DNA from: Robiginitomaculum sp. | GTDB taxonomy: Bacteria; Pseudomonadota; Alphaproteobacteria; Caulobacterales; Maricaulaceae | NCBI GenBank assembly: GCA_016765135.1 | Contig: JAESQN010000009.1 | Location: 1-52,759 of the forward strand | Length of the DNA: 52,759 nt | Direction of reading: 5' to 3' | Shown: piece by piece, positions 1 through 52,759 of the stretch | Numbering within the stretch: the first letter of the stretch is position 1 | How the letters are laid out: every line of letters starts with the position of its first letter | Translations under genes and position numbers: made by a program | The notes under the pieces: model-generated | The model's input: the letters and a program-made list of their open reading frames with translations, nothing else | Told to the model about the DNA's origin: nothing | Databases searched by the model: none

Positions 1-31
1 AAACCACCACAAGGGTGCAACGGTGCGCGCC

Positions 32-67
32 TGTCCCGTTGACGGCAATATTGCCGTCAACGGGACA
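32..67. repeat. 36-bp perfect palindrome
   Basis: Positions 32-49 are the exact reverse complement of 50-67, with no spacer and no mismatch. As RNA this would be a very stable G+C-rich hairpin in either direction. It lies about 80 bases beyond the 3' end of the yqeY-like gene (minus strand), so it may end transcription or protect a 3' end. No T-run follows on the minus strand. The function is inferred only. Confidence 0.8.
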
Positions 68-93
68 ACTATTAGCACAGAAGAGATACACAA

Positions 94-130
94 GGGTGGA
101 TTACGGCTAAGAAGCCTAATCCACCCTACA
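94..130. repeat. REP-like dispersed palindromic repeat, copy 1
   Basis: An imperfect hairpin with outer arms gggtggatta / taatccaccc (94-103 and 117-126) and inner arms ggct / agcc. The reverse complement of 94-130 matches 26482-26517 with one mismatch over about 36 bases, so it is a dispersed repeat rather than a chance hairpin. It sits just downstream of the yqeY-like gene. Together with the palindrome at 32-67 it fills the otherwise gene-free first 149 bases. Confidence 0.75.
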
Positions 131-149
131 ATAAAATTATGGTTAAACC

Positions 150-611
150 TTAACCCATCAACAATGCCTTGACCGCTGCGCCGGCCTTGCCCATGTCCAT
201 GCGGCCTGCATATTTGCCTTTTAGCTGGCCCATGACCTTGCCCATATCTTTCAAGCAGGTGGCGTCTATGTCGTTGACGGCTTTTTTGACGGCTTGCTCC
301 AACTCGTCGTCGCTTAGTGGCGTCGGCATATAGCCTTTGATGACCTCAATCTCGCCGCGTTCGCGTTCGGCCAATTCCGGGCGGCCATTTTCGTCATAGA
401 TATTGGCGCTCTCGGTGCGTTGTTTGACCATTTTGGCCAGTAGAGACAGGATCTCCGCTTCGTCTATACCGCCGGGATTATCGGTGGCTCGTGCGGCTAT
501 GTCGCGGTCTTTGATGGCTGCACTAACCAGGCGCAAGGTAGACAGGCTGAGCTTGTCTTTGGCTTTCATGGCGGTTTTAATGCCTTCAGTGATATCTGTT
601 CGTAAACTCAT
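150..611 (-). CDS. GatB/YqeY domain-containing protein
   Basis: A 153-aa protein of the YqeY family. These are small, mostly helical soluble proteins related to the C-terminal tRNA-interaction domain of the amidotransferase subunit GatB. The N-terminus (LRTDITEGIKTAMKAKDK) and the later KxMGQLKGKYAGRxDMG stretch are typical, and the length is normal. The precise cellular role is not settled; a link to tRNA-dependent amidation or tRNA binding is known only by homology. It is divergent from carA, with 135 bases between the two start codons. The start at 611 is the first ATG, and a GGA lies a few bases upstream. The identification is firm; the function is open. Confidence 0.9.
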   Translation of the reverse strand: MSLRTDITEGIKTAMKAKDKLSLSTLRLVSAAIKDRDIAARATDNPGGIDEAEILSLLAKMVKQRTESANIYDENGRPELAERERGEIEVIKGYMPTPLSDDELEQAVKKAVNDIDATCLKDMGKVMGQLKGKYAGRMDMGKAGAAVKALLMG

Positions 612-746
612 ATTGGTGTCCGTAAGTTTTATAAGCGGGTTCTATAGCACTTTATTGTTGCTTGTGTCTTTAATTTTCTTGCCCCGCTCTTGACCTGCAA
701 GATGTGCCTGCTAAAGCAAGCAAATGCGTGAATGAGGCGGCTATCT

Positions 747-1919
747 ATGGACGACCAGTTAAAAAAGCAAGCGGCAATTACAGACAGGCCCACGGGTGTA
801 CTGGTTCTGGCCAGTGGTGAGGTGTTTTACGGCCACGGTTGTGGGGCAATTGGCGATGCGCCGGGCGAGGTGTGTTTCAATACGGCAATGACAGGCTATC
901 AAGAAATCCTAACTGACCCGTCCTACGCCCAACAAATCGTTCTGTTCACTTTTCCCCATATCGGGAATACGGGCACCAATGAAGACGACGAAGAAGCGGC
1001 GTGCGGTGCTGCAAGCACGGCGGCTCGCGGCGCAATTTTTAGAGAACACATTACGGCCCCGTCCAACTACCGCTCGCAAGCCCCTCTGGGTGACTGGCTG
1101 GTCGAGCGCGGTATTGTCGGGCTGTCCGGCATTGATACCCGTGCGCTGACATCTCATATCCGCGAGACCGGCATGCCTAGTGGTGTCATTGCCCATAATC
1201 CAGACGGCGAATTTGATATTACCGCCTTGCAAACCAAGGCTCGCAACTGGCCCGGCCTTGTGGATGCGGATTTGGCAAAAACCGTCTCTACGGACGAAAG
1301 GTATAAATGGAACGAAACTGGCTGGCGTTGGGGTGAAGGCTACGGCAAGACTAAAGACGCGGAAAAACATGTGGTGGTGATAGACTACGGGACAAAGCGC
1401 AATATTTTGCGCTGTTTGGCGGATGCGGGGATGCGCAGCACTGTGGTGCCAGCAGGTACGGACGCGGCTGATATTCTGGCCCTTGGCCCGGACGGTGTTG
1501 TCCTGTCCAACGGCCCCGGCGACCCGGCGGCGACAGGCGCATATGCCATTCCGATTGTCAAAGAACTGATCGACAGCGAAGTGCCAATGCTCGGTATATG
1601 TCTGGGTCACCAAATCATGGCTTTGGCCCTTGGTGCCAAGACGCTCAAAATGGCCCAAGGTCATCACGGGGCTAACCACCCGGTCAAGGATTTCGAAACT
1701 GGCAAGGTGGAAATCGTCTCCATGAACCACGGTTTTGCAGTAGATAGCGACACCCTGCCTGACACCGTGGTCGAAACGCATCGGTCGTTATTTGACGGCT
1801 CCAATTGCGGCATCCGCCTCAAAGACCGCCCGGTATTTTCCGTCCAACATCACCCCGAAGCCAGCCCCGGCCCACGGGACAGTTTCTATTTGTTCGAGAG
1901 GTTCAGGGCTGCGTTGTAG
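747..1919 (+). CDS. carA: Carbamoyl-phosphate synthase small subunit
   Basis: The glutaminase subunit of carbamoyl-phosphate synthetase. It releases ammonia from glutamine and channels it to the large subunit CarB, supplying carbamoyl phosphate for pyrimidines and arginine in the cytoplasm. The N-terminal half is the CPSase small-chain domain ([36 protein letters not shown]). The C-terminal half is a class I glutamine amidotransferase with the nucleophile Cys in GICLGHQ (about residue 284) and the His/Glu pair in [11 protein letters not shown] chose the ATG at 747 over the in-frame ATG at 732 because GAGGCGG lies at a proper distance from it. carB is not in this window. The last 17 bases overlap the convergent avidin-like gene. 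Confidence 0.97.
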
Positions 1920-2337
1920 CTTCCTGCGCCCGCCTGAACTCGCTGGCGCCGGTGCGGATTGATCCCCAAATATCGTCTGCCTCCTTGGTGTCCTCAATGT
2001 CTTTGGTCAAATGCCAAAGCGTGCGGATATAGGGTGTGTTTTGCTTGTCCAAAACCAATTGCCCGACCCATGCGGTCATAGAGCCGTAGCCTTTAAAATT
2101 AACGCTAAACGTGATCTGGTCATCTTGTACCAGGCCGACCAGCGGAAAGCTTTGGCTTTTATCTGGTTGGCCCACATTGGTGCGGTAGGTACCGTTGACT
2201 TTTCCGTCTGTCACGGACAGGACGGCCACAGACCCCATATCATTATACCAAGACCCGTTAAAGTCTACGGGTGTTTTCCCATAAGAATATGTGCTCATCA
2301 AAAGAAACAACGTACTGATAATAAAAAATCTAAACAC
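1903..2337 (-). CDS. Secreted avidin-family (bradavidin-like) biotin-binding protein
   Basis: A 144-aa protein: signal peptide at residues 1-20 (hydrophobic, ending STYSYG), then one avidin/streptavidin beta-barrel. Aligned by eye to streptavidin, WYNDMGS (30-36) matches WYNQLGS, keeping the biotin contacts Asn and Ser. GTYRTNVG (49-56) keeps the Tyr, with Thr for Ser45. SMTAWVGQ keeps the Ser88, Thr90 and Trp92 equivalents. TLWHL keeps Trp108 and Leu110, and Trp124 matches Trp120. The segment FSVNF (77-81) has Phe where streptavidin has Trp79, as recalled for bradavidin. The Asp128 equivalent appears to be Ser132, so affinity may be reduced. The start is GTG at 2337, with AGGA seven bases upstream inside the end of the antiporter gene; the 8-base overlap suggests translational coupling. 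The family call is strong; actual biotin binding is inferred. Confidence 0.85.
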
Positions 2338-3862
2338 CCATAAATCCTAACACCACGTACATAAGCACCGTACCCGCGCCTGCGATGAGTGCGTAGGGGA
2401 TTTGGGTTCTTACATGGTCTATGTGGTCGTTGGCCGTGGCCATGGAGGCGATGATGGTGGTGTCCGATGTGGGCGAACAATGGTCGCCGAACACGCCGCC
2501 GCCCAGAGCCGCCGCGATGGCCATATGGGGGTTAACGCCCATATTTTGCGCCAAGGGTACGGCAACCGCAATCATGATGGCGAATGTGCCCCAGCTTGTG
2601 CCCGTACTAAACCCGATAATGCCTGCGATAACAAAGACAATGGCGGGCACCAGGGCAGGCGTAATAAACCCGCTGGCCACGTCGGCCATGTAAAGCCCGG
2701 TGCCAAGGTCGCGGCACAAAGCGTTGAGCGCGAAAGCCAATACGGCCAGCAGGGCGACATTCATCATACCGGCCATAGCTTTGAGGGACAGCTCAACCAT
2801 TTCGGTGATCTTCATAATGCCTTGGGCGCGGTAGAGAACCATAGCCGTGAGAATGGCAAAGCTGGCTGAATACAAAACGGCGGCCGAGCCTGAACCACTG
2901 GAAAGCGCACTCCAATACAGCTTTATGCCAGCTATGGGTTCGCCACCGGTTTGCCTGGCAATTTCAGCGGCCTTGTTTACGGCCTTGCTCCACCCCGTAT
3001 AGATCAGGAAGGTCGGCATCAAAAACACCATGGTGGCGATGGGGATATACATGTTAAAAGCACGGTGGGGGATGCTGTCCTTGGCTTCCAGCATGGAGAC
3101 ACTGTCGTCCATCATGGGAATGGCTCCGTCGCGTAATATCTTGCCAGTCTTTGCGGCGCGGACTTCCGCCTTTTTCATATCGCCCCAATCCTTGCCGCTC
3201 CAAATCACGAAAAAGACCAACAATATCGTCAGCATGGGGTAAAAATTATAGGCAATGGATTTAACCAAAACCGGAAATGGCTCGCTATAGCCGACCACAA
3301 ACAGAAGCCCCATAATATAAGCGCCCCAGGCATTAAACGGCATGAGAATATTGGTCGGCGCAGAGGTACTATCGGCAATATAAGCCAATTTCTCACGCGG
3401 GATTTTCAGCTTGTCAAAGATAGGGCGGTACAGAGTGCCGACCGTAAACAGCGAAATGTTACTCTCTATAAACAGCGCTATCCCTGTGAGTGCTGCAATA
3501 CTCTCGACAATACGGCGATTGCCCTTGTCGGCTTGTTTGTTACCGACCTTGGTCAGGAACCGCAATATCCCCGCAACAAAACCTTCCACCCCGCCGGAGC
3601 GTTGTACCAAAGCAATCAGCGGCCCGATAATAATGGTAAAAATAATCAGCCGTGCATTGCCAGTATCGGTCAACACGGTGACAAAGGCGTTCAGCGTCTC
3701 TAGCGTGCCCGTAAGCGGATGCCCGCCCGACAGGATCAAATAGCCAAACCAGATACCAACGGCGAGTGCCAAAAACACTTGCCGTGTCCAAAGCGCCAAA
3801 CCAATAGCTATTAAAGGCGGCAAGACCGACCAAAACCCCATTGTCTGCGCAACACCGTCCAT
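2330..3862 (-). CDS. Na+/H+ antiporter NhaC family protein
   Basis: A 510-aa integral membrane protein with about 11-12 hydrophobic segments, of the NhaC-type ion transporter group. Typical features are FIESNISLFTVGTLYRPIFDKLKIPREKLAYIADS in the first half (positions about 3390-3480) and the conserved FSTGTSWGTFAIM plus GDHCSPTSDTTIIAS in the second. The likely role is exchange of sodium (or an organic acid plus sodium) for protons across the inner membrane; the substrate cannot be decided, because the family also includes malate/lactate antiporters. The start at 3862 has AGGGG six bases upstream. The stop overlaps the avidin-like gene, so the two are probably co-transcribed, which is an odd pairing. 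Confidence 0.9.
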   Translation of the reverse strand: MDGVAQTMGFWSVLPPLIAIGLALWTRQVFLALAVGIWFGYLILSGGHPLTGTLETLNAFVTVLTDTGNARLIIFTIIIGPLIALVQRSGGVEGFVAGILRFLTKVGNKQADKGNRRIVESIAALTGIALFIESNISLFTVGTLYRPIFDKLKIPREKLAYIADSTSAPTNILMPFNAWGAYIMGLLFVVGYSEPFPVLVKSIAYNFYPMLTILLVFFVIWSGKDWGDMKKAEVRAAKTGKILRDGAIPMMDDSVSMLEAKDSIPHRAFNMYIPIATMVFLMPTFLIYTGWSKAVNKAAEIARQTGGEPIAGIKLYWSALSSGSGSAAVLYSASFAILTAMVLYRAQGIMKITEMVELSLKAMAGMMNVALLAVLAFALNALCRDLGTGLYMADVASGFITPALVPAIVFVIAGIIGFSTGTSWGTFAIMIAVAVPLAQNMGVNPHMAIAAALGGGVFGDHCSPTSDTTIIASMATANDHIDHVRTQIPYALIAGAGTVLMYVVLGFMGV

Positions 3863-3938
3863 AATAACCCCTAGCTTGGTTTACCCATATACATGGCGCG
3901 AAATCAAAGAGGCCGCAATACAAAATTGGAGAAGTTTG

Positions 3939-3972
3939 AGAGAACTGCAAGTGTTAGAGAACTGCAAGTGTT
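3939..3972. repeat. 17-bp tandem duplication
   Basis: The 17-base unit agagaactgcaagtgtt is present twice head to tail (3939-3955 and 3956-3972). It lies 77-110 bases upstream of the antiporter start codon, so it would be in its promoter or leader region. It could be a slippage duplication; no function is visible. Confidence 0.8.
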
Positions 3973-4081
3973 AATGTCCACCTCGACAGGTGTGTAGGTG
4001 CATGCGGCGAAATTTGCGGCGTTTGAAAAGGCCCGGTCAACCGTCTCGTCAAAGGTCAGTCCTGGGCTTGGGCGAGCTTAA

Positions 4082-5179
4082 TTAGAACCCGCGACCTTTC
4101 AAAAATCCTGCAATTTCTTGCATGGCCTGGTTTGCTTCGGGAAGGATATCGTCGAATATCTGCCAGACATGGGGCATGTGTGACCAGGTTTGTAATTTAA
4201 CATCCGAGCCTGCCCTGCGAGCTTTGACGGTATAGCGCTTGGCATCATCATAGAAAATTTCACTATTACTGACATGGATCAGGGTTGGTGGCAGATTTGC
4301 AAGATCACCGAAAATCGGTGATATAATGGGAGCGGACGGAATTATGCTCGTTTCTTTCCATGTTCCCCATAACAACAGAGTTTTGGGTATATTGACCACC
4401 GCCCCGACCAGTGGGCGCAACATATGATCGGTTTTGATATTGGCCTTGATGCTTGGCGCGGAATATGTGCCGTCAACAACCGGAGAAAGCGGCACCGCTG
4501 CGTCTGCTGCACGCAAGCCTTCGTCTCTGGCCCATTGGATAAGTGACAGGGTCAGATTACCCCCGGCGCTATCGCCCATCACGGCAAGCTTCTTGACTGA
4601 AAACGGCCCGTCCGGCCCGTTTTCCAATATCCATTTATAGGCCGTGCGGCAATCTTCAATCCCTTCCATGCGCTTGTTTTCCGGCATGAGGCGGTAATTT
4701 ATAACGCAGACGCTGGCCCCGGTCAGTTCGGCCAGTTTAGAGGTGATCGGGCGGTGGGACAAATGCGAGCCAACCGTAAAGGCGCCGCCGTGGATGTAGA
4801 GAATGCGTTTGTCCGGGTCGGATTTTTTGCCGCGTTTTTTAGATGTCACCCATTCGCCAGTGATCTCTCCCCCACCATTAGAATTGCCGGTAGGAATGGC
4901 CAACGGTGTGAATTTGGACGGGAAGTCCCGCGCCAACCCGCCTTCGTCAAAGCGTTTGCGCTTGGCGGCTATGGGCTCACCGCCCTTATGACCCTGGGCC
5001 GGTTTTTCGAAGTTCTCGTACAGATAGGCGTTCATCTCTTTCAAGCTGTCAGTGTCGGGGTCAATCTCAAATGTGACAGGAATATCCTCATCATATTTGG
5101 AAAGGTTCTCCCCTTTCAACATTTTGGTCACGGCAATAAGCGCGATAACAGGCACGGCAATGGGGAGCAAATAGAGCAT
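4082..5179 (-). CDS. Alpha/beta hydrolase, hormone-sensitive-lipase type, membrane-anchored
   Basis: A 365-aa protein with an N-terminal hydrophobic helix (residues 2-21) followed by an alpha/beta-hydrolase fold of the HSL (family IV) esterase group. The oxyanion-hole motif HGGAF is at 130-134 and the nucleophile motif GDSAGG at 202-207 (Ser204). The C-terminal His is probably in SHMPHVW, and the acid in the segment before it. Such enzymes cleave short- to medium-chain acyl esters; the natural substrate is unknown. AGGA lies seven bases before the start. It is divergent from the Hsp70 gene at 5302, with a 122-base intergenic region that must hold both promoters. Confidence 0.9.
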   Translation of the reverse strand: MLYLLPIAVPVIALIAVTKMLKGENLSKYDEDIPVTFEIDPDTDSLKEMNAYLYENFEKPAQGHKGGEPIAAKRKRFDEGGLARDFPSKFTPLAIPTGNSNGGGEITGEWVTSKKRGKKSDPDKRILYIHGGAFTVGSHLSHRPITSKLAELTGASVCVINYRLMPENKRMEGIEDCRTAYKWILENGPDGPFSVKKLAVMGDSAGGNLTLSLIQWARDEGLRAADAAVPLSPVVDGTYSAPSIKANIKTDHMLRPLVGAVVNIPKTLLLWGTWKETSIIPSAPIISPIFGDLANLPPTLIHVSNSEIFYDDAKRYTVKARRAGSDVKLQTWSHMPHVWQIFDDILPEANQAMQEIAGFLKGRGF

Positions 5180-5301
5180 GGAATATCCTTGTTTTCCCGG
5201 ACTATAGGCTCACAGCATAAAACAGGTCAATCACAACTTCTATTCACACTTGAATGCCAAGTATAGATTTGCGATAGAGGTGTTATCAAAAGGGAAAATT
5301 T

Positions 5302-7005
5302 ATGAGCATTGTTGGTATTGATCTTGGGACGACAAATTCGCTTATCTCGGTGTTTACCGACGACGGCCCCGAGCTTATTCCTAACGCACTTGGAGATTTT
5401 TTGACCCCGTCCGCAGTCGGCTTGTCGGAAAAAGGACAGGTATTGGTGGGGCAGGCGGCCAAAGATCGGCTGGTGACCCACCCGGCTCTGACCCAGGCAA
5501 GGTTCAAACGTTATATGGGCACCAATTGGGGCCAAAAACTTGGCCGTAAACATTACCGGGCCGAAGACTTGTCGGCGCTTGTATTGGGCAGTTTAAAAGC
5601 CGACGCCGAAAACCATCTTGGCCATCCGGTCGAGCGGGCTATCATTTCCGTACCCGCCTATTTCAATGATACCCAGCGCAAAGCCACAATGGCGGCCGGA
5701 CAGATCGCCGGGCTGAAGGTCGAGCGGCTGATCAATGAGCCGACGGCGGCGGCTCTGGCATATGGCCTCAATGATAAAGACGGTGAAAGCACGTTTTTGG
5801 TGGTTGATCTGGGCGGAGGGACATTTGATGTCTCAATTCTTGAAATGTTCGACGGGGTTATGGAGGTGCGAGCCTCAGCCGGGGATGCATTTTTGGGCGG
5901 TGAGGATTTCACTGATGAAGTCGCGAAATATTTAGCAGGAAAGTTAGATACAACACTTGAAAAATTTTCCGCCAAGAAAGCGGCCATGTTGCGCGATTTG
6001 GCCGACCAGGCCAAAGCCAAATTATCAAGCGAGCATGAGGTGTCGTTCAAATTTATCGATGATAAATCTACCGAGCAAACCCTGAGTTTGACCCGAAATA
6101 AACTTGAGGAAATATCGGAAGGTTTGCTCAAGAAACTGCGCCACCCGATCCAGCGCGCCGTTATGGACGCCGGACTGCGGGCGGAAAATATCGACCAGGT
6201 CGTGCTGGTCGGCGGCGCGACGCGTATGCCGGTGGTACGATCTTTGATCGCCCGCATGTTCAAGACATTTCCCGTACATAATCTCAATCCCGATCATGTC
6301 ATTGCAATGGGGGCGGCGGTTCAGGCCGGGTTGGTTGACCGCCATAAGGCGCTGGACGACATTGTCATGACCGATGTGTGCCCGTTTACTTTGGGTACGG
6401 ACGTCGCCATAGAGATCGCCAAAGGGCAATATGAGGACGGGCATTTTCAGCCGGTTATTGAGCGTAATACGGTCATTCCGGTATCAAGGGCGGTGAGAAA
6501 TTCTACCATTCACAAAGGTCAGACCCAGCTCAATTTACGGATTTTTCAAGGTGAAGCCCCGCGTGTTACCAACAATGTTTATCTGGGCCAGGTCAATGTC
6601 CCTATCCCGAAAAACATGAAAGACTATGAGGAAGTGGATATCCGCTTTACCTATGATGTTTCGGGGGTTTTGGAGGTTTTGGTCAAGGTTTTATCCACGG
6701 AAAAAACCAGTCGTCTTGTCATTGAAGGCAATCCGGGAGCTTTGTCCAAATCCGAGATTGATGCGCGGTTTAAGGTATTGGATAAATTAAAAATCCACCC
6801 ACGCGAGGAAACCGTCAATGCTGCGTTCACAGCCCGCCTCGACAAGGCTTACGAAAACCATTTGGGCGATGCGCGCAAAGACATCCAGTATTTAATAGGT
6901 GTATTCGAAGCCGCCCTGGCCCGGCAAAACAAACACGAAATCAAAGAGGCCCGCGACGAGATAGAGCCGCACCTAAAAACTTATGAAGACCGCAGTATAT
7001 TTTAA
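5302..7005 (+). CDS. hscC: Hsp70 family chaperone, HscC-type
   Basis: A 567-aa protein, close in length to E. coli HscC (about 556 aa) and much shorter than DnaK. The nucleotide-binding domain covers roughly residues 1-370, with GIDLGTTNS (5-13), the phosphate-2 motif DLGGGTFDVS and the adenosine motif VGGATRMP. The substrate-binding domain follows (TLGTDVAIE, then NTxIPVSR), and the helical lid is short. HscC is a specialised cytoplasmic Hsp70 served by dedicated J-proteins (DjlB/DjlC in E. coli). Here a J-like gene follows at once, with TAA and ATG sharing one base, which supports the assignment. The RBS AGGGA precedes the start. Confidence 0.9.
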   Translation: MSIVGIDLGTTNSLISVFTDDGPELIPNALGDFLTPSAVGLSEKGQVLVGQAAKDRLVTHPALTQARFKRYMGTNWGQKLGRKHYRAEDLSALVLGSLKADAENHLGHPVERAIISVPAYFNDTQRKATMAAGQIAGLKVERLINEPTAAALAYGLNDKDGESTFLVVDLGGGTFDVSILEMFDGVMEVRASAGDAFLGGEDFTDEVAKYLAGKLDTTLEKFSAKKAAMLRDLADQAKAKLSSEHEVSFKFIDDKSTEQTLSLTRNKLEEISEGLLKKLRHPIQRAVMDAGLRAENIDQVVLVGGATRMPVVRSLIARMFKTFPVHNLNPDHVIAMGAAVQAGLVDRHKALDDIVMTDVCPFTLGTDVAIEIAKGQYEDGHFQPVIERNTVIPVSRAVRNSTIHKGQTQLNLRIFQGEAPRVTNNVYLGQVNVPIPKNMKDYEEVDIRFTYDVSGVLEVLVKVLSTEKTSRLVIEGNPGALSKSEIDARFKVLDKLKIHPREETVNAAFTARLDKAYENHLGDARKDIQYLIGVFEAALARQNKHEIKEARDEIEPHLKTYEDRSIF

Positions 7006-8315
7006 TGGCGGCTTGGTGGAACATTCTGGACGTTGAGCGAGACGCGGATTTGCGGGCCATTAAACGTGCCTATGCTGGCAAGCTGAAAACCATTCGCCAG
7101 GACGAAGATCCGGCGGGGTTTATGGAATTGCGGGCGGCTTATGAACATGCACGTATGGCACTTACCCAGAGCGAAGCACAGCACGGGGAGCAATTTGAGC
7201 AAGAGAACTGGCACACGTCGGATATAACCGAGTTGCAAGACACTGACATTAGCGAAGTGCCACACGACATTGCAGATACTGAACCAAACCAACAAGTCCA
7301 TATCCCTGGCATCGTTGAGCTGTTGATGGACGAAGTGCGCAAACTGATGAAATCGCCCTGGGGGGCGGGAAATATTGCCAGTTGGGAAAATATTTTGGAC
7401 GATGATCGTTTGGATGATCTGGATGAATTTGCCGATTTTGAAAATGCCATGTTCAATTTTCTATTACACATTCATGGTTATTTTGAAAATGAAGATATTG
7501 ATAATGTAGACAAACAATTGCCGGCAAATGTGGGTGCGTTAATTTTTAACCGGTTCGGCTGGCATAACAAGCGCAATTCTGTCAACACCAACCCGCACCC
7601 ATTTGATTTTCTGGCAGGAAAATTACTGGAATATTCACCGACACTTGAAAATACGATTAGCCGGAAAGAACTGCGCCCGGAAGAAGCGCCGTCCTCAAAC
7701 TGGTTTGATGGCAAATGGTTATATATACTTTTGATTTTGTTGGCACTGGGGTTGATTGCGTCTTTCATAGAGGACATGACTGAGACAGAAAGGTCGGCAC
7801 AACTCGACGAGGCTCGAAGGTTGATTACCAATGCTAAGGTTGATCGGGAATGTACCAATGGACAGTTGATGCCAATAAATGAGGTTCTACGCATATTACG
7901 TGGCAACGATAATGGGGAAGCACCAGACAGTGCTGATATTGTGCCAGTTAAACGGGAACTGCTCGATAGGAAAGAACTGCTCGACAGGTTATTGGAAAAT
8001 GGCAAGATAGGAGAAGTTGGAGCTTTTAGGCCAGGTTATAAGGTCTGCATGCCAAAACAAAAAAATACTCTGGACTGTGACGACGGTCCAACATTTGTCT
8101 TGGGTGAGGGCCGCCCGGAATTTAGTCTCGGTACACAAGAAACGGATACGGGAACGAGGCCCGGTGCGAGAATGCCTAATGGGGCAGAACTAACGCTTGA
8201 ACAAAAATTGCAAGCGCTGGAATTGGGCACAAGCATACAAATTCCGACCGGGCAGGAAAACGACAATGAAAACCCAAATGGTTTGTCGAGAAAATGTCCG
8301 CCAAATATCCCTTAG
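7005..8315 (+). CDS. Membrane-anchored J-like co-chaperone of HscC (degenerate HPD)
   Basis: A 436-aa protein. Residues 4-50 have the J-domain pattern WNILDVERDADLRAIKRAY, followed by DEDPAGFMELRAAYEHA, as in the DjlB/DjlC-like partners of HscC. The loop that normally reads HPD reads RQD (31-33), so only the Asp is kept. An acidic middle region follows, then one transmembrane helix at about 240-258 (LYILLILLALGLIASFI) and a roughly 175-residue C-terminal part with several Cys and no domain I recognise. The start codon shares a base with the hscC stop, indicating translational coupling. The predicted job is to recruit HscC to the membrane; whether RQD can stimulate the ATPase is unknown. Confidence 0.8.
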   Translation: MAAWWNILDVERDADLRAIKRAYAGKLKTIRQDEDPAGFMELRAAYEHARMALTQSEAQHGEQFEQENWHTSDITELQDTDISEVPHDIADTEPNQQVHIPGIVELLMDEVRKLMKSPWGAGNIASWENILDDDRLDDLDEFADFENAMFNFLLHIHGYFENEDIDNVDKQLPANVGALIFNRFGWHNKRNSVNTNPHPFDFLAGKLLEYSPTLENTISRKELRPEEAPSSNWFDGKWLYILLILLALGLIASFIEDMTETERSAQLDEARRLITNAKVDRECTNGQLMPINEVLRILRGNDNGEAPDSADIVPVKRELLDRKELLDRLLENGKIGEVGAFRPGYKVCMPKQKNTLDCDDGPTFVLGEGRPEFSLGTQETDTGTRPGARMPNGAELTLEQKLQALELGTSIQIPTGQENDNENPNGLSRKCPPNIP

Positions 8316-8339
8316 AGCCTTTTCGCCCTTCACTACATC

Positions 8340-9200
8340 CTAAGGCGTATAAACCGTATAGGTCACCGTGGCACCCAATGCGCCTGCGCCCATTGAGAGG
8401 TCGTAATTATTAACCGCTGCGCCTGCGCCAACCAGGCGGTAGCGGGATTGGAAGCTGACGGCGTGCTCCAGCAATGTGCCCCGAGAGAGGGCCGTGCGTC
8501 TGCCGCCGTCAAAAACTTTAGTCGGACCTGCACTCATCAGGCTGAGACGGTTTACGGATGTGATGATGCCCGACCCGCCAACTGACGGATCCTGGGCATT
8601 GGTGCCGTGGCGCCCTCCTATGGACACCCGCAGCCTTAACCGGTAGCGGATATTGCTATAGTCAAGAGTGCTAAAATCACCAGTGTTCACCAGATCGCTG
8701 GCCTGGGCATAAATATCAAATGCCGCATTGCTGGCCACAAGAAATTGCGAGGCCCGGTTGCCTGTGACCAGATCAATATCGGTGGTATTGTCGAGACCAA
8801 ATTCGGAATATATATCATTGGCGTCCAATGTCTGGTGCGGCCCGACCGAGGTAAATACGCCGCCAGATGTTGGATCGATGATATCATATTCATAGCCGCT
8901 ATCCGTGCCGTTGGAGACGGCATTATACTGGCCAGTGTTAAAATTGGTGGTCACACCGTCTGCACCAATAATATCATTGGCTGCAGTACCCGAAGCACTG
9001 GTCAAAAGGTTAAAATCAACCGCATATAGGGCCGCGCCGCCGTTCTCGGAATAATCATCCCCGCCCATAACAATAACAACGGCAGACGCCCGGAAAAATG
9101 GCCGGTCAAGTGTCCCGGCAGAGGCTATTGCGCTCAAAAATGAACCTAAGCAAAGGCCAGCCCCTATGACTTTACATAATTGGTTTTTTATTATTTTCAT
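8340..9200 (-). CDS. Secreted protein of unknown function
   Basis: A protein of about 286 aa with a clear Sec signal peptide (KNQLCKVIGAGLCLGSFLSAIASA, cleavage after ASA near residue 28). The mature part is rich in Gly, Asp, Asn, Thr and Tyr, with short beta-strand-like stretches and almost no Cys, as in surface or periplasmic beta-rich proteins. I do not recognise a family. I prefer the ATG at 9200 to the in-frame TTG at 9212 because GGGA and the hydrophobic leader fit it. It is convergent with the J-like gene (24 bases apart). Nothing nearby explains its role. Confidence 0.7.
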   Translation of the reverse strand: MKIIKNQLCKVIGAGLCLGSFLSAIASAGTLDRPFFRASAVVIVMGGDDYSENGGAALYAVDFNLLTSASGTAANDIIGADGVTTNFNTGQYNAVSNGTDSGYEYDIIDPTSGGVFTSVGPHQTLDANDIYSEFGLDNTTDIDLVTGNRASQFLVASNAAFDIYAQASDLVNTGDFSTLDYSNIRYRLRLRVSIGGRHGTNAQDPSVGGSGIITSVNRLSLMSAGPTKVFDGGRRTALSRGTLLEHAVSFQSRYRLVGAGAAVNNYDLSMGAGALGATVTYTVYTP

Positions 9201-9334
9201 CGCCAATCCCAAACCCCTGAGAACAAGTTAGCAAAATATATTGAAAAAATGCACTAGAGATATGGTATAGTTTTGGTTAAGAAAAATACGGTGTATTGAA
9301 GAAGATAAATGTGTCAGCAGACGACCGCCCACAT

Positions 9335-9349
9335 GTTCCCTTTATGTTG
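9335..9349 (+). promoter_or_regulatory. Possible SOS box in front of uvrB
   Basis: GTTC, seven bases, then GTTG: one mismatch from the alphaproteobacterial LexA site GTTC-N7-GTTC. It lies 32 bases upstream of the preferred uvrB start (9381), where an operator would be expected. Weak on its own; it gains weight because lexA in this window carries a perfect site. Confidence 0.4.
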
Positions 9350-9380
9350 CAATCCCGCCAAAACTCCCTATCTTAGCCCC

Positions 9381-11537
9381 ATGACCAAACCATCTGAAAT
9401 GCGTGAGGCGCCTGCTGCTTTTGCGGCGCTCCAGGAAAAGTGGGTGCCGCACCGGCCTTCTCGGCCTGAGAAGATGGACGGGGGGCGGGCGTTTCGGTTG
9501 GTGTCGCCGTTTTCGCCCAAGGGAGATCAGCCGCAAGCGATTGCTGAGCTTTGCGCCGGGCTGGAGGCAGGCGAGCGCGAGCAGGTTTTGCTCGGCGTTA
9601 CCGGGTCGGGCAAGACATATACTATGGCCAAGGTGATTGAGCAGACCCAGCGCCCGGCTTTGATTATGGCTCATAACAAGACCTTGGCGGCGCAGCTCTA
9701 CGGCGAGTTTAAATCCTTCTTTCCTGACAATGCGGTCGAGTATTTTGTTTCCTATTATGACTATTACCAGCCCGAAGCCTATGTGCCGCGCACCGATACG
9801 TTCATCGAGAAAGACAGCCAAATTAACGAGCAAATCGACCGGATGCGCCACGCCGCCACCCGGGCTTTGCTGGAGCGGGACGACGTGATTATTGTGGCTT
9901 CGGTGTCGTGTATTTACGGTATTGGCTCGGTGGAAACCTATACGGAAATGACCACGGATGTGCGGGTAGGGGACGGCCTCGATCCGCGCCGCCTTATAGC
10001 TGACATGGTGGCCATGCAATACACCCGCAACGACATTGCTTTTGCGCGGGGCACATTTCGGGTGCGCGGGGATACGATTGAAATCTTCCCGGCCCATTTT
10101 GATGACCAAGCCTGGCGCATAGATTTTTTCGGCGACGAGGTCGATAGTATCACCGAATTTGATCCGCTAACTGGCAAAACGGTTGGCAAGTTGGAGCATG
10201 TGCGTATCTATGCCAACTCCCATTATGTCACCCCGCGTCCGACCATGCAGAGCGCCTCTAAACATATCAAAGTCGAACTTGCGCACCGTCTGAAACAGTT
10301 TGAAGCCGAGGGTAAATTGCTGGAGGCGCAACGTCTGTCCGAGCGCACTCAATTTGATTTGGAAATGATAGCCGCCGCTGGGCATTGCACGGGTATCGAG
10401 AATTATTCGCGTTATTTGACGGGCCGTAATCCGGGTGAGCCGCCGCCGACATTGTTTGAATATCTGCCGGATAATTGCTTGCTGTTTATGGACGAGAGCC
10501 ATGTCAGCGTGTCGCAAATCGGCGGCATGTCCAAGGGTGATATGAGCCGCAAATCTACCCTGGCGGAATTTGGCTTTCGCCTGCCGTCTTGTATTGATAA
10601 CCGCCCCTTGCGCCACGAAGAATGGAACGCCATGCGCCCGCAATCTGTGTTCGTCTCGGCCACGCCGGGAACATGGGAGATGGAGCAAACCGGCGGCGTG
10701 TTTGTGGAGCAAGTCATCCGCCCCACAGGCCTGGTTGACCCGCCGGTTGAGGTGCGGCCAGTTGCCAAGGACGGGGCTTCGCAAGTGGACGACGTTATCG
10801 ACGAAGTACGCAAAACCACCGCGAAAGGCTTTCGCTCTCTGGTGACCACACTGACTAAAAAAATGTCCGAAGACCTGACCGAATACATGCACGACCAGGG
10901 CATCAAGGTGCGCTATATGCACTCGGACATCGACACGCTGGAACGCATAGATATTATCCGCGATTTGCGGCTGGGTGTGTTTGATGTGCTGATCGGGATT
11001 AACTTGCTGAGGGAAGGTCTCGACATTCCCGAATGCGCCTTCGTCGGCATATTGGACGCGGACAAAGAGGGGTTTTTGCGCAGCGAAACTTCCATGATCC
11101 AGACCATAGGCCGCGCCGCCCGTAACGCCGAAGCCAAGGTCATTCTCTACGCCGATAAAGTCACCGGCTCCATGCAACGCGCCATGGACGAGACAGATAG
11201 ACGCCGCAAAATTCAGGAAGCTCATAACCTGAAACACAACATAACCCCAACATCCGTCTCCCACGCCGTAGCCGATGTAGTAGGCGACACAAAGGCCGCC
11301 GACCAAATCAAAGACGAAGCCGCCAGATACACCCCAAGCGGTCAGCTAAAGAAAATCTACGAGGTCGCAGAACCCGGCGCAGAGTTTACCTATGACGGCG
11401 AAACCCCGGTAGGTGCAAACCTAACCGCAATCCTGGCCGAACTGGAAAAACAAATGTTCACAGCGGCGGAGAATTTGGAGTTCGAGGAAGCTGCGCGGTT
11501 AAGGGACGAGATGAATAGGTTGCGGGGAGAGGGGTAA
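9381..11537 (+). CDS. uvrB: Excinuclease ABC subunit B
   Basis: The damage-verifying helicase-like subunit of nucleotide excision repair, about 718 aa. It has Walker A GVTGSGKT (about residues 72-79), the beta-hairpin region [14 protein letters not shown], a DESH Walker B, helicase motifs ([40 protein letters not shown]) and a C-terminal UVR motif ([17 protein letters not shown]) that binds UvrC. An in-frame ATG at 9309 would add 24 residues. I prefer 9381 because the SOS-like site at 9335 would otherwise be inside the gene, but no strong RBS decides it. uvrA is 30 kb downstream on the same strand. Confidence 0.95.
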
Positions 11538-11724
11538 ACGTAAAACACCCAAAACTCGTTCATACCCAACTTGATTGGGTATCCAGCGAATAAAGAGCGC
11601 GCAAAGCTCGCACATTAAATTTAACTGGGTTCCGTGCCTTTTGTATAAGATATGGGCACGGAATTAAGGGAAAGCCTGCGAGCATACCCAAGTGCAGAGC
11701 GCCTTTGGGTGCGAAATCCTACAG
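11538..11724. other. Intergenic region with two inverted repeats
   Basis: This gap between the convergent uvrB and DUF4282 genes has a short inverted repeat around atacccaacttgattgggtat (near 11562-11582) that resembles dispersed palindromes seen in many proteobacteria. It also has a second one with 9-base arms, ttccgtgcc at 11630-11638 and ggcacggaa at 11655-11663. Neither has a T-run directly behind it. They may act as bidirectional terminators. No coding sequence is visible. Confidence 0.45.
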
Positions 11725-12318
11725 TTACTTCTTCGGCGGGGTTTTTCTTGGGGTTGGTTTTTTTGCGGTGGTTTTGCGTGTTGTTGGCTTTTTAGCCGCA
11801 GGTTTTTTGGCCGCTGTTTTCTTCACCGCAGGTTTTCGTGCCACTGGTTTTTTCCGCTTTGGCGGGGTTACGTCTTCGTAGTCTGGGTAATCTTCGTCGT
11901 CGTCTTTGCTGCGTTCGGCCAGTTTGGTTTTTGTTTTTTCATAGGCGGATTTGGTGGCTGAGCTTGCGGATTTAGCCGCTTTTGTGGCAGCTTCGCGGGT
12001 CGTTTCGAACACGTCTATATCGGCGGTGTCGGACTTGCCGCCGTCCGGCGAGAGATTGTTATTGATATGAAAAATGGCGATCATCAATTCGCTGACCAGG
12101 CGCAGGGTGACAAACAGGAACAGGATTTTAAAAAATGCGGCCAGGAACAAGCCTAGCCCGCCGATAAAAAAGCCATTACCGAAGGCGGCGAATGCGCTAC
12201 CCAATGTGGATAAAAAACTGACCACGACCACGACTAGCCCAAGGAAGAAAAATGCCGCAACCAGACGGTCTTTCATCAGTTTTTTGAAAGAAAAAAACTG
12301 TTTGAACAAATCGAGCAT
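11725..12318 (-). CDS. DUF4282 membrane protein with lysine/proline-rich histone-like tail
   Basis: A 197-aa protein. Residues 1-100 match the DUF4282 pattern: a short amphipathic start (FKQFFSFKKLMKDRLV), two transmembrane segments (about 20-42 and 50-78) and the closing motif RLVSELMIAIFHINNNL. The function of DUF4282 is unknown. After an acidic linker (DDDEDYPDYEDV) comes a tail of about 45 residues made of KKPAAKKP/TTRKTTAKKP-type units, like bacterial histone-H1-like or AlgP-type tails. Such tails bind DNA or other polyanions; here it would be membrane-tethered, probably on the cytoplasmic side. It could equally be a low-complexity extension without DNA binding. Confidence 0.75.
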   Translation of the reverse strand: MLDLFKQFFSFKKLMKDRLVAAFFFLGLVVVVVSFLSTLGSAFAAFGNGFFIGGLGLFLAAFFKILFLFVTLRLVSELMIAIFHINNNLSPDGGKSDTADIDVFETTREAATKAAKSASSATKSAYEKTKTKLAERSKDDDEDYPDYEDVTPPKRKKPVARKPAVKKTAAKKPAAKKPTTRKTTAKKPTPRKTPPKK

Positions 12319-12405
12319 TTTGGCCTCCTAAAATATATCTAGGATTAACATAGGCAAGTTACACAAAACCGCAAGGTCTATAAATTTGATTTTACTGAAT
12401 GTTTT

Positions 12406-13878
12406 TTACTGAACACCTGGCATGGAATTTCCAGTTGTGGTCGCGTCTGTAACAGTATTCGCATTTTCAACAACTAGCAGGGCTTCAACTGTCAGCGCTG
12501 ACCCGGCACTTGATTTTAGCGCAAGGATTTCTTTTGCCCGTGTTTTAAAAGCTGGCAGTTCGGATTTTTTGAGGGGCTTGCCGGACCGGGTCGAAAGGGT
12601 CATTGGATTAATCTTTCTGCCCCTTTTATGTACTTCATAATGCAGGTGCGGGCCGGTGGAGCGACCCGTTGTCCCGACATAACCGATGGTTTGCCCCTGG
12701 ATAACACGGCGTCCTTTTCTGGCCCCACGGGCAAATTTTGACATATGGGCATAGGCGGTGACATATCCGTCCGAATGGCGAATGCTGACATAATTACCAA
12801 AGCTACCAAAACGGTTGGCGCGGAGTATCGTGCCCGTACCGGCCGCCATAATCGGCGTGCCTCTAGGGGCGGCAAAATCCACACCCGTATGGTTTTTGCG
12901 GTAGCCTAAAATAGGATGTTTGCGACTGCCAAAACGCGAGGACAGGCGTGCGCCGTTCACCGGGGTACGCATGAGCATTCTCTTGGCGCCGTTGCCTTTT
13001 TTATCGTAATAACCTTCGCGGCCATTTGATTTTTCAAACAGGAAATATTCTGATGTTTTTCCGCGTGGTGAGAAACTGGTAAACACCAAATCCCCGGCCT
13101 TGACGGTATTGCCCTTATGATCGCGGTAAAGCTCGAACATCATTTCAAACTTGTCGCCTTTGCGGATGTCGCGCTGGAAGTCGACACTGTGGGCATAGAT
13201 TTGCGCAAATTGGGCTATCACCTTGTCCGGCGCCCCCAAAGCTTGGGCGTCCAGATACAGGCTGTTGTCAATACCGGCTTCGACCTTGACCAGAGTCTTC
13301 TCAAACTCTGCCGCGATTTTTTTAGAGGTAAAGTTTCCGTCCAAACCGCGCTCTACAAATACGGTGTTCTCGGCATTGGGTTTAAGGGACAGGCCGTTGA
13401 AATTCTTGCGTTCCCCCGTAGAGAAATACAAATTGATTTTTTGACCCACTCGCAAATTGCGCGGATCATAGGCTTTGGAAAACGCCTCTGTGGCCGCATA
13501 GGCCGTGCCGGGCTCCACCCCGTTCTTTTGCAAGAGCGGCCCCAAAGATTGTCCGGATTTCAGCGTCAAAGCCAGGGTGGAGTTTTGCGTAAGTATTTGG
13601 TCGTTTAAGGCGCGAAAATCATAAAGTTCGGCCACAGCTACCGTTGGTGTAGCCGATACAATATCTACGACCGGTATTTCTGAAGCGGCATCATTGTTAC
13701 CGGCAGACAAACCCAGTGTGACCACACTGACCAAAACAAGACCTGCGCCCAGGGCTATAGGTTTCGCATTTTTTGGGGCTTTGGCGCGGGTGTTTTTGAG
13801 CAAGGTTTTGGCGTCATTGCGCACTGCCGTTTGCATCCAGTGTAGTTTTTTTAGTATTTTTTGTGTCCAAGAACTCAT
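12406..13878 (-). CDS. M23 family metallopeptidase (murein endopeptidase-like)
   Basis: A 490-aa envelope protein. An N-terminal transmembrane anchor (about 42-62) follows a basic cytoplasmic head. Next is an OapA/LysM-like region (LKSGQSLGPLLQKNGVEP ... LRVGQKINLYF), then a peptidase M23 domain at about 315-430. The zinc ligands are in HTGVD and HLHYEVH, with GxRxHPILG and GNYVSIRH also typical. M23 enzymes cut peptidoglycan cross-links, or act as inactive activators of amidases; the conserved ligands suggest an active enzyme acting in the periplasm. It stands alone, divergent from the ydbH-like gene with 192 bases between. Confidence 0.92.
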   Translation of the reverse strand: MSSWTQKILKKLHWMQTAVRNDAKTLLKNTRAKAPKNAKPIALGAGLVLVSVVTLGLSAGNNDAASEIPVVDIVSATPTVAVAELYDFRALNDQILTQNSTLALTLKSGQSLGPLLQKNGVEPGTAYAATEAFSKAYDPRNLRVGQKINLYFSTGERKNFNGLSLKPNAENTVFVERGLDGNFTSKKIAAEFEKTLVKVEAGIDNSLYLDAQALGAPDKVIAQFAQIYAHSVDFQRDIRKGDKFEMMFELYRDHKGNTVKAGDLVFTSFSPRGKTSEYFLFEKSNGREGYYDKKGNGAKRMLMRTPVNGARLSSRFGSRKHPILGYRKNHTGVDFAAPRGTPIMAAGTGTILRANRFGSFGNYVSIRHSDGYVTAYAHMSKFARGARKGRRVIQGQTIGYVGTTGRSTGPHLHYEVHKRGRKINPMTLSTRSGKPLKKSELPAFKTRAKEILALKSSAGSALTVEALLVVENANTVTDATTTGNSMPGVQ

Positions 13879-14070
13879 ATTTTCGTTTTCCCCGCCCCGT
13901 TAGTAAAGTCACCATATATGCGTCCATATATGGGCTCATATGCTTTCACGGTTGGTATTGCCATAATTATACCTTATGATTGGTTAACGTGCGTCCCTGC
14001 TCGTGAATTTTCGCCTACCGTGTTCCAATGATTTGGGTTTCCAGTAACTTGGGTTTATAGAATAGTACTT

Positions 14071-17000
14071 ATGAATGCGCAAACAAAGAAAACAGACACA
14101 GCCAAATTGTCACAATCTGGCAAGGTGCCTGAAAAGATGGATGGAAAGGTGAGCACCACAAAGCGGCGATGTGGGCGGCGGATATTGGTGTGGACAATCT
14201 TATTGTTGCTCATAGCCATAGTGACAAGCGTGGTGCTGGCTTGGTTGTTTCGATTTGCATTGATGGAAAACCGGATCCGCGCCGCACTGGCCAAGGACGG
14301 TTTTGACGTGGCGTTGGAATTTGAAAAATTGTCACTGAACCAAGCCGCCGTTGAGAATATTACGGTAAAAAAAGATGGAGTGGAATTTTTCGCGGCCAAG
14401 CGGTTGGTTGTCGATTATGATCTTGGCAAGCAAGGCCCGGACAGATTACAGCGGTTGGTTTTGCAAGAGCCTGTTGCCAGGATCAGCTTCAACATAGACG
14501 GTAGGGTTGTAAGTCCGTGGTTCGGGGGTGGCTCCGAACCGGGCGAGCCGCTCGCATTGCCGCCAGGCGGTATCTTGATTGAAGATGCCCGGCTCGATTG
14601 GACATTGATGTTGACTGAAGATGTGATCTTGGGTTCCGGGACAACTGAAATCACGACCGACATACAAAGCGCCACCCAGTGGCAGGCGCAAATCTTCAAT
14701 GCCCGAGCGGATATAGCCACGGATATCGCCCGCGCCCAGATCGAGCACGATATAGCGGTAAGCACCAAAGACGGTCAGGTATTTGAAATAACCGGAACGG
14801 CCAAAGCCGCTGATATGCGCATAGTTTTGTCACCGGATAATGAGTTTTCGGCGCAATCTTTGGCTGGGGATTTCAAGATAAATTTTGTGCGCGGGACGGA
14901 TGTACAAAAGCCGGTAATAACTGGCTTGGTGAACCTGACAGCAAACCAGTTGGAGACACGGGATTACCAACTCGGCGACGCGGATATTCAAATAGACATC
15001 GACAAAGCCACCCAAGACATAAATGGCAGACCGTTAGTGTCCGCAGATTGGACAATTGCGGCACAAGAGGTCGCGCTCAAGGATCAAGGCAGGCGCACGC
15101 AATTGGCTGACCGGTTAACGGCCCATAGCTTGTTGGCGAACACGCCTGTTGCCAAGGAATTTACCCGCATTTTGATGGGTAAAGCCGAGCGGCTATTGAG
15201 CGATGCTGACCTGGAGGGTAGGGGGCATTTACGTATGTTTTCGGGTGGTTATGAGGTGAATTTGCACCAGCCATTATTGGCGAAAACTTCTGGGCAAACG
15301 CTAGTGTTTACACCGCGTCCGGAGGAGGATTTTACCGCATATAACCGCGTAGCGCAAACACTGGATTTGCGTGCGGATGTTAATTGGAGTGGTGTGCAAG
15401 CCCTCGAAATGGAGGGGTTATCCTTGAGTGCCAAAAGCGCGAATGGGCTGCGTTTGGACGGTGTAAACCAAATAAAAACCTCGCTACATAGCCTGCACAA
15501 TTGGCATAATGACGGGCAAGAAATCCGCCTGGCCCCGTTTGATCTGGATTTTGCTTACACCAATAACGGCGATAAAATCGGGCGGGTGGATGTGCGCGGC
15601 GGGCTTGATTATGACGGGCCAGTGCCGGGGGGATTTGTACGCGGGTTAAAGGCGGACGGGGATATAGTAGTGCGCCTAAATCAAGGTGATTTCACCCTTG
15701 GTTTTACACCCTCGGCCCCGATATCTTTGACAGAGTTTTCCAACCCGTCTGGCTGGACTGCGAAGGGTTTGCATTTCAACTTGCAGCCCCAACAAAATTT
15801 GTTGCAAAAAACCGGCAATAGCCGCTTCATGCAGCTGGTGCTTGAAAATGTGCGCTCCGGGCTTGTTGGCCCGCAGCGTAAGCGGCATTTGGACACAAAA
15901 TTAGGCCGTCTTGATGTGGCCGTGGATTTGTCACAATCCCCCCAGCATTGGCGCATGAAGATCAAAGATACGGATATTAAATCCGAAACCTTCCCCGTGC
16001 CCGGCACCCATATTACATCGTCAGACGGCACACTTGATGTGTATATGGACACGAATATGGAAGTTGGCGGACAGATAACATTCAAGGCTTTTAGTCCCGT
16101 CACACACGTTAAAACCGATAATGTCACCGCAGAAAACATGCGCCTGGAGCTTTCGGGTAGCCCAGATAATATCACCGCCAAATACGAAATTGGTCGGGCC
16201 ATCATGGTCGGGGATGCTCTGCCGACCTTACCTGTGAACGGCACTGCAAGACTTATGAGCGGCGTGCTTACCGGTCAAGCTATCACCAATCTACCAGGTA
16301 CAACGGACACGCCTATCAACATAGGTTTTCGCTCAAAGGACGGTCGTGGTACGGCCAAAATCAAGATCCCGAATATCAGCTTTGCACCGAACGGTTTGCA
16401 GCCTCAACATCTGGTGCCAGTACTGCGCGGCAAATTGGCTGATGTGAGCGGCGATGTTTCTGCCGCTTTTGATTTTGAGTTTGGCGGCGGACTGCCCGTG
16501 CGCTCAAGTGGTAGTGCCGAGCTAAAGGGGTTGAATATCGGCACACTGGTTGGGCCAGTGAGCGGCATTGATGCGCACATAACATTGGCGTCCGTATTTC
16601 CCCTGCAAACTGACGGCGTTCAGAGCGCGAAAATTAGTGGATTTGATCCCGGTTTCCCGCTCAAGGATGGGCTGGTCAAGTTTGAAATCAACCCTGACGG
16701 TATTAGATTACACCAGGCTGAATGGCCCGTCGCAAACATCTCAATTGATAATATTGCCGCACCGTCGGGCAAAATATCTCTGGCACCAACGGACTGGCGA
16801 TTTGGGGGTTTTGAAAACCGAGTTGTCGTGCAGGTTCAGAACATTGGACTGGCCACAATTTTGGCTGGCGTGGGTAAGGATAAACTAAGTGCTACCGGAC
16901 AAGTTTCCGGCACGCTACCTGCGCGTATTAACGGCGTCAATGTGGTGATAGACGGCGGGGTGCTTGGTGTTAAAGACGGCGGCGTCATCCGGTACACAAG

Positions 17001-17295
17001 CGCGGGAACCGAAGCAGCAGGGGCGCAAAACGAGAATGCGGGTTATGCTTTTAAGGCCTTGCGCAATTTCCGCTATAGGCAATTGGAAGCCCGCATGGAC
17101 GGGCCGCTTGACGGCGCTATGGCGCTTAGGCTCGTGTTTGACGGCAATAACCCTGAGGTGTTATCGGGACAACCGTTTTTGTTTGACACAACTATCACCG
17201 GTGATTTGGCTAATATTGCCCGCAATATGGCGGGTGCTTTTTCTACCCAGGAAAATTTATCCCGGATTTTGGAAATACGTGACGGGGAAAAATGA
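14071..17295 (+). CDS. ydbH: YdbH-family AsmA-like intermembrane lipid transport protein
   Basis: A 1074-aa protein with a cytoplasmic head of about 35 residues, one transmembrane helix (about 40-65: VWTILLLLIAIVTSVVLAWLF) and a very long beta-rich periplasmic part ending in the YdbH-type C-terminal region (NVVIDGGVLGVKDGGVIRY, near 16935-17000). In E. coli, YdbH is one of three AsmA-like proteins (with TamB and YhdP) that move phospholipids to the outer membrane, working with the lipoprotein YnbE and with YdbL. The next two genes encode exactly those partners, which makes the call strong. Start: ATG at 14071; no strong RBS is visible. Confidence 0.9.
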   Translation: MNAQTKKTDTAKLSQSGKVPEKMDGKVSTTKRRCGRRILVWTILLLLIAIVTSVVLAWLFRFALMENRIRAALAKDGFDVALEFEKLSLNQAAVENITVKKDGVEFFAAKRLVVDYDLGKQGPDRLQRLVLQEPVARISFNIDGRVVSPWFGGGSEPGEPLALPPGGILIEDARLDWTLMLTEDVILGSGTTEITTDIQSATQWQAQIFNARADIATDIARAQIEHDIAVSTKDGQVFEITGTAKAADMRIVLSPDNEFSAQSLAGDFKINFVRGTDVQKPVITGLVNLTANQLETRDYQLGDADIQIDIDKATQDINGRPLVSADWTIAAQEVALKDQGRRTQLADRLTAHSLLANTPVAKEFTRILMGKAERLLSDADLEGRGHLRMFSGGYEVNLHQPLLAKTSGQTLVFTPRPEEDFTAYNRVAQTLDLRADVNWSGVQALEMEGLSLSAKSANGLRLDGVNQIKTSLHSLHNWHNDGQEIRLAPFDLDFAYTNNGDKIGRVDVRGGLDYDGPVPGGFVRGLKADGDIVVRLNQGDFTLGFTPSAPISLTEFSNPSGWTAKGLHFNLQPQQNLLQKTGNSRFMQLVLENVRSGLVGPQRKRHLDTKLGRLDVAVDLSQSPQHWRMKIKDTDIKSETFPVPGTHITSSDGTLDVYMDTNMEVGGQITFKAFSPVTHVKTDNVTAENMRLELSGSPDNITAKYEIGRAIMVGDALPTLPVNGTARLMSGVLTGQAITNLPGTTDTPINIGFRSKDGRGTAKIKIPNISFAPNGLQPQHLVPVLRGKLADVSGDVSAAFDFEFGGGLPVRSSGSAELKGLNIGTLVGPVSGIDAHITLASVFPLQTDGVQSAKISGFDPGFPLKDGLVKFEINPDGIRLHQAEWPVANISIDNIAAPSGKISLAPTDWRFGGFENRVVVQVQNIGLATILAGVGKDKLSATGQVSGTLPARINGVNVVIDGGVLGVKDGGVIRYTSAGTEAAGAQNENAGYAFKALRNFRYRQLEARMDGPLDGAMALRLVFDGNNPEVLSGQPFLFDTTITGDLANIARNMAGAFSTQENLSRILEIRDGEK

Positions 17296-17353
17296 GCATT
17301 GCATAAACCGATTGTTAATGGCAAGTTCAGATTGAGAGTTATAGGGTGTGCTT

Positions 17354-17557
17354 ATGAATATGATTTTAAAATATGCAGTGGTCGCGAGTTTAGCTCCGAT
17401 GGTCTTGTTTGCCGCAGGGTGTAAAACTACAGTCAGAATTGAGCCGTCCGACAAACCGATCATCATCAATCTAAACGTCAATATTCAACAAGAAATCCGC
17501 GTGCGTCTTGATAAAGACATCGAGGACTTGTTGGCAGATAACCCGGATGTGTTTTAG
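17354..17557 (+). CDS. ynbE: YnbE-family lipoprotein
   Basis: A 67-aa lipoprotein. The signal peptide MNMILKYAVVASLAPMVLFA is followed by the lipobox AAGC (Cys23), and then the YnbE-type sequence KPIIINLNVNIQQEIRVRLD. In E. coli, YnbE is the outer-membrane partner that contacts the C-terminus of YdbH. I chose the ATG at 17354 over the GTG at 17348 because AGGGTG sits upstream at normal spacing. It lies between ydbH and ydbL in one operon. Confidence 0.88.
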   Translation: MNMILKYAVVASLAPMVLFAAGCKTTVRIEPSDKPIIINLNVNIQQEIRVRLDKDIEDLLADNPDVF

Positions 17558-17566
17558 GAGGCTATG

Positions 17567-17953
17567 ATGAAATTTATGCAAAAAACTTTGAGCGCCATTT
17601 TCGTGGCTGGTCTGGTATTTGCGGGTGTTGTGGTAACACCTGCCTTGACACCAAGCACTCAAGCACAAACTATCAGTGCGAAAGCACGGGTTGATCAAGC
17701 CAAAGCCCAAGGCTTGGTCGGTGAACAATTGGATGGTTATATCGGATTTGTAACATCGGATGTCAGCGCAGACATACGCGCCGCCGTTAACGAGATTAAC
17801 ATCAAGCGCAAGTCTATTTACACCCAGACCGCCAGAGCAAAAAAAGTGTCTGTCTCGACAATTGCCGGACTAACAGGTGAAAAATTGACAGCAAAGGCCA
17901 AGACTGGCGAAAAAGTCAAGCTTGGCGATGGTGTTTGGCGCGTGGTTGGCTAA
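17567..17953 (+). CDS. ydbL: YdbL-family periplasmic protein (DUF1318)
   Basis: A 128-aa protein with a signal peptide (KTLSAIFVAGLVFAGVVVTPAL, cleavage near STQAQ) and a DUF1318 domain: KARVDQAKAQGLVGEQLDGYIGFV, later VNEINIKRKSIYTQTA. In E. coli, YdbL limits or chaperones YdbH-YnbE assembly. The second of two adjacent ATGs (17567) is taken because AGGAGG ends five bases before it; the first (17564) would leave only two bases. Confidence 0.9.
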   Translation: MKFMQKTLSAIFVAGLVFAGVVVTPALTPSTQAQTISAKARVDQAKAQGLVGEQLDGYIGFVTSDVSADIRAAVNEINIKRKSIYTQTARAKKVSVSTIAGLTGEKLTAKAKTGEKVKLGDGVWRVVG

Positions 17954-17959
17954 GGCTCT

Positions 17960-20275
17960 ATGAAAAATTTACCCTCCAGTCGCTATTATCTTATTCTCTT
18001 AACAGTTTTCGCCCTGATATTTATGGGGCTGTCCTCCATGTCTCATGGGCCTCGGCTCAAAAATGCTGATATTGCGCTGGACCAATTTTCTGGTGAACGG
18101 GCTTTGGCGCATCTGGTTGATATGATCGGCAATGATAAACCTCACCCTGCGGGATCAGAGGAAAACAGACGCGTTTTGGAGGTTTTGCGAAACAAATTCG
18201 ACGCTCTGGGTTACGAAACACAAATCCAGAAAACCCTGGCCTGTACCACCCATTACCCCGGATGCAGCCAGGTTGAGAATTTTATTGCCGTGCTTGAGGG
18301 CGGCGGTTCGGGTGACGCCATACTGTTGACCACCCATTATGACAGTGTACCAGCCGCACCGGGCGCAGGGGACGCCGGGGCCGGAGTTGCGGCTTTGATC
18401 GAGGTGGCGCGCATATTAAAGACTGAGCCTGCCGGCAACAATACTGGTCGCAATGATGTGATTTTTCTGATCACCGACGGCGAGGAAGGCGGCTTGCGCG
18501 GGGCTTCTGGTTTTGCCAATGAACATCCGTTAATGAAACGCGTCAAACTGGTGGTCAATCTGGAAGCTCGCGGTGTGTCCGGCCCCAGCACAATGTTCGA
18601 AACCAATAAGGGTAATCTGGCGCTCATTCAGCAGTTCGCCAAAACCAACCCGTACCCGGTGGCAAATTCATTGTCCTATGAGATTTACAAATTGCTCCCT
18701 AATGATACGGATTATTCCATCTATAGGCGCATGGGGGTTGCGGGGTTAAATTTTGCTTTTACGGGCGATGTGGCATTGTATCATTCGGCCCGCGACGATA
18801 TTGCTCATCTTGACAAATCTAGCTTGCAACACCACGGCGAAAACGCTCTCGCTGCCGTGCGGGCTTTTCGAGATAGTGATTTAAGCGTATTGATGGGCGA
18901 AAGCGATGCGACATATTTTGATGTGTTTGGCCGGGTCTTGCTCCACTGGCCGTCAAGCCTGAACTTTCCATTGTCCCTCTTGGCGCTCCTGACATTTGCT
19001 TTCGCCGTTCATAAAAGCCACACAAATTGGCGCTCAAATTTACTGGCGGCAACAGTCCTGCCCGGCGTGATAATACTGGCTCTCGTGTTTAGCTGGTTGT
19101 TGTCTTTCCCCCTGGGCCATTGGCCGCAATTGTTTTATCTGGACCATCCTTATCCGTGGCCGGGGCGTTTGGCCTTGCTATTTACCGCCGCTTTATCAGC
19201 CTGGATACTGGCCAGAATTTTTCGCGACCGACAATCCATAAACTATAATATGCTGGTTGGGCGGGCCGGAGTACTACTGGCAGCTTTGTCAATCATTGCT
19301 GCAATACTGATGCCCGGTGCCAGCTATCAATTTTTGGTTCCAGCCTTGGCTATGGCGGTCGGGTTTGCCATTGATATGGCCCGGCGCAAACAAGAGCGCT
19401 TTATCTGGGCCTTGCACTTTGGTTTGTTAACCGCCGCCTATATGGCAGTGTACCATTTTATCGCTCTGGAAGTTATCGCATCGTATAAACAATCCTATAT
19501 CCGCATTGCCCCGCTGCTGCCGTTGGCTTTGCTGTTGGTTCCGGTTTTTCTGCACACCGGGCGCAAAGATAAGCAAGCCACCCGTTTGTTAGGCTGGGGT
19601 TTTGGCGGGCTGGCTATAGCCACCACATTGACCAGCGCATTATTACCCGGTTTTAATCCCACCCATCCCCGTGTCCAAAATCTGGTGCTTGAAATTAACG
19701 CCCAAACAAAACAAAGCCGCTGGATATCCGAAACTGTTGGCGGGGAAGATAAGGATTTTTTGACCAAGGCCGGGTTCTCCAAAACCAAACAGGATATTCT
19801 GCGCTTTGGACTCTATCCCCGAACCCGTTTCACCAAACCGGCAAGCACCAGCAATCTATCCCCGCCCAATTTTAATCTGCTGTCTGATACGACCGAAGGC
19901 GAACACCGCATCTTGAACACCGAAATCAAGGCCAGCAATAATGGCTTTGGATTATATCTACATTTTCCGGCGGATAACAGGCCCATTAAAATCTTGGTAC
20001 AAGAGGCAGGCTCCGTACTCAATGATATGCTGGCGGCTGAATACGGCCCAGACACGAAACACAATAATCTTTCCATCAGAGGCCCCGGCGACACCAAATA
20101 TAATGTAAAGCTGATTTACCCAAAAGGACAAAAAATCCAACTTTCTCTGGAAGAAAGCATTTCCATCACTGCGGCCGAAACGGATAATATGGCAAATTTA
20201 CGCCCCGAAAATTCCGCCCCCGGATTTTTTGGTGACAGGGTGCAAATATTTACCACAGCTATATTCGAAGAATAA
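17960..20275 (+). CDS. M28 family membrane metallopeptidase
   Basis: A 771-aa protein with an N-terminal transmembrane helix (about 8-28), a zinc aminopeptidase domain of family M28 (about 40-300) and then about seven to eight transmembrane helices (about 330-570) and a C-terminal soluble domain. Zinc and catalytic residues are visible: H126 in TTHYDS, D138 in GAGDAGAG, E175/E176 in DGEEGG. The layout matches the Fxna/ERMP1-like M28 group rather than small secreted aminopeptidases. It starts six bases after ydbL and may share that transcript. Peptide trimming in the periplasm is inferred; the substrate is unknown. Confidence 0.9.
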   Translation: MKNLPSSRYYLILLTVFALIFMGLSSMSHGPRLKNADIALDQFSGERALAHLVDMIGNDKPHPAGSEENRRVLEVLRNKFDALGYETQIQKTLACTTHYPGCSQVENFIAVLEGGGSGDAILLTTHYDSVPAAPGAGDAGAGVAALIEVARILKTEPAGNNTGRNDVIFLITDGEEGGLRGASGFANEHPLMKRVKLVVNLEARGVSGPSTMFETNKGNLALIQQFAKTNPYPVANSLSYEIYKLLPNDTDYSIYRRMGVAGLNFAFTGDVALYHSARDDIAHLDKSSLQHHGENALAAVRAFRDSDLSVLMGESDATYFDVFGRVLLHWPSSLNFPLSLLALLTFAFAVHKSHTNWRSNLLAATVLPGVIILALVFSWLLSFPLGHWPQLFYLDHPYPWPGRLALLFTAALSAWILARIFRDRQSINYNMLVGRAGVLLAALSIIAAILMPGASYQFLVPALAMAVGFAIDMARRKQERFIWALHFGLLTAAYMAVYHFIALEVIASYKQSYIRIAPLLPLALLLVPVFLHTGRKDKQATRLLGWGFGGLAIATTLTSALLPGFNPTHPRVQNLVLEINAQTKQSRWISETVGGEDKDFLTKAGFSKTKQDILRFGLYPRTRFTKPASTSNLSPPNFNLLSDTTEGEHRILNTEIKASNNGFGLYLHFPADNRPIKILVQEAGSVLNDMLAAEYGPDTKHNNLSIRGPGDTKYNVKLIYPKGQKIQLSLEESISITAAETDNMANLRPENSAPGFFGDRVQIFTTAIFEE

Positions 20276-20334
20276 TCCGCTCGCATTTTTCTCCCGCTTG
20301 GTTATAACTGGCCAAAACCATATTGGAGAATCCT

Positions 20335-22515
20335 ATGCGTAGCTCATCCACACTCAAACTTACCACCGCATTGGCGGCCATATTAGCGCTTGGGTTTGCG
20401 TCTTGCGGCCCCAAAGCCCCCAAACAAACGGAAAGTCAAATGCTGATACAAGAAGTTGAAACCGGTAATATATTGTTAGACAAATGGGCCGGGCCTTACG
20501 GCGGCGTGCCGCCTTGGGATAAAGTTGATGTTGCCAATTTCGGCGAGACCCTGAATGCGGGTTTTGATATGGCCCGGGGCGAAATTACCAAAATCGCCGA
20601 TAACCCGAACCCGGCCAATTTCGACAATACGATTGTCGCACTGGAGAAATCTGGTAAGGCTTTGAGCCGTACGGCGACGGTGTTTTTCGTCCATGCGGGC
20701 AATCTTAATAAAGACCCAATGCCTGACCTGCTCAAGGAGTTTTCACCAAAATTTGCCGCCTTTAATGACGAGATCAACCAAAACCCGGCGCTCTTTGCCC
20801 GCGTGAAATCCGTCTACGACAATATGGACGAGTTGAACACCGAGCAAAAACGCCTGGTCGATGATTACTATCAAGGCTTTGTTCGTCAAGGCGCTACCTT
20901 GAACGATGAAGACAAAGCCAAGATGAGTAAAATCAACGGACGATTGGCCACATTGACCAACCAATTCGGGCAAAACGTATTACACGATGAAGAAAGCTAT
21001 ATCACCTATATTGAAGACGAAGCTGACTTGGCCGGTCTGCCGGGCTGGCTAAAAACCTCAATGGCATCTGCCGCCAAGTCCAATGATCCAGAAGGCGCGA
21101 AAGGCGCGTGGGCTATCACCAATACTCGCTCTAGCATGGACCCGTTTCTGACCTATTCCGACAACCGGGTTTTGCGCGAAATCGTCTGGAACACATATTA
21201 TAACCGGGGCGACAACGGCGACGAGTGGGACAATAATGCCATCATCACTGAAATTCTGCAGCTTAGAGACCAGCGGGCAAAATTGCTCGGCTTTAAAACT
21301 CATGCCCATTGGAAACTGGAAGACCAGATGGCCAAGAAACCTGAAAATGCAATCGCTTTGATGGAGAAAGTTTGGCCACATGCTATAGGGCGCGCCCGCG
21401 AAGAGGTGGCCGAAATGCAAGCCATTGCCGACGCCGAGCAAGCCTTTATAAAAATCGCACCGTGGGACTACCGCTATTACGCCGAAAAAGTGCGCAAGGC
21501 CAAATATGATCTCGATTTCAACGAGGTCAAACCCTATATGCAAATGGAAAAACTGCGCGAAGGCATGATGTGGTCGGCGGGTGAGCTTTACGGATTGACC
21601 TTCAGCCAAATTGACGACGCGCCCGTATTCCACGAAGATGTCCGGGTTTGGGAAGTTAAAGACGCAGGCGGTGCTCATGTTGGCCTGTGGTATTTTGACC
21701 CCTATGCCCGTAAAGGCAAACGCTCTGGTGCCTGGATGAGTGCCTACCGCACCCAGGAAAAACTGGACGGCAAGCCGACCACCGTAATCGTCTCCAACAA
21801 TTCCAATTTTGTCAAAGGCGAACCGGGCAAGCCAGTTCTCATTTCATGGAACGACGCCGAAACCCTGTTCCATGAATTTGGCCACGCTATTCACGGACTT
21901 AATTCCGATGTCACCTATCCGACATTATCCGGCACATCCGTGTCGCGGGATTATGTGGAGTTCCCGTCCCAGCTTTATGAGCGCTGGCTGACCACACCAG
22001 AAGTCTTGAACAAATATGCTGTCCATTACGAAACAGGCGAGCCGATACCGCAAGCTCTACTGGATAAAATCGCGAAGGCCTCCACCTTCCGCCAAGGCTT
22101 TGACACCACTGAGTATCTGGCGTCCGCATTGATCGATATGAAATTGCACATGGCGGGCGGCGAGCCTATTGACGCGGATAAATTCGAGCGCGAGACATTG
22201 GCGGCTTTGGGTATGCCAAGCGAAATCGTCATGCGTCACCGCACCCCGCATTTCAACCATATCTTCTCGGGTGGTTATCACGCCGGGTATTACTCCTATC
22301 TCTGGGCCGATACCTTGACCGCAGATGCGGCCGAAGCCTTTACCGAAGCCGGTGGCTTCTATGATAAAGACGTGGCCAAACGTTTGCGCGACAACATTAT
22401 GTCCGTGGGTAATACCGTGGACCCCGCCGACGGGTTCCGCGCTTTCAGAGGCCGGGACGTCGAAGTTGAAGCCTTGATGCGGGACCGTGGTTTTGCCGAT
22501 AAAAAAGACAAGTAA
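20335..22515 (+). CDS. M3 family metallopeptidase, Dcp-like, predicted lipoprotein
   Basis: A protein of about 726 aa. The signal peptide SSTLKLTTALAAILALGFASC has a lipobox-like end (FASC), so it is probably a lipoprotein. The thermolysin-like zinc motif HEFGH lies at about residue 510 in ETLFHEFGHAIHGL. The C-terminal HHRTPHFNHIFSGGYHAGYYSYLW-like region (positions about 22230-22300) is typical of peptidyl-dipeptidase Dcp and oligopeptidase A. It would release dipeptides or short peptides in the envelope. GGAG sits six bases before the ATG at 20335, which decides the start. The 3' end overlaps the next gene by 29 bases. Confidence 0.93.
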   Translation: MRSSSTLKLTTALAAILALGFASCGPKAPKQTESQMLIQEVETGNILLDKWAGPYGGVPPWDKVDVANFGETLNAGFDMARGEITKIADNPNPANFDNTIVALEKSGKALSRTATVFFVHAGNLNKDPMPDLLKEFSPKFAAFNDEINQNPALFARVKSVYDNMDELNTEQKRLVDDYYQGFVRQGATLNDEDKAKMSKINGRLATLTNQFGQNVLHDEESYITYIEDEADLAGLPGWLKTSMASAAKSNDPEGAKGAWAITNTRSSMDPFLTYSDNRVLREIVWNTYYNRGDNGDEWDNNAIITEILQLRDQRAKLLGFKTHAHWKLEDQMAKKPENAIALMEKVWPHAIGRAREEVAEMQAIADAEQAFIKIAPWDYRYYAEKVRKAKYDLDFNEVKPYMQMEKLREGMMWSAGELYGLTFSQIDDAPVFHEDVRVWEVKDAGGAHVGLWYFDPYARKGKRSGAWMSAYRTQEKLDGKPTTVIVSNNSNFVKGEPGKPVLISWNDAETLFHEFGHAIHGLNSDVTYPTLSGTSVSRDYVEFPSQLYERWLTTPEVLNKYAVHYETGEPIPQALLDKIAKASTFRQGFDTTEYLASALIDMKLHMAGGEPIDADKFERETLAALGMPSEIVMRHRTPHFNHIFSGGYHAGYYSYLWADTLTADAAEAFTEAGGFYDKDVAKRLRDNIMSVGNTVDPADGFRAFRGRDVEVEALMRDRGFADKKDK

Positions 22516-23332
22516 ACCGGTCGAGGCCGGTGCGCTAATCTCGCACCGGTTTCGCGGTTTTTCCAAATATGAAAACACGCTGAAGGGTTTGCGCGCCGCG
22601 CTGGATTTTGGCGTGCGCAATCTTGAATTTGACGTGCGCGTAGCCAAATGCGGCATGCCTATGGTTTATCACGACGAGCACGCCTTGGACGGCACTGGCA
22701 AGAAGCAATATTTGTGCGATTATAAAGCTTCTGAGTACGAAAGCCTGGGCGGGGCATTTGCCAGAATGCCGAGCCTGGACGCATTGTTTAGCACCATTAA
22801 AGTCCATAAATTCCAGGACGCAAAACTGTTGATCGACATAAAAGACTTGGGTTTCGAGCACGAAATCCATGCCCTGGTCATGTATTACCGCCTGCAAAGC
22901 CGGGCCGTTTATGTGTCCTGGGTGGCGGAAGTTCTTTACCGCATCCACGACCTGGCCCCTGAAATCCCTCTCTGTCTAAGCCATTGGAGTGCAGAGGTAA
23001 GTGCCTCCGATGCGGCCAAACATGAGGTCAATATCAGCAAGGGCGGTATTATTCCGCGCATAGATGACCAATATATGACAGGGGTGCGCTACGGTTGGGC
23101 CGTAAAAGACCCGTTGACCGGAGACATGCTCAAGATACTCAAGGCTTCCGGCGGCGGTATTTGTGTGCCAGAGAATTTGTTAACCCGCCCCCTAAGCGAT
23201 TATTACCACGACCAAAAAATGTTCGTTTCCACATATTCCTACACGGGTTGGCAAGCTATAAACGCCCATAAATCGATTTTAAATATCGATATGTTTTTTA
23301 TTGATAACCGGGAGGTTTTTGAGAGATTGTAG
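22487..23332 (+). CDS. Glycerophosphodiester phosphodiesterase family protein
   Basis: A 281-aa GDPD-like TIM-barrel protein. The N-terminus ISHRFRGFSKYENTLKGL keeps the His-Arg and the ENT motif, though the usual HRG is spread to HRFRG. LEFDVR supplies the paired acidic metal ligands, and VYHDEHALDGTG holds the second catalytic His. GDPD enzymes split glycerophosphodiesters into glycerol 3-phosphate and an alcohol. There is no signal peptide. The start is uncertain: the GTG at 22487 lies inside the end of the M3 peptidase gene, and no internal ATG fits the domain. The overlap suggests coupling with that gene. Confidence 0.82.
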   Translation: MVLPIKKTSKPVEAGALISHRFRGFSKYENTLKGLRAALDFGVRNLEFDVRVAKCGMPMVYHDEHALDGTGKKQYLCDYKASEYESLGGAFARMPSLDALFSTIKVHKFQDAKLLIDIKDLGFEHEIHALVMYYRLQSRAVYVSWVAEVLYRIHDLAPEIPLCLSHWSAEVSASDAAKHEVNISKGGIIPRIDDQYMTGVRYGWAVKDPLTGDMLKILKASGGGICVPENLLTRPLSDYYHDQKMFVSTYSYTGWQAINAHKSILNIDMFFIDNREVFERL

Positions 23333-23352
23333 ATTTTGTAGTCCCTATAACC

Positions 23353-23526
23353 CATATCCCTTCACCTTGTTCCTCTCCCAAAGGAGAGGAGACGGTGTGG
23401 CACCTATCCTTGTTAAGTGTTACACCAAAGAATTACGAAGGCTCTATCAATAAAATCCCGTAATCACAAAAGGTTGTGGTAACGTCTCCTCTCCTTTTGG
23501 GGAGAGGAACAAGGTGAGGGGGTATG
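23353..23526. repeat. Long inverted repeat, MITE-like element
   Basis: The left arm 23353-23394 and right arm 23483-23526 are inverted copies of about 43 bases that differ by two small indels and two or three mismatches. The core is ttgttcctctccc plus ggagaggag, so each arm can also fold on itself. The 88-base centre encodes nothing I can see. It fills the space between the convergent GDPD and yacG genes and could end transcription from both sides. The shape fits a miniature non-coding element; no transposase is present. Confidence 0.75.
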
Positions 23527-23548
23527 ATGTTTAAGAGATTACAGAATT

Positions 23549-23737
23549 TCATTCAAATTTTGGATCGGCGTCCGGATCAATATCATTGGCGGGGATTGTG
23601 GCTTCGCCGTCGCGGCCCGGTATGGCATAGTTGCCTTTAAGCCAGCGTCCCAAATCCACATCGGCGCAGCGCTTCGTGCAAAATGGAGCGAAGTTTTCAA
23701 CCGCTGGCTTTTTGCATATTTTACAAACCTTGCTCAT
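23549..23737 (-). CDS. yacG: DNA gyrase inhibitor YacG, zinc ribbon
   Basis: A 62-aa zinc-finger protein. CKIC (Cys5, Cys8) and CTKRC (Cys20, Cys24) form the four-Cys site, followed by [17 protein letters not shown], the conserved YacG signature. E. coli YacG binds GyrB and inhibits DNA gyrase. The start at 23737 is preferred to the in-frame ATG at 23755 because AAAGGA lies at proper spacing before it. That RBS is part of a tandem repeat in the end of the upstream rng gene (23740-23787). Confidence 0.93.
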
Positions 23738-23739
23738 CA

Positions 23740-23787
23740 ATCGTCCTTTACACATCGTCCTTTACATCGTCCTTTACATCGTCCTTG
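23740..23787. repeat. 12-bp tandem repeat across the rng end and yacG RBS
   Basis: The unit catcgtccttta occurs at 23753 and 23765, with a partial third copy from 23777 and a degenerate copy at 23740-23750. In rng it encodes a [13 protein letters not shown]-terminus. On the minus strand each unit reads TAAAGGACGATG, so each carries a Shine-Dalgarno-like core and an ATG; the degenerate last one is the yacG RBS. Confidence 0.8.
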
Positions 23788-24788
23788 TACACATCCGTAG
23801 TCTTGCCAGAAACAACACGAAATCTTTGCCCTATACGCCCGGACAATGCTTCGCGCCAATTTATTACACCGTTCTCAAGCCAGGCGAAAGCATCATTGGG
23901 CACCTGCAACACCAAACGCGCCCCGCCGTCAATTTCAGCTTCCGTGGTCAAGCGTCTCAAACCTGCTAGAGCCTGTGTTTCAGCCGTCGGACTGCCGTCC
24001 GGGCCTAGTAATATTTGCGCAATCGTTGGCCCTCTGCGTGTCCGGGTCATTTCAATCGTGCCAAAGCGCGACCAAGGCGCAATTTTTGGCATGTCCGGGT
24101 CGTCGTTAAATCCGTCCTTAAAGGTTTGCCAAACATCGGCTTTGATCTTGCGTTTGCGAAAGTTGGGGAAGTCTATCAAGATCAGCCCACCAATACCGCG
24201 CCTGCGAATTTGGCGAGAAATTTCACGGGCCGCCGTCATGCCGACCTCCGACTTTTGACCCGTACCCGTGTCCACATCGATCATGGTGCCAGCGCGGGTA
24301 TGTTCAATGTAAATATAGCCGCCGCCTTGCAAAGCGACCTCGGTTTCCGCTACCGCTTCAATCCCGTTTACATGGCCGTCTTCGAATTTAATGCCGGGAT
24401 AACGCGCAGAGATCGCCTCGCGTAAGCTGGAGGATTTTTCCTTTATAGGCGTTTTGGCATCGCTCGGCTCAATAAATTTGAGGAGCGCAGCTTTACCCGT
24501 TTCACCCTGGCGCAAGACTGTGGCGCGTATCATCGCCCCTTCAACGAGGCGTGGCGCACCTGGAGTCATGGCAAAGCGTAGTAAGCCGCTTTCACCATTA
24601 TCCAAATCCACAAACGCAGCCATCAGGTCTTTGTCAATGCGTTTGACACGCCCACTAAACACATCGCCTTTGCGGGCAATACCTGCTTCGCTTTCGCGTC
24701 TGACATAATATTCAATATCGCGCTTGCGGTGAATAACCGCGGCCCGCTCTTCGCCAATAGCTTGCTCTATGCGGCACAATTTAGCCAT
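23748..24788 (-). CDS. rng: Ribonuclease E/G family protein (short form)
   Basis: An RNase E/G-type endoribonuclease of about 346 aa, the short form found in many alphaproteobacteria. The S1-like RNA-binding part is at about 30-100 ([23 protein letters not shown]). The catalytic region has [16 protein letters not shown], whose Asp corresponds to a metal ligand, then [16 protein letters not shown]. It is much shorter than E. coli RNase G (about 489 aa) and lacks the Zn-link and small domain. The start is the ATG at 24788 ([12 protein letters not shown]), overlapping maf by 8 bases; an ATG at 24818 is less likely. The C-terminus is a KDDV repeat. Confidence 0.85.
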
Positions 24789-25383
24789 TTGTTTTTCCTG
24801 TAAAAAATCCCGATCCAATTAACATATTGCGGGTCTCATAGACCGGCAGGCCGACCACATTACTATAGGAACCGCTAATGTGCGAAATAAAGGCTCCGGC
24901 CAAACCCTGTATGCCGTACCCGCCCGCCTTGCCGTCCCATTCACCACTATCTAAATACATATTTATCTCGCCCATTGATAACCGTTTCATCTTTAGCCGC
25001 GTCTCCACCACCCGCGATATTTCTTGCCCGCCTGGGGCTATTAAACAAACCCCGGTAAACACCCGGTGCGCCCGACCTGACAACAGCTCAAGGCAATCTC
25101 TGGCGGTTTCCACATCTTCGGCCTTCGGCAATATACGCCGCCCGACCCCGACCACCGTATCGGCGGACAGGATAAATGCGTCTTTATTGTCCGGCGCAAC
25201 GGCTTGTGCCTTGCCGATAGCCAACCGCAAAGCATGGGGTTTGGGCAGCTCGTCCTTGTGCGGGGTTTCGTCAATATCTGCGGGCATGACTTTGTGCGGA
25301 CGCACACCAATACGCGCCAACAGCTCAAGCCTGCGCGGCGATGCGCTGGCCAATATTAAGGTGTGTGGTTTTGGGCCGCTCAT
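24781..25383 (-). CDS. maf: Maf family nucleotide pyrophosphatase
   Basis: A 200-aa Maf protein: LILASASPRRLELLARIG at the N-terminus, the central LSADTVV, and the C-terminal GKAGGYGIQGLAGAFI signature are all present. Maf proteins hydrolyse non-canonical or canonical nucleoside triphosphates (dTTP/UTP or m7GTP types) to monophosphates and have been linked to septum control. The subtype is not decided here. It begins 13 bases after infA and overlaps rng by 8, so infA-maf-rng-yacG looks like one transcript. Confidence 0.94.
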   Translation of the reverse strand: MSGPKPHTLILASASPRRLELLARIGVRPHKVMPADIDETPHKDELPKPHALRLAIGKAQAVAPDNKDAFILSADTVVGVGRRILPKAEDVETARDCLELLSGRAHRVFTGVCLIAPGGQEISRVVETRLKMKRLSMGEINMYLDSGEWDGKAGGYGIQGLAGAFISHISGSYSNVVGLPVYETRNMLIGSGFFTGKTNG

Positions 25384-25396
25384 CAGGCGTAGCCGC

Positions 25397-25618
25397 TTAT
25401 TTAAAGCGGTAGGTAATCCGCCCTTTGGACAGATCGTATGGGGTCATTTCAACGGTGACTTTATCACCGGCCAAGACCCGAATACGGTTTTTACGCATTC
25501 TGCCCGCCGTGTGCGCAATGATCTCGTGATCATTACCTTCAAGCTTGACGCGAAATGTCGCATTGGGCAGAAGTTCAATAACTTCGCCCTCAAATTCCAA
25601 TAGTTCTTCTTTTGCCAA
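25397..25618 (-). CDS. infA: Translation initiation factor IF-1
   Basis: A 73-aa OB-fold protein with essentially the full IF-1 consensus: [19 protein letters not shown], then [19 protein letters not shown] and [13 protein letters not shown]. It binds the ribosomal A site during initiation. First gene of the infA-maf-rng-yacG group. A 155-base gap separates it from the ArsR-type gene upstream and presumably holds its promoter. Confidence 0.98.
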
Positions 25619-25773
25619 TTGGGTTCCTTTTTTTACTCAATATAGTTTAAAAACAGCCGCAATCATATCCGGCGCAGTTCTTATGCACCGCGTTTAACCA
25701 CGTCTGCACCACAATATATAGGGATTTTTTCACAAATTGCACATTTTGGGCCATAAAAATAGCATTAGGCGCG

Positions 25774-26100
25774 TTATTGAGGCTTACCTCTTACCGTTTT
25801 AGCAGGGGAAATATGCAAATTCAGTTCAGCGAGACTGTGGGCAATGTTTTCCATATTAAGCGTTAAAAATGTAAACCGCCCCACATTGTGCGTATTGATA
25901 ACCCCGCCTTTTCCCATCATGCGAACATGATGGGCAAGATTGGTCTCGCCTATACCTGTAGCCTCTGCCAGCGCCCCGAAACTTAAACCCTTCGCGCCAG
26001 CCTGTTGCAAGGCACGCACCACCAATAACCGCCGATAATGACCCAGCCCGTCAAACAAAGCCGCCAGCTTTCGGAGTTCAATATTCTTATCGTTTATCAT
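25774..26100 (-). CDS. ArsR-type winged-helix transcriptional regulator
   Basis: A 108-aa single-domain regulator. LFDGLGHYRRLLVVRAL and FGALAEATGIGETNLAHHVRMMGKGGVI form the winged helix-turn-helix; VGRFTFLTL is the wing. The Cys metal-binding motif of arsenic sensors is absent, so it probably senses something else. There is no RBS before the ATG: the start codon is embedded in a 40-bp perfect palindrome (26093-26132), which suggests a leaderless or autoregulated transcript. It interrupts the usual infA/phosphatase neighbourhood and may be a late arrival. Confidence 0.85.
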   Translation of the reverse strand: MINDKNIELRKLAALFDGLGHYRRLLVVRALQQAGAKGLSFGALAEATGIGETNLAHHVRMMGKGGVINTHNVGRFTFLTLNMENIAHSLAELNLHISPAKTVRGKPQ

Positions 26101-26132
26101 AATAACTAAACTAGTTTAGTTATTATGATAAA
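26093..26132. promoter_or_regulatory. 40-bp perfect palindrome over the ArsR-type start codon
   Basis: All 20 base pairs from 26112/26113 outward are complementary; the centre is actaaactagtttagt. It covers the first two codons of the regulator gene and 32 bases upstream. The most likely role is an autoregulatory operator for the winged-helix protein, or a hairpin that hides the start codon. Palindromy was checked base by base; function is inferred. Confidence 0.75.
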
Positions 26133-26405
26133 GCAAGCTCTTTCGGGAAATGTGCCGGGTTTGTGTTGGTAGAAAACAGATGGGGCGCACGGCGGGAGTG
26201 CGCAGTCGGGGACAAGAAGTGTAGGCTATAGAATATTGGCGAAGTGTAGAGGTGCGCAATAATTCGAAAAGCTGGCCACAAAAGCACACCCTCTTAGGGT
26301 CTGTTCACATATATCACAAACGGCATGAGTTGGCCCTTTTTGGCTACAAATTAGACCATTTTTCTTAAATGAGTTGGTAGAGGTTATCTCTAATTTTGAC
26401 CCCTA

Positions 26406-26437
26406 TACCCGACATTTTAAGCGGTATGACCTACTAG
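26406..26437. repeat. 32-bp direct repeat, left copy
   Basis: The same 32 bases recur at 26590-26621 with one mismatch (gacatt versus ggcatt); the shared core is ttaagcggtatgacctacta. The two copies flank the palindrome cluster at 26480-26574, with a period of 184 bases. Confidence 0.85.
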
Positions 26438-26479
26438 TAGTGCGTATCTCTCAAATTGATACGTTAAACAGCTTGTAGC

Positions 26480-26574
26480 CCTGTAGGGTGGATTAGGCTT
26501 CTTGGCCGTAATCCACCATCGGCAACCACCAAAAGGTGGATTACGCGCAAAGAGGCGCTAATCCACCCTACAGG
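26480..26574. repeat. BIME-like pair of REP palindromes, copies 2 and 3
   Basis: Two imperfect hairpins, 26487-26517 and 26535-26567, lie head to head. The outermost 17 bases (26480-26496 and 26558-26574) are exact inverted copies, so the whole 95 bases can fold into one cruciform. The first hairpin matches 94-130 of this window (inverted) with one mismatch in about 36 bases. This is the structure of bacterial interspersed mosaic elements. Confidence 0.8.
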
Positions 26575-26589
26575 TTTCGGTGGTTTTTC

Positions 26590-26621
26590 TACCCGGCATT
26601 TTAAGCGGTATGACCTACTAG
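26590..26621. repeat. 32-bp direct repeat, right copy
   Basis: Second copy of the repeat at 26406-26437, with one mismatch. It ends 15 bases before the stop of the phosphatase gene, so the duplication boundary is close to that gene's 3' end. Confidence 0.85.
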
Positions 26622-26636
26622 GGTCTATCATCATAA

Positions 26637-27068
26637 CTAGCTGAATTTCTTGTCAATCCGCATTTCTATCACGTCGCGTACGGCGCGAAAATTGTCCATC
26701 ATGGCGCGGACATCCATGGCGCCCTGGGTTGGATCCGGGGTTGGCCAGCATTCGACCCGGGTATCACTGTCATCAAACACGGCCCGTACCGCCGCCTCGA
26801 CGTCCTCGGTAAAGGCAATAACCACATCAAAACTGGTATCGGCGATTTCGGATAATGTCTTGGCTTTATGGGACGCCATATCAATGTTTTTCTCGCCCAT
26901 AACGGCCACCATCAAACTACTTAGTTCGCCGGCCTCTAACCCGCAGGATTGCACATATATCTCCGCGCCGAACTTTTGTTTTGTCATGCCTTCGGCCATG
27001 GGCGAGCGGATGGAATTGAGCGTACAGACGAATAATATGGAAGCTGGTAATTTGGTTTTAGTTCCCAT
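26637..27068 (-). CDS. Low-molecular-weight protein-tyrosine-phosphatase-like protein (ArsC-like)
   Basis: A 143-aa protein with the LMW phosphatase P-loop VCTLNSIRSP (Cys15-x5-Arg21) and a C-terminal Asp in WPTPDP that serves as general acid in this family. In alphaproteobacteria this copy sits with UPF0262 and infA and is often labelled arsenate reductase; arsenate reduction versus tyrosine dephosphorylation cannot be decided here. The start at 27068 shares one base with the UPF0262 stop (TAATG), which implies translational coupling. An in-frame ATG at 27092 is less likely. Confidence 0.88.
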   Translation of the reverse strand: MGTKTKLPASILFVCTLNSIRSPMAEGMTKQKFGAEIYVQSCGLEAGELSSLMVAVMGEKNIDMASHKAKTLSEIADTSFDVVIAFTEDVEAAVRAVFDDSDTRVECWPTPDPTQGAMDVRAMMDNFRAVRDVIEMRIDKKFS

Positions 27069-27544
27069 TATGGCCGCCTGTGCAGAGCGCAAATCAGGGT
27101 AAACATCCGCCTTGATGTGTTAAAATCCACTTCGGCGGCATTGCGCAAGCTGTCTTCAAACAAACGCGAACCTTCATTATGCAGCCCGCGCCGCCCCATG
27201 TCTATAGCCTCAATTTTCGCAGTTGTGGCTGTGCGAATCGCATCATGGTAAGCTTCGCAGATCATAAAATAATCTTTGATGATGCGGGCATATGGTTTGA
27301 GGGAAAACGAAACTGTGATACGCGGCATTCCGTTGGTGCGCTGCACCTCCAAAACCAGCCGTCCTTCGGCGAGGGACATATTGACAATATATGGCCCGCT
27401 CTCGGAATCCTTGGGGCGAAATTCGTTTTCCTCTAGCAGATCAAAAATAGCTACCCGCCGTTCATGCTCCATCTCCGGGCTGGTGACGGGCAGGCTGTCT
27501 GCATCAATGTGCAGTTCGCTTATATAATGATCACTTTCACTCAT
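27068..27544 (-). CDS. UPF0262 family protein
   Basis: A 158-aa protein of the alphaproteobacterial UPF0262 family. The conserved parts are EHERRVAIFDLLEENEF, then GPYIVNMSLAEGRLVLEV and the helical C-terminus with YHDAIRTATTAKIEAIDMGRRGLHNEGS (positions about 27160-27240). Function unknown; its steady place in the murA-infA cluster suggests a core role. It overlaps the DUF2948 gene by 8 bases upstream and the phosphatase gene by one base downstream. Confidence 0.92.
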   Translation of the reverse strand: MSESDHYISELHIDADSLPVTSPEMEHERRVAIFDLLEENEFRPKDSESGPYIVNMSLAEGRLVLEVQRTNGMPRITVSFSLKPYARIIKDYFMICEAYHDAIRTATTAKIEAIDMGRRGLHNEGSRLFEDSLRNAAEVDFNTSRRMFTLICALHRRP

Positions 27545-27965
27545 TTACAGGGTGAAGCGGGATGCTTTTTGTCGTGCGCGGGGCTTGAATATCAATCAAC
27601 CGCACTTCCAGGCATTCGGCGTCCGCAGATATTTCCCCGCCGCCAGCAAAAACCAAACGAACTTCACCGCCCGGCGGATTATCAGCGGGTATGAACTCAA
27701 TTGACAGCAAAACCAAAAATGCATCCGGGTCAGACCGGTCAATATTCTTCATCTTTACGGACAAAACATTGTGCAGCCCAAGTCCGGATTTTAACCGTCC
27801 GGGGTTTTGCGTCTCGTGGCTATAGCGATTGGTAATGATCACCAATGATCGCCCTTTGCGGTCAAAATATATATCGCCAACCCGCACGATTGCATCTTGC
27901 AAGGCCGCCGATATGACGGTCAAATCTCCACCCGTCTCCGCTAGTATTCTAAGTCGTTTGCTCAT
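27537..27965 (-). CDS. DUF2948 family protein
   Basis: A 142-aa protein matching DUF2948: LRILAETGGDLTVISAALQD, AIVRVGDIYFDRKGRSLVIITNRY and the C-terminal CLEVRLIDI. Function unknown. The start is the ATG at 27965, two bases after the murA stop; an ORF extension to 28001 would overlap murA. In many alphaproteobacteria hisD follows this gene, but here UPF0262 follows directly. Confidence 0.9.
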   Translation of the reverse strand: MSKRLRILAETGGDLTVISAALQDAIVRVGDIYFDRKGRSLVIITNRYSHETQNPGRLKSGLGLHNVLSVKMKNIDRSDPDAFLVLLSIEFIPADNPPGGEVRLVFAGGGEISADAECLEVRLIDIQAPRTTKSIPLHPVNE

Positions 27966-27967
27966 AA

Positions 27968-29239
27968 TTATTCTGATACCCGTTTTATGCGCGCACCGCA
28001 ATTGCCAAGCTTAACTTCTATTTGCTCAAAGCCCCGGTCAAGGTGATAAACCCGGCCAACCTCCGTTGTGCCCTCTGCGGCCAAACCGGCGGAAATCAGG
28101 CTGGCCGAAGCCCGCAGGTCTGTGGCCATGACTTGTGCGCCTTTAAGTTTGGGAACGCCCCTGATGATGGCTTCGCGGCCTGTGACCGTGATATTAGCCC
28201 CCATGCGCGATAATTCCGGGCAGTGCATAAACCGGTTCTCAAAAATATTTTCCCGGATAATCGACACCCCGTCCGCCAAACAGACCATAGCCATGAACTG
28301 CGCCTGCAAGTCGGTCGGAAATCCGGGATAGGCTTGTGTTTCCACATCTACGGGGCGAATGGGTGTACCGTGACGTTCAACTAATACGGAATTTTCGTCC
28401 ATGGTCACTTTTGCACCTGCTTGAGCGATCAATGGCCATAATGACCCCAAATGATCCGAGCGCACATTGACCAGGCGCACGGCTCCGCCAACCGTGGCCG
28501 CCGCCAGGGCATATGTCCCGGCTTCGATGCGGTCAGGTACAACGGCGAATTTTGTACCGCCCAGTTTTTTCACGCCCTCTATGGTGATTTCGGAACGCCC
28601 GGCCCCGCTAACTTTTGCGCCCATAGCGTTGAGACAATTAGCCAGATCGACGATTTCAGGTTCTCTGGCCGCATTATTCAGCACGGTTTCACCCTTGGCC
28701 AAAACGGCCGCCAACATGGAATGTTCGGTCGCCCCGACACTGATGAACGGAAATGTAATCTCCGCACCCTTTAGCCCGCCCTTGGCCGTAGCGATGACAT
28801 AGCCTTCGCTTAACTCGATCTGCGCGCCCATGGCTTTAAGTGCGTTTAAATGCAGATCAACTGGCCGCGCACCAATGGCGCACCCGCCGGGCAAAGACAC
28901 CTTGGCTTTATGGGCGCGGGCCAAGACCGGGCCAAGCACATTAAAGCTGGCGCGCATTTTTCGCACCAGATCATAGGGCGCGGTCGTGGAGGTCAAGGTT
29001 TTGGCATGCAGGCTCATATTGCCATTATTTTTCTCGGCCCAGTCCTTCACCTCAACACCAAAGTTTTCCAGTAAATGCCCCAAAAACCGCGTATCGCGCA
29101 AATTGGGCATATTGGTCAGCGTCAAAACCTCGTCCGTCAGTAAACAGGCAACCATAAGTTTGAGCGCCGAGTTTTTGGCACCACTGATGGAAATTTCTCC
29201 CGATAGGGGGGTGCCGCCTTCTATAACAATTTTATCCAT
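27968..29239 (-). CDS. murA: UDP-N-acetylglucosamine 1-carboxyvinyltransferase
   Basis: A 423-aa enolpyruvyl transferase for the first committed step of peptidoglycan synthesis, transferring enolpyruvate from PEP to UDP-GlcNAc in the cytoplasm. Two inside-out alpha/beta domains are visible by repeats; the N-terminus IEGGTPLSGEISISGAKNSAL is canonical. The active-site loop LPGGCAIGARPVDLH has the Cys (C120), so fosfomycin sensitivity is expected. RASFNVLGP and QAYPGFPTDLQAQ are further signatures. First gene of murA-DUF2948-UPF0262-phosphatase, which overlap or nearly touch. Confidence 0.98.
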   Translation of the reverse strand: MDKIVIEGGTPLSGEISISGAKNSALKLMVACLLTDEVLTLTNMPNLRDTRFLGHLLENFGVEVKDWAEKNNGNMSLHAKTLTSTTAPYDLVRKMRASFNVLGPVLARAHKAKVSLPGGCAIGARPVDLHLNALKAMGAQIELSEGYVIATAKGGLKGAEITFPFISVGATEHSMLAAVLAKGETVLNNAAREPEIVDLANCLNAMGAKVSGAGRSEITIEGVKKLGGTKFAVVPDRIEAGTYALAAATVGGAVRLVNVRSDHLGSLWPLIAQAGAKVTMDENSVLVERHGTPIRPVDVETQAYPGFPTDLQAQFMAMVCLADGVSIIRENIFENRFMHCPELSRMGANITVTGREAIIRGVPKLKGAQVMATDLRASASLISAGLAAEGTTEVGRVYHLDRGFEQIEVKLGNCGARIKRVSE

Positions 29240-29358
29240 AAATCCTACTCACGCGTAATATCTCCAAACAATTGAACGGAATCAATTGTCATCAAATTAT
29301 TAGGCGATAATAAGGCTGCTTACTATAGAATTATTTGTTGGATGCAGTTGTTGCGTCA

Positions 29359-29487
29359 TTATTTTTTGGGCGGCATTTGTTTGCGGGCCGCCTGTTTGCG
29401 GCGTCTTAAATTATCTCGCAAAGCTTTGGCGATCCGCGCTTCGCGCACATCACTTTGCTTTTGCTTATCTGTTTTTTGTTCACTCAT
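29359..29487 (-). CDS. Small basic conserved-type protein, 42 aa
   Basis: An ORF of 42 codons from ATG 29487 to TAA 29359: MSEQKTDKQKQ, then VREARIAKALRDNLRRRK and QAARKQMPPKK. The REARxAKALRDNLRRRK helix resembles small proteins I recall encoded upstream of murA in other alphaproteobacteria, which argues that it is real; that memory needs a search. It is strongly basic and predicted helical, so nucleic-acid or ribosome contact is possible but unproven. It lies 120 bases upstream of murA on the same strand. Confidence 0.65.
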   Translation of the reverse strand: MSEQKTDKQKQSDVREARIAKALRDNLRRRKQAARKQMPPKK

Positions 29488-29884
29488 CAGCATTTATTAC
29501 TGCTGAACCACCGTAGATGTCAATTCAGGTTTGCAGGATATGGTTTTTGCGTTGCCGACCACGGTATAACTAACCAAAACCAATTATAACCAAACCTACA
29601 GAACTGACGCATATATAAACCATTAAACTAATCTATTATTAAATTAGTTTAATGGTTTATATATGTGTATTGTGTCCCTGCCACCTGATAAATCCGAGAC
29701 TGTTCGACGCCTGTTTCCGAGACCGCTCGTTGTTTACTTAAGTGTGACCTGAACATAGCACTGCGTAAAATCATGAAAATTTGCCAAATTAGCACTATCT
29801 TTTTTGGCGGAATATTGGTTATCCTGTCAGGGAATAGGCGATGCGTGCGCTTAAAATTGCGCCCAGCCGGAAAGTTGAGTTAAA
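29488..29884. other. Divergent intergenic region upstream of ppx
   Basis: About 400 bases between the 42-aa gene (minus) and ppx (plus). It must hold both promoters. The one clear structure is the 23-base inverted repeat at 29610-29665. A 36-codon ORF at 29773-29883 is not convincing. Confidence 0.55.
29610..29665. promoter_or_regulatory. Inverted repeat with 23-bp perfect arms, candidate operator
   Basis: Arms 29610-29632 and 29643-29665 are exact reverse complements around a 10-base loop. They are A+T-rich and contain attaaactaat / attagtttaat. The half-site TAAACTA also occurs in the palindrome at the ArsR-type gene (26106-26119). There is no T-run, so a terminator is less likely than an operator. 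Confidence 0.55.
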
Positions 29885-31051
29885 ATGTCGGAAGAATGCG
29901 CGTCCGACTCTGGAGATACGGAAGAATTGTCCATATCTCAGAGTGACACTGTAATGGGTGAGGGTTTAAGAGCTGTACATAAAGAGCCCGCTAATCGGCC
30001 ACGCCGCAAACGGCGTAAGCCGCAGCATTTTGCGGCCATAGACCTGGGCACAAATAATTGCCGTTTGCTGATTGCTCGTTCAACACCCGGTAAAGCCAAA
30101 GATGGAACCAATAACAGCTTTAAAGTCATCGACTCTTTTTCCCGCGTGGTGCGGCTTGGGGCCGGATTGGCCAGCACGGGTAGATTATCTGAAAAAAGCA
30201 TGGACATGGCGGTGGAGGCTATTGGCATTTGTGCGGACAAGATGAGGGCTAAGTCCGTCAAGCGGTGGCGCTGTATTGCCACCCAGGCCTGTCGGGCGGC
30301 GGATAACGGCGACGAATTTTTGGCCAGGGTCAAGAAGGAAACCGGATTAAGGTTTGAAACCATATCACCCCGTGTCGAATCGCGCCTTGCTGTGATAGGG
30401 GTGCTGAACATTATCGACACTAGCAAAGACGTAGCATTGGTCATAGATATTGGCGGCGGGTCAACAGAATTATCATGGGTGGATGCGCGGCGTTTGCGCA
30501 CGGACAATAACAAAAACCGTTTGCACCGGCCACCGATTTCGGCTTGGGTTTCTTTGCCTATTGGGGTCGTCAATCTTTCCGAAATGTACCCGGAAGATCA
30601 TAGGGACAGGGCAGGGTGGTACGCCGCTATGAAAGCTCATGTGCTGGACGAAATTCAAAAACAAAACAAAGACAAACAATTCACCAACATGTTCAAAGAC
30701 GGCAAAGGTCATATTGTCGGTACGTCTGGCACTGTTACCAGCCTGGCAGCCGTGATGATGGATTTACCCAATTATCAGCGTGATAAAATTGACGGTATTT
30801 GGGTGGACGGCCCGGCCCTGATCGAAACGGCACGGTCTCTTAGCGCCATGCCCTTTGCCGAGCGCCAGCAAACACCGTGCGTCGGTGATGACCGAGCTAC
30901 GATGATAACGGCTGGATGTGCTATCCTTGATGTGGTGTACGGTTTATGGCCATCCCCAAAAGTCAGGGTGGCTGACCGGGGCTTGCGCGAAGGCATGTTG
31001 ATGGGCCTGATGCAAAAACCTAATAATGGTGGTACATATGGCAAAAAATAA
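29885..31051 (+). CDS. ppx: Ppx/GppA family phosphatase (exopolyphosphatase)
   Basis: A 388-aa member of the ASKHA-fold Ppx/GppA family. AAIDLGTNNCRLLIA holds the first phosphate loop, VIDIGGGSTELSW the second and GTSGTVTSLAAV the C-terminal nucleotide-binding loop; RVVRLGAGL is also conserved. These enzymes degrade polyphosphate and/or convert pppGpp to ppGpp. The roughly 45-residue N-terminal extension is basic and low-complexity. It lacks the extra C-terminal HD-like domain of E. coli Ppx. It overlaps rlmE by 14 bases, a frequent alphaproteobacterial pair. Confidence 0.92.
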   Translation: MSEECASDSGDTEELSISQSDTVMGEGLRAVHKEPANRPRRKRRKPQHFAAIDLGTNNCRLLIARSTPGKAKDGTNNSFKVIDSFSRVVRLGAGLASTGRLSEKSMDMAVEAIGICADKMRAKSVKRWRCIATQACRAADNGDEFLARVKKETGLRFETISPRVESRLAVIGVLNIIDTSKDVALVIDIGGGSTELSWVDARRLRTDNNKNRLHRPPISAWVSLPIGVVNLSEMYPEDHRDRAGWYAAMKAHVLDEIQKQNKDKQFTNMFKDGKGHIVGTSGTVTSLAAVMMDLPNYQRDKIDGIWVDGPALIETARSLSAMPFAERQQTPCVGDDRATMITAGCAILDVVYGLWPSPKVRVADRGLREGMLMGLMQKPNNGGTYGKK

Positions 31052-31814
31052 AGACAATAAGCGTAAAATGAGCGGTGGTAAATCCACTGAACCCGCCCGG
31101 AGCTGGCGCAAACAAAACACCAAGGGCGAAGAAGACAATACCCGCCTCATGGATGAACGGGTTAAGACCGCTCGCGGTCGTAAAATATCATCTACACTCT
31201 GGTTACGCCGACAGTTAAACGATCCCTATGTCAAAAAAGCTAAAGCAAAAGGCTATCGTAGCCGTGCCGCGTTTAAATTGATCGAACTTGACGAAAAATT
31301 TAAACTCCTCAAACCGGGCGCGATTATTGTTGACCTTGGTTCGGCTCCAGGAAGCTGGACACAAATCGCCCTGACCACCAAGCCGGGGCGGATTATAGGC
31401 ATTGACATTTTGCCGGTGGAACCATTTCCGGGCGCGGAAATAATTGAGATGGACTTCATGAGCAATGACGCTCCGCAAGTTTTAATGAATATGCTGGACG
31501 ATGGTACAGGTTTAATGAGGGCGGATTTGGTCATGTCGGATCTAGCCGCTAACACCACTGGCCACCGCCAGACCGATCATTTGCGCACTGTGGCTTTGGT
31601 GGAAGCGGCTGCGGATTTCGCGGTTCAGGTCTTGCGTCCGGGTGGCGCGTTCATCTCAAAGGTTTTCCAGGGCGGCGCCCAGTTGAACTTGCTCAACATG
31701 CTCAACCACAATTTCCAAACCGTCCGCCACGCCAAACCTAAAGCTTCAAGGGACGGTAGCCCGGAAATGTACCTGGTCGCAAAAGGCTTTCATGGTCGTA
31801 GCAATAAACCCTAA
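31038..31814 (+). CDS. rlmE: 23S rRNA (uridine(2552)-2'-O)-methyltransferase
   Basis: A 258-aa RlmE/FtsJ protein that 2'-O-methylates U2552 of 23S rRNA late in 50S assembly. The SAM motif DLGSAPGSW and the K-D-K-E tetrad are visible: Lys in RSRAAFKL, Asp in DLVMSDLA, Lys in GAFISKVFQGG, Glu in SPEMYLV. The first 50 residues are a basic, unstructured extension. The ATG at 31038 has GGTGG upstream and is preferred to the ATG at 31026. Confidence 0.95.
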   Translation: MAKNKDNKRKMSGGKSTEPARSWRKQNTKGEEDNTRLMDERVKTARGRKISSTLWLRRQLNDPYVKKAKAKGYRSRAAFKLIELDEKFKLLKPGAIIVDLGSAPGSWTQIALTTKPGRIIGIDILPVEPFPGAEIIEMDFMSNDAPQVLMNMLDDGTGLMRADLVMSDLAANTTGHRQTDHLRTVALVEAAADFAVQVLRPGGAFISKVFQGGAQLNLLNMLNHNFQTVRHAKPKASRDGSPEMYLVAKGFHGRSNKP

Positions 31815-31826
31815 CTTATATAAACT

Positions 31827-32921
31827 TCATGATATTGCTTTCTCCGGGAAAAGTTGAAGTAGTCCGGCGCGGGACGCATTTGTTATGCCGCGCTCTGTGA
31901 TAAGCCCGGTTATGTATTTCCTGGGTGTGACGTCAAAGGCATCATTTCTGGTTTTTGCCGGGTCGGGCATTGTGGTGACGCGGCGTATGATCCCGTCTTC
32001 GTCGCGGCCCATGATCCAGCCAACTTCTTGCTCGCCCGAGCGGACTTCTATGGGGATTTCTTTCAGCCCGTCGCTCATATCCCAATCTATGGAATTGGAC
32101 GGGGCGCAAACATAGAAGGGCACACCGTTATCAAACGCCGCCAGGGCTTTTAAATAAGTGCCAATTTTATTGCACACATCGCCCGTGGCCGTGGTTCTAT
32201 CCGTACCGACCAGGCAAATATCGACCAGCCCGTGCTGCATCAAATGACCACCGCTATTGTCGGTGATCACCGTGTAAGGCACGCCGTGCTGCTCAAGCTC
32301 CCATGCGGTCAGGCGTGCGCCTTGGGAACGCGGGCGGGTTTCGTCGACCCAAACATGCACATTCATGCCGGCGTTGAAAGCTTTATATATGGGCGAAATT
32401 GCCGTACCCCAATCGACAGTAGCCACCCAACCAGCATTGCAATGGGTCAGGATATTTATAACTTCGCCGTTTTTGTGTTTGGCGATTTCGTCCAGCAATG
32501 TTTTGCCAAAATCGCCAATATTGGAACACATCTGCACATCGTCGTCGCAATTTTTTGCGGATAGCTTAAAAAGAACATCAGCGCGTTTGGTCTCGTCTAC
32601 GCCGTCCAAAGCCCCTATACATTCGTCAATGGCCCATTTCAGATTAACCGCTGTAGGGCGTGAGGCGTTCAGGGTATCATAGGCGGTTTTGATACTGGTA
32701 TCAGACGGATCATTACGCACCGCAACCGCCAGGCCGTACATGGCCGTTGCCCCGATACACGGCGCACCGCGTACTTTCATATCGGCAATGGCCGAGCGGG
32801 CGTCCTCCAATGTGTCCAGAGATATGATTTTAAGTTCGTGCGGCAAAAACCGTTGGTCAATGATTTTGACCACGTCATTGTCCACCCAAATAGTGCGCAT
32901 GTCCTTGCCGTTAACTTTCAT
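31827..32921 (-). CDS. mtnA: S-methyl-5-thioribose-1-phosphate isomerase
   Basis: A 364-aa MtnA of the eIF2B-alpha-like fold. It isomerises methylthioribose 1-phosphate to methylthioribulose 1-phosphate in methionine salvage. Signatures: KVRGAPCIGATAMYGLA, the active-site Cys in THCNAGWVAT, ETRPRSQGARLTAWEL, and the Asp in VGTDRTTATGDVCNKIGTY. No other salvage enzyme (mtnB, mtnC, mtnD, mtnP) is in the window. The gene overlaps an upstream cupin gene by 11 bases. It ends only 12 bases from the convergent rlmE. Confidence 0.96.
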   Translation of the reverse strand: MKVNGKDMRTIWVDNDVVKIIDQRFLPHELKIISLDTLEDARSAIADMKVRGAPCIGATAMYGLAVAVRNDPSDTSIKTAYDTLNASRPTAVNLKWAIDECIGALDGVDETKRADVLFKLSAKNCDDDVQMCSNIGDFGKTLLDEIAKHKNGEVINILTHCNAGWVATVDWGTAISPIYKAFNAGMNVHVWVDETRPRSQGARLTAWELEQHGVPYTVITDNSGGHLMQHGLVDICLVGTDRTTATGDVCNKIGTYLKALAAFDNGVPFYVCAPSNSIDWDMSDGLKEIPIEVRSGEQEVGWIMGRDEDGIIRRVTTMPDPAKTRNDAFDVTPRKYITGLITERGITNASRAGLLQLFPEKAIS

Positions 32922-33291
32922 CTTCGTTCTCCAAATTGGTGTAGGTGTCAGGTGTAAATCGCGGGCGGCAAATGGATTTGAACATTAAATCGCGTTCGTC
33001 CGTATTGGTGATGCGCTGGCTTTGGCCTGGCTCTATACGCACGCAATCACCTGCTTGCATGGGAATTTCGCGTCCGTCAATTTCCATCACCCCGGTGCCG
33101 CTCTTGATGATATACCATTCAAGAACACTCAAGCTGTGCAATTGTGTCGTGACCCCGACAGGCACCCGGCACATGGCCAGTGATAGTTCCGGCTCCTCGA
33201 GCGCATTCATAATTTCGCGCACATAAATCCGCTCACCAAGCCAATATTCGTCCGGGTTGGGGGAGGTGAATTTATGGGGTTTGTTTTTCAT
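32911..33291 (-). CDS. Cupin domain protein
   Basis: A 126-aa single-domain cupin. Motif 1 is around QLHSLSVLEWYIIKSGTGVMEIDG, with His and Glu as likely metal ligands; motif 2 is around PGQSQRITN, which lacks the usual second His. No signature of acireductone dioxygenase is present. The 11-base overlap with mtnA suggests a joint role in sulfur-sugar metabolism, but that is inference. The start is the ATG at 33291; the TTG or ATG three codons earlier is less likely. Confidence 0.8.
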   Translation of the reverse strand: MKNKPHKFTSPNPDEYWLGERIYVREIMNALEEPELSLAMCRVPVGVTTQLHSLSVLEWYIIKSGTGVMEIDGREIPMQAGDCVRIEPGQSQRITNTDERDLMFKSICRPRFTPDTYTNLENEDES

Positions 33292-33350
33292 GATTTGCAA
33301 TAAAGCTCAAGGCGCGGTAAAAGTCATGTAAATAATAGAAAGGAAAACTT

Positions 33351-33638
33351 ATGTTCGTAATATTGCTAAAATTTTCAGACAATAAAGCCAAAGCTGGTCA
33401 ATACATGGCCGGGCATAATGCCTGGATTAAACGTGGTTTTGATGAGGGTGTTTTTTTGCTGGCTGGTAGTTTGCAGCCAAAATTGGGCGGTGCGGTTGTG
33501 GCGCACAATACAACATTGGCAGATTTGCAAACCAGAGTGGACGCCGACCCGTTCGTGGCGGAACATATTGTAAGCGCGGAAATATTTGAGATCACGCCGG
33601 GTAAAACCGACGAGCGGTTAGATTTTCTTCTTGGGTGA
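33351..33638 (+). CDS. YciI family protein
   Basis: A 95-aa ferredoxin-like YciI protein: FVILLKFSDNKAK, then the conserved HNAWIKRGFDEGVFLLAGS with a putative active-site His, and ADPFVAEHIVSAEIFEI with a conserved Asp. The family's chemistry is mostly unknown; relatives act as dehydrochlorinases or muconolactone isomerase-like enzymes. AGGAAAACTT precedes the ATG. First of yciI - SDR - PhyH-like - guaD on the plus strand, divergent from cupin-mtnA. Confidence 0.88.
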   Translation: MFVILLKFSDNKAKAGQYMAGHNAWIKRGFDEGVFLLAGSLQPKLGGAVVAHNTTLADLQTRVDADPFVAEHIVSAEIFEITPGKTDERLDFLLG

Positions 33639-33645
33639 GTGTAGT

Positions 33646-34410
33646 ATGTCAATTTCAAATCTGTTGGATTTATCCGGGCGCACTGTGCTGGTCACGGGCG
33701 CCAGTAGCGGTATTGGCGCGGCAATAGCGCGAAAACTGGCCGGGGCCGGGGCGCAAGTTATTTTGCATTACGGCACCAACAAGGCCGGGATAAATAAATT
33801 GGCCACAGAGATCGGGGCTAAACATATGGTGCAGTGCAATTTGTCTAAACCGCGCCAGATCAAGGCTATGATCGCCGATTTAACGGCCGAAAATTGCCTG
33901 CCGGATATGTTGGTGAACAATGCCGGGGTGCAGACCGTGGCCGGGGTTCTGGACGCGAACAAACAAGTGTGGCGCGATATCAATAAGGTCAATCTTGAGG
34001 CCGTTTATGCGCTTTGCAAATACATGGCCAAGGCTTTAATCAAGCAAAAACGCGCCGGTTCAATTGTCAATATCGCGTCCATTGAAGGTCTCGACCCGGC
34101 CGAGGGCCATGCCCATTACGCGGCGTCCAAAGCAGCGCTGTTGATGTACACCCGCGCTAGTGCGCTTGAATTGGGGCGGCATAATATCCGCGTCAATGCG
34201 GTGGCACCGGGGTTGATTTCCAGGCCGGGCCTCGAAGAAGACTGGCCTGATGGCGTGAAACGCTGGCAAGGCCGCGCACCTTTGGGGCGGCTGGGGACGG
34301 GTGAGGATGTGGCCAATGGGGTTTTGTTCTTGTTAAGTCCAGCCGCAGTGTGGATTTCAGGTCACACTCTGACTATAGATGGAGGCATGGGAGCGCAAAA
34401 CAGGTGGTAA
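33646..34410 (+). CDS. SDR family oxidoreductase
   Basis: A 254-aa classical short-chain dehydrogenase. The nucleotide motif is TGASSGIG, the structural motif NNAG, and the catalytic residues are Ser in NIASIEG and Tyr/Lys in YAASK. The end TIDGGMG is typical. Substrate unknown. The ATG at 33646 is preferred to a TTG at 33631, which would overlap yciI. It follows yciI by 7 bases, so they are co-transcribed. Confidence 0.92.
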   Translation: MSISNLLDLSGRTVLVTGASSGIGAAIARKLAGAGAQVILHYGTNKAGINKLATEIGAKHMVQCNLSKPRQIKAMIADLTAENCLPDMLVNNAGVQTVAGVLDANKQVWRDINKVNLEAVYALCKYMAKALIKQKRAGSIVNIASIEGLDPAEGHAHYAASKAALLMYTRASALELGRHNIRVNAVAPGLISRPGLEEDWPDGVKRWQGRAPLGRLGTGEDVANGVLFLLSPAAVWISGHTLTIDGGMGAQNRW

Positions 34411-34438
34411 TTTTGTCGCCCTCGCGTAATGTCGCGAC

Positions 34439-35290
34439 ATGCTAACGTCTTCGCAAAAACGTGACTTTACTGACAACGGCTATATCGTTCTGCCCGGTTT
34501 CAAATCCCCGGCGGAGTTGTCCGCTCTTAAAACCCGCGCCGAAAAAATCGCCGCCGCCCATGATTTTGACGCTTGCCGGGAAGTGTTTTCCACTGCCAGC
34601 CAGCGTGGCCCGCAAGCTGACCGTATTCAGGATTATTTCCTCGGTTCGGCTAATGAAACCCGGTGTTTCTTTGAAGAAGATGCTTTCGGTGCGGACGGCG
34701 AATTAACGCAACCTCTGGCCCAGTCCATCAATAAAATCGGCCATGCCATGCACGATCTTGACCCGGTATTTTCGGCGTTTTCCCACGGAGATAAACTGGC
34801 GGGGTTGGCGAAGGATGTGGGGCTACACCAGCCGCAAATCTGGCAGTCCATGTATATTTTTAAGCAGGCACGTATTGGCGGTAAGGTTGACTGGCATCAG
34901 GACGGTGGGTTTTTTATGACCACACCCCAATCTGTGACCACATTTTGGTTTGCGGTAGATGATGCTACATTGGAAAACGGATGTCTCTGGGTGGAACCGG
35001 GTGGCCACAAGGGGAAGCTCCGCCAACAATTTGTTCGTGATGGGCGCAAAACCAAATTGGTAGATTTGGACACGACGCCCTGGCCTGACACGACCACCGC
35101 CACGCCAGTTGAGGTGAAGGCTGGAACTTTGGTCTGTTTTCACGGCTTACTGCCCCATTACAGTGCGCCCAATACATCTGATAAAGCCCGCCATGCCTAT
35201 ACTTTGCATGTGACGGACGGGGCATGTGATTATGCGCCAGACAACTGGATACAAAGAAGTAAGGAATTTCCTGTACGCGGCTTTATATAA
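34439..35290 (+). CDS. Phytanoyl-CoA dioxygenase (PhyH) family protein
   Basis: A 283-aa Fe(II)/2-oxoglutarate oxygenase. The facial triad is visible: His and Asp in DWHQDGGFF (HxD), and the distal His in LPHYSAPN, followed by the Arg in DKARHAYTLHV that binds 2-oxoglutarate. The family hydroxylates acyl-CoAs and many other small molecules, so the substrate is not given by the fold. It lies between an SDR and guanine deaminase; the region also has AMACR-like, MaoC and dehydrogenase genes, which makes a branched acyl-CoA substrate possible. Confidence 0.9.
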   Translation: MLTSSQKRDFTDNGYIVLPGFKSPAELSALKTRAEKIAAAHDFDACREVFSTASQRGPQADRIQDYFLGSANETRCFFEEDAFGADGELTQPLAQSINKIGHAMHDLDPVFSAFSHGDKLAGLAKDVGLHQPQIWQSMYIFKQARIGGKVDWHQDGGFFMTTPQSVTTFWFAVDDATLENGCLWVEPGGHKGKLRQQFVRDGRKTKLVDLDTTPWPDTTTATPVEVKAGTLVCFHGLLPHYSAPNTSDKARHAYTLHVTDGACDYAPDNWIQRSKEFPVRGFI

Positions 35291-35306
35291 ACAGTACGAG
35301 TTTCCT

Positions 35307-36599
35307 ATGGTACAAAAAGCATATCGCGCCCAAATTTTTCACTTGCTGGATGATCCTTACCTGGCAGGTGACGCCTATCAATATTTCAAAGACGGTTTGT
35401 TGATCGTCGAGGACGGTCATGTCAAAACGGTGGGGCCGTACCGCAAATTAGCCGGAACCTTGCGGCCCAACACCAAAATCCAGCACTATAAAAACCATCT
35501 GATTATGCCGGGTTTTATCGACACCCATATCCATTTCCCGCAAGTGGATATCATTGGCTCATACGGGCGGCAATTGATGGATTGGCTCCAGGATTATACC
35601 TTCCCGGCAGAAGCGGCGTTTAAAGATCCCAAGGTTTGTGCCAATACAGCCAGATTTTTCGTCAAAGAACTTCTGCGTAACGGCACCACCAGCGCCTTGG
35701 TGTTTGGCACCGTCCATGAAGCTTCGGCGGACGCGATGTTTATGGAAGCGCAAAAGAAAAACATGCGGTTGATTGCGGGCAAAGTGTTGATGGACAGGGG
35801 CGCACCTAAAAACTTGCTCGACGGCAAAGATATGGGCCGCGCCGCCACAACGCGCCTCATAAAAAAATGGCACGGTAAAGACAGGCTCGGCTATGCGATC
35901 ACGCCGCGCTTTGCGCCAACTTCGACGTCCGAACAATTGGCTATGGCGGGGACGCTCAAAGCGCAAAATCCGTCCGTGCATGTCCACACCCATATGTGCG
36001 AAAACAAGAACGAGATTAAAACTGTGTCCGAGTTGTTCCCGGACGCATCCGACTATCTGGATGTCTACGAAAAGCACGGGCTGGTCGGAGATAAAACCGT
36101 ATTGGCCCACGGCGTGCATCTTAGTGCGTCTATGTGCAAACGTATTTCAGCGTCCGGCGCGGGCATGTCCCTGTGTCCGACCTCCAATATGTTTATAGGC
36201 TCGGGCCTATTCAAATTAGCGCAACTGCGCCGCCATAAAGTCCGCCATGCTCTGGGTACCGACATTGGCGGCGGCACCAGTTTTTCATTGCTGACCACCA
36301 TGAGCGCCGCTTACTCGGTATGCCAGTTACGGGATTTATCCTTATCAAGCATGGACGCATTTTATATGGCGACATTGGGCGGGGCCAAACTGTTGGGCAT
36401 GGATAAGTATGTTGGTAATTTCGAGCCGGGAAAAGAGGCGGACTTTATCGCCCTGGATTTAAAAGCCACACCATTGGTTGCGCGGCGTCTGAAAGGCATC
36501 ACACGCATCAAAGCCTTGATGTTTGCGATTATGATACTGGGCGATGACCGGATGATCTCTGAAACATTCGTAATGGGAAAATCCGTTTATAAAAAATAG
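35307..36599 (+). CDS. guaD: Guanine deaminase
   Basis: A 430-aa amidohydrolase that converts guanine to xanthine and ammonia. The metal-binding HxH is in GFIDTHIHFPQ, followed by VHTHMCEN, AHGVHLS and the Asp in GTDIGGGTSFSLL; LPGF-like PGFIDTHIHFPQVD is the guanine deaminase signature. I take the ATG at 35307, just after the PhyH-like gene, because an extension to 35226 would overlap it. No other purine-breakdown gene is nearby. Confidence 0.93.
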   Translation: MVQKAYRAQIFHLLDDPYLAGDAYQYFKDGLLIVEDGHVKTVGPYRKLAGTLRPNTKIQHYKNHLIMPGFIDTHIHFPQVDIIGSYGRQLMDWLQDYTFPAEAAFKDPKVCANTARFFVKELLRNGTTSALVFGTVHEASADAMFMEAQKKNMRLIAGKVLMDRGAPKNLLDGKDMGRAATTRLIKKWHGKDRLGYAITPRFAPTSTSEQLAMAGTLKAQNPSVHVHTHMCENKNEIKTVSELFPDASDYLDVYEKHGLVGDKTVLAHGVHLSASMCKRISASGAGMSLCPTSNMFIGSGLFKLAQLRRHKVRHALGTDIGGGTSFSLLTTMSAAYSVCQLRDLSLSSMDAFYMATLGGAKLLGMDKYVGNFEPGKEADFIALDLKATPLVARRLKGITRIKALMFAIMILGDDRMISETFVMGKSVYKK

Positions 36600-36604
36600 C
36601 TATC

Positions 36605-36640
36605 TGTGGGTTGCTCTTGAGCAACGATTCCACATCTTTT
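36605..36640 (+). terminator. Rho-independent terminator after guaD
   Basis: A hairpin with outer arms tgtgg / ccaca (36605-36609 and 36630-36634) and inner arms gttgctc / gagcaac (36610-36616 and 36619-36625), followed by tctttt. It lies six bases after the guaD stop. A second short stem, ggggtt / aacccc followed by gtttt, begins at 36645 and overlaps the end of the convergent yaiI. Confidence 0.55.
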
Positions 36641-36650
36641 CGCAGGGGTT

Positions 36651-37109
36651 TTAACCCCGTTTTAGCCGCACCACGCTTTCATGCAAAGCCTGTAAAAACT
36701 TTGATCTGTCCGCGCCCGTGAACGGGAGTGGGCCGCCTATGTTGTCACCACTGGCACCCGCCCTAAGATCAACCATTATGGCTCGCACGGCTATGGCCGA
36801 GCCGATACTGTCATTGGTAAACGGTTTGCCGTTCGGGGCTATGACAATGGCACCAGAGTTCAAGCAACGTTCGGCCAGCAATATATCTGCCGTTATGACG
36901 ATACTGCTCGCGTCCGCCCGCTCGGCAATATAATCATCCGCCGCATCAAAGCTGTCATTGACGATGGCACGCTTGATCAGCGGGTGGCCCAGCACGCGCA
37001 AATAGGAATTGCTCACCACGACCACAGGCACATGATGGCGCAAGGCGACTTTGTAAACCTCCTCGCGCACGGGGCAAGCGTCGGCGTCTATATATATTGT
37101 GATGCTCAT
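36651..37109 (-). CDS. yaiI: YaiI/YqxD family protein (DUF188)
   Basis: A 152-aa DUF188 protein with a PIN-like fold: ITIYIDADACPVREEVYKVA at the start, then DDYIAERADASSIVITADILLAERCLNSGA with its conserved Asp residues. The acidic residues suggest nuclease-like metal binding, but the function is unproven. It is divergent from lexA across 104 bases that contain the SOS box, so it may also respond to DNA damage. Confidence 0.93.
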   Translation of the reverse strand: MSITIYIDADACPVREEVYKVALRHHVPVVVVSNSYLRVLGHPLIKRAIVNDSFDAADDYIAERADASSIVITADILLAERCLNSGAIVIAPNGKPFTNDSIGSAIAVRAIMVDLRAGASGDNIGGPLPFTGADRSKFLQALHESVVRLKRG

Positions 37110-37148
37110 AAAAGTTCAAGTGCACGATTTGTTCTTGACGCGCAACAA

Positions 37149-37163
37149 GAACAAGCATAGAAC
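37149..37163 (+). promoter_or_regulatory. LexA-binding SOS box of lexA
   Basis: GAAC, seven bases, GAAC: a perfect alphaproteobacterial SOS box, 50 bases upstream of the lexA start. A further inverted repeat ttgttcttg / caagaacaa (37129-37137 and 37146-37154) overlaps its left half. The placement between yaiI and lexA means that LexA could repress both. Confidence 0.85.
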
Positions 37164-37213
37164 ATGTATGTTGATGCTTTGTTCGCAGGCGTTTGTTATG
37201 ACAGGAGTTTATT

Positions 37214-37843
37214 ATGCTAACCCAAAAACAACACGACTTATTGATTTTCATTGATAAGCGTCTCAAGAAAAACAGCATTTCCCCGTCTTATGACGAAATG
37301 AAAGACGCGCTCGGTCTGGCGTCCAAATCCGGCATTCACCGTCTGATCACGGCTTTGGAAGAACGCGGGTTTATCCGCCGCTTGCCCCACCGCGCCCGTG
37401 CACTTGAAATTTTGCAGTTGCCTGGCCAGGAGGTTGCCAAGCCCGAAGTGGCTAATGATACGGTGTCTATTCCCCTGGTGGGTAAAATTGCTGCTGGTGT
37501 GCCGATTGCGGCTTTGGAACAATCTGGGCCGCGCATTGGTATTCCTGACGGTATGATAGGGCGCGGGGAACATTTCGCCCTTGAGGTCGCCGGCGAGTCT
37601 ATGACCGGTGCGGGCATTCTTGACGGTGATATTGCCGTAATCCGTAAATCCAATACGGCACGCAACAACCAAATCGTCGTGGCCTATGTGGTCGATAATG
37701 AAGAAGCCACATTAAAGCGTCTGTATAAAACCAGCGACGGTATTGAGCTGATTGCAGAAAACCCGGACTTCCCAACCCGCACATACGGGCCTGACCAAGT
37801 TGAAGTACAAGGCATTATGGTGGGCCTAATTCGTAAATATTAG
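37214..37843 (+). CDS. lexA: LexA repressor
   Basis: A 209-aa SOS repressor. The N-terminal winged helix is at 1-65 ([28 protein letters not shown], positions 37214-37300). The self-cleavage site is Ala94-Gly95 in KIAAGVPIA, and the catalytic pair is Ser129 in GESMTGAG and Lys168 in EEATLKRLY. RecA-stimulated autocleavage derepresses repair genes. AGGAG precedes the ATG. The SOS box at 37149 implies autoregulation. Confidence 0.97.
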
Positions 37844-37869
37844 ATACGGGTTTGTAACAAGTTTGACAT

Positions 37870-38343
37870 TTACTGCGGAAGACCAAGCAACAGGGTTTTG
37901 CAAATGGTTTCCAGGCCGATTTTATCTTCCTGGTCAAAGGCGTCCAACTGTGTGGAATCTACATCCAGAACAGCCGCCAAGTTTCCTGCCTCGCTAAACA
38001 CTGGCACTACAATTTCCGAATTTGTCAGTGTATCACAAGCAATGTGGCCCGGGAAGGCATGGACATCTTTGACGATTAGAGTTTCGCCTGAGCGCGCTAC
38101 CGCTCCGCACACACCTTTACCAAAAGGAATGCGCAAGCACCCAAGTGTGCCTTGATAAGGCCCGACCACCAGCTCATTGGGTTTTAGCGGGTCAACCAGA
38201 TAAAACCCGGTCCAGTAATAGTGCGCAAAAGCTTCGCTTAGCAAGCATCCTGCCGTGGCATAGCGGGCAATGGCCGAGGTTTCACCGCCGATAACGGCGG
38301 CAATTTCTTTGGCCACGCGCTCATATGTTGCCGTTTTCCCCAT
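37870..38343 (-). CDS. msrC: Free methionine-(R)-sulfoxide reductase (GAF domain)
   Basis: A 157-aa GAF-domain enzyme that reduces free L-methionine-(R)-sulfoxide. The three Cys (C69, C79, C103) have exactly the spacing of E. coli fRMsr (C84, C94, C118), in GCLRIPFGKGVCG and HIACD. YYWTGFYL and NSEIVVPVF are further signatures. Its ATG shares one base with the stop of the preceding SDR gene (TGATG), so it is the last gene of maoC - SDR - msrC. Confidence 0.95.
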   Translation of the reverse strand: MGKTATYERVAKEIAAVIGGETSAIARYATAGCLLSEAFAHYYWTGFYLVDPLKPNELVVGPYQGTLGCLRIPFGKGVCGAVARSGETLIVKDVHAFPGHIACDTLTNSEIVVPVFSEAGNLAAVLDVDSTQLDAFDQEDKIGLETICKTLLLGLPQ

Positions 38344-39245
38344 CAGGCTTTCATTGCCTTGCTAATAAATTTCTCTGATTGCTGGGAGCCTTGGGTAAAT
38401 TCTTGTGCACCTGCCATATCGCTAATTTTGTTCATGGCTGCCATGATGTTTTCCGGGGTTTGCTCACCTGGCGGCAGATAAATACCGTCGGTTTCAGAGA
38501 TCACCGTGCGGGCATATCCGCCTGCACCTGCGCACAATATTGTCCTGTTCGGCGAATTTTCTGCAACCAATGTCAACAAGCCAGCGGTTACGGATTCTGG
38601 CGTTAATAGCTTGAGAAATTGCTCGGGAATTAAGCCTTCAGTCATACGGGTGTGGGCCACAGGCGACAAGGCATTGACGCGGATATCGTATTTCGCGCCT
38701 TCAATGTGTAGTGTGTTCATGAACCCGACCACAGCGGCTTTGGCCGCACCATAATTGGCCTGGCCGAAATTACCGTACATGCCCGACGATGATGTGGTCA
38801 TGGCGATACGCCCATAAGCCTGCTTGCGCATAATTTCCCAAACGGCCTTGGTGCAATTGACACTGCCCATCAAATGCACATCCATGACGACCTGAAAGTC
38901 TTGTAAATCCATTTTGGCAAAGGATTTATCACGTAATATGCCCGCATTATTGACCAAAATATCAACGCGGCCCCATTTGTCCATAGTCTCTCCGACCATG
39001 GCTTCAACCTGCACATAATCTGTCACATTGGCACCGCTAACGATTGCTTCGCCGCCGTTTTGGATGATCAGTTCCGCGACTTCTTGTGCTGGCGTTAGGG
39101 AATCACCGGTTCCGTCCGCAGCCCCGCCGAGATCATTGACCACAACTTTGGCTCCGCGCTTTGCTAGCTCCAGTGCATGAGAGCGGCCCAAGCCTGCCCC
39201 GGCCCCGGTGACGATTGCCACGCGGTTATTGAATTCTATTTGCAT
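38343..39245 (-). CDS. SDR family (3R)-hydroxyacyl-CoA dehydrogenase-like protein
   Basis: A 300-aa short-chain dehydrogenase resembling the dehydrogenase part of peroxisomal multifunctional enzyme 2. The motif TGAGAGLGRSHAL is typical of that group, as are VVNDLGG and NNAGILRDKSF. The catalytic Ser is in TTSSSGMYGNFGQANYGAAK, with the YxxxK. A C-terminal extension of about 60 residues is also typical. It follows maoC by 21 bases; a hydratase 2 plus this dehydrogenase are the two activities of MFE-2. AGGA precedes the ATG. Confidence 0.9.
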   Translation of the reverse strand: MQIEFNNRVAIVTGAGAGLGRSHALELAKRGAKVVVNDLGGAADGTGDSLTPAQEVAELIIQNGGEAIVSGANVTDYVQVEAMVGETMDKWGRVDILVNNAGILRDKSFAKMDLQDFQVVMDVHLMGSVNCTKAVWEIMRKQAYGRIAMTTSSSGMYGNFGQANYGAAKAAVVGFMNTLHIEGAKYDIRVNALSPVAHTRMTEGLIPEQFLKLLTPESVTAGLLTLVAENSPNRTILCAGAGGYARTVISETDGIYLPPGEQTPENIMAAMNKISDMAGAQEFTQGSQQSEKFISKAMKA

Positions 39246-39266
39246 GTGATTTTCCTAAATAAAGAC

Positions 39267-39719
39267 CTAAATAAAAATAAGGGACAGCCAGTCTGCAACG
39301 GCTGCTGGTTTTGGCGCTCCGTCTATTTCCACAGTAATGGTGTGACAAAGCAAAAGTTGTCCGGGGTTTTTCTCTTGGGCCGAAGTCAGGGTAAACCGGC
39401 CCCGAATTTTAGCACCGCTAGGCACGGGTGATAAAAACCGGACTTTGTTGAGGCCATAATTCATGCCCATTTTCGCACCTGGTACATTGGGCAAGCCAGT
39501 TTCAGCAAAACGGGATAACATAGATAAGGTCAAAAACCCGTGGGCAATCGTGCCGCCAAACGGCGTAAACATTTTGGCTTTCTCCGCGTCGATGTGAATA
39601 AATTGATGGTCTTCGGTCACATCTGCAAATGTGGAAATGCGATCCTGGTGCATTTCAGCCCATTCGGACACACCTAACTCTTGACCAATTTTCGCTTGCA
39701 AGTCTTCTAATACGCTCAT
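39267..39719 (-). CDS. MaoC family dehydratase (enoyl-CoA hydratase 2-like)
   Basis: A 150-aa hot-dog protein. The hydratase 2 motif is visible as DHQFIHIDAEKA ... FGGTIAHGFLTLSM, with the catalytic Asp and His. It hydrates trans-2-enoyl-CoA to (3R)-hydroxyacyl-CoA. First gene of maoC - SDR - msrC. Its RBS (AGAGGA, seven bases before the ATG) lies in the right arm of the inverted repeat at 39725-39762, so translation or transcription may be controlled there. Confidence 0.92.
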   Translation of the reverse strand: MSVLEDLQAKIGQELGVSEWAEMHQDRISTFADVTEDHQFIHIDAEKAKMFTPFGGTIAHGFLTLSMLSRFAETGLPNVPGAKMGMNYGLNKVRFLSPVPSGAKIRGRFTLTSAQEKNPGQLLLCHTITVEIDGAPKPAAVADWLSLIFI

Positions 39720-39724
39720 AGATC

Positions 39725-39762
39725 AATCCTCTAATATGCATTTATTTGCATATTAGAGGATT
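39725..39762 (-). promoter_or_regulatory. 16-bp-arm inverted repeat that contains the maoC RBS
   Basis: Arms 39725-39740 and 39747-39762 are perfect reverse complements around six bases. In the maoC mRNA the downstream arm contains AGAGGA, the Shine-Dalgarno sequence, so the hairpin would hide it. As DNA it is also a good operator palindrome of the TetR size, and it contains a TAATAT that could be a -10 box. Which reading is right cannot be told from sequence. Confidence 0.6.
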
Positions 39763-39825
39763 TCTTTTGACACGCAAGCAAAACTACGGGGTATTCGCGT
39801 AGTTTAACGCAGGCTTGGCATGTAA

Positions 39826-40005
39826 CTAGGCTCTGAGTTTCTTCGCATCGCGCAATTTACGGGCTAACCGATCGCGAGTTGTATAATCTGCAGGGCGTAC
39901 ATATGGGCTTTTTAAGACGGTTTCCAAGCGTTTTAAATTGGCCTTTATCACCGATACAGACTGTTTGGTTGCATCAGGCGGGCATCTTAATTGATGTTCT
40001 TTCAT
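39826..40005 (-). CDS. Small basic protein of unknown function, 59 aa
   Basis: An ORF of 59 codons from ATG 40005 to TAG 39826, preceded by a strong GGGGAGA RBS. It begins MKEHQLRCPPDATKQ, has a middle helix VIKANLKRLETVLKSPYV and ends RDRLARKLRDAKKLRA. It is basic and probably mostly helical. I do not recognise a family. It precedes maoC on the same strand, with a weak stem (39781-39805) and the maoC hairpin between. Confidence 0.55.
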   Translation of the reverse strand: MKEHQLRCPPDATKQSVSVIKANLKRLETVLKSPYVRPADYTTRDRLARKLRDAKKLRA

Positions 40006-40185
40006 GTTAGTCTCCCCAGACCACTAAAGTTTTTTTATGTCTCGCCCTCCAGACTATTATTGTGACTCGCTACTCCTCCCCGGAAATACCGAATCGCCCT
40101 ATATATGCATTATACGCATTTGTTTAACTTATCGTTAGCATTTACACTATCAAAGTTATTTATCAGTAATGTGAGTAATATTAAC

Positions 40186-41184
40186 GTGAAGAACCCGTTA
40201 CGTGGATATAAGGTTTTGGAGCTATCTGGGATCGGTCCGACGCCCTATGCAGGTCAATTATTGGCCGGTTTGGGTGCGGAAGTGACGCGCATCACGCGGC
40301 CCGGCGCCCTTGATTTACCCATAGAGAACCGAGGTAAGACCAGTCTTGAGTTGGATTTAAAAACAAAAACAGGCCGCGATACCGTGTTGGACATGTTGCC
40401 GGACACCCATATTGTATTTGAGGGCAACCGCCCGGGCGTTGCCGAAAAATTGGGGTTGGGGCCCAAGGAGTGCGATGCCATCAACCCGGCGCTGATTTAC
40501 GGACGTATGACGGGGTGGGGTCAAACTGGGCCGTGGGCACAGAGGGCAGGTCACGACATCAATTATATTGGCCTGACTGGCGCGTTACATGCCTTGGGGG
40601 AAAGTGACCGCCCGCCGCCCCTACCGCTAAATTTTATCGGCGATTACGGCGGTGGTAGTCAGTTTTTGGTCATCGGATTACTGGCGGCCCTCCTGCAAGC
40701 CCAAAAAACCGGAAAAGGCTGCGTGATAGATGCGGCTATTGTTGACGGCACAATTTCTATGATGGGTATTGTCTATTCTTTGGATCATCTTGGTATGTGG
40801 TCAGAAAAACGCGGTAGTAATTTACTTGATGGGTCTCGCCCTTTTTACAGATGCTATCAAACTAGGGACGGCGGCTATATGGCAGTGGGATGCCTGGAGC
40901 CAAAATTTTTCGAAAAAATGCTGGGCATATTAGATTTGAACGCACAAAGTTACGGCGATCAAAACGACGCAAATTTGTGGCCAAAACAAACCCGATTGCT
41001 CACGGATATTTTCAAGAGCAAAACCCGCGCCGAATGGGAAGCATTGTTTGAAAACTCTGACGCCTGTGTCACCCCCGTGCTGACTTACAAAGAAGCTCCA
41101 AGCCATCCCCACAATAAAGCCCGCGCCACGCATACGGAGCGAAACGGCTTCATCCACCCGGCTCCGGCGCCTCGTTTTTCGTAA
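40186..41184 (+). CDS. CaiB/BaiF family CoA-transferase, AMACR-like racemase
   Basis: A family III CoA-transferase-fold protein of about 332 aa. GYKVLELSGIGPTPYAGQLLAGLGAEV is the family start (positions about 40204-40284). The AMACR-type residues are visible: His in GHDINYIGLTGAL and Asp in IGDYGGGS, plus RSDLLDG-like SNLLDGSRPFYRCYQT. It probably racemises 2-methylacyl-CoAs rather than transferring CoA. The start is uncertain: GTG at 40186 gives the usual N-terminus; GTG 40171 and ATG 40105 are in frame but would add an unusual leader. Confidence 0.85.
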   Translation: MKNPLRGYKVLELSGIGPTPYAGQLLAGLGAEVTRITRPGALDLPIENRGKTSLELDLKTKTGRDTVLDMLPDTHIVFEGNRPGVAEKLGLGPKECDAINPALIYGRMTGWGQTGPWAQRAGHDINYIGLTGALHALGESDRPPPLPLNFIGDYGGGSQFLVIGLLAALLQAQKTGKGCVIDAAIVDGTISMMGIVYSLDHLGMWSEKRGSNLLDGSRPFYRCYQTRDGGYMAVGCLEPKFFEKMLGILDLNAQSYGDQNDANLWPKQTRLLTDIFKSKTRAEWEALFENSDACVTPVLTYKEAPSHPHNKARATHTERNGFIHPAPAPRFS

Positions 41185-41352
41185 ACTTGTTTTTCTATAA
41201 ATCAAACATGTCAGGAGCACACATTTTCTGCTTTCTTTAATTGATGTTCATGTTATGTGTCGCATCACAAGAGGCGTGGAGTGCCTTTTAGGCACGACAG
41301 GGAATATATCAAGAGGCGCAGAGTGAACGCCAGTGAACGACCGGGAAGCATA

Positions 41353-44202
41353 ATGACCAGCCTTACACATATACGCGTTCGTGGTGCGCGCACCCATAAC
41401 CTGAAAAGCGTGGATGTGGATTTGCCGCGTGATAAATTGATTGTCATCACCGGGCTTTCGGGTTCGGGGAAATCCTCGCTGGCTTTTGATACTATATATG
41501 CCGAAGGACAGCGCCGTTATGTGGAGAGCCTGTCAGCCTATGCGCGGCAATTTCTGGAGCTTCAGGAAAAGCCGGACGTGGACAGCATTGAAGGTTTGTC
41601 GCCTGCTATTTCCATTGAACAAAAAACCACCTCCCGCAACCCGCGCTCTACCGTGGGCACAGTCACCGAAATTTATGATTATATGCGGCTTTTATGGGCG
41701 CGGGTCGGCGTACCTTATTCGCCTGCAACTGGTCTGCCTATTGAAAGCCAATCGGTCGCACAAATGGTTGACCGGGTTATGGCTTTGCCAGAAAAAACCA
41801 AGCTTTACATTTTAGCCCCCATAGTACGAGGCCGCAAAGGCGAGTACCGCAAGGAATTTGCCGATCTGATGAAACAGGGTTTCCAGCGGGCCAAAATCGA
41901 CGGCGAATTTGTCCGCATCGAGGATGCGCCTGCCCTAGATAAAAACTACAAACACGATATTGACGTGGTGGTCGATAGGGTCGTGGTGCGCGAAGGGTTG
42001 GAGACCAGATTAGCAGACAGTTTCGAAACCGCCCTGCGCTTGGCAGACGGGCTGGCTATCGCTGAACTGGCGGATGCCAAAGACGGAGAGAATGAGCGGA
42101 TTTTGTTTTCGCAAAAATTTGCTTGCCCCGTCTCCGGCTTTACCATCTCGGAAATAGAGCCGCGCCTGTTCTCATTTAACAGCCCCCACGGAGCTTGTCC
42201 GAAATGTGATGGTCTTGGCAATGAGCTAAAGTTTGATGCCAAATTGATCATCCCCGATACATCCAAAACCCTGACTTCAGGTGCCATCGCGCCTTGGTCA
42301 AAAACCCCCTCGCGCATGTACCGCCAAACCTTGGAAGCCCTGGCCAAGCATTACGGGTTTAATCTAGAAACGCCGTGGCAAAAATTGCCCGCCAAGCATC
42401 AGGATGTTTTGCTCAACGGCACCAAAGGCGAAATGGTTGAGTTTGTCTATTCCGAAGCCGGGCGAAAATACGAAACCAAAAAACCGTTTGAAGGTATTGT
42501 CCCCAATTTGGTGCGCCGCTTTCGCGATACGGAAAGCACATGGGCGCGGGATTTTTTGGCCAAATTTCAATCCAGCGCACAGTGCGAGACTTGTAAAGGC
42601 AAGCGGTTGCGCCCGGAGGCTCTAGCGGTAAAAATCGTCGGCATGGACATCACCGAAACCAGCGATATGTCTATCCAGCACGCCAAGGAGAGGTTCGAGA
42701 AACTGGCCGCGGAGTTGTCCGGGAAAGATTTGGAAATCGCCGAACGTATCTTGAAAGAAATCTCCGACCGCTTGTCGTTCTTGAATGCGGTCGGGCTTGA
42801 TTATTTGACGCTGGGGCGCGGCTCTGGTTCATTGTCTGGCGGGGAGAGCCAGCGCATTCGTTTGGCTTCCCAAATTGGCTCAGGGCTTACAGGTGTTTTA
42901 TATGTTCTGGATGAGCCGAGCATTGGTCTGCATCAACGCGACAATGCGCGGCTACTTGAAACCCTGCAAGGTTTGCGCGATCTCGGTAATACGGTGATCG
43001 TAGTCGAACATGATGAAGATGCAATTTTGTGTGCTGATTATGTGGTCGATATGGGGCCGTTAGCCGGGGTAGGGGGCGGCGAAGTGGTGGCGGTAGGTAC
43101 GCCCGCCAAAATAAAATCCAATAAAAAATCTTTGACCGGCCAATACCTTACGGGCAAGAAATGCATTGAAATTCCCAAAATCCGCCGCAAAGCTAGCCAC
43201 AAAACGCTAACCGTAAAAGCCGCCAGTGGCAACAACCTCAAAGCCATTGACGTGGAGTTCCCCCTCGGCCTGTTCATCTGTGTGACGGGGGTTTCTGGCG
43301 GTGGAAAATCGACCTTGACCATCGAGACTTTGTACAAAGCGGCGGCGCGTAAGCTTAACAATTCCAGTGTCGCCGTCATGCCCCACGACAGTATAGAGGG
43401 TTTCGAACATCTCGACAAAGTTATCGACATTGACCAGTCACCTATAGGCCGCACACCGCGTTCTAACCCGGCCACTTATACCGGCGCTTTTACCCCGATC
43501 CGCGACTGGTTTTCTGGTCTGCCAGAAGCCAAGACACGCGGCTATAAACCGGGGCGTTTTTCATTTAACGTCAAGGGCGGACGCTGTGAGGCGTGTCGGG
43601 GCGGCGGCGTTATCAAAATCGAAATGCACTTCTTGCCCGATATTTATGTGCAGTGCGAAACATGTCGAGGTCAGCGTTATAACCGCGAAACTTTGGAGAT
43701 AAAATTCAAGGGCAAAACCATTGCGGACATCCTGTCCATGAGCGTTGATGATGCGGCGGTTTTCTTCAAAGCCGTGCCAAGTATCCGAGATAAAATGGTT
43801 ACCCTGCAACGTGTTGGGCTGGGCTATCTACAAGTCGGTCAACAAGCCACCACATTATCAGGCGGCGAAGCCCAGCGGGTAAAGCTGGCCAAGGAGTTGT
43901 CCAAACGAGCTACGGGTCGCACGCTCTATATTCTGGACGAGCCAACCACGGGTTTACACTTTGAGGACGTTAACAAATTGCTTGGTGTCCTGAATGAATT
44001 GGTCGAGGGCGGAAATACCATGATCGTCATTGAGCATAATCTAGACGTGATAAAAACCGCCGACTGGATCATAGACTTGGGCCCCGAAGGCGGAGACGGC
44101 GGCGGCGAAGTGGTCGCAGTTGGTACGCCGGAACAAGTCGCTAAAGTTAAGGCAAGCTGGACGGGCCGGTATTTAAAGTCGGTTTTGGAGAAAAGCGCTT
44201 AA
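41353..44202 (+). CDS. uvrA: Excinuclease ABC subunit A
   Basis: The damage-sensing ATPase of nucleotide excision repair, 949 aa. It has two ABC modules: Walker [10 protein letters not shown] and GVSGGGKST, signatures [12 protein letters not shown] and [12 protein letters not shown], Walker [11 protein letters not shown] and [10 protein letters not shown]. Zinc sites [25 protein letters not shown] and CETCRGQRY are intact. I take the ATG at 41353 ([18 protein letters not shown]), because the 32 residues upstream from 41257 do not fit the family. No good SOS box is seen upstream. Confidence 0.97.
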
Positions 44203-44214
44203 AGAAAAAAGCGT

Positions 44215-45414
44215 TTAAATCGGATCATTACCATAATAATCGGTCAAAATATACCTGACCGATGTTATAAAATCTTTGCGCTGTTCGTCGGTTTCTACCT
44301 CTGTGCGCGGTTCATATTTCCATTTTTGCACCGAACGCAATGACGGTTTGTCATAGATGTCCTTTGGCCAGGAATGCAATATCCTGATATTTTTGGTGTT
44401 GCCCGCGTCGTCCAGATCAAATTTTACAAAGGAAAACCCGGATGTGTAGGCCTTGCGCGGCATTTTGGGCGGAACACGTTTTACCGGATGAGTAATGCGT
44501 TTTATTTCACTTTCATAAGGCCAGCACTTGCACAGCCCTTTTTCCAGTGCTTCTTCCTGACCCATTCTCGCCAAGAGATGGGTTCTGGAATTGCTCCACC
44601 TGCCGATGGTGGTTATCAACTGGGGGTCTTCAAACTCCAGATATTTTCTCAAAATTTCTATAGCTTTTTGGTAAGCCAGCGCCGCTTCAAGCCATTGCTT
44701 ATCACGCTCGTAAGAAAATCCGATGAGTTTATAAGCAATCGCCGCATAGTCCTCCCGGTACAGGCCTGGGTATTTATCAAAAATGTCAATCGCAGTTTGT
44801 GCATATTGCCCGCTTTTTGATTGTGTGCGCCCGGCTCTGTCCTTAACCTTAGAATTAATCTTGGTGCTTGATGCCAGAGCATGCCCCGAGTATTTTGCTT
44901 GCCAGTTGGCATTTGTTGCTAATATTCGGGCTTGATGTACTCTAAGCTCTGCGGCGAAAATGCCGTCGTCCAATGCGTTTGCCCCTGCAAACTCCCTGGC
45001 TTTATCAAGCCGTTTCCAGGCTTTGTTTTTTTGGTCGCTTCCGAGCATGGCTGCTGCGAGTTCGACCTCACGCTCCAACCTTATCATAGCGCCATTATCT
45101 TTAGCGAGCACCGCAAGATCAGCGCTCCGCATTAGTGGCTTTACGGCTGATTTATTGTCGCCAAGCCTCATGGCCAGCCTACCATAATTATAGGCCAAAT
45201 CACCCGTTGTTTTATGATCACCAAGCAATTTTTCTGCCTCTAGCCAGGCTTTTTTACCGTGCCCGAGCGCAGTTTTAAAATCCTTGCTTTGGTAAGCCGT
45301 ATTAAACGCCTTGTAGGGCTTCATCACCTCTGCGGGGATTGAGCTTGCATAAGACATGCTTTGTAGCAAAAGCATAATACCAGAGATAATTACAATGATA
45401 AAAACTCTACGCAT
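44215..45414 (-). CDS. TPR-containing energy transducer TonB-like protein
   Basis: A 399-aa protein with a signal anchor or signal peptide (VFIIVIISGIMLLLQSMSYAS), a long helical region with TPR-like repeats (about 30-290) and a TonB C-terminal domain (about 300-395: VPPKMPRKAYTSGFSFVKFD, WPKDIYDKPSLRSVQKWKYEPR). The Pro-rich spanner of true TonB is missing, so coupling to ExbBD is doubtful; such TPR-TonB proteins are common in this group of bacteria. Substrate unknown. Convergent with uvrA, 12 bases apart; first neighbour of two paralogous membrane proteins. Confidence 0.8.
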   Translation of the reverse strand: MRRVFIIVIISGIMLLLQSMSYASSIPAEVMKPYKAFNTAYQSKDFKTALGHGKKAWLEAEKLLGDHKTTGDLAYNYGRLAMRLGDNKSAVKPLMRSADLAVLAKDNGAMIRLEREVELAAAMLGSDQKNKAWKRLDKAREFAGANALDDGIFAAELRVHQARILATNANWQAKYSGHALASSTKINSKVKDRAGRTQSKSGQYAQTAIDIFDKYPGLYREDYAAIAYKLIGFSYERDKQWLEAALAYQKAIEILRKYLEFEDPQLITTIGRWSNSRTHLLARMGQEEALEKGLCKCWPYESEIKRITHPVKRVPPKMPRKAYTSGFSFVKFDLDDAGNTKNIRILHSWPKDIYDKPSLRSVQKWKYEPRTEVETDEQRKDFITSVRYILTDYYGNDPI

Positions 45415-45481
45415 ATGTCTCTCCTGTTAGCGAAAGGCAACACTACAGGAAATAGCTTTAAATGCAAGTGCACTAAGTCAG

Positions 45482-46456
45482 CTAATCAAATTGGTTAGCT
45501 TCGTCATTGCCGTGCCACCATTTAACTGCGTAGGAACCAACGCCGGAGATGGACAGGGTGTAGATGGCATAGGCCCCGGCGTATGTGAATATGGCGACAA
45601 TACCTATAAACATCACAAGCGGGTTTTTGAACCTCTGAGCCGCTTCTGCAAATGCAATTTTGGGGTTTTCCTTACCCAGACCCGACAAAGCTTCCAAAAA
45701 TGCCGTATCGCCCGTTACGGCTATAACGCCAATACTCATAACAACATAAATCAAAATATATCCGCCAATAACCACGACCAAATATGCGCCTAATAAGTTC
45801 CAGAAAATACCCTTGCTAACTTTGCGTGCTGCCATGATTTGTAGCCTGCCTCTATACACACTTAGCGCCGCCGCCGGGGCCAGGCTAATGGGTAGAAACA
45901 CCAATAAACAAAGCAATGCCACAAACCCGATCAGGCCAATAATACCGCCTAAAATAGGGGACACCGCCCCCAAGCCACCAGCAAACAAGACCAGCACAAG
46001 CACGCCGAGCACATATGCAACAAACCAGATGAACCAGACCGAGAGCTGCGCGAGTAATACGCGCATCTGTAAACCACCAAACCGCAAAGGCATTCGCGGT
46101 TCTTCTTCGCCGAACAGTACTTTTTTATGCAGTGCAGTTTCAACGGCCGCCCCTATGGCCAATATGCAGACCACGAGGAATAGATAAGATGGTAGCAGTT
46201 TCGCAAATATGGTCAACAGCGCCGTATTGTCTGGCGCTTCTCCGCTCACTATTGCTTTCATATTATGCCAATTGGCCTCTAGCAAATCCGGATAATATTT
46301 CACAATAAACGGAAGGGAGAGCAACATAGCGCCAGCATAGGCCGCACTGGCCCAGAACCATAATCGTTTGGCGAAAGCCTTGCCGTCCGCCGTTTGAAAT
46401 AATTGCGTAATGGCAGTAGAAAAATCAAATTTTTCAATGGGTGTTGGTGTACTCAT
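45482..46456 (-). CDS. Multi-pass membrane protein, paralogue 1
   Basis: A 324-aa membrane protein with about six transmembrane segments. The segment SLAPAAALSVYRGRLQI, then SKGIFWNLLGAYLVVVI, has a direct counterpart in the next gene (SPASALSIAEDRFAL, then AKGRFWPMFGSYALITV), so the two are paralogues. The family is one I know only as uncharacterised. GGGAGA precedes the ATG. It lies 24 bases after paralogue 2 and is probably co-transcribed with it. Confidence 0.78.
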   Translation of the reverse strand: MSTPTPIEKFDFSTAITQLFQTADGKAFAKRLWFWASAAYAGAMLLSLPFIVKYYPDLLEANWHNMKAIVSGEAPDNTALLTIFAKLLPSYLFLVVCILAIGAAVETALHKKVLFGEEEPRMPLRFGGLQMRVLLAQLSVWFIWFVAYVLGVLVLVLFAGGLGAVSPILGGIIGLIGFVALLCLLVFLPISLAPAAALSVYRGRLQIMAARKVSKGIFWNLLGAYLVVVIGGYILIYVVMSIGVIAVTGDTAFLEALSGLGKENPKIAFAEAAQRFKNPLVMFIGIVAIFTYAGAYAIYTLSISGVGSYAVKWWHGNDEANQFD

Positions 46457-46480
46457 ATTCGTCTCCCGGTTTATTACTTA

Positions 46481-47497
46481 CTACGAAAATACATCTACGC
46501 TATTTTCGGCACGGTCAGTGTTGTACAAATTTGTAGCATGGGCGGCAACGCCTGCGAAATGTAAATACCAAATTGCTTGAAACACATAATACAAAAACAT
46601 GGCAACAGCCAAGCCCGTCAAGATGGATGGTTGGGTAAGTATCTCCATGATTGTTGTGACGGCTTCTTCGGGCGGCATGCCTCCCATTTTCTCAAATTCA
46701 GGAATCATTGCAAGAAAGCTTCCGGTAAATGCAATAATCAAAACGGTTTGAATAACATTGGCTATGATATACCCGACGACTGTAATAAGCGCATAGGATC
46801 CGAACATAGGCCAAAAACGACCCTTGGCCACTGGCCAGGTATCACCCAATGCAAATCGGTCTTCGGCAATAGATAGAGCCGAGGCCGGGGACAAGCGAAT
46901 GACAATAAAGATAAACAAAGCAAATGCTGCCAACACTCCAAGAAAAGTGACTATCCCGACAATCACCCCCATTACTCCAGAGCCTGAACCACCTGCAAAG
47001 ACGCCAAAAAGCAAAACGCCCAAAACGAAATGTACAAGAATGAGGGTAGCAAAACCTGCCAGCCCGACGATCAAACGGCAAAATAGTACCCGCAGCTCAT
47101 CTTTGCCGAAACGCCAGGGCAAAAACCCGTCATCTTCGCCGCGCATGGCCCGGCGTAAAAACGCCGCTTCGACCATTGCCCATATTGCCCAACCACCAAT
47201 AGAAATCAGCAACATTGGCAAAGCCATTTTGCCCATCATAGCGAACATTTTCATGACAACTTCCATCTCGGAAGCATCGCCGGGGGCATCTTCCATCTCA
47301 ATGGCATATTGCATGAACTCGACAAACGACCCCATGACCATCTTGCCAAACAAGAAAAGTAAAACCGTAATCAAAACACCATAAACGGCTGCAGATTTAA
47401 ATACAAATGCGGCACTACCTGGCCCCGTTTGAAACGGTAGAAAAATTGAACGACCAAAATCATATGGCGCTTTGTTTATGTTGATTATGTCTGCCAT
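46481..47497 (-). CDS. Multi-pass membrane protein, paralogue 2
   Basis: A 338-aa membrane protein with about six transmembrane segments, paralogous to the gene at 45482. The order of parts is the same: N-terminal cytoplasmic head, two helices around a charged loop, RAMRGEDDGFLPWRFGKDELRVLF (paralogue 1: EEPRMPLRFGGLQMRVLL), then helices and the SPASALS motif. Function unknown. I take the ATG at 47497, with AGGGGA before it; the upstream 16 codons lack support. Divergent from trmFO. Confidence 0.78.
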   Translation of the reverse strand: MADIININKAPYDFGRSIFLPFQTGPGSAAFVFKSAAVYGVLITVLLFLFGKMVMGSFVEFMQYAIEMEDAPGDASEMEVVMKMFAMMGKMALPMLLISIGGWAIWAMVEAAFLRRAMRGEDDGFLPWRFGKDELRVLFCRLIVGLAGFATLILVHFVLGVLLFGVFAGGSGSGVMGVIVGIVTFLGVLAAFALFIFIVIRLSPASALSIAEDRFALGDTWPVAKGRFWPMFGSYALITVVGYIIANVIQTVLIIAFTGSFLAMIPEFEKMGGMPPEEAVTTIMEILTQPSILTGLAVAMFLYYVFQAIWYLHFAGVAAHATNLYNTDRAENSVDVFS

Positions 47498-47598
47498 AGC
47501 TTTCCCCTTTTTGTACACTTTTCTAGCAATTAGTAAAAAACACAAGGTTTAACACGATTTTTCTTTGCAGATTTATACGTAACCTCTAAACCCCAATT

Positions 47599-48981
47599 AT
47601 GAAAAACCCAAACAACAAAGTTCACATAATCGGCGCAGGTCTCGCAGGTAGCGAGGCGGCTTGGCAAGTGGCGCAAGCGGGCGTGCCCGTGGTGCTGCAT
47701 GAAATGCGCCCGGACGTACAAACCGCCGTCCACCAGAGCGGCGGATTTGCCGAGCTGGTCTGTTCCAATTCCTTTCGCTCTGACGATGCGCAGGCCAATG
47801 CGGTCGGGGTGTTGCACGAGGAGATGCGCCGCGCCAACTCGCTGATTATGGCGTGCGCCGATATTCACAAACTCCCGGCGGGCGGGGCGCTGGCGGTTGA
47901 CCGGGAATTGTTTTCAGATGCGGTGAGCAAAGCCTTGCATGATCATCCGCTTGTTACGGTGGAGTACGGCGAAATCACTGGCCTACCACCAGAGGACTGG
48001 GACAATGTTATCATCGCCACGGGGCCGCTTACGACGCCAACCCTTGCCGAAGCCATATTGGAAGCTAGCGGCGAGGATGCTTTGGCATTCTTTGATGCTA
48101 TCGCGCCTATTATCTACAAGGACAGCATAGATTTTGACATTGCCTGGATGCAGTCGCGCTATGATAAAAAAGGGCCTGGTGGCGACGGGGCTGATTATAT
48201 CAACTGCCCCCTCGACCAAGACCAATACGAAACATTTATTGATGCGCTGGTGGGCAGTGACCAGACCGAGTTTCGCGACTGGGAAAAAGACACACCCTAT
48301 TTCGAGAGCTGCCTACCCATAGAGGTCATGGCCGAGCGCGGGCCGCAGACCTTGCGCTGGGGGCCAATGAAGCCGGTCGGCCTGACCAATCCCCATAACC
48401 CGACGGTCAAAGCTCACGCCATTGTGCAGTTGCGTCAGGACAATGCCCTGGGCACAATTTACAATATGGTCGGGTTCCAAACCAAGATGAAATACGCGGC
48501 CCAGACCGAAATATTTAAAACCATTCCGGGCCTGGAAAAAGCGGTGTTCGCACGGCTCGGCGGTATCCACCGCAATACGTTCATCAATTCGCCCAAGCTG
48601 TTAAACGCGCAATTGCAAATGACCGCCAGACCAAATCTGCGCTTTGCCGGGCAAATCATGGGCGTCGAAGGGTATGTGGAAAGCGCCGCCCTCGGCTTGA
48701 TCACAGGCCGCATGGCGAGCGCACAAGCCCAAGGCAACACACACCCAGCTCCACCCTTAACCACCGCGCTAGGTGCATTGGTACACCACGTAACCGGCGG
48801 CTATATGACCGGCCCCAAAGCCAAATTCCAACCCATGAACATAAATTTCGGCCTGTTCCCGCCAATAGAGCTGATCTACAAAGACGAAGACGGCAAACGG
48901 TTAAGGGGCAAAGACAAAACAAGGTTCAGGAAGCGCAAGCTGGCAGAACGGGCATTGGCGGATATTATGGGGTGGGTGTAA
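47599..48981 (+). CDS. trmFO: tRNA (uracil-5-)-methyltransferase TrmFO, folate-dependent
   Basis: A 460-aa flavoenzyme that forms m5U54 in the T loop of tRNA using methylenetetrahydrofolate and FADH2. The FAD motif [17 protein letters not shown] is at the N-terminus; [10 protein letters not shown] holds the conserved Cys, and RNTFINSP and [14 protein letters not shown] are family signatures. In alphaproteobacteria this enzyme replaces TrmA. The start is the ATG at 47599. Confidence 0.97.
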
Positions 48982-49331
48982 ATTTTCTCCTACGCTCGCC
49001 GGTAGTCAAACACAACCCTCCCCACCCGCTCACTCCCATTTCCGCTCATTCCGGCGAAAGTCGGGAAGGCGGGCGTCCAGTTGGATGTCAGATTTATCCG
49101 TCGAAGGAGACATTAGAAATTTTCACCATTTGACTAATTAGCAACAATGTAGGTAATCTGCCATTTTTACAGACAATGTTTCTCTTATCTTTACCGACAT
49201 GCGCCTGAGTGCAAAAATTTGGAGATAGAACCACAAAACTGCGACCTTCTAATAATATGATTATCGGAAGAACCCAACTCTTGATCAGGTATGCCCTGAA
49301 ATGCAATAGCCTAACTAAGGAATATCATGTC
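48982..49331. other. Intergenic region upstream of the RES-domain gene
   Basis: About 350 bases with no convincing gene. Around 49037-49075 there is a pattern attccggcgaaagtcgggaa that resembles dispersed inverted repeats in alphaproteobacteria. From about 49085 the sequence turns A+T-rich, as does the following gene, which may mark an insertion boundary. Confidence 0.45.
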
Positions 49332-50762
49332 ATGAATTTTTGCGAAGACTGTGTTGGAGACGAGTATTTAGCAGATTGCATCAGAATGAATGGAGAAGAT
49401 GATGCCTGCGATAGCCCGAACTGTCCCAATCCGGATAAAACCGTACCTACACTCAACATCGACACATTGACCGAGGTCATCCGGCCGCGGTTTCATGAGC
49501 ATTTTGAGAAAACAAGATCAGAGCCGAATGGATTAGAATACATGATGCTCAAAGACAAAGAGCTTGGTTATGATTGGTACCGCGAAGGCGAGCCATTAGA
49601 GAACATCCTTGGAGACTATCTAGGACTCCCCGAACCCTTTGTAGACGCCCTTCTAAAAACCTTGCCAGATAACGATTACGATTCGGCAATTGGTGGTTAT
49701 GAAACCGAACTTGATTCAGAGGGAATGTTTGAAGACGTCCTTCCTCGCCTCGGAGTTTACAACGGCCTTTGGCGTGAGTTCTGCGATATTGCGACCAGAC
49801 AGGCCCGTCATTTTAATAGTCGTGTCCGAACACTGTTAGATGAAATTTTCGGCGACATCGTCGATCGCGATCCTGACGGACAAATTGTTGTCACGATTGG
49901 TCCGGACAACGGCGTTGCCTCACTGTATCGTGCACGAGACTTTTCATGTACTGAAAAAGCTGAAAAAGCTTTCCTTAATCCCACACAAGAGCTGGGGCCT
50001 CCTCCACCCGGCGGTGTGAGTTTTGGGCGTATGAATGCTGTGGGTGTGTCCATGTTTTATGGCGCGACGGATACAGATACTACACTTGCAGAAATACGCC
50101 CGCCTGTTGGCTACTTCGTAGCATCAGCGAAATTTGACATTACCCGTCCTTTACGCGTACTGGATCTAGGCGCTTTGGGCAAGATTGTAGACATGTTAAG
50201 CAAGTCTCAACTTGATCCCGAAAATGCTCGACATTTGGACCGCCAAGCTTTCTTCCTTACACTTGATGCTGAATTAGCTCGACCTGTAGACCCCGAGAAA
50301 AGTGCAAACGCCTATTTACCAACACAGATTCTATCGGACTATGTTGCAAATTGTCTGGGGCTGGATGGTATGATTTATAAGTCCGCCCAAGGCGGTACAG
50401 GCCGTAATGTCGTTCTTTTCCCATGCGCGTGCCGTGTTGAACAACCAAACTATCCGGAAGGCACGAGTCGCAAATTTGGAATTTCACAACTTTCAGAAGA
50501 CTTTGATGACATAGAGCTTTATGCAGATATAGAAACGCCAACCGATGCAGAGCTTCAAGAGCTTCAAAAAAAACAGTCGGATTGGGAATATCATGCTTTT
50601 GGCGAATCTGAAGTGGATAGCGATACGCGGGAAGTTTCATTGAGCTTTGACGATGATAGCCTGCAATATCACCGCGTTACGAGCGTTCAAGTTTATGTCG
50701 AAACCCAGCCTGTAAGATATAACGTTGGGCAAAGACGGGAAGATAAGGATTTTCCATTTTAA
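49332..50762 (+). CDS. RES-domain protein with zinc-ribbon/HEPN-type N-terminus
   Basis: A 476-aa protein. The N-terminus is Cys-rich (MNFCEDCVGDEYLADC, then CDSPNC), like the zinc-ribbon plus HEPN/RES N-terminal domain of large RES proteins. The C-terminal RES domain (about 215-370) shows LYRARDF, GRMNAVGVSMFYGA, TLAEIRP and LPTQILSDYVAN-CLGLDGMIYKS, which hold the usual Arg, Tyr, Glu and Ser. RES enzymes of the MbcT/ParT type degrade or transfer NAD+ and are toxins. No Xre/MbcA-type antitoxin is adjacent. AGGA lies 11 bases before the ATG, so the start is moderately supported. Confidence 0.85.
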   Translation: MNFCEDCVGDEYLADCIRMNGEDDACDSPNCPNPDKTVPTLNIDTLTEVIRPRFHEHFEKTRSEPNGLEYMMLKDKELGYDWYREGEPLENILGDYLGLPEPFVDALLKTLPDNDYDSAIGGYETELDSEGMFEDVLPRLGVYNGLWREFCDIATRQARHFNSRVRTLLDEIFGDIVDRDPDGQIVVTIGPDNGVASLYRARDFSCTEKAEKAFLNPTQELGPPPPGGVSFGRMNAVGVSMFYGATDTDTTLAEIRPPVGYFVASAKFDITRPLRVLDLGALGKIVDMLSKSQLDPENARHLDRQAFFLTLDAELARPVDPEKSANAYLPTQILSDYVANCLGLDGMIYKSAQGGTGRNVVLFPCACRVEQPNYPEGTSRKFGISQLSEDFDDIELYADIETPTDAELQELQKKQSDWEYHAFGESEVDSDTREVSLSFDDDSLQYHRVTSVQVYVETQPVRYNVGQRREDKDFPF

Positions 50763-51023
50763 TGTCACTCACCAGTCTAACTCCGTACCGACGATGAAGA
50801 ACATACCAATCTTGATTAGCAAGACCGATTCTTCCGTAAAAACTGTATGGATTGCGTGGACCAGGCTAGATGATTAATATGGTTTTGCGCTTTCCTTAAG
50901 AGCCTAATAAAGCTGATAACGTATTGGTGTTTTACGGCTCCTTTTGCCCCCAAAGCAGACATCTCACTGGATACCCGCCTGCGCGGGTATGAGCGGGGTG
51001 CGGGGAGTGAAATTCTGATTGAT
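50763..51023. other. Intergenic region with a short palindrome
   Basis: Convergent gap between the RES and enolase genes. A hairpin with arms atacccgc / gcgggtat (50971-50990) lies 34 bases from the eno stop; this motif is a common dispersed repeat in alphaproteobacteria and may stabilise or end transcripts. No gene is visible. Confidence 0.5.
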
Positions 51024-52322
<1,299 letters not shown>

Positions 52323-52505
52323 TTAATCTTCTTGGGCCGGGAGAACCTGACGGCCATTATACATGCCGGTCTTCAGGTCAATATGGTGCTGACGACGCAA
52401 TTCGCCGGATGATTTGTCTTCCACAAAATTTGTGGCGGTCAAACGGTCATGGGCGCGGCGCATACCACGGCGTGAATTAGAAATTTTACTCTTTGGGACA
52501 GCCAT
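52323..52505 (-). CDS. rpmF: 50S ribosomal protein L32
   Basis: A 60-aa L32: [20 protein letters not shown] is canonical, followed by [20 protein letters not shown]. The Cys zinc motif is absent, as in other zinc-free L32 proteins. A strong AGGAGG precedes the ATG. First gene of rpmF-eno. Confidence 0.97.
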
Positions 52506-52643
52506 GAAAGCCTCCTATAATTGAAATTTTGCTCAACCGACACAAGAGCCGGAAAATGTGCGCAGGCTTTAACCTAAACCCAAACGCGGCGCAAGAGCAG
52601 ATTAGCGGGAAAATGCAGATGTATTGACCCTGTAGCAACTGTA
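52506..52643. other. rpmF promoter region next to an insertion-sequence end
   Basis: These 138 bases hold the rpmF leader and, on the far side, the non-coding end of the IS110-type element whose transposase stops at 52644. The exact insertion boundary is not visible because IS110 elements lack terminal inverted repeats. The insertion may have altered the rpmF-eno promoter. Confidence 0.45.
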
Positions 52644-52759
52644 TTATTTCATTTCAATTACCCATGGTTTATTTCTCTTCAGGACTGTATTTGCGCTTAG
52701 GAGTAGTTTCCTGGCTACGGCAATCATGACTTGCTTATGAGGCTTACCTTTTGCTTTCA
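52644..52759 (-). mobile_element. IS110-family transposase, C-terminal end (cut by the window)
   Basis: An open frame enters from the right edge and stops with TAA at 52644. The 37 visible residues read KAKGKPHKQVMIAVARK, then LLLSANTVLKRNKPW and VIEMK. GKPxKxxxIAxxRKLLxxxNxxLRxxxPW is the usual end of IS110/IS1111 transposases, after the catalytic Ser domain. Only the end is visible, so intactness cannot be judged. The gene is in the same orientation as rpmF-eno and ends upstream of them. Confidence 0.7.

Follow-up and report, generated by a model that had tools for sequence, protein, structure and literature searches.

The window analysed here, the whole stretch of 52,759 nucleotides from Robiginitomaculum sp., carries a short avidin-family gene that begins within the 3′ end of a transporter gene on the same strand (Table 1). 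The avidin open reading frame matched the Pfam Avidin profile (PF01382) at 81 bits (E 1e-22, gathering cut-off 24) and is the one avidin copy found in this genome. Its GTG start (2337-2335) does lie inside the transporter gene, preceded by its own ribosome-binding-site candidate, as the sequence-only reading had described, and the overlap points to a single mRNA, the avidin probably being produced from the message that starts with the transporter gene. At its other end, the avidin gene is overlapped by 17 nt by a convergent open reading frame (732-1919), which we take to be carA, while the transporter gene is flanked by the avidin gene and an alpha/beta hydrolase gene (PF07859). Upstream of the transporter gene, two exact head-to-tail copies of a 17-base stretch, AGAGAACTGCAAGTGTT, occupy positions 3939-3972. 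A promoter and terminator scan of positions 1800-5400 gave counts near chance (7 vs 3.8 and 6 vs 4.1 expected), and Rfam returned nothing in the window at gathering score. A BioR-type operator upstream of the transporter was considered and rejected, given that a BioR-like box (at most one mismatch, both strands) was absent from the 400 nt upstream of 22/22 transporter genes.

Table 1. Features of the avidin–transporter locus, in window coordinates.
Feature	Position	Strand	Basis
Avidin-family gene, 144 aa, GTG start	1903..2337	(-)	PF01382 profile match, AlphaFold barrel, Foldseek avidins
Probable signal peptide, residues 1-20, no lipobox	2278..2337	(-)	By-eye reading of sequence; lipobox pattern scan
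Mature avidin domain, cysteine-free; predicted pocket N32 S36 Y51 T53 Q57 F81 S86 T88 W90 W108 W124 S132	1906..2277	(-)	Model and alignment
Gene for a 510-aa transporter of PF03553 (Na_H_antiporter); modelled structure resembles carriers of the ion-transporter superfamily	2330..3862	(-)	Pfam, NCBIfam, model
Avidin GTG start/transporter stop overlap, 8 nt, GTGTTTAG	2330..2337	(-)	Sequence; RTGNNTAR pattern
AGGA ribosome-binding-site candidate, 7 nt before GTG	2345..2348	(-)	Sequence

An AlphaFold2 model of the avidin (30 aligned relatives, pLDDT 91.6) showed eight strands forming a barrel, and a Foldseek search of the PDB ranked streptavidin, avidin, xenavidin and zebavidin highest (across the 50 matches listed, TMq was 0.71-0.82). 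Both the barrel and the Pfam placement thus agree with the earlier assignment to the avidin family. The label "bradavidin-like" is not supported, as bradavidin (BLR5658) matched at E 2e-5 to 3e-5 in a PDB sequence search, behind the vertebrate avidins (xenavidin 6e-10, zebavidin 7e-9 and chicken avidin 2e-8; best 60 of 161 matches). No relative was found in viral contigs, PHROGs gave no match for the avidin, and the best plasmid match was a Rhizobium gallicum record at 34% identity. The dN/dS of the gene was 0.14 and 0.11 against two relatives (dS was not computable for three others tried), which, together with conservation of its clade in 41/137 genomes of the family, argues that the reading frame is not a chance one.

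Avidins were found in 6/385 genomes sampled across the class (the window's own among them), in 40/398 across the order (35 of these 40 from the window's family), and in 51/137 of the family, such that the earlier description of bacterial avidins as rare is apt for the class but not for this family. Within the latter, 41 genomes carry a member of the window protein's clade and 10 a different avidin, bearing in mind that a genome without a match may merely be incomplete. In a tree of 60 avidins, a single branch set the clade apart from the rest (SH-aLRT 85, with long-branch warnings); L025 and L046, both truncated, and L051, which is partial, were not included. Its loci include Robiginitomaculum, Hellea, Litorimonas and one Pseudomonadales-labelled metagenome bin. 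In that bin, which belongs to another class, the clade avidin (L068:5892-6348) lies behind an alpha/beta-hydrolase-like gene, a case of either transfer or misbinning.

Judging from the signal sequence, the avidin would be exported. The sequence-only reading called it secreted, and the window's protein has a probable signal peptide and no lipobox. A pattern scan of 39 readable clade relatives (two truncated rows left out; one row without a lipobox masked by N) found a strict lipobox in 16, a loose one in 7 and none in 16, so that in some relatives "secreted" may mean membrane-anchored. Lipoprotein anchoring as a general rule for the clade was rejected, with the strict pattern in only 16/39.

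The association with the transporter recurs in relatives. Counting one locus per clade genome, a same-strand transporter lies upstream of the avidin in 31/41 genomes, directly in 23 (in one of these, G029, the junction itself consists of masked N positions) and with one gene between in 8, and the RTGNNTAR overlap pattern occurs at 25/32 transporter ends compared. Seven of the ends are followed by an esterase or lipoprotein-like gene, and six of these show the pattern. The intervening gene is lipoprotein-like in two genomes and a PF00135-type carboxylesterase in five, plus a sixth (G064), where a separate comparison placed the transporter 1.4 kb upstream of the avidin on the same strand, beyond the stretch compared at that locus. 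In G019, an esterase gene sits upstream of the avidin, followed by the contig end. Elsewhere, an opposite-strand reading frame separates the avidin from a nearby transporter (G048, G050), a contig edge falls at the avidin locus (G030, G046), or the transporter is not near the avidin (G004, G045, G047, G051, G112). Among named species, Hellea balneolensis and Litorimonas cladophorae carry the pair and Robiginitomaculum antarcticum (G112) has the avidin without the transporter; in the last (L060:5491-6342), the avidin GTG overlaps by 4 nt the stop codon of an rbfA-like gene rather than that of a transporter.

The type-B carboxylesterases that separate transporter and avidin at L072:4643-5938, L073:1403-2713, L078:4652-5920 and L108:3337-4737, in two genera, have a GHSAGG-type motif and a signal or lipoprotein-like start (PF00135 comes from a Pfam scan of two esterases, the others being recognised by similarity), and a carboxylesterase is possibly a third part of the system in some species. 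A small lipoprotein-like gene occupies the same place at L053:5204-5920 and L076:5284-5922, also in two genera; its product had no Pfam match at E ≤ 0.01. Two genomes, G067 (bioB and bioD present) and G034 (bioB not over cut-off), have the transporter beside the same neighbours, presumably including a dnaJ-like gene, without the avidin.

With the transporter clade defined as at least 53% identity to the window's transporter, both this clade and the avidin clade were confined to eight genera (63/137 family genomes); none turned up outside these genera among 249 genomes sampled from the order, where the next-best transporters had 39% and 43% identity. The two clades occur together in 37/41 avidin genomes. 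The avidin occurs without the transporter clade in four of the 41 (three of them at least 90% complete) and the transporter without a detected avidin in 12 genomes, 8 of which also lack bioB (the transporter list counts two fragments at contig ends, in G012 and G116). When only genomes with at least 90% completeness were considered, the eight genera supplied 36, of which 24 have both, three the avidin only, seven the transporter only and two neither, and the association was not significant in this set (p 0.58).

The partner gene had been read as an NhaC-type antiporter, which stands at the Pfam level (PF03553, 143 bits vs a gathering cut-off of 23) and fails at the level of NCBIfam, where NhaC (TIGR00931; 61 vs 370), Tet(35) (149 vs 750) and ArcD (55 vs 650) all scored below cut-off. 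NhaC, MleN and Tet(35) share PF03553, and MleN was also among the best structural matches: a model of the transporter (pLDDT 76.5) matched VcINDY, MleN, YdaH and TRAP SiaQM/IseQM by Foldseek, with 24 matches at E ≤ 0.001 and TMq of just 0.29-0.57 (0.50-0.55 for SiaQM/IseQM-type entries, from this pLDDT 76.5 model). The first Na+/H+ antiporter listed was NhaP, with a probability of 0.35 and a TMq of 0.14, and a PDB sequence search gave no match. Given the sub-threshold TIGR00931 score and a model like ion-transporter-superfamily carriers, we do not consider the transporter strictly NhaC. Several of its structural matches carry carboxylates or other small anions, and its model appears to resemble those of TRAP (SiaQM, IseQM) and DASS/INDY carriers. 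TRAP transporters use an extracytoplasmic binding protein, of DctP type, whereas here the partner would be an avidin; no DctP/TAXI-type domain was found in the six neighbour proteins scanned (five loci and the window). A second PF03553-type carrier is encoded elsewhere in the window's genome (G000:C22:52085-53515; 37% identical).

The window's avidin retains eight of the biotin contacts listed for the family (N32, S36, Y51, S86, T88, W90, W108 and W124) and departs from the full set at four places, with F81 for Trp79, S132 for Asp128, T53 for Ser45 and Q57 for Asn49 (streptavidin numbers are those we take to apply at these positions). Alignment bore out the earlier residue list, which lacked T53 and Q57, and the PDB-search alignments support the placement of the two central changes, F81 facing a Trp of avidin-related protein, xenavidin and zebavidin, and S132 facing Asn or Asp. 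Across the 42 clade members (the 41 family genomes and the Pseudomonadales-labelled bin), the Trp79 position is Phe in 42/42, Asp128 has given way to Ser in 29 members and to Ala in 13, and the Ser45 position is Thr in 40/41. All 41 readable members keep the residues equivalent to streptavidin N23, S27 and Y43, and 42/42 keep those equivalent to S88, T90, W92, W108 and W120. At V47 the residue is V, L or I, whereas the loop position of N49 is variable (Q 20, N 8, E 7, others 6, of 41). Overall, variation at pocket positions was 0.33 bits vs 1.16 elsewhere, i.e., the pocket is conserved far above average.

In 21 other avidins of the same alignment, the Trp79 place is Trp in 17 and Phe in 4, while Asp128 is Asp in 15 and Ser in 5 of the 20 readable there; none of the 21 combines Phe79 with Ser or Ala at 128. 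The aligned sequences therefore indicate that the pair, flagged as unusual in the sequence-only reading, is real, fixed (as Phe with Ser or Ala) and confined to the clade in the sampled set. Other avidins of the same family (L011, L012, L015; L045-L050; L014) have different pockets, with either Phe at the Tyr contact and Phe at the cross-subunit Trp, or Asn at Ser45 and Ser at Asp128 with Trp79 kept.

One of the three pocket tryptophans of the avidin family is donated across the tetramer, and rhizavidin-type dimers lack the Trp120 equivalent. The window's avidin keeps it, and, like bradavidin and rhizavidin, is alphaproteobacterial. It shares with chicken avidin, xenavidin, zebavidin and streptavidin the predicted fold, the eight strands, the carbonyl triad, the Ser/Thr contacts and the three tryptophans, and differs from them where Phe replaces Trp79, Ser or Ala replaces Asp128 (avidin has Asn there) and Thr replaces Ser45, and in being encoded with a carrier. 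In experiments cited in the available text of PMC4888747, D128A in streptavidin costs 4.4 kcal/mol, loss of Ser45 4.3 and both 10.1, and residues 45 and 128 are described there as cooperative in biotin binding. If Ser and Ala act alike, the D128A cost would suggest binding that is tight but reversible. With the Asp lost and the Thr retaining a hydroxyl, the pocket is expected to fit biotin yet let it go, and on sequence grounds it is probably weaker. Since the Asp128 position is occupied by Asn even in avidin, this set lowers the case for a femtomolar binder and not that for family membership.

The biotin synthesis gene bioB (65/137 family genomes: 64 over cut-off and one large fragment, in G091) is absent from 36/41 avidin-clade genomes vs 36/96 others (Fisher 3e-8), or from 23/27 vs 18/71 among genomes at least 90% complete. 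The five avidin-clade genomes with bioB are the window's own, where its neighbour is selO, the contig stops close by and bioD had no match, and G032, G046, G063 and G074; 18 well-assembled genomes without bioB also lack a clade avidin. The avidin-clade genome G072 contains two adjacent bioB-like fragments (C3:348782-349181, in L110), as if bioB were decaying, and was counted as lacking the gene. As a second marker, bioD (TIGR00347, E ≤ 1e-10) was detected in 24/137 genomes and is absent from many bioB-bearing genera; bioB and bioD co-occur in 1/41 avidin-clade genomes and 23/96 others. BioY, BioMNY and YigM are biotin importers, the function proposed below for the present system, and BioY is missing in 135/137 family genomes (present in only 2). 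According to the available text of PMC12662954, a study of algal bacteria, the vitamins that a Litorimonas strain is predicted to synthesise are limited to B1, B5 and B9.

The association with bioB is confounded by ancestry. Stratified by genus, it gave p 0.10 (0.054 when completeness was 90% or more); a Fisher test within the eight genera, uncorrected for ancestry, gave 0.047 (0.026); and independent pairs gave a median p of 0.375. A Pagel test of avidin vs bioB loss gave p 0.016 on 60 genomes and 0.52 on a 30-genome lineage, which the rpoB tree separates from the other genomes by a branch supported at 100. That tree holds 60 hand-chosen genomes of the 105 in which rpoB was found, omitting most genomes less than 85% complete and many from bioB-rich genera, as well as g2 and g3 (one genome each, of the eight genera), which had no rpoB match. 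We regard the link between the avidin and bioB loss as suggestive, with modest tree-aware support.

We tentatively favour, at somewhat below even confidence, a role in which the avidin reversibly captures biotin, or a related compound, that the co-encoded carrier then takes up, with ligand, affinity, contact and transport direction as we infer them. The avidin barrel would be exported and encoded on the transcript of the transporter gene; its pocket, keeping the putative ureido-carbonyl triad (N32, S36, Y51), the S86/T88 contacts and three tryptophans while losing the Asp expected to grip a ureido NH and with Trp79 and Ser45 changed, would still bind biotin or a close relative such as dethiobiotin, reversibly. 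The avidin would then act as extracytoplasmic capture protein and the carrier import the captured carboxylate, with the exported carboxylesterase encoded in the same operon in some relatives freeing ligand from esters or conjugates. Such a working principle would be TRAP-like, a carrier of the same superfamily being fed by a binding protein. Capture and import fits a releasable binder encoded with a carrier from a carboxylate-transporting superfamily, both in one lineage (37/41), and is favoured by the gene order, shared distribution, conserved pocket, frequent absence of bioB and near-absence of BioY, carrier model, cost of D128A in streptavidin and short list of vitamins predicted for Litorimonas. 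It is weakened by the bioB of the window's genome and four other clade genomes, the confounding of the bioB link by ancestry, and the 18 well-assembled bioB-less genomes without this avidin; by the 12 transporter genomes without detected avidin and the lack of significant pairing in 36 well-assembled genomes; by the avidins without transporter (4/41), the overlap with an rbfA-like gene in G112 and the missing BioR-like box; and by the unconserved Asn49 contact and the low-confidence transporter model. It is a more doubtful proposition that the whole constitutes a new nutrient importer, namely an ion-transporter-superfamily carrier with a weakened avidin as its binding protein and, in some species, an exported esterase, by which biotin-requiring marine bacteria would obtain biotin or one of its vitamers.

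A less probable alternative is that the pocket has shifted to a non-biotin ligand, such as a hydrophobic carboxylate or ester-derived metabolite, which the esterase would make, the avidin carry and the transporter move in or out. Three positions have changed together (F81 and S/A132 in 42/42, T53 in 40/41) and the Asn49 loop varies, the cooperativity of residues 45 and 128 in biotin binding (PMC4888747, available text) is in keeping with such a shift, and a PF00135-type carboxylesterase lies between the two genes in six genomes, while in a seventh it adjoins the avidin gene where the contig stops. However, the unchanged carbonyl triad, Ser/Thr and tryptophan contacts argue for a biotin-like shape, and the esterase was found in only 7/41.

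Denial of biotin to competitors or grazers by a classic secreted avidin, with the transporter an ordinary ion or acid antiporter that shares its operon, appears unlikely. It is the usual proposal for avidins, bacterial ones included, in the available text of PMC8033661; algal samples, from which Litorimonas and Hellea have been reported (PMC12662954, available text), are a crowded habitat; and the genomes with a transporter and no detected avidin suit it. Yet a denial agent should retain the tightest pocket, whereas none of the 42 members compared has kept the key Asp; the 36/41 genomes without bioB would have their own supply bound too; and the operon overlap is conserved across genera. We consider it improbable that the avidin is a periplasmic biotin buffer or store independent of the transporter: the probably weakened pocket, the signal sequence and the lipobox of some relatives would suit this role, but the conserved coupling to the transporter would be left unexplained. 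That the protein is a decayed avidin with a structural role or no binding role, as loss of the Asp128 equivalent might suggest, is very improbable given its dN/dS values and a pocket much more conserved than the remainder.

A survey of bacterial avidins recognised eleven clades and included gene-neighbourhood analysis (PMC8033661); a term search of its main text found no mention of antiporter, transporter, uptake, lipoprotein, Hyphomon-, Robiginitomaculum, Hellea, Litorimonas or Caulobacter-. In titles and abstracts from our literature searches (avidin with antiporter or operon, bacterial avidins/bradavidin, biotin uptake), the avidin-transporter pairing was not recognised, and its novelty is judged from these searches alone.

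The finding concerns a residue, Asp128, whose loss in the laboratory weakens biotin binding (PMC4888747, available text) and which in nature has been lost, with the loss fixed, in an operon with a carrier. That makes its role testable in named strains, Robiginitomaculum antarcticum with the avidin alone and Hellea balneolensis and Litorimonas cladophorae with the pair, and a naturally reversible avidin might be on offer. Should the importer reading be true, no earlier bacterial avidin would, to our knowledge, share such a part in acquisition, and in these bacteria the protein may help the cell to collect a biotin-like nutrient rather than to poison its rivals.
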